Part shown: positions 1-21,754 of the stretch, piece by piece | Layout of the letters: each line of letters opens with the position of its first letter | Numbering within the stretch: the first letter of the stretch is position 1 | IMG/VR virus record: IMGVR_UViG_3300044535_000956 | Coordinates: 1-21,754 of that record | Length of the DNA: 21,754 nucleotides | Reading direction: 5' to 3' (one strand) | DNA from: a virus | Program-made: the position numbers and the translations under genes | The notes under the pieces: generated by a model | What the model was told of the DNA's origin: nothing | The model's database searches: none | The model's input: only the letters and a program-made list of their open reading frames with translations

Positions 1-47
1 TACTGTCAAAGTATGCTAAATCTATCACTAGACTTGGAGTGTTGTAA
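1..47 (+). CDS. 3' end of an upstream head-tail connector gene (partial)
   Basis: An open frame enters from the left edge (codons in register with base 3) and ends at the TAA at 45-47, giving a C-terminal tail LSKYAKSITRLGVL. Its stop overlaps the start of the next gene by one base (TAATG), which is the tight spacing used throughout this block. By position, just before a head-closure-like gene, it is probably a head-tail adaptor or another connector protein, but 14 residues are too few to identify the family. Confidence 0.55.
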   Translation, partial: LSKYAKSITRLGVL

Positions 48-496
48 TGCCAACCTGCGAATCCATATCGATTATTTTCCCAATGCTTGCAGACATTTAC
101 TATCCAATTGTAGACCAAGGGCCATATGGCAATGTTAAGAAAAATTGGATTCATGACAAGACAATCGCCTGTAATTTTAATTCAGCAGGAACAGCTTGGA
201 AAGAAGATATAAAGCCTAACGCAAACATTACACAGGATAGCATTATGTTGGGTAGAGCTAAATCTGATATTCGTTTTTCTTCTACAGAAGGTCAAAACTC
301 AATAACAAATATTCTTGTTACTAACATAAAAGATAAAAACCTTAACGAGCTTTATCTAGAGACTGCTGGCCCAAGAGCAGGAAAGTCCACACTCTTTGAG
401 GTCGCTACCGTAGAGCCATTTGTGGGACCGTTTGGTTCTGTAGAGTACTACAAGATAGTTGTTCGTAGATCTGAAAATCAGGCGGTAGACCTGTGA
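47..496 (+). CDS. Head-closure / neck protein (head-tail connector), putative
   Basis: A 149-residue protein that probably sits in the neck and closes the DNA-filled head before the tail attaches. I do not see a diagnostic motif; the call rests on size, a beta-rich composition (for example LYLETAGPR and YYKIVVRRSE in the second half) and on being the first full gene of a canonical connector - completion - terminator - tube order. The ATG at 47 is preceded by GGAG at 36-39 with 7 bases of spacing, and upstream stops in the same frame at 17-19 and 29-31 limit the start. It overlaps the upstream stop by one base and the downstream GTG by four (GTGA), so translation of the three is probably coupled. 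It could instead be another small neck protein. Confidence 0.5.
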   Translation: MPTCESISIIFPMLADIYYPIVDQGPYGNVKKNWIHDKTIACNFNSAGTAWKEDIKPNANITQDSIMLGRAKSDIRFSSTEGQNSITNILVTNIKDKNLNELYLETAGPRAGKSTLFEVATVEPFVGPFGSVEYYKIVVRRSENQAVDL

Positions 497-1170
497 GAGT
501 TAGATTTGATGGAAGGCAGTTTGCCAAAGATATGAAAAATATGATGGACTACTCCTCTGGATTTTTAGAGGGTATTCAGTTAGGAAAACAGCAACTTCTT
601 CATTCAATTGGAGTACAGACAATAGAGGTATTAAAAAGCTATATAGACTCTAACGCTAGGACAAACCCATCTATCCTACACCACGTATACGAGTGGAACG
701 AAACTGGCAGCCCAGACAGCAGGCTTTATGATATTGATTATACAATCAGTGGGCTAGGGCTTTCTTTTAGATCATCTTTTAGACAATCAAATAGTATTCA
801 AGATGGATCAAACACACCATTTTATAACAAGGCTAAAATTATGGAAAATGGAATCCCAGTAACAATAGCTCCTAGACAAGCTCAGGCATTACGTTTTGAA
901 CTTAACGGAGAAGAAGTTTTTACAAAATCTCCAGTAAGAGTAAATAACCCTGGAGGAAACACACAAGGTAAATATGAACAAACCTTCGATAACTTTTTTA
1001 ACAAATACTTTACTCAGGCATTTTTAAGGGCTAGCGGTATAGGGGCCTATCTTGAAAATCCAGTAGTTTATAAGAATAACTTGGCAACAGGGAAAAGAGC
1101 TGGAAGATCCAAGGGAGTTTCAACTGGCTATCGCTGGGTAGCAAATGCGGGGGTGGCTAAGGTTGGCTAA
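493..1170 (+). CDS. HK97-gp10-like tail completion / neck protein, putative
   Basis: A 225-residue protein matching in position, and partly in style, the HK97-gp10 / tail-completion group that joins tail to connector. The N-terminal third is mostly helical and polar (RQFAKDMKNMMDYSSGFLEGI...), with a run like GVQTIEVLKSYIDSNARTNP that recalls the helix before the AP.RTG-type loop of that family; the middle (about 85-150) is predicted beta-rich, and the C-terminus is basic and Gly-rich (GKRAGRSKG). The GTG start at 493 lies inside the GTGA overlap with the upstream stop, with AGGCGG at 480-485 as ribosome site. Its 3' end overlaps the tail terminator gene. The length is greater than the usual 110-150 residues of HK97 gp10, so the family assignment is tentative. 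Confidence 0.5.
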   Translation: MRVRFDGRQFAKDMKNMMDYSSGFLEGIQLGKQQLLHSIGVQTIEVLKSYIDSNARTNPSILHHVYEWNETGSPDSRLYDIDYTISGLGLSFRSSFRQSNSIQDGSNTPFYNKAKIMENGIPVTIAPRQAQALRFELNGEEVFTKSPVRVNNPGGNTQGKYEQTFDNFFNKYFTQAFLRASGIGAYLENPVVYKNNLATGKRAGRSKGVSTGYRWVANAGVAKVG

Positions 1171-1747
1171 TGACTCATTACTAAATACTCCAGTATTATG
1201 GATAAATAAATATTTACAAAGCAAGATTTTGGAAAACACTAGTATAGATACGCCATTCTTTCCAACTCTCCCGTCAACTATTAATGACCTAACGTCTTAC
1301 TTCCCTACTGGTGGAACTATGGCTACTTGGGATAGATTAATTAGGATGAATAAGAAAAGCTTCCCACACATTAAGTGTGAACAGATTATGTATTACTTTT
1401 ATGCTACTGGAGATAACCCTATTGAAAAAATGGTTCAAATTCAGGAGCAGGTCTTAAGGTTAATGGATCGTGGAAACGAAACAGCAGAAGAAATCAATAA
1501 CTGGGCATCAAATAGACAGGTTAATTTGGGCACAAGCCAGAGTCCAGACCTGATAGACAACATGTTCTATTTCCATGACTTTAAGGTATATCAGCTAGAA
1601 GAGTCTAGAGATATAATTGACTTTGGAACTGCCAGAACCTACGGCGGAAACAAGATTATTATTGAATATGACTACCACCCAATGACAGAGTTAACTGGGG
1701 CTGACTGGGTGCCCGAAAGAAAACTAAAAACAAAACAAATTATTTAA
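1145..1747 (+). CDS. Tail terminator protein, putative
   Basis: A protein of about 200 residues that I infer caps the head-proximal end of the tail tube and ends its growth (role of lambda gpU). Visible features: an N-terminal helix (LLNTPVLWINKYLQSKIL), the segment IKCEQIMYYFYAT that fits a beta strand, then a long amphipathic helix (about residues 97-125), and beta strands near the end (NKIIIEYDYHP). It lies directly before the tube gene, the usual terminator position. Two starts are possible: ATG at 1145, overlapping the upstream gene by 26 bases with a weak GGG site, or TTG at 1163 with a strong GGGGGTGG at 1148-1155 spaced by 7 bases, giving MANDSLLNTP and an 8-base overlap. The TTG start fits the ribosome site better. 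The ATG at 1170 meets a stop within five codons. Confidence 0.6.
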   Translation: MRGWLRLANDSLLNTPVLWINKYLQSKILENTSIDTPFFPTLPSTINDLTSYFPTGGTMATWDRLIRMNKKSFPHIKCEQIMYYFYATGDNPIEKMVQIQEQVLRLMDRGNETAEEINNWASNRQVNLGTSQSPDLIDNMFYFHDFKVYQLEESRDIIDFGTARTYGGNKIIIEYDYHPMTELTGADWVPERKLKTKQII

Positions 1748-1753
1748 ATAGGC

Positions 1754-1762
1754 TGGTATACT
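1754..1762 (+). promoter_or_regulatory. Extended -10 promoter upstream of major tail protein gene
   Basis: TGG followed by TATACT (1757-1762) makes an extended -10 element (TGnTATAMT) in the 65-base gap between the terminator and tube genes. No good -35 is seen 17 bases upstream, which is typical for extended -10 promoters. Transcription would start near 1769, leaving a leader of about 44 bases that holds the strong ribosome site. The 11-mer GGTATACTTAG is shared with the promoter at 2561, and the 9-mer TGGTATACT with the one at 21650. Confidence 0.55.
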
Positions 1763-1800
1763 TAGTTTTGAGGAAACACGCCCATATCTATTAAGAAAAT

Positions 1801-1806
1801 GAGGTG
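1801..1806 (+). promoter_or_regulatory. Strong ribosome binding site of major tail protein gene
   Basis: GAGGTG at 1801-1806 lies 6 bases before the ATG at 1813. It decides the start: the GTG at 1804 that would lengthen the frame by three codons is part of this ribosome site and so is not the start. Confidence 0.75.
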
Positions 1807-1812
1807 AAAAAT

Positions 1813-2493
1813 ATGGCATATAACAGAGGACAAAGTACTAACATTATCGTTGGTGCAGCCGCTTTATTTACATACGAGCCAGGTGTTCTAACTGAAGGTC
1901 TTCTTCCAGCTTACCAGCCAGAAGGAACTGTTAACAATACAACAGGAACCTACAAAGAGACACTTGCAAATGCAACTAGCGTAACTGCTGGTTTCCGTAA
2001 CGTAGGTTACACAATGAACGGTCTAGAGTTGCAATTCCAGCCTGACTTCGGTGAGGTACAGGTTGACCAGGTTCTTGACGTTGCAAAGCTATACAAGCAG
2101 GGTATGCAGGTTAACCTGAACACTGCTTTTGCTGAAGCAACACTAGAGAACTTGCTATTCTCTCTAGCTGGTAAAGATGATGACCTAACATCAAGCGCAG
2201 GTGCTACAGGTATTAAGGCTGGATCTCCATCCCTAAACCTATCAGCAGGTGACATTGGTGAGTGCCCAGTAGAGCGTGGTCTCGTAGCTGTTGGTCCAGG
2301 TACAGGTGACTGTAACCCGAACGAGCAGATTGAGCGCATCTATGTAGCATACCGTGCACTTTCTATTGAGAGTGTTACAGTATCTGCAAAGCGTGACGAG
2401 CCAACAATGTACGAGGTTTCGTTCCGTCTACTACCAAACGATAACGCATCCTACGGTAAGATCGTAGACCGCACTATCCCAGCAGTATCATAA
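1813..2493 (+). CDS. Major tail (tube) protein
   Basis: A 226-residue protein, probably the tube subunit that polymerises along the tape measure protein to make the tail shaft. It begins MAYNRGQSTNIIVGAAALFTY, has a strand-rich body (GYTMNGLELQFQPDFGEVQVDQ) and ends with a beta-rich part (SIESVTVSAKRDEPTMYEVSF), as tube proteins of long-tailed phages do. Position just before the chaperones and tape measure supports this. It stands alone between a promoter (1754) and a terminator (2518), which suits a protein needed in hundreds of copies. Its codon use differs from most neighbours: 7 of 8 arginine codons are CGT/CGC and lysine is mostly AAG, while nearby genes mostly use AGA/AGG and AAA. This looks like adaptation for high expression rather than transfer. 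I see no added Ig-like domain. Confidence 0.85.
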   Translation: MAYNRGQSTNIIVGAAALFTYEPGVLTEGLLPAYQPEGTVNNTTGTYKETLANATSVTAGFRNVGYTMNGLELQFQPDFGEVQVDQVLDVAKLYKQGMQVNLNTAFAEATLENLLFSLAGKDDDLTSSAGATGIKAGSPSLNLSAGDIGECPVERGLVAVGPGTGDCNPNEQIERIYVAYRALSIESVTVSAKRDEPTMYEVSFRLLPNDNASYGKIVDRTIPAVS

Positions 2494-2517
2494 TTTAATA
2501 TATAACTTAATAACACG

Positions 2518-2556
2518 AAGCTGTCCAGTCTTTTTAGGCTGGGCAGTTTTGTTTTT
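2518..2556 (+). terminator. Rho-independent terminator after major tail protein gene
   Basis: Inverted repeat AAGCTGTCCAG (2518-2528) against CTGGGCAGTTT (2539-2549), an 11-bp stem with two G-U pairs and a 10-base loop, runs directly into TTTTGTTTTT. It begins 24 bases after the tube stop codon, so it would end most tube transcripts and separate their level from the chaperone and tape measure genes. Confidence 0.85.
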
Positions 2557-2560
2557 GCGG

Positions 2561-2573
2561 TATACTTAGATAA
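2561..2573 (+). promoter_or_regulatory. Promoter for a leaderless transcript of the long chaperone gene
   Basis: TATACT at 2561-2566 is followed by 6 bases and then the ATG at 2573, so transcription is expected to start at or next to the A of the start codon. There is no Shine-Dalgarno sequence before that ATG. This spacing is the classic leaderless layout of Actinobacteria. No convincing -35 is visible; the box lies right after the terminator T-run. GGTATACTTAG repeats the sequence at the tube promoter. Confidence 0.55.
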
Positions 2574-3274
2574 TGGCAACTAATATATATAAAGTAAGTT
2601 ATTTTGATCTAATGGATGGCACCATTATAGAGGGGTCTCCTCTTAAAATTAAATATTTAAGAGAGTTCATGGATAGATTTGACATAGTAAAAAAAGCAAA
2701 AGACGATGAAGAAGCTATTAGAGATTTAGCCTTTTGTGCACTAGTAGCTATGAAGCAATACTACCCTCAAATAAAAACAATTGCTGAACTAGAAGATTCT
2801 GTAGATTTAAAAACAATATATCAGATTATTGATATAGCAGCAGATATTAAAATAAGGGACAACCCAGAAAAAGAAGTAAGTAGCCAGGCAAAAGAAGGTG
2901 GAGCTACTTGGGAAAACATGGATTTGGCTAAGCTTGAATCAGAGGTATTTTTGCTGGGAATTTGGAAAGACTATAATGAGCTAGAGCTTTCCCTTTCTAT
3001 GCCAGAGTTGATGGCAACCCTAGAGTCAAAAAGAGATCTAGATTATCAAGAAAAGAAATTTTTAGCCGCTATTCAGGGAGTTGACATAGACAAGAATAGT
3101 GGAAAGTCTTCTGAGAATAAATGGGAAGAGATGAAGGCTAGGGTATTTAGTGGTGGAAAAGCCAAGGATGGAAGTGACGTGTTGGCTCTTCAGGGGGTTA
3201 ATGCTCAAAAGGCTGGATTTGGAATTGGTATGGGGCTTGGCTATGAAGACCTCACAAAACCCCTTAAAAAATAG
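2573..3274 (+). CDS. Tail assembly chaperone, long form (G-like plus T-like parts)
   Basis: A 233-residue protein inferred to bind the tape measure and recruit tube subunits, in the role of lambda gpG-T. Residues 1 to about 95 (DLMDGTIIEGSPLKIKYLREFM..., AMKQYYPQI, DLKTIYQI) are paralogous to the next gene: about 36 identical positions over roughly 95 in my hand alignment. Residues 105-233 form an extra C-terminal part (SLSMPELMATLESKR, YQEKKFLAAIQGVDID, a WEEMKARVFSGG stretch and a Gly-rich end) that matches the T region in position. In most such phages the long form is made by frameshifting, but here it is one unbroken frame that comes before the short gene. Arginine codons are all AGA/AGG (6 of 6), suggesting modest expression. 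The start has no ribosome site and lies 6 bases after a -10 box. Confidence 0.7.
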   Translation: MATNIYKVSYFDLMDGTIIEGSPLKIKYLREFMDRFDIVKKAKDDEEAIRDLAFCALVAMKQYYPQIKTIAELEDSVDLKTIYQIIDIAADIKIRDNPEKEVSSQAKEGGATWENMDLAKLESEVFLLGIWKDYNELELSLSMPELMATLESKRDLDYQEKKFLAAIQGVDIDKNSGKSSENKWEEMKARVFSGGKAKDGSDVLALQGVNAQKAGFGIGMGLGYEDLTKPLKK

Positions 3275-3283
3275 AGGTTTTTA
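3257..3283 (+). terminator. Weak terminator-like hairpin across the stop codon
   Basis: AAAACCCCT against AGAGGTTTT (one mismatch, about 8 pairs) with an A-rich loop, followed by a short T-run, overlaps the TAG at 3272-3274 and lies just before the next promoter. The stem is AT-rich and weak, so partial termination or chance are both possible. Confidence 0.35.
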
Positions 3284-3292
3284 TGTTATAAT
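3284..3292 (+). promoter_or_regulatory. Extended -10 promoter for the short chaperone and tape measure genes
   Basis: TGT then TATAAT (3287-3292) is a full consensus extended -10. TTAAAA at 3264-3269, 17 bases upstream, matches 4 of 6 positions of a -35 box. The start would fall near 3299, giving a leader of about 28 bases with GGAAGGA (3310-3316) ahead of the ATG at 3327. It would also supply the tape measure gene 19 bases past the short gene. Confidence 0.6.
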
Positions 3293-3326
3293 AGGTGAAG
3301 CCTCATAGCGGAAGGACTAAAATAAT

Positions 3327-3650
3327 ATGAGTACAGAAGTATACGAAGAAAAGACAATTAAGCTAATTGACGGAACAGAAATTAAGGTTCGTCCCTTAAA
3401 GATTTCCTTGCTCCGTCCTTTTATGAAAAAGTTTGAGGGTATTGCAGAAGTTGCAGAGGATAACGACAAGTCAATGAGTATCTTGATGGACTGTGTTCAG
3501 ATCGCAATGAAGCAGTACAAGCCAGAGTTGGCTGAAGACTTAAAGGCTTTAGAGGAGATTCTAGATCTTCCTACAGTTTACAAGATTGTTGAGGAAGCAT
3601 CAGGCGTTAAGCTTGGAGAAGTTTCTCTTAACGGCCTTGTCACTAATTAA
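3327..3650 (+). CDS. Tail assembly chaperone, short form (G-like)
   Basis: A 107-residue protein paralogous to the N-terminal part of the long chaperone just upstream. Shared blocks include IDGT, RPLKI/SPLKI, LR-FM, AMKQY-P and DL-T-Y-I. It lacks any T-like extension. I infer the lambda gpG role: many copies coat the tape measure protein before tube assembly. The stop is 18 bases before the tape measure start, leaving no room for a frameshifted extension, so the long/short pair here does not need frameshifting in this gene. Both arginine codons are CGT and 11 of 12 lysine codons are AAG, like the highly expressed tube gene and unlike the long paralogue. It has its own consensus extended -10 promoter and a GGAAGGA ribosome site with somewhat long (10-base) spacing. 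Confidence 0.7.
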   Translation: MSTEVYEEKTIKLIDGTEIKVRPLKISLLRPFMKKFEGIAEVAEDNDKSMSILMDCVQIAMKQYKPELAEDLKALEEILDLPTVYKIVEEASGVKLGEVSLNGLVTN

Positions 3651-3668
3651 ATAAAGAGGTGCTAGTGG

Positions 3669-6600
3669 ATGGCTGAAGATGCCAATGCCAGAATAAGAGT
3701 TGATATTGATACGGCTGAAGCCTTAGCCAATATCAAAAATCTTCAACGCCAGATTTCAGCCTTTCACACTAGCATGGCTAAGGGTGGAGCAGCTGCTGCT
3801 GCATCATCAATAAACCTGCAACAGGGCCTACTTAATAGCATCAATAAAACTGGCCAGTTCTCTGCAACAATAAAAACTGTAAAAACTACAACAGATTCTT
3901 TTACAAATTCACTTGAAAAGAATAAGCTGTCAATGGGAGAATACTTTAGGTATTCTGGAGCAGCTACAAAAACATTTGGAAAACTTTTCCGTACAGAGTT
4001 TGACACGATAAACAAAGTTGCCAGAGAACGTGTTAAAGATCTTCAGACTCAGTACATTAAAATGGGTCGAGACGCCAATGGCGCAATGCAAGCTATTGCG
4101 GTCAGGCCCTTATCTTTAGACATGAAAAATTTGGGTACACAAACCCAAATTGCAGCGCAGCGTCAGGCACTATTAAACCAGATGCTAAAACAAGGTTCTA
4201 CCAACCTTCTAAATTTTGGTAAAAATACCCAGTGGGCTGGTCGCCAGCTTATGGTTGGTTTTACAATTCCATTAGTAATGTTTGGCTCTGTTGCATCAAA
4301 AACATTTATGGACATGGAAAAGCAGGCAATTCGCTTTAAACGTGTATACGGCGAAATGTTTACAACAACAGCAGAAACAACAAAAGCTTTAGAAGAAATC
4401 AAAGATCTAGCGAATGAGTTTACAAAATATGGTGTAGCGGTAGCAAAGACTATGGAGCTTGCTGCCGACATTGCTGCTACTGGTAAGATGGGCGCAGACC
4501 TAACCGCACAGGTTGCACAAGCAACACGCCTAGCCGTACTTGGTGGGGTAGAGCAAGCAGAAGCCTTAAAAGCTACAATATCACTAACAGATGCATTCGG
4601 AGTTGCAGCAGAGCAACTTGCTGGAAAAATAGACTTCTTAAACGCTGTTGAAAACCAAACTGTAACTTCTATTGAAGATTTGACAATAGCAATTCCAAAA
4701 GCTGGACCAGTAGTTCAGCAACTAGGTGGAGATGTTCAAGATTTAACCTTCTTCCTAACTGCCATGCGTGAAGGTGGTATTAATGCTTCAGAAGGTGCCA
4801 ACGCCCTAAAGTCTGGTTTGGCATCTATGATTAACCCAACTGGTAAAGCAGCAGAAATGCTTCAGGGTTTTGGAATTAATCTTAAAGGCATTGTTGATGC
4901 AAATAAGGGCGATGTTAAAGGCATCGTAATAGACTTTGCTAAAGCCTTAGACACTCTAGACCCACTAAATCGTGCACAAGCAATTGAGCAGCTATTTGGA
5001 AAATTCCAGTTTGCACGTCTATCAACTTTATTCCAAAACGTAATTAAAGAAGGAAATCAGGCTAGCCGTGTTTTAAAGTTAGCTAATGCAACCACTGAAG
5101 AGTTAGCAATCCTTTCTGAGCGAGAGTTGAAAAAAGTTGAAGACTCTCCAATGTTTAAGTTTCAAAAAGCTGTTGAAGATATCAAGGTCACCCTTGTTCC
5201 TCTTGGAGAGGCATTCCTAAAAGCTGTAACTCCAGTTCTAGAATTTGGAACAAAGATTCTTGAAAAGTTTAACGAGCTTGATGCTGGCGCTAAACAATTT
5301 GTTGTAGGGCTAACAGCAATTGCTGGAGTAATTGGTCCAGTATTCCTAATGGGCTTTGGTCTTATTGCCAACGGTGTTGCAAACGTAATAAAAGGATTTG
5401 TATTCTTTAAAACTGCAATGAACAAGGCTGGCTCAGCTAGCTCTCAGCTAGGTATGCAAACAGAATACATGACTCAGCAACAGCTAGAGGCTTCTGCAGT
5501 TGCCGCTTCTTTGGATCAGATTCACACAAAGCTAACTCAAACCTTTACATCTGAAGCTTCAGCTATTAATAATTTAACCGCTTCATATAATAGATCTATA
5601 GCAGCTCAGGCACTAATGACTGGCGGAGCAATTAAAAGAACAAGGCCACCTAAGAAGTATGCGTCTGGAGTTCTATCAGTTCCAGGACCCAAGGGAGCAG
5701 GAGACGTTGTTCCAGCCATGCTTTCTCCAGGGGAAGCAATTATCCCAGCTAAACAAGCAAGCAAGTACAGTGGCTTTATTTCATCTATGATTTCTGATAA
5801 CATTCCTGGCTTTAGGTTTGGAATGAATCCTTTTGCGTCAATTCTTGGAAGGTCAAACGTTGGCGTTAGAATGCAGAGTCAGGCCTTTTCTCAGGCACTA
5901 GCTTCTGGAAATAAAAAGTATCAAAGCGGTTTTGCTACAGGAACTGGAGACGACTTCCTAAGTAAGTACGGACTAAAAAAGCCTAAGCAGAAGAAGTTAA
6001 GGACTAACTTAGAACAAAATATTTTTGGTTTGCCAGGGGACACATCAGGCAGTAAACGCCCAACATATGGCTTTGCTTCATCATCACCCCTTCAGGCAAT
6101 TTTAAACACACTTCTATTTGGAAAAACTGGGGCAAGAGCTTCAGGAGCAATGAACCCAAGATCATCTAAGCTAGATAGATACGGAGACATTTCTCTAATA
6201 ACAAAGGGATCTGTAGCTAAAAGATCATCTGCTTATGCTGGAGACATTCTTTTAGATTATTCTAGAAATAAAAACTTGTCAGGTTCTCCAGCACCAATGC
6301 GTGGGGCAACAACAGGTCAGTCACAAGCAGCTCAATTTGGAAGATTTGAACAACCATTTGGAAATATCCCAACTGGTGGAAACAGTTTTACAACTAATCC
6401 AAAACCACCATACATAGAGACCTATACTCCTGGCGGATTTGCATTTAAAGAAATTGACAAAATTATTGCTAAAAATCCAACAATCGCCAAACAGTTAAGA
6501 GCTGAGCTAAAAGAGGCAGGGCTTGCCTCCGTACGTGTTACTGGATCTAACTTTGCTGCAAGGCTGTTTAAAAAGATTGGTGTCCCTGGATATAAGGATG

Positions 6601-9600
6601 GAGTATTCTCTGTTCCTGGGCCTAAGGGTGCAGGGGACGTGGTACCGTCAATGCTTTCTCCTGGAGAAGCTGTAATCCCAGCTAAGCCAGCTGAGAAATA
6701 TGCCTCTCTTATTCAATCAATGATTGCCGATAACATTCCTGGATTTGAAAACTCAAATGTAAAGAAAAAATCTGGAATGGTTGTAAAGGATGTTAAGTTA
6801 AAGTCATCTGCTGGCACTTCCGCTGCAACCCCTAAGGCTCGCCCCGCAGCCCCCAGAATAGCACCACCAGACACAGTAACTGGATATACAGATTTTGTTA
6901 CTCTTTTGGGCAAGGATGACAATTCTAACCTTAATAATAGAAAAGCAAACCCTAAGGATCTTGCAGCTAAATTTAGATCTGCTGGAAGCATGGGAATGTC
7001 TCCAGTAGTAGATGCAATGCTTGGAGCTATGGGCTTTACAGACCAGAGACAAATTAAGAAAGCTGTTGAGGGTAACCCAGAGTTGGCAAAAAATCTTAAA
7101 GGATTTGCAACCAATCTTAGTTCTGGCATTGCTAATGAATTAGATAAAGTTCCAGATGCTTTAATGGGAGATCCAAAACTTTCAAGCATAGCAAAAAAAG
7201 TTGGAACGGCAACTGCCAAAAAATTTGGTCCAGACATTGAAAAAGCTTTTAAAACAGTACAGCAAACTCCGACAGTAGGACTCGACGATACAAGAGAAAG
7301 AATTAATTCACAAAATAAAGCAAGGGCTTCAGAAAGAATTAATTTAATTTCTGGAAACTCAGGCTATATTGCTAAGGGGGTAGACAGGTTTACTAAAACT
7401 GGAAATCTTCTTGGCTTGACAGGAAATATTCCCTCAGATGCAGTTAAGGCTCACCTATCAAAATCTGAACCAGTTAGCTTGTCTGAATTAGAAAAAAACT
7501 ATAAGCTATCTGATTCAGCACAAGAAGCAAAAGCAAAAAAGCTCAGTGGTATAAAGCAGGTCCATAGAGAAGGTCAAGCTCAAAACAAGGTTATAGTCCC
7601 AGCAGGATACACTGCAAAACAGTCTATTGCAGAGCTAGAAAAAGTTCAGGGTGTTCAAAAAGAAAATGTAAAAGCTGAAGAAAAAGTAGTTAAGCAAAAA
7701 GCAAAGGTTGTTAAAGAAGATTCAAAAACAACAAAGGTTAAAGCAGCTACCGCAAAAGTTGAAAAAGAAAACCAGGTAAAAGCTAAAAAAGCAGACGCTG
7801 CTAGAAAAGGCTGGGAAACCAGAAGGGCTAAAGCTACTGCTGCCAATCAGCCAACCGCTACTGCTCCAAAATCACGCAGAGCTCCTATGGGTCTTGGAAC
7901 TGTTGGAATGGTCGCCTCTGGAGCTGTTGTGGCTGGTTCGATGATGCCAGGAGTTGTTGGTGAAATTTCTCAACAGCTAATGATGCCAGTTATGGCACTA
8001 TCCATGATCCTTCCAATGCTAACAAGTAAATTTGCTCTTGTGACTGCAGGAATTGCTGGCCTTGTTGCAGCCTTTGTTTTTGTTCAAATGGCTATAGCAG
8101 GAATTAGAAAAGAAAGTGCTGAAGCTGTCAGATCATTAAGTTCTGGAAAAGAAGCAATGTCTAAATTTGCTGAAGCTGCTGGTACAGTAACTGGATCTGA
8201 ATACATGCAAAAGCGTAGGCAGCAAGAAGTATCGCCTTTTGTAGTTGAAACAGGAAAAACAACTTTTGGTCAATCTTTTATTGATTCAGAAGCTGGAACA
8301 GCAATGCTTTCAGATTTTGAAAAACAGGTTGAAAGATTTGGACAATCTAGAGCTATAGAATCATTACAGAAGCAATTAACAACAGCAGTTGCTACTGGAG
8401 TTTTAAGTGCAGAACAGGCTCAAAGCATAGCTCAGTCTCTTGGACAAAAATTAAATGATTATGGAATAACTGCAAACATTAATGCATCTATTCAGTCAAT
8501 AGTCGGTCCAGACGGAAAAGTTTTAGATGGAAACACTATCAAGATATACACAGAGTTTATTCAGAGCTCAACATCTGGAATTACTGGAACAGGCGGAATT
8601 CTTCAATCTGAAGATCTAACTGGAGGAGCTCCATTATGGTGGTGGGACACTGAAAGGGTTGCTAAGAGAGAAGGCGAGGCATCTGGAATTATTGCTAATT
8701 TCTATGATGAAAACCAACAAATAATTGATGCCTTTGATGCAGAAAACTTAAAAAACATTGACGCCCTATTCGAGCAAGGTAAATATGATGAAGCCCTTGC
8801 TGCAGAAGAAACTTATCAGATTGATAGAAAAAACCTTATATCATCATATAACACTAAGATTGTAGAATTACAAAAAGACTTTGCTGGAGTAGACTTTACA
8901 AAACAGCAAGGAATTTTGTCTCAGCTAGCAGGCTTGGCAAAAAAGACTGACGCTAAGTTTGGAACTGCAGCAGATAAGTTACAAGGATCTTCTGCTATAT
9001 TGACAAAAAATGCATTTGGACAAGAAGTTGCTGCAAGTACTGTTAGGGCTACTAGCGGAGGTAGACTAACAGGGGCAGAAAACATTGCTAAAGAGCAAGC
9101 TTTTCAGCAAGTTAAGGTTCAGTTCTTAGGAGAAATTGCAGCAGGAAATATAGACCCTGAAACATTTAATGGGTTGCTAAAAATGTTTGACCCTACAACA
9201 GGTGCTGGACAAACAACACTATCTATTTTAGCTAAGATAACCACAGAGATTGGTCCTCAAGCACTAGCACAGCTAGAAAATATTTTTGCAAAATTAGAAA
9301 ACCCAGAGCAAGCTGCCGAAATAGCTGTAAAAATTAAAGACATTAAGAATCCAGAGCAACTTCAAAACACAATTACTACATTAGAAAAGTTATCTACTTT
9401 TGATGGTAGGGGTATTGAGGCAAAAGTTGTCTTAGGATTTTTTGGAGAAAACCCAGAAAAGCTAGCCGAATTACAAGCAAAATTTACACAGCTTAGCGAT
9501 ATGGCAGAAGCAGGAAAGCTTAACATTCAGACACTTGTTGATCAAAGAATTATAACTACTGGAGACATGGAAGCTTTTAAAGCAGACCAGGCATACTTTA

Positions 9601-11822
9601 ATAGTCTAGCTCCAGAGCAACAGGTAAGATATGTTCAGGTTTATTTAAGTAAGATTGAAACTATAGCAGAAAATGAAATTGACGCATGGTTTGCCACAAA
9701 CAAAGATTCTAAGAGAACTAGGGAACAAGTTGCTTCACTTCTTGCAGGTCAGGCAGCAACTCAGTATACTATTTCTAACCCAATCAAGGATCCGACTGCT
9801 GAGAGCAAGACTGTAAACAACAATGGCGGAGGAAGAAAATCCGACCCTCTAGATGGTATCCTAAAATCACTTCAAAATGTAAGAAAAGCCTCCATTAATG
9901 CTCTGGGCGGAACCAAAGAATTATTTAAGCTTTTTGAAAAAGGCAAAAATATTTCAGTATTTAAGGGAATTGAAAATCAGCTATTAACCTTAACATCTAA
10001 TACTGATTTTGCTAGTTTTATATCGGGCCTAGACAAGCAAGAGCAAAAGCTATTTATTACTATTAAAAAGGGTAATGTTGAATTAACTAACCGTGGTCGC
10101 TTACTAGAAAAGGCATATCGAGCAAAAAGTGTTGGAGACTTTGTTTTGTCTCAGCAAAAATTGGCTATATCATCTAAGAATGAACTTACTGCTAGAAATC
10201 TTTTAATTAAAGCTGGATACAGTTATGTAGAAGCTGTAGAGCTTTCAAGGGATGCAGATATAGCAGCAGCCTATGCCTCAGCCGCAGCAACTAAGGGTGC
10301 TAAAGCTAGGAAAAAAGCTATTGAAGATGTAGACAAGGCATTAAGAAAAGGTTTAGCTGCACAAAAAGCAACACTTACTGCAGAAGAAAAGTTTGATGAA
10401 CTTTATGATAAAATTCAAGGAAAGTTAGATGCAGACAAAACTGCTATTGAACTTAAGTTTAAACTTGACTCTGCTGCAGATGACAAAATAATTCGGGATG
10501 CAGAAAACAAAATTGCTGGAATTCAATATAAGCTAGATGATCAAGAAGCTGGACTTACATTAATATCTGACAAAGAAGAAGTCATTAATGAAAAGTATGA
10601 CAAGAGACTTGAAGCTTTAGACAAGATTAAATCAGTTAATGACAGAATTTCACAACAGCAAAAGAACCAGCTTTCTTTGGCTGACGCACTTTCTTCTGGA
10701 GACATTGGAGCAGCTGCAGCTGCAATGCAGCAGATTCAGCAACAGTTTGTTTCTGACTCATCTGCTCAACAAGAAGACCTTATTGAAAAAGCAAGACAGC
10801 AAGAGCTTTTAAAAGTATCTGTATTAGTTAATGGTGAACTAAAAACAAGAGAGCAAATTGAAAAAACAATTAAAGATCTTCAAAAAGAAATTTTTGAAAT
10901 AGAGGAAGGTAGGCTAGAGCCTGCATTAGAAAGAAACAGACTTCTCGTTGTTGCTAGAGATGAAGCCCTGCTAAAACTTGACCAAGAATCTGATAAGTGG
11001 CTAGCAGTTAAAAATAGCATTGAGATAGCTAAGTACGCAGCCTTGGACTATGCTCAGGCTTTAAGAGACGCAAACGCTTTAGCACTGCAAGCAGTTGCTC
11101 AAATAAATAATCCATTAGCGGCTACTGGACAAGAACCAGTAGTACCTCAAGATGTTGCACCAAAAAATGATGTCAAGGCCAAGCTTGGTGGAACACCAGC
11201 TCCGACGGTTACACCAGACCCACTAACTCAACAACAAATAATTGCAAGAGACCAAGCCGCCAGCCAAGCAGCGTTCAAAGCATCTGGGCTTTCTGCTTCT
11301 GGATACATTAAACAGGTAGAAGCAAAAGAAGCAACCAAAGCCGCAGCTGACAAAAAAGCTAAAATCGCTGCAGATCAAAAGTCTAGCAAGGCCGCTCAAG
11401 TAAAGTCTGGACTTTCTACTGCTGCCTATATAAAACAAGTAGATGCAAAAGCAGCTGCAAAGCCTACTGGCCCAGCTCTTAGAGCATTACTGAGGGCCAA
11501 TGGCGGACTTGTTAGCTATATGTCAAATGGGGGCACTCCAAAGGTTGCCAAGCCATCTTGGGCAAAAACTGTGGGTACTGACAGAATTCCAGCTATGCTA
11601 ACCCCTGGAGAATTTGTAATAAACAGACCTGCAGTCTCAAAGATTGGTGTTGATTCATTAAAGAAAATAAATAATGGAGAATACTCTGGCGGTTCAGTGT
11701 ATAATTATAGCGTTAGCGTAAATGTAAAAACAGATGCAAATGCAGATCAGATTGCAAAGACTGTAATGACACAAATTAAACAAATTGATTCTCAAAGAAT
11801 CAGGGGAGTTGGTCTAAAGTGA
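3669..11822 (+). CDS. Tail tape measure protein
   Basis: A 2717-residue protein that sets tail length and is expected to be delivered with the DNA. The N-terminal 500 residues carry the classical phage tail tape measure core (VASKTFMDMEKQAIRFKRV, AAEQLAGKIDFL, TAMREGGINASEGANALKSG, QLFGKFQFARL). Hydrophobic segments lie near 193-212, 545-572, 1407-1430 and 1438-1480. Two 52-residue repeats start at residues 664 and 975 and bracket a possible inserted globular domain (about 825-965). Residues 1325-1405 are Lys/Ala-rich, and 2190-2500 are coiled-coil-like. A 31-residue duplication (2528 and 2569) is followed by a third, diverged copy of the VPAMLxPGE motif (2634) and a beta-rich end. GAGGTG at 3656-3661 gives a good ribosome site. 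I see no M23 peptidase or transglycosylase motif. At the usual ratio of 0.15 nm per residue the tail would be near 400 nm, probably an overestimate because of the inserted domains. Confidence 0.9.
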   Translation: MAEDANARIRVDIDTAEALANIKNLQRQISAFHTSMAKGGAAAAASSINLQQGLLNSINKTGQFSATIKTVKTTTDSFTNSLEKNKLSMGEYFRYSGAATKTFGKLFRTEFDTINKVARERVKDLQTQYIKMGRDANGAMQAIAVRPLSLDMKNLGTQTQIAAQRQALLNQMLKQGSTNLLNFGKNTQWAGRQLMVGFTIPLVMFGSVASKTFMDMEKQAIRFKRVYGEMFTTTAETTKALEEIKDLANEFTKYGVAVAKTMELAADIAATGKMGADLTAQVAQATRLAVLGGVEQAEALKATISLTDAFGVAAEQLAGKIDFLNAVENQTVTSIEDLTIAIPKAGPVVQQLGGDVQDLTFFLTAMREGGINASEGANALKSGLASMINPTGKAAEMLQGFGINLKGIVDANKGDVKGIVIDFAKALDTLDPLNRAQAIEQLFGKFQFARLSTLFQNVIKEGNQASRVLKLANATTEELAILSERELKKVEDSPMFKFQKAVEDIKVTLVPLGEAFLKAVTPVLEFGTKILEKFNELDAGAKQFVVGLTAIAGVIGPVFLMGFGLIANGVANVIKGFVFFKTAMNKAGSASSQLGMQTEYMTQQQLEASAVAASLDQIHTKLTQTFTSEASAINNLTASYNRSIAAQALMTGGAIKRTRPPKKYASGVLSVPGPKGAGDVVPAMLSPGEAIIPAKQASKYSGFISSMISDNIPGFRFGMNPFASILGRSNVGVRMQSQAFSQALASGNKKYQSGFATGTGDDFLSKYGLKKPKQKKLRTNLEQNIFGLPGDTSGSKRPTYGFASSSPLQAILNTLLFGKTGARASGAMNPRSSKLDRYGDISLITKGSVAKRSSAYAGDILLDYSRNKNLSGSPAPMRGATTGQSQAAQFGRFEQPFGNIPTGGNSFTTNPKPPYIETYTPGGFAFKEIDKIIAKNPTIAKQLRAELKEAGLASVRVTGSNFAARLFKKIGVPGYKDGVFSVPGPKGAGDVVPSMLSPGEAVIPAKPAEKYASLIQSMIADNIPGFENSNVKKKSGMVVKDVKLKSSAGTSAATPKARPAAPRIAPPDTVTGYTDFVTLLGKDDNSNLNNRKANPKDLAAKFRSAGSMGMSPVVDAMLGAMGFTDQRQIKKAVEGNPELAKNLKGFATNLSSGIANELDKVPDALMGDPKLSSIAKKVGTATAKKFGPDIEKAFKTVQQTPTVGLDDTRERINSQNKARASERINLISGNSGYIAKGVDRFTKTGNLLGLTGNIPSDAVKAHLSKSEPVSLSELEKNYKLSDSAQEAKAKKLSGIKQVHREGQAQNKVIVPAGYTAKQSIAELEKVQGVQKENVKAEEKVVKQKAKVVKEDSKTTKVKAATAKVEKENQVKAKKADAARKGWETRRAKATAANQPTATAPKSRRAPMGLGTVGMVASGAVVAGSMMPGVVGEISQQLMMPVMALSMILPMLTSKFALVTAGIAGLVAAFVFVQMAIAGIRKESAEAVRSLSSGKEAMSKFAEAAGTVTGSEYMQKRRQQEVSPFVVETGKTTFGQSFIDSEAGTAMLSDFEKQVERFGQSRAIESLQKQLTTAVATGVLSAEQAQSIAQSLGQKLNDYGITANINASIQSIVGPDGKVLDGNTIKIYTEFIQSSTSGITGTGGILQSEDLTGGAPLWWWDTERVAKREGEASGIIANFYDENQQIIDAFDAENLKNIDALFEQGKYDEALAAEETYQIDRKNLISSYNTKIVELQKDFAGVDFTKQQGILSQLAGLAKKTDAKFGTAADKLQGSSAILTKNAFGQEVAASTVRATSGGRLTGAENIAKEQAFQQVKVQFLGEIAAGNIDPETFNGLLKMFDPTTGAGQTTLSILAKITTEIGPQALAQLENIFAKLENPEQAAEIAVKIKDIKNPEQLQNTITTLEKLSTFDGRGIEAKVVLGFFGENPEKLAELQAKFTQLSDMAEAGKLNIQTLVDQRIITTGDMEAFKADQAYFNSLAPEQQVRYVQVYLSKIETIAENEIDAWFATNKDSKRTREQVASLLAGQAATQYTISNPIKDPTAESKTVNNNGGGRKSDPLDGILKSLQNVRKASINALGGTKELFKLFEKGKNISVFKGIENQLLTLTSNTDFASFISGLDKQEQKLFITIKKGNVELTNRGRLLEKAYRAKSVGDFVLSQQKLAISSKNELTARNLLIKAGYSYVEAVELSRDADIAAAYASAAATKGAKARKKAIEDVDKALRKGLAAQKATLTAEEKFDELYDKIQGKLDADKTAIELKFKLDSAADDKIIRDAENKIAGIQYKLDDQEAGLTLISDKEEVINEKYDKRLEALDKIKSVNDRISQQQKNQLSLADALSSGDIGAAAAAMQQIQQQFVSDSSAQQEDLIEKARQQELLKVSVLVNGELKTREQIEKTIKDLQKEIFEIEEGRLEPALERNRLLVVARDEALLKLDQESDKWLAVKNSIEIAKYAALDYAQALRDANALALQAVAQINNPLAATGQEPVVPQDVAPKNDVKAKLGGTPAPTVTPDPLTQQQIIARDQAASQAAFKASGLSASGYIKQVEAKEATKAAADKKAKIAADQKSSKAAQVKSGLSTAAYIKQVDAKAAAKPTGPALRALLRANGGLVSYMSNGGTPKVAKPSWAKTVGTDRIPAMLTPGEFVINRPAVSKIGVDSLKKINNGEYSGGSVYNYSVSVNVKTDANADQIAKTVMTQIKQIDSQRIRGVGLK
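5658..5813 (+). repeat. Tape measure 52-residue repeat, copy 1
   Basis: Residues 664-715 of the tape measure protein, with the core SVPGPKGAGDVVPAMLSPGE and the ending SDNIPGF. It has the same length as copy 2, with 40 of 52 residues identical by hand count. The DNA copies differ at many third positions, so the duplication is not recent. Confidence 0.85.
6141..6545 (+). other. Possible inserted globular domain inside the tape measure protein
   Basis: Residues about 825-959, between the two 52-residue repeats. The segment is Gly/Pro/Ser-rich with RYGDISLITKGSVAKRSS, then AGDILLDY, then YIETYTPGGFAFKEIDKII and LRAELKEAGLASVRV. The YGD... / GD... / YIE... layout recalls DUF3626-type, ADP-ribosyltransferase-like domains as I remember them. 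This is a memory-based resemblance with no search behind it. It is clearly unlike the helical tape measure core. Confidence 0.35.
6591..6746 (+). repeat. Tape measure 52-residue repeat, copy 2
   Basis: Residues 975-1026, with core SVPGPKGAGDVVPSMLSPGE and ending ADNIPGF, aligned without gaps to copy 1. What follows (about 1027-1320) is a second segment of unknown fold, then a Lys-rich helical linker. Confidence 0.85.
11250..11465 (+). repeat. Tandem 31-residue duplication near the tape measure C-terminus
   Basis: Two units, 11250-11342 and 11373-11465 (period 123 bases, 41 residues). Each has the pattern DQ-xxS-x-AA-xxx-SGLS-xxx-YIKQV-x-AK-xA-x-K. Both are Ala/Lys-rich and helix-forming, separated by a short Lys/Ala linker. 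They sit right before the C-terminal GTDRIPAMLTPGEFVI motif. Confidence 0.7.
11568..11640 (+). repeat. Third, diverged copy of the VPAMLxPGE motif
   Basis: Residues 2634 to about 2657 read TVGTDRIPAMLTPGEFVINRPAV, which matches the GAGDVVPAMLSPGEAIIPAK core of the two internal repeats. In actinophage tape measure proteins this GTD-PAMLTPGE-V motif is common near the C-terminus; the two internal copies are the unusual ones. Confidence 0.6.
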
Positions 11823-12508
11823 TAACCAATAAAGCCTATCTTCTTGGAAGGTCTAAATATGCCAGACCACAAGCTGTCCTTTTTGCAAACAATCCAGGAA
11901 CGGTTGTTGATGGATACTATGTCCCCAACGGTCTTGAATATGGAGCTAAGACTCCTAGTGCTGCCACTTTAGAAGATATTAACCAGTTTATGATTCTTTC
12001 TGACGACAATAGGTCTGAGCTATCTTTTCAAAGTGAAAGAATAGAAAATCGTCAAAGAACTATTAATGGAAGAATGAGATCTTATTTTGTTTCAGATAAA
12101 TTAAGGATAGATGTTTCTTGGAATAATCTTCCATCTAGGTCTTTTGCCACTAAGCCAGATTTTGCAGCAGAGGCAGGTGTTACTGAAGAGGTTGATGGTG
12201 AAACAGTTTCCGTATCCCAGGGTAAGAGTGTTTACTCTAGCAATAACCTATATGAATATACTACTGATGGTGGTGCAGGTGGAACAGAAATCTTAAACTG
12301 GTACAACACTCATCCTGGATCATTCTGGGTTTATCTGGCTTACGACAACTACCCGACATTTGGAAATGAAGAATCAAGTTATAATAATTTAAATAAATAT
12401 AATGAAATTATAGAAGTGTTTTTCTCAGACTTTAACTATTCTGTGGTTAAGCGTGGAGGAACTAATTTTGATCTTTGGAATGTTTCGTTAAGCCTGGAAG
12501 AGGCTTAA
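11819..12508 (+). CDS. Distal tail (Dit-like) minor tail protein, putative
   Basis: A 229-residue protein directly after the tape measure gene, where long-tailed phages usually encode the distal tail protein that links the tube to the hub. I recognise no signature motif. Visible features are a strand-rich pattern, RQRTINGRMRSYFVSDKLRIDVSWNNLPSR around residues 80-108, and WYNTHPGSFWVYLAYDNYP followed by VFFSDFNYSVVKRGG in the last third, which resembles the second half of a two-domain tube-like fold. The GTG start overlaps the tape measure stop (GTGA), with AGGGGAG at 11802-11808 upstream, so translation is probably coupled. The function is inferred from order alone. Confidence 0.55.
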   Translation: MITNKAYLLGRSKYARPQAVLFANNPGTVVDGYYVPNGLEYGAKTPSAATLEDINQFMILSDDNRSELSFQSERIENRQRTINGRMRSYFVSDKLRIDVSWNNLPSRSFATKPDFAAEAGVTEEVDGETVSVSQGKSVYSSNNLYEYTTDGGAGGTEILNWYNTHPGSFWVYLAYDNYPTFGNEESSYNNLNKYNEIIEVFFSDFNYSVVKRGGTNFDLWNVSLSLEEA

Positions 12509-15500
12509 ATGCTAGGAGACAGCCAGTTAAAAAATCATCTAGAGTCTTCGTCTGTAATCAATGTTGAGTCATTAATTATTGGAGAATGGAACCTAAATTT
12601 TTCAGATAATATTTATAGAGTGGGAAACTACAGATATAGGCCAAACGATACAGACTATCCTCAGTATCAGAACCTAATTAATACTTTTGATGAAAACGAT
12701 GAGGGTAATTTTTATACCAATGCAACAGATGCTGATGTCGTTATTGACGGGGGATTTGAAGATGATGATGAAACTCCAGTAGTATTTACAGCAATAAAAG
12801 ATAAAGAAAAGATGCTTTATTCTTTAGAGGACTGCTTTACAAAATTTAGACCTAGGTCTGGAATCAATAAGCTAAGATATTTTGATAATCAATTTTCTCA
12901 TCACAGCAACATTGATTTAGCTCAAAGGCCAAGATTCTATATGTCTAGCAAAGATGATAAGTTTAAATACTGGACATCTTATAGAACAGAAGATGGCATA
13001 GAGCGAGGAATTGCAAATAAAAGAGTTAATGGAACAAACCATATTGATGACGCTTGCCCATTTGTTATTTATAAAGAACCAGTCCCAGCAAACAAGATTA
13101 TTGTTAAAATGCAAACTAAGGTTGGAACAAAAGACCTTGGACCTTTTAGAAACTCAAGCTCTTCCTTTGATGACCCATTCTTTGGGAATGAAAATCAAAC
13201 TACTCCAGTAAAATGGAAGATTCAATATTTAGAAAAGAATAATTGGGTTGATGCAGCATCCTTCTTTGGATTTAATTCGTCATTAGATCAGCTTCCAGTG
13301 ATTGGTCCAGATGGGTATGTAGAAATTTCTTATGGTCTTAAGATTCCAGAAAAATATAGAACTACTTTTATTTTTAGTGGAGAAATATCTGCCTCTAGCT
13401 TTTTACCTATTAGTCCAGCGATTGGATCTGCCTTTTTAATAAAACAAAATACTGGCGACATTGGTGTATATCACATCTTTACAAAAAATGGATATGAAAC
13501 TTTCGTCCCATCCTATGGCTGGCAATTGTCTAGAGATGTTGTTACCGACCAGTCTGGAATGGTCACTGATTTAACCAATCCTAAAAAGTACGTAAGATCT
13601 TTAGACAATAAAGAATACTACACAGAATTTCAATACATTCAAGGAATAAGGGTTGTTGTAGAGTCTATGAATAAACAAGATTCTACTTTGGATATTATTG
13701 AAATTTCTCCAAGACTTACAGCAGACCTTTCTGATAAGACCACTGGATTCTCTGTCACAAAGCCTGCATCAGACCTAGGGGTAACTGGAATGCCTGTAGG
13801 GCAATTGCTGGCTTCTACGGGCTCCCTGTCGCTGTTTGACCATGATCAAGCCTTTAATGCTCAAAACACAAATAGCATTGTTTCAAAGTATATTGCTAAG
13901 AATTTGCAAATTAAGCTTTATGAGATAGTTCGGGAAGTAGGCGATTTTCATTACCATATTCCCATTAAGACAATGTATGTTGATGGTTTTCCAGACCTAG
14001 CTCCAACCAACAGAACCGTTAACTTGCCATTAAGAGATTTAATGTTTTATTTTGAATCACTTACTGCACCAGAATTGTTAATTCAAAATGCATCTCTTAG
14101 CTATGCCGTTTCTTTATTGCTAGACTCTATTGGATTTTCAAATTATATTTTTAAAAGAAATCCAGGAGAAAACGAGCTAATCATTCCATACTTCTATGTT
14201 GGACCAGATACCTCTGTTGCACAGGCACTAGAAGATTTAGCAATCTCATCTCAGTCTGCAATGTTCTTTGATGAAGAAAATAACTTTGTAATGATGAGCA
14301 AGGGCTACATCCTACCAACAGAGTTAGAGCGTCCAGCAGTCATGACTCTTAGGGGTTCTAAAGACTCTGCTAAAAACGGTATAGTTAAAAATTCAAAAAT
14401 AGGAACAGGTATTGCAAACATTGTTGATTTAAGCTATAGGTCAAATGATATTTTTAACGATGGCGTAATTAGTTATAAAACTAGATATATTCAAAAGACA
14501 CTTGGCTCTCTTAAGCAGGCCAGTAGTATTTCAAAAAATAGATCTTATGTTTATGCCCCAACACTTTTGTGGGAAATATCTGGAGAAGACAAGCCAACAA
14601 CTTCAAACGATGTAATAACTCAGGCAGGATCATGGTCCCTAGGAGCAGCTCCGTTAAATTCAGATCTTTCAGCAGAAATTCCAATAGTTCGTAATGGAGT
14701 CGTTATAAACAATGCCATGGATGTTGGCGAGGGTATTTCTTACTTTGTTTCAAGATACAATGGATACGTTTATTCTAATGGGGAAATAATTAAATACGAT
14801 GCTATTCAGTTTAGTATTCCGCAAATTACAACAGGCGATGATGTTTTTGCTCAGGTAGAAAACAACGTATGGATTACAAGCCTTCAAGAATATCACAATT
14901 ATTTTTCTAAACTTTCTTTTAATGGAAAGATATACCCCACTGGACTAATAAGAATATATTCTGAGCCAGAATATGAAACCGTTTCTGGAGTCCAAAGGCT
15001 AAAGAGTGGTGCAGTTGCAAAACACGGAAGAGGCCAGTTTGGAACTGAAATAACTAGTCACACAGCAGGCGCAGGATCTTATTGGACAGATAAGAATAAT
15101 CTTCGTGGTTGCGACATGAATTTTGACTATTTATCATCCCAAAATATTCCACAAAACACAGACACCGCAGCAGCTGGAATAAACAATTCCTTAGCTCAAA
15201 AAACACTAGTTTCTGGTATGGTAAAAAACTTTTTCGCCACTACCTTTTTTGAAGAATCTAACAACCCAAATAGATACTCAAACGCTACAGAGAACTCTCA
15301 AGCATCCGCTTTGTCCATCTCTGGACCTTCTTTTACAACGGTTGAAAAGCCAAACGATTTTGTTTCTTATGTGTATAAGCCATTAGATAAAAGCTTTAAG
15401 CACTTTGGAACAAGAATGAGGATTGTTGGAAAAATAGAGAATAGCGAAACTATTGCCCAGAGTGGCTCTGGAAGCAACCCATATTTCTGGGGAAGCAATA

Positions 15501-17050
15501 AAGACTCTCCAAATGAAAACATTAGCCTTAGCGGTTCTAGTGGTGGGCTTGCAGTTATGGTAAATCCAGAAACAAACGTTGGATACTATTTTGAGATGAT
15601 AGCTCTATCAGAGAATAACATTAACGCTTCATCTACAGAATCAGACTTATTTAATATTGTATTTTATAAAATAAAGTCAAACACATCTTATGACTTTTTA
15701 AAGACAGACAACTTAGCTGGAAACTATAATGGAGTTTCTATTTCATCTGCATCTAACGGTAGATTATCTATTGGAGGCCAAGAAGTTTCTGTAGGAGATA
15801 GAATTCTTTTACAAGCACAGACTGCGTCAACTCAAAATGGTTATTATATTGTTACAGCTGCAGGATCTTCTGAAGTGGGAAACACCAGACCATGGTCAAT
15901 ATCTAGGGATGACAAGGCTGTCCCAATTAAAATTTGGAGCGGACTTTCTAAGATAAATGTTGATAGTGGACTTTTTATAACACAGCAAAACGTTTCATCC
16001 TCAGAGTTTTCAACGGTATACGATCTCGCAGTTGAATATCAAGACGTTGGTGCTTCTAGAAAATTTTACTTATATGTAAACAACAATTTAGTTGCTTCCC
16101 CAATAGATTCAGAACCTCTTCCAGTGTATAATAATATGGCTCTTTTTGTAAGAGGATCTTCTAAGTGCTTGTTTGAAAATGTATATGCAATTGCAAACAA
16201 TTATTCTCAGAATACAGGATTTGCTTTAAATACCCCAGTTAGCTATGCCTTTGGAGATTCTCAGGTTGATGCTAGCGAGTCTCTAAAAAAATATGCTGTA
16301 AGTGGCATGGTTCAATCAACATACCTTTCAGGACTAAGTCCAAACGAGCCTGGAAAGTTCAATATGTATTTTGAAGAGTTTGGAGCTATACTTCGAGAAG
16401 CTGCATACTTAAAAATAAGATATGATAGGTATCCAGCTCTGTATGCTACTATAGCAAAAACTTTTAGCAATTCTAGGGGTTATACAATTTCAGGATTTAG
16501 TGCTGGAGCTTATGGGGCTGAATTTTTGATCTTTAATGCAACAAATAGCATCTTAAGCATAGACTCTTCTAGCGCAGAATATTTAAGAATTTCTGGAATT
16601 ACCTTTACACAAGAATCAGAAAAGCAGCTAACTGTTGATGATTACTTTAGCAAAAAAAGTGATTTTTCTAACCCAGTAATAGTTGACGGCAATCTAGTTT
16701 CTTATCCACAAAAAGCAAAAGAAGAATACCAAGATATTAAAAATAGTCGAACAACATATGGAAGAAAAGAATTCTCAATTAATCCAGTTTATGTTCAGAC
16801 TCAAGATGATGCAAATAATCTAATGACATGGATGGTAGAAAAAGTTATGAAGCCAAAAAAGTCTTTAGGGGTTAAGCTTTTTGGTGCAATTAACTTGCAG
16901 CTTGGAGATATTGTAAAGGTAGATTATCAAGATGCTAATGAAATTGATTTAGCCGTTTCTTCAGACTCAAGGTTTGTTGTTTATAATATTGAATATTCTA
17001 ATTCTGGAAATGGCCCAGAACTTACGGCGTTTTTAAGTGAGGTTGTCTAG
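12509..17050 (+). CDS. Large tail hub / tail-tip protein (Tal-like), putative
   Basis: A 1513-residue tail-tip protein, probably the central hub or an adhesin-carrying fibre. The N-terminal 400 residues look beta-rich. Residues about 415-600 (NLPLRDLMFYFESLTAPELL, then MFFDEENNFVMMSKG) and the C-terminal segment 1439-1513 (MTWMVEKVMKPKK, LQLGDIVKVDYQ, RFVVYNIEYSNSG) resemble hub-protein domains that close into a ring. Between them, about 955-1232, lies a LamG/concanavalin-like region (GLAVMVNPETNVGYYFEMIAL, KFYLYVNNNLVAS), itself interrupted at 1071-1145 by a small beta module (GQEVSVGDRILLQAQ-TAST-QNGYYIVT). A sugar-binding role for the insert is an inference. GGAAGAGG at 12496-12503 is the ribosome site, and the ATG directly follows the upstream stop. 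Confidence 0.65.
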   Translation: MLGDSQLKNHLESSSVINVESLIIGEWNLNFSDNIYRVGNYRYRPNDTDYPQYQNLINTFDENDEGNFYTNATDADVVIDGGFEDDDETPVVFTAIKDKEKMLYSLEDCFTKFRPRSGINKLRYFDNQFSHHSNIDLAQRPRFYMSSKDDKFKYWTSYRTEDGIERGIANKRVNGTNHIDDACPFVIYKEPVPANKIIVKMQTKVGTKDLGPFRNSSSSFDDPFFGNENQTTPVKWKIQYLEKNNWVDAASFFGFNSSLDQLPVIGPDGYVEISYGLKIPEKYRTTFIFSGEISASSFLPISPAIGSAFLIKQNTGDIGVYHIFTKNGYETFVPSYGWQLSRDVVTDQSGMVTDLTNPKKYVRSLDNKEYYTEFQYIQGIRVVVESMNKQDSTLDIIEISPRLTADLSDKTTGFSVTKPASDLGVTGMPVGQLLASTGSLSLFDHDQAFNAQNTNSIVSKYIAKNLQIKLYEIVREVGDFHYHIPIKTMYVDGFPDLAPTNRTVNLPLRDLMFYFESLTAPELLIQNASLSYAVSLLLDSIGFSNYIFKRNPGENELIIPYFYVGPDTSVAQALEDLAISSQSAMFFDEENNFVMMSKGYILPTELERPAVMTLRGSKDSAKNGIVKNSKIGTGIANIVDLSYRSNDIFNDGVISYKTRYIQKTLGSLKQASSISKNRSYVYAPTLLWEISGEDKPTTSNDVITQAGSWSLGAAPLNSDLSAEIPIVRNGVVINNAMDVGEGISYFVSRYNGYVYSNGEIIKYDAIQFSIPQITTGDDVFAQVENNVWITSLQEYHNYFSKLSFNGKIYPTGLIRIYSEPEYETVSGVQRLKSGAVAKHGRGQFGTEITSHTAGAGSYWTDKNNLRGCDMNFDYLSSQNIPQNTDTAAAGINNSLAQKTLVSGMVKNFFATTFFEESNNPNRYSNATENSQASALSISGPSFTTVEKPNDFVSYVYKPLDKSFKHFGTRMRIVGKIENSETIAQSGSGSNPYFWGSNKDSPNENISLSGSSGGLAVMVNPETNVGYYFEMIALSENNINASSTESDLFNIVFYKIKSNTSYDFLKTDNLAGNYNGVSISSASNGRLSIGGQEVSVGDRILLQAQTASTQNGYYIVTAAGSSEVGNTRPWSISRDDKAVPIKIWSGLSKINVDSGLFITQQNVSSSEFSTVYDLAVEYQDVGASRKFYLYVNNNLVASPIDSEPLPVYNNMALFVRGSSKCLFENVYAIANNYSQNTGFALNTPVSYAFGDSQVDASESLKKYAVSGMVQSTYLSGLSPNEPGKFNMYFEEFGAILREAAYLKIRYDRYPALYATIAKTFSNSRGYTISGFSAGAYGAEFLIFNATNSILSIDSSSAEYLRISGITFTQESEKQLTVDDYFSKKSDFSNPVIVDGNLVSYPQKAKEEYQDIKNSRTTYGRKEFSINPVYVQTQDDANNLMTWMVEKVMKPKKSLGVKLFGAINLQLGDIVKVDYQDANEIDLAVSSDSRFVVYNIEYSNSGNGPELTAFLSEVV
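15719..15943 (+). other. Small beta module inserted in the concanavalin-like region of the hub
   Basis: Residues 1071-1145: NGVSISSASNGRLSIGGQEV, then VGDRILLQAQ, TASTQNGYYIVTAAG, PWSISRD and KIWSG. The sequence pattern (x-GDR-LL-Q-xxx-ENG-Y-V.....W.L.R) is a widespread module of phage tail and fibre proteins, usually found in series. Here it occurs once, splitting the FYKI...YDLAVEY strands of the surrounding fold. Confidence 0.55.
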
Positions 17051-17571
17051 TGTCTGATAATACAAGTAATTCTGGAACTCCAGCAACACCAAATTCTCCA
17101 GCTAACAGAAGCGGTTCAAGGGTTGATCCTGTTAAGATTGCAACTCCAGATGTTATGCTTTATAATGTAAGCGACCTAGAGGTTCAGGCTATCAATGATA
17201 TTCTTTTTGAGAATATTGGGGGACAAGAACTTATAAGTATTTCTAGAAATGATATTCTTAATGGCCAGAATATCAGTGTCCAGCCAATTAAAAATCTTAA
17301 GTCTTTAGCCTTAAAATATAACCCCAAAAACATAGTTAGTCTTTCTGATAATTCAGCATCATTTTTTAGTAACTTTCCGATCGCTTTAGAAAATTACTTG
17401 CCCAATCAGGCATTAGGCATAAAGCTATCTGAGATAGATGCTGATGGGAACCTTGTAATTAATTTTATAAATGTTCCAAACGGTGAGCAAATTGAAGTAC
17501 AGCTTTTTGCTGGAGGAAACATATTGGACGAAACCATTTTTAATGATACAATGTATGGAGGAGTTTCATGA
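17050..17571 (+). CDS. Small tail-tip protein of unknown function
   Basis: A 173-residue protein I do not recognise. It starts with a 25-residue disordered stretch rich in Ser, Asn, Pro and Gly (SNSGTPATPNSPANRSGSR), then VDPVKIATPDVMLYN, followed by alternating polar and aliphatic residues up to an end with LFAGGNILDETIFNDTMYGG. The flexible start suits a subunit that docks on another tail protein. The GTG overlaps the hub stop by one base (TAGTG), with GAGG at 17039-17042 seven bases upstream, and the end overlaps the next gene (ATGA). Translation with the hub and the following fibre protein is probably coupled, so it is likely part of the same tip complex. Confidence 0.5.
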   Translation: MSDNTSNSGTPATPNSPANRSGSRVDPVKIATPDVMLYNVSDLEVQAINDILFENIGGQELISISRNDILNGQNISVQPIKNLKSLALKYNPKNIVSLSDNSASFFSNFPIALENYLPNQALGIKLSEIDADGNLVINFINVPNGEQIEVQLFAGGNILDETIFNDTMYGGVS

Positions 17572-18959
17572 TAACATCAAAAGGCAAAAACATTGTTGCC
17601 AAATACTTAATTGGACAGGCCCCAGCCTACGCCTCATATATTGCAATAGGCTGCGGACCTCAGCCACTATCTTCTGAAGATGCTTTAGAGGATTACTCAT
17701 TAAAGCAGTCTTTAGATTTTGAGATGTTCCGTGTTCCAATTGTTTCACGAGGCTATGTCTCTGAAAACAATACAGAAAGAATTGTTTTTACTGCAGAACT
17801 GCCATCAGAAAATAGGCACGAGATTAGCGAAATTGGGATTTATTCTGCTGGATCTAATCCATCTTCTGTGGGAAATGATAGTAGAATCTTATATTCATTT
17901 GGTGCCAATGAGCAATGGGAGTATCACACTGCAGCTGAGTCAGTTCAAGTCCCAGTTGCTTTTGGCTATGGACCACTTGACCCAGTATCAAACTTGGGGA
18001 ACATTGAGTACGTGGGTAGCCCAGTTTTTAGAACAACTCCAGACAACAGAATTTTTGCAAACCCAGCCAGACTTTCTAGATATGAGTCTACAAGATTCTT
18101 AAATGAGACTATTGCAATTGCTGGAAATGATTCTAATTTAAAAATTAAAACAGCAACAGTAACAGGAGTTTCTGGAAATGGGACTTTGGCAACTTATACT
18201 ATAGAGGCTGGGCATTCTTTTGTTGTTGGACAAACTGTAGATATCTCAGGTATTAGCCCCACCGCTTACAATGTAACTGGGGGAACCATTACTGAAAAAA
18301 CTTCAACAACTTTTAAAATTGCAAACACTTCAACTGCCTCCTACGTATCTGGCGGTAAGGTTAAAGATAGCCATATTGTTATTGAGAGTGGATCGAACCA
18401 CATACACTTAACTGGCATATCCCTAGACTTTAACAAGAATGCCCCAACAGATGAGATTAGGTTTGCATTTTCTCTTGTTAGCAAAAATGCTTTGTCTGGA
18501 TCTCCACAAAATGCTAAAGTCATTTTAGAATTTGCTTCAAGTGATGACCCAAATGGAAGTCAGTTTGCTAGACTAGAAGTAGATATCGATGATGTTAACT
18601 TTACAGCTGGAGTGGCTCCAGAAGAAAGAAACTTTGCTGACAATCGTTACTTTGTTGTTTCAAAAGAACTTCAGTCACTATATAAAACTTCTGCGTTTAC
18701 CTGGAGCAGCGTTGACGTTGTAAAAATATTTGGCTGTGTTCTAATTGATGGTGTACCATCTACAGACCATTTTATATTTTTAGATGCTATAAGGCTAGAA
18801 AACATATCAACTGTAGACCCACTATACGGATTAACTGGATACTCAAAGGTAAGAACTCAAGACGCAAAAACTATAGTAAAAACAGCAAACACTTCAAACT
18901 TTGTTGAATTTAGATTTGCTCTTGGCATAGACTTGGGGGTAACTGGTGGACAATCTTAA
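17568..18959 (+). CDS. Tail-tip / fibre protein with an inserted beta module
   Basis: A 463-residue protein. The N-terminus (ITSKGKNIVAKYLIGQAPAYASYIAIGCG, and EISEIGIYSAGSNPSSVG around residues 90-107) fits the N-terminal pattern of phage tail-collar/fibre proteins, where an N-terminal helix is followed by the IAIG strand and the EIGIY strand. Residues 196-265 (GHSFVVGQTVDISGISPTAY, then TTFKIANTSTASYVSGG) are a small beta module found in many environmental phage tail proteins, inserted between LKIKT and KDSHIVI. The rest (266-463) is strand-rich with HIHLTGISLDFN and DEIRFAFSLVS and may be a binding domain. GGAGGAG at 17557-17563 is the ribosome site; the spacing of 4 bases is short. Its exact place in the tip is not visible. 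Confidence 0.55.
   Translation: MITSKGKNIVAKYLIGQAPAYASYIAIGCGPQPLSSEDALEDYSLKQSLDFEMFRVPIVSRGYVSENNTERIVFTAELPSENRHEISEIGIYSAGSNPSSVGNDSRILYSFGANEQWEYHTAAESVQVPVAFGYGPLDPVSNLGNIEYVGSPVFRTTPDNRIFANPARLSRYESTRFLNETIAIAGNDSNLKIKTATVTGVSGNGTLATYTIEAGHSFVVGQTVDISGISPTAYNVTGGTITEKTSTTFKIANTSTASYVSGGKVKDSHIVIESGSNHIHLTGISLDFNKNAPTDEIRFAFSLVSKNALSGSPQNAKVILEFASSDDPNGSQFARLEVDIDDVNFTAGVAPEERNFADNRYFVVSKELQSLYKTSAFTWSSVDVVKIFGCVLIDGVPSTDHFIFLDAIRLENISTVDPLYGLTGYSKVRTQDAKTIVKTANTSNFVEFRFALGIDLGVTGGQS
18153..18362 (+). other. Inserted beta module (GHSFxVGQTVxISGISPTAYN type)
   Basis: Residues 196-265 of the fibre protein, running from ATVTGVSGNGTLATYTIEAG to STASYVSGGKV. The module boundaries are clear because the sequence before it (NDSNLKIKT) and after it (KDSHIVIESG) read well as one continuous beta hairpin. 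That suggests exchange of a domain cassette in the fibre gene. Confidence 0.5.
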
Positions 18960-19428
18960 AAAAGCTAAAATTTTATTATCTGACATTCCTATAGTAGATG
19001 CTGAAAATCAATACATTGTAAGGTATCGAGTAATATCTGAAGATAAAAACAGAGTCTCGCACTGGTCTCAGTTTTTAAAAGTTCCAGGCCCAGCTATATC
19101 CTCATCTGTAGATAAGGGAGCAATTAGCGTTACCATTAAAGACATTACGGTAAGCTGGCTTGATTCTCCAAAAAGGGGGTCTTACGATGTATTTGTCAGA
19201 TACGGAAACAAGGCAACACCAACATCTCCGATTGTGTGGGGAAGCTATGCATACTCTGGAAGCTCATCATCTCAATCTTTTGTTATTCTTAATAATGTAA
19301 CTGCTGGATTTATTGGAGTAATAGTTCAGGTTTCTGGGAATAAAACTATAAACTCTTTGCTTGAGATATATGAAGATTTTTCTACTTTAAAAGCAGAAAT
19401 TGATGGAGGAAACGCAAATGGCATTTAG
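18946..19428 (+). CDS. Small fibronectin-III-like tail protein, putative
   Basis: A 160-residue protein. After a short polar start come YIVRYRVISEDKNRVSHWSQFLKVP and then VTIKDITVSWLDSPKRGSYDVFVRYGN, an alternation of strands ending in Y-V-RY and W-S-x that resembles fibronectin type III-like folds seen on phage tails and typically used for weak surface contacts. The last part (TAGFIGVIVQVSGNK) is another strand pair. The GTG at 18946 overlaps the upstream gene by 14 bases, with GGGGG at 18935-18939 and 6 bases of spacing. The 3' end overlaps the collar-fibre start by 11 bases. The fold is a guess from the pattern; the function is unknown apart from the tail context. Confidence 0.5.
   Translation: MDNLKKAKILLSDIPIVDAENQYIVRYRVISEDKNRVSHWSQFLKVPGPAISSSVDKGAISVTIKDITVSWLDSPKRGSYDVFVRYGNKATPTSPIVWGSYAYSGSSSSQSFVILNNVTAGFIGVIVQVSGNKTINSLLEIYEDFSTLKAEIDGGNANGI
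19405..19410 (+). promoter_or_regulatory. Ribosome binding site that decides the collar-fibre start
   Basis: GGAGGA at 19405-19410 lies 7 bases before the ATG at 19418. The frame could be lengthened upstream to an ATG at 19400, but that lies before this site and would give a start (MMEETQ) that does not look like the family N-terminus, whereas MAFSIQLRRDT does. Confidence 0.8.
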
Positions 19429-20362
19429 CATTCAACTAAGGAGAGACACTTCTGCAAATTGGGGAACAGCAAATCCAGTATTGCTAAAGGGAGAGCCTGG
19501 TTTTGAAACAGACACTGGTAGGCTAAAAGTAGGAGACGGAGCTACTGCCTGGAATGTCTTAGCATACTTTGTTCCAGATTCTGGTCTAACTCCATCAGCT
19601 CCTCCGACTGGGAGCATTACAATGTTTGCTGGATCTAGCGCACCAAGCGGCTGGCTTATTTGTGATGGAACAGCGTTGTCGAGAGAAACCTATTCTTCTT
19701 TGTTTAGTATTGTTGGAACTATCTATGGTTCTGGGAATAATACAACTACCTTTAATATTCCAAATCTTAAGGGCAAGGTTCCAGCTGGATTTGATGTTTC
19801 TCAAGCAGAGTTTAACACTCTTGGGCAAAATGGTGGATCAAAAACCCACACATTAACTGTAGATCAAATGCCAAGCCACACTCATACTCAAAATGCTCAT
19901 AACCATACTGGATCTGCAGATTTTGGAGGTTCCCACGCTCACACGGCAAGTTCGGAATCTGCAGGTAGTCACGGCCATACGGCGTCAACAGCTTCTGCAG
20001 GAGCACACGACCACAATAACATTGCTTCTTCTGGTAGCCACGATCACAGCTACAATGTTGGAAACACTGTCACTAGAGTATCTGGAACGATTAATACTGC
20101 GTCTATTGTTCTTGGTACGTCCCAAACAACTGGAACTAGATCACATACACACAACATTGCTTCTGATGGATCCCACAGTCACACAGTGACAGTTAATGAT
20201 GGCGGGTCTCATTCACACACCATAACCGTAAATGATGGGGGTTCCCACTCACACACATTGAGTGTAAATAACACAACTGCAACTAATCAAAATACTGGTG
20301 GTGGAGCTGCACACAATATTCTTCAGCCATATTTAGCACTAAACTATATAATCAAAGTATAA
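19418..20362 (+). CDS. Tail fibre with tail-collar domain and HxH repeats
   Basis: A 314-residue fibre, likely a receptor-binding or short tail fibre. Residues 1-50 (IQLRRDTSANWGTANPVLLKGEPGFETDTGRLKVGDGATAWNVL) are the trimer-forming N-terminal fibre module seen in many phages. Residues about 64-150 (GSITMFAGSSAPSGWLICDGTALSRETYSSLFSIVGTIYG, then TTFNIPNLKGKVPAGFD) are a standard phage tail collar domain. After NGGSKTHTLTVDQMPSHTH the protein is a run of at least eight His-x-His repeats, ending in TGGGAAHNILQPYLALNYIIKV, the usual collar terminus. In T4 gp37 and gp12 similar HxH sites bind metal along the trimer axis, so metal-stabilised needle structure is expected. The nearby chaperone at 20371 probably assists folding. 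Only the repeat part is hypervariable-looking. Confidence 0.85.
   Translation: MAFSIQLRRDTSANWGTANPVLLKGEPGFETDTGRLKVGDGATAWNVLAYFVPDSGLTPSAPPTGSITMFAGSSAPSGWLICDGTALSRETYSSLFSIVGTIYGSGNNTTTFNIPNLKGKVPAGFDVSQAEFNTLGQNGGSKTHTLTVDQMPSHTHTQNAHNHTGSADFGGSHAHTASSESAGSHGHTASTASAGAHDHNNIASSGSHDHSYNVGNTVTRVSGTINTASIVLGTSQTTGTRSHTHNIASDGSHSHTVTVNDGGSHSHTITVNDGGSHSHTLSVNNTTATNQNTGGGAAHNILQPYLALNYIIKV
19874..20267 (+). repeat. His-x-His repeat array in the collar fibre
   Basis: Repeats of the form G-S-H-x-H-T follow each other: SHTHTQNAHNHT, GSHAHT, GSHGHT, GAHDHN, GSHDHS, RSHTHN, GSHSHT (three times), with typical spacing of 11-13 residues. The last three are the most regular, a 12-residue unit DGGSHSHTITVN, located at about 20164-20275. 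They use different codons for the same residues, so they are not a recent slippage product. Confidence 0.85.
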
Positions 20363-20370
20363 GGAGAAAA

Positions 20371-20685
20371 ATGCCAAAATCAATAAAAGAAATTCCGTTT
20401 TGGGGTATCTTGGGAGATTGCTTCCCAGAGTTACTTTCAGATGGATTGCTAGAAATTATTAGATCAGAAGACGAATCTTTAATTACTGATGATCAGTGGT
20501 GGGCCATTGCTAGATGGTGGAGGGGAGCTCTTCTAAATGAATCAGATTGGTCTCAGGTGCCAGATAATAGCTTAACAGAAGAGAAAAGACTAGAGTGGCG
20601 TCTTTACAGAGAGGCTCTCAGAACCCTTACAGATGAATACGAAGATCCAAGAGATGTCGTATTCCCAGACATGCCTATAAAATAA
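20371..20685 (+). CDS. Tail fibre assembly chaperone, putative
   Basis: A 104-residue acidic protein immediately after the collar fibre. It contains WWAIARWWRGALLNESDWSQVPDNSLTEEKRLEWRLYREALRTLTDEY followed by VVFPDMP. The order R-xx-LL-x-SDW-Q-PD-x-L ... W-xx-YR-x-LR ... V-x-P-x-P is the signature of the C-terminal region of phage tail-fibre assembly chaperones (Phage_tail_APC and related families), which fold or trimerise the neighbouring fibre. AAGGAG at 20361-20366 precedes the ATG by 4 bases, and the gene lies 8 bases past the fibre stop, so co-transcription and matched levels are expected. It is short because it has only the chaperone part and no extra N-terminal domain. Confidence 0.7.
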   Translation: MPKSIKEIPFWGILGDCFPELLSDGLLEIIRSEDESLITDDQWWAIARWWRGALLNESDWSQVPDNSLTEEKRLEWRLYREALRTLTDEYEDPRDVVFPDMPIK

Positions 20686-20695
20686 AGCTTTTCTG

Positions 20696-20704
20696 TGATA
20701 TAAT
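20696..20704 (+). promoter_or_regulatory. Extended -10 promoter for a nearly leaderless transcript
   Basis: TGA followed by TATAAT (20699-20704) is a perfect extended -10 box in the 28-base gap before the ATG at 20714. Transcription should start near 20711, leaving at most about three bases of leader, and no Shine-Dalgarno site is present. No good -35 is seen. Confidence 0.6.
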
Positions 20705-20713
20705 ATAAACACT

Positions 20714-21157
20714 ATGGCTAAAATTCCTTTACCAGAACGTGGTCAACCACTTGATCTTTCTTATGTGTATCAGCTAGCGACAGCAATTAATGATATTTCA
20801 TCTGAGATATCTCCATCAATTTACAAGTATGTTTCTATAGATACTCCAACTGCAGGCCCTCAAAACATCCGTGCTTCAGAGTCTAGAATTATTGCTGGGT
20901 ATTTAGATATTGCAACTAACAGTAATGTTAACAGTGGAAATGAAAAACCTTTTATTTATAACTTTAAGACTGATTTTAAATATCCGCCTATTGTCACAGC
21001 TACCCTTATTAACGTGGGCAACACACCAGCTGGACAAAATGTTTCTGTAATTTTAACTAATGTTTCTACTTCTGCTGCAGAAGGTATTGTCAAGTTTGGC
21101 TCTAGCGGAGACCTCTCTGTTGGAGTTAATCTTATCGCAATTGGCGTTCCAAACTAA
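20714..21157 (+). CDS. Small beta-rich virion protein, possibly H-type-lectin-like
   Basis: A 147-residue protein with N-terminus IPLPERGQPLDLSYVYQLATAIND, an amphipathic helix that could anchor it to the virion, and a C-terminal half with FIYNFKTDFKYPPIVTATLINVGNTPAGQ followed by SVILTNVSTSAAEGIVKF. The F-xx-xFxxPP-V-x-x-L... pattern followed by an even strand pair resembles H-type lectin-like beta-sandwich domains, which some phages use for sugar contact. This resemblance is weak and from memory. The gene has no ribosome site and starts about 9 bases after a TATAAT box, so it probably comes from its own, nearly leaderless, transcript. It might decorate the tail fibre or capsid. Confidence 0.5.
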   Translation: MAKIPLPERGQPLDLSYVYQLATAINDISSEISPSIYKYVSIDTPTAGPQNIRASESRIIAGYLDIATNSNVNSGNEKPFIYNFKTDFKYPPIVTATLINVGNTPAGQNVSVILTNVSTSAAEGIVKFGSSGDLSVGVNLIAIGVPN

Positions 21158-21161
21158 TTTT

Positions 21162-21166
21162 AGGGG
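21162..21166 (+). promoter_or_regulatory. Ribosome binding site for the TTG-started HTH gene
   Basis: AGGGG at 21162-21166 lies 7 bases before the TTG at 21174. The next in-frame ATG is at 21306, past the conserved-looking KVWFLNGELVRIHHLNK segment, so the TTG is preferred. The open frame upstream of the TTG overlaps the previous gene and is probably not translated. Confidence 0.6.
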
Positions 21167-21173
21167 CATCCTT

Positions 21174-21716
21174 TTGGGCATAAGAAAAGGTAGCATAGAG
21201 GATAATGAGTATAACTCTAAACCAGCTATTCCTGGAAATAAAAAAGTTTGGTTTTTAAACGGGGAATTGGTAAGAATTCATCACCTAAATAAGTCTAATG
21301 GAATTATGTCTGTCTATAACATCAACAAAGATAGAATAGAAAGCTGCCTAATATCAGACTTTAAAAAGAATAGGGAAAGAGCTTACACTGTTGGAGAAAC
21401 TGCAGAGCTAGTAAATAGACATAAGAAGTATATGCCTAGTCTGATGAAAAGAGGGGTAATTCCATTCCCCACAGGATCTCAAAAAGGTGGAGAAACTGCT
21501 TGGCAAGTAAGGTCTTATTACTCTGAATCACAAGTAAAAGAAATTCGTGATATACTTGCTACCTACCACATGGGTAGACCAAGAAATGATAAGTTAATAA
21601 CCAACGATATTACTCCTAGCCGTCAAGAGTTGACAAGGCGCATGGGAGATGGTATACTGACTTATACGAAAACAGAAGATGGCAGATTTATTCCAGTTTG
21701 GTCTGAATCTATATAA
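21174..21716 (+). CDS. MerR-like helix-turn-helix DNA-binding protein, putative
   Basis: A protein of 180 residues (TTG start). Residues about 22-60 (KKVWFLNGELVRIHHLNKSNGIMSVYNINKDRI) form a small beta-rich segment. Residues about 72-125 (YTVGETAELVNRHKKYMPSLMKRGVIPFPTGS, then WQVRSYYSESQVKEIRDIL) follow the MerR/excisionase-like pattern: turn-helix (T-GE-A-x-x-V) with a Y/R-S-x-x-Q-V-x-x-I helix behind it. The C-terminus is polar. I infer a transcription regulator or DNA-binding virion protein, but it has no obvious effector domain and its target is not visible. It lies at the border between tail genes and the next block, and a strong promoter lies within its 3' part, so it may act on that promoter. 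Both are inference. Confidence 0.6.
   Translation: MGIRKGSIEDNEYNSKPAIPGNKKVWFLNGELVRIHHLNKSNGIMSVYNINKDRIESCLISDFKKNRERAYTVGETAELVNRHKKYMPSLMKRGVIPFPTGSQKGGETAWQVRSYYSESQVKEIRDILATYHMGRPRNDKLITNDITPSRQELTRRMGDGILTYTKTEDGRFIPVWSESI
21630..21658 (+). promoter_or_regulatory. Near-perfect sigma-70-type promoter inside the HTH gene
   Basis: TTGACA (21630-21635), a spacer of exactly 17 bases ending in TGG, then TATACT (21653-21658). The -35 is a full match and the -10 is 5 of 6 with the TGn extension. It is the strongest promoter-like sequence in the window and reads toward the gene that starts at 21732. The transcript would start around 21665, giving a leader of about 67 bases. Confidence 0.7.
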
Positions 21717-21717
21717 T
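21712..21717 (+). promoter_or_regulatory. Possible second -10 box overlapping the HTH stop codon
   Basis: TATAAT at 21712-21717 overlaps the TAA stop, 14 bases before the ATG at 21732. There is no TGn extension and no -35. It could give a short-leader transcript, or it may be AT-rich chance. Confidence 0.25.
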
Positions 21718-21731
21718 AGAAAGATAAGGGT

Positions 21732-21754
21732 ATGGAAAACGAAAACACTAAAGT
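21732..21754 (+). CDS. Start of a following gene (partial)
   Basis: An ATG at 21732 opens MENENTK and runs off the right edge. The nearest purine-rich stretch, AAGATAAGGG, ends one base from the ATG, too close for a normal ribosome site, so the true start could lie further on. The promoter at 21630 would drive it. Seven residues do not allow a function call. Confidence 0.4.

What the first reader, a model, noticed from the sequence alone, without database searches (positions are those of the whole stretch)
2573..3650. Two paralogous tail assembly chaperone genes in place of a frameshifted G/G-T pair
The 233-residue protein and the 107-residue protein share their G-like part (about 36 identical residues over 95 in a hand alignment), but only the first carries a T-like extension, within one unbroken frame. 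Both sit between the tube and tape measure genes. In the well-studied lambda-type arrangement one gene makes both forms by programmed frameshift. Here a duplication seems to have replaced recoding, so the ratio of the two forms could be set by transcription and translation. The order is also reversed, with the long form first.
Basis: partly seen in the sequence, partly recalled or inferred. Interest (0 to 1): 0.72.

Follow-up and report, generated by a model that had tools for sequence, protein, structure and literature searches.

The report
Duplicated tail chaperone replaces ribosomal frameshift
Long-tailed viruses usually make the short and long forms of a tail-building helper protein from one gene by a ribosome slip; this uncultured virus lineage instead carries two gene copies, each behind its own predicted promoter, while its close relatives still use the slip.

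Summary
ORF 2573-3274 (233 aa) is a tail assembly chaperone of G-T type in one frame, and ORF 3327-3650 (107 aa) is a paralogous G (39% identity over 96 residues, E 2e-20). They lie between the tube and tape-measure genes. Among 203 distinct related loci, 113 have fused GT plus a downstream G, 90 have a single G with T in the -1 frame, and none mixes the two. Frameshift-type G genes end with a slippery heptamer (mostly CCCAAAC) in 83 of 90; duplicated-type G genes in 8 of 113 (background), with no T in the -1 frame. Trees favour one duplication of a frameshifting ancestor: G kept the ancestral promoter, leader and Shine-Dalgarno site, while GT's G-part diverged fast. GT is preceded in all 113 by a terminator hairpin, then a -10 element that typically ends exactly 6 nt before the ATG, with no Shine-Dalgarno site (predicted leaderless). 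G has a stronger extended -10, a 26-nt leader and a Shine-Dalgarno site. The G:GT ratio is therefore most likely set by promoters and initiation, not recoding. Expression itself is untested. T4-like phages are a precedent for chaperones made without frameshifting, so this is a new variant of a known kind.

The parts
1754..1762 (+). extended -10 (TGGTATACT) upstream of the tube gene
   Evidence: pattern scan; sequence-based only
1804..2493 (+). tail tube / major tail protein (start more likely ATG 1813)
   Evidence: phrog_2175 E 3e-30 and weak phrog_885 major tail protein; homologue annotated 'major tail protein' in EGole
2515..2557 (+). intrinsic terminator hairpin (CTGTCCAG...CTGGGCAG) plus T-run that isolates GT from upstream transcription
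   Evidence: folds at -26.1 kcal/mol; a comparable hairpin upstream of GT in 113/113 loci (mean z -5.3)
2561..2566 (+). -10 element TATACT, ending 6 nt before the GT ATG: predicted leaderless start
   Evidence: sequence; 113 loci: median distance 6, IQR 6-6, no Shine-Dalgarno match in 113/113. In this window the TG of the extended -10 is displaced
2573..3274 (+). long tail assembly chaperone (fused GT, 233 aa): G-like part about residues 1-95, linker, T-like part about residues 106-233
   Evidence: AlphaFold2
3284..3292 (+). extended -10 (TGTTATAAT) of the G gene, in the GT-G intergenic region
   Evidence: TATAAT in 111/113 and extended in 113/113 loci
3310..3316 (+). Shine-Dalgarno GGAAGGA of the G gene
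   Evidence: Shine-Dalgarno match in 112/113 loci
3327..3650 (+). short tail assembly chaperone (G, 107 aa), paralogue that keeps the ancestral control region
3653..3661 (+). Shine-Dalgarno AAAGAGGTG of the tape-measure gene
3669..11822 (+). tape measure protein, 2717 aa
   Evidence: PF10145 PhageMin_Tail E 1e-24

Best explanation
This is a tail assembly chaperone module in which a single frameshifting G/G-T gene was duplicated once. The upstream copy became an in-frame GT fusion; the downstream copy lost its slippery site and T part and became the dedicated short form G. Shown by sequence: paralogy, synteny, loss of the slippery heptamer and of the -1 frame T, the derived state, and two different predicted control regions. 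Inferred: G coats the tape measure protein in excess, and the few GT molecules recruit tube subunits through T, as in phage lambda. Also inferred is how the excess of G arises. GT is transcribed from its own weaker, isolated promoter as a leaderless mRNA. That transcript runs on into G, because no terminator separates the two genes in most loci, and a second, stronger promoter with a Shine-Dalgarno leader adds G-only transcripts. Long-first order then means that every GT transcript also carries G, so G is always in excess.
For: Paralogy E 2e-20. Exclusive dichotomy: 177 fused plus G against 134 split in -1 frame without a second G, no mixed cases, 12 cut by contig ends. Slippery heptamer in 83/90 frameshift-type G against 8/113 duplicated-type G; background is about 0.05-0.07 per 22-codon window. 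The -1 frame past the G stop runs a median of 332 nt against 17 nt. The relative frame of GT and G is unconstrained (29/39/45, p 0.18). GT-N and G form separate clades (supports 100 and 89), and a single clade of duplicated loci is preferred or not rejected for T, G and tape measure. GT: -10 ends 6 nt before ATG (median), no Shine-Dalgarno in 113/113. G: TATAAT in 111/113, Shine-Dalgarno in 112/113, 26-nt leader, like the frameshift-type G (27 nt, Shine-Dalgarno in 90/90). Terminator-like hairpin upstream of GT in all, between GT and G in about 10%. Both genes under purifying selection (dN/dS about 0.1). WhiB in 14/18 large relatives indicates actinobacterial hosts, and leaderless ATG/GTG starts are translated well in mycobacteria (PMC4633059).
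Against: No transcription-start, ribosome-profiling or proteomic data exist for these uncultured phages; promoters, leaderless start and ratio are read from sequence. The fold match to a solved chaperone (HK97 gp13, 2OB9) is weak (Z 3.9 and 4.3). In this window a weak hairpin at the end of GT could partly terminate GT transcripts, and the GT -10 lacks the exact TGn extension seen in 105/113. One lineage (L185, L189, L207) has a frameshift-type chaperone next to a tape measure related to that of the duplicated type, so the correlation is not perfect across modules.
Confidence: 0.8

Rival explanations
1. Same duplication, but the ratio of short to long form is set mainly by translation, mRNA processing or protein stability rather than by the two promoters; leaderless GT and Shine-Dalgarno-led G are both read from one long transcript cut near the GT start.
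For: The Shine-Dalgarno contrast is as clean as the promoter contrast. No transcript ends are known.
Against: The -10 sits exactly 6 nt before the GT start codon in most of the divergent loci and follows a terminator-like hairpin in 113/113, the layout expected of a primary transcript rather than of processing.
Confidence: 0.2
2. Recoding persists in hidden form: the short form is also made from GT by a frameshift at the G/T junction, or a long form from the short gene.
For: About a fifth of GT junctions hold an XXXYYYZ heptamer, mostly A-rich.
Against: The heptamer rate in the junction (about 0.20) is close to the rate in the rest of GT (0.15 per window); G ends are at background; this window has none at either place; the -1 frame after G closes within a median 17 nt.
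Confidence: 0.04
3. The GT-type protein has left the chaperone role: its fast-evolving G-part now does something else, for example a dedicated tail-tip or tube-recruitment factor that no longer co-assembles with G.
For: GT-N is less conserved (mean identity 0.557) than G (0.670) or T (0.710) over the same loci, and sits on a branch of about 1.06 changes per site.
Against: T and the overall fold are kept, dN/dS is 0.13, and synteny between tube and tape measure is invariant.
Confidence: 0.12

Closest known systems
Lambda-type G/G-T tail assembly chaperones (programmed -1 frameshift)
   Same: Short G and long GT forms, GT = G part plus C-terminal T part, between tube and tape-measure genes; excess of short over long form required in lambda (30:1, PMC5009743)
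   Different: Two genes instead of one; no slippery site, no -1 frame T, long form first; the two G parts are only 39% identical rather than the same sequence
Chaperones of Stanwilliamsviridae Streptomyces phages (EGole, TunaTartare)
   Same: Homologous G (phrog_10504) and T (phrog_10474), same gene order, same terminator-promoter-leader layout before G
   Different: One gene; T in the -1 frame; TunaTartare annotated with a joined frameshift product; no second G
T4-like phage tail assembly chaperones (gp26 and gp51)
   Same: Two separate paralogous genes (20% identity, both PF12322); a 2022 paper title (Vladimirov, Gautam, Davidson, Virology 566:9-15; not held, cited in PMC12859696) states a mechanism other than frameshifting. 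That gp26/gp51 are the chaperones meant is from memory
   Different: Myoviruses; genes 26 and 51 are divergent in T4; no close frameshifting relatives in the same position were examined, no leaderless/Shine-Dalgarno pair known; only weak sequence similarity (one frameshift-type relative hits PF12322 at E 0.0012)

Membership tests
Lambda-type G/G-T tail assembly chaperone | short and long proteins that share an N-terminal part | tested here: met
   39% identity over 96 aa, E 2e-20; same PHROG
Lambda-type G/G-T tail assembly chaperone | position between major tail protein and tape measure | tested here: met
Lambda-type G/G-T tail assembly chaperone | slippery heptamer and T in the -1 frame of G | tested here: not met
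   window none; 8/113 at background in the duplicated type against 83/90 in frameshift relatives
Lambda-type G/G-T tail assembly chaperone | chaperone fold of G (HK97 gp13, 2OB9) | tested here: inconclusive
   Z 4.3, 88 residues, rmsd 5.0 for G; Z 3.9, 87 residues for GT, level with unrelated helical bundles. Viral library hits include named tail assembly chaperones, e.g. A0A6J5QVP5 E 5e-3
Lambda-type G/G-T tail assembly chaperone | short form in large excess; binding to tape measure and tube | not testable with these tools
   needs proteomics and binding assays
Stanwilliamsviridae chaperone family (phrog_10504 / phrog_10474) | sequence homology of G and T parts | tested here: met
   E 4.6e-17 and 5.5e-21 for the G parts and 8.6e-14 for T; tblastn to 127 Streptomyces phage records
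T4-like two-gene chaperones (PF12322) | Pfam T4_baseplate match | tested here: not met
   window proteins have no hit; one distant frameshift-type relative has E 0.0012, below the curated cut-off

The most novel reading that the evidence does not exclude
A widely conserved recoding event in tailed phages was lost once in a widespread actinophage lineage and replaced by duplication with a two-promoter, leaderless/Shine-Dalgarno ratio control. Freed from sharing one sequence, the G-part of the long form has become a specialised partner rather than a copy of the short form.
Probability: 0.55. Interest if true: 0.78.

Novelty: new variant of a known kind. Interest (0 to 1): 0.66.

Why it matters
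Why phages conserve the G/G-T frameshift, rather than simply having two genes, is an open question. This lineage is a natural experiment. Close relatives with and without recoding sit in the same gene context with homologous partners, so what the frameshift provides (fixed ratio, identical G parts, co-translation) can be compared with what replaced it. It also warns annotators who assume that two adjacent chaperone genes must be a missed frameshift (PRFect, PMC10885494, makes that presumption). It offers a predicted case of ratio control by leaderless against Shine-Dalgarno-led translation.

Tried and rejected
Frameshift from the short gene or within GT: slippery heptamers at background. Translational coupling or recoding between GT and G: relative frame unconstrained. 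Gene conversion between the copies: paralogue identity within a locus (0.402) equals that between loci (0.414). Independent duplications: a single clade of duplicated loci is preferred for T and G and compatible for the tape measure once L185 and L103 are left out; the first quick T tree nested a frameshift clade inside the duplicated one, but the constrained tree was better by 23.9 log units. Host or prophage context: no match in genome contigs. Direct DNA match to phage records: none. PDB by sequence: nothing relevant. The Pfam hits of GT (BppU-like_C, E 0.007) are below cut-off and were ignored. Planktophila phages E7 and F5 (PMC10202952) have about 39-kb genomes, and only Streptomyces phages appear among the 127 phage records matched (near records may be left out there). 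The Vladimirov 2022 paper and Xu 2013 were not held.

Full report
What is there. The window is a 21.8-kb virus record carrying a late tail module: tube protein, a 233-aa ORF (2573-3274), a 107-aa ORF (3327-3650), a 2717-aa tape measure protein and downstream tail genes. The two small ORFs share their first 95 residues (37/96 identities, E 2e-20). Only the first has a C-terminal extension, which matches phrog_10474, while both N-parts match phrog_10504.

Relatives. In cultured phages the only relatives found are 127 Streptomyces phage records; the four whose gene tables were read include members of Stanwilliamsviridae. There the two PHROG families are one G gene and a T ORF in the -1 frame, between the major tail protein and the tape measure, and TunaTartare is annotated with a joined product. 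Scans of viral contigs with the whole protein and with T-domain alignments gave 325 sequences in hand, counting the window and the fetched phage loci. Profile searches on stop-to-stop translations classed 177 as fused GT plus downstream G and 134 as G plus -1 frame T without a second G; 12 were cut by contig ends and none was mixed. After removing identical proteins, 113 and 90 remained. The scans return the best 80 of more than 500 matches each, so these counts are not a census.

Recoding signal. In the frameshift type, 83 of 90 G genes carry an in-frame XXXYYYZ heptamer in the last 22 codons (mainly CCCAAAC, with CCCAAAT and GGGAAAC), always inside the open T frame. The 7 without it are the close EGole/Samistivirus group. 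In the duplicated type 8 of 113 have one, against 0.05-0.07 expected per window from the gene bodies. The -1 frame past the G stop stays open for a median of 332 nt in the first type and 17 nt in the second. The offset of G relative to GT is spread over all three frames. These sequences are related, so the Fisher p value (1.6e-38) describes association, not independent events: the loss is probably one event.

History. In a tree of all G parts, GT-N forms one clade (support 100) on a long branch of 1.06 changes per site, and the separate G forms another (89) on a short branch of 0.14, next to frameshift-type G. Holding all duplicated loci together improves the likelihood in the T and G trees. 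In the tape-measure tree they form one side of a branch when L185 and L103 are left out, with weak support. A single duplication of a frameshifting ancestor is the simplest reading. Copies within a locus are no more alike than copies between loci, so there is no sign of gene conversion. GT-N evolves faster (mean identity 0.557) than G (0.670) and T (0.710), yet all have dN/dS near 0.1.

Control regions. Upstream of GT, all 113 loci have a terminator-like hairpin (mean z -5.3) and then a -10 element ending a median of 6 nt before the ATG (interquartile range 6-6), with no Shine-Dalgarno match in any; starts are ATG 111 and GTG 2. This is the layout of a leaderless gene: in mycobacteria a -10 or a Shine-Dalgarno site upstream of the start codon distinguishes leaderless from leadered genes, only ATG or GTG at +1 works, and leaderless translation is about as strong as leadered (PMC4633059). 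Upstream of G, TATAAT is found in 111/113, an extended -10 in 113/113, a 26-nt leader and a Shine-Dalgarno site in 112/113; the G of frameshift-type phages has the same layout (27 nt, 90/90). So G kept the ancestral control region and GT acquired the leaderless one, with less perfect -10 hexamers (TATACT in 52). A hairpin between GT and G is seen in only about 10% of loci, so GT transcripts should continue into G. In this window there is a weak hairpin at the end of GT (-10.7 kcal/mol) and the extended TG of the GT -10 is displaced.

Host. 14 of 18 large relatives (contigs of 61-125 kb) encode WhiB, a family restricted to Actinobacteriota and their phages (PMC10202952). Actinobacterial hosts are therefore likely, which makes leaderless translation plausible.

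Structure. AlphaFold2 gives both N-parts the same order of elements: two strands at 9-12 and 18-21, then helices at about 26-40, 45-63, 70-76 and 79-90 (pLDDT about 90 for the N-part of GT, 71 mean for G). HK97 gp13 (2OB9) is among the best solved matches over the whole domain (Z 3.9 and 4.3), but at a level shared by unrelated helical bundles, and Foldseek on the PDB is not significant. Among predicted viral structures, hits to GT include named tail assembly chaperones.

Mechanism. In lambda the short form is in 30:1 excess, G parts bind the tape measure and T binds the tube subunit (PMC5009743). A dedicated short gene and a fused long gene can supply the same two proteins. Upstream GT with a weaker promoter, read-through into G and a second stronger promoter before G would give G in excess automatically, and would explain why the long form comes first. 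This ratio mechanism is inference from sequence.

Novelty. In T4, genes 26 and 51 are paralogues of one Pfam family, and a 2022 paper title reports a non-frameshift mechanism for T4-like chaperones (cited in PMC12859696). Chaperones made without frameshifting are therefore not new. New here, as far as the searchable literature shows, are a resolved transition from frameshift to duplication within one lineage, the paired control regions, and the asymmetric divergence of the two G parts.

Noticed in passing
window 20696-20714: ORF 20714-21157 is preceded by TGATATAAT ending 9 nt before its ATG and has no evident Shine-Dalgarno site: a second leaderless-looking late gene.
   Followed up: partly
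window 1754-1762: The tube gene also has its own extended -10 (TGGTATACT) with a leader of about 50 nt, so tube, GT and G each seem to have a promoter.
   Followed up: partly
L185 (3995-4336 and tape measure downstream), L207, L189: A frameshift-type chaperone next to a tape measure whose nearest duplicated-type relative is L080 (53-54% identity in the N-part): suggests exchange between chaperone and tape-measure modules, or reversal.
   Followed up: partly
L050 and L076, end of GT: GT ends early and a short LTKP-like stretch follows in frame after the stop, as if the intergenic promoter region had been inserted into an older GT C-terminus.
   Followed up: no
L083 4001-4345 and relatives (EGole group): These frameshift-type phages lack a perfect XXXYYYZ heptamer (CCCGGAA in the corresponding place) although T is in the -1 frame; they may use a different slip motif.
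   Followed up: no
window 19400-20362: Predicted protein with repeated His/Gly-rich segments (SHTHT, GGSHAHTASS), tail-collar-like by eye.
   Followed up: no
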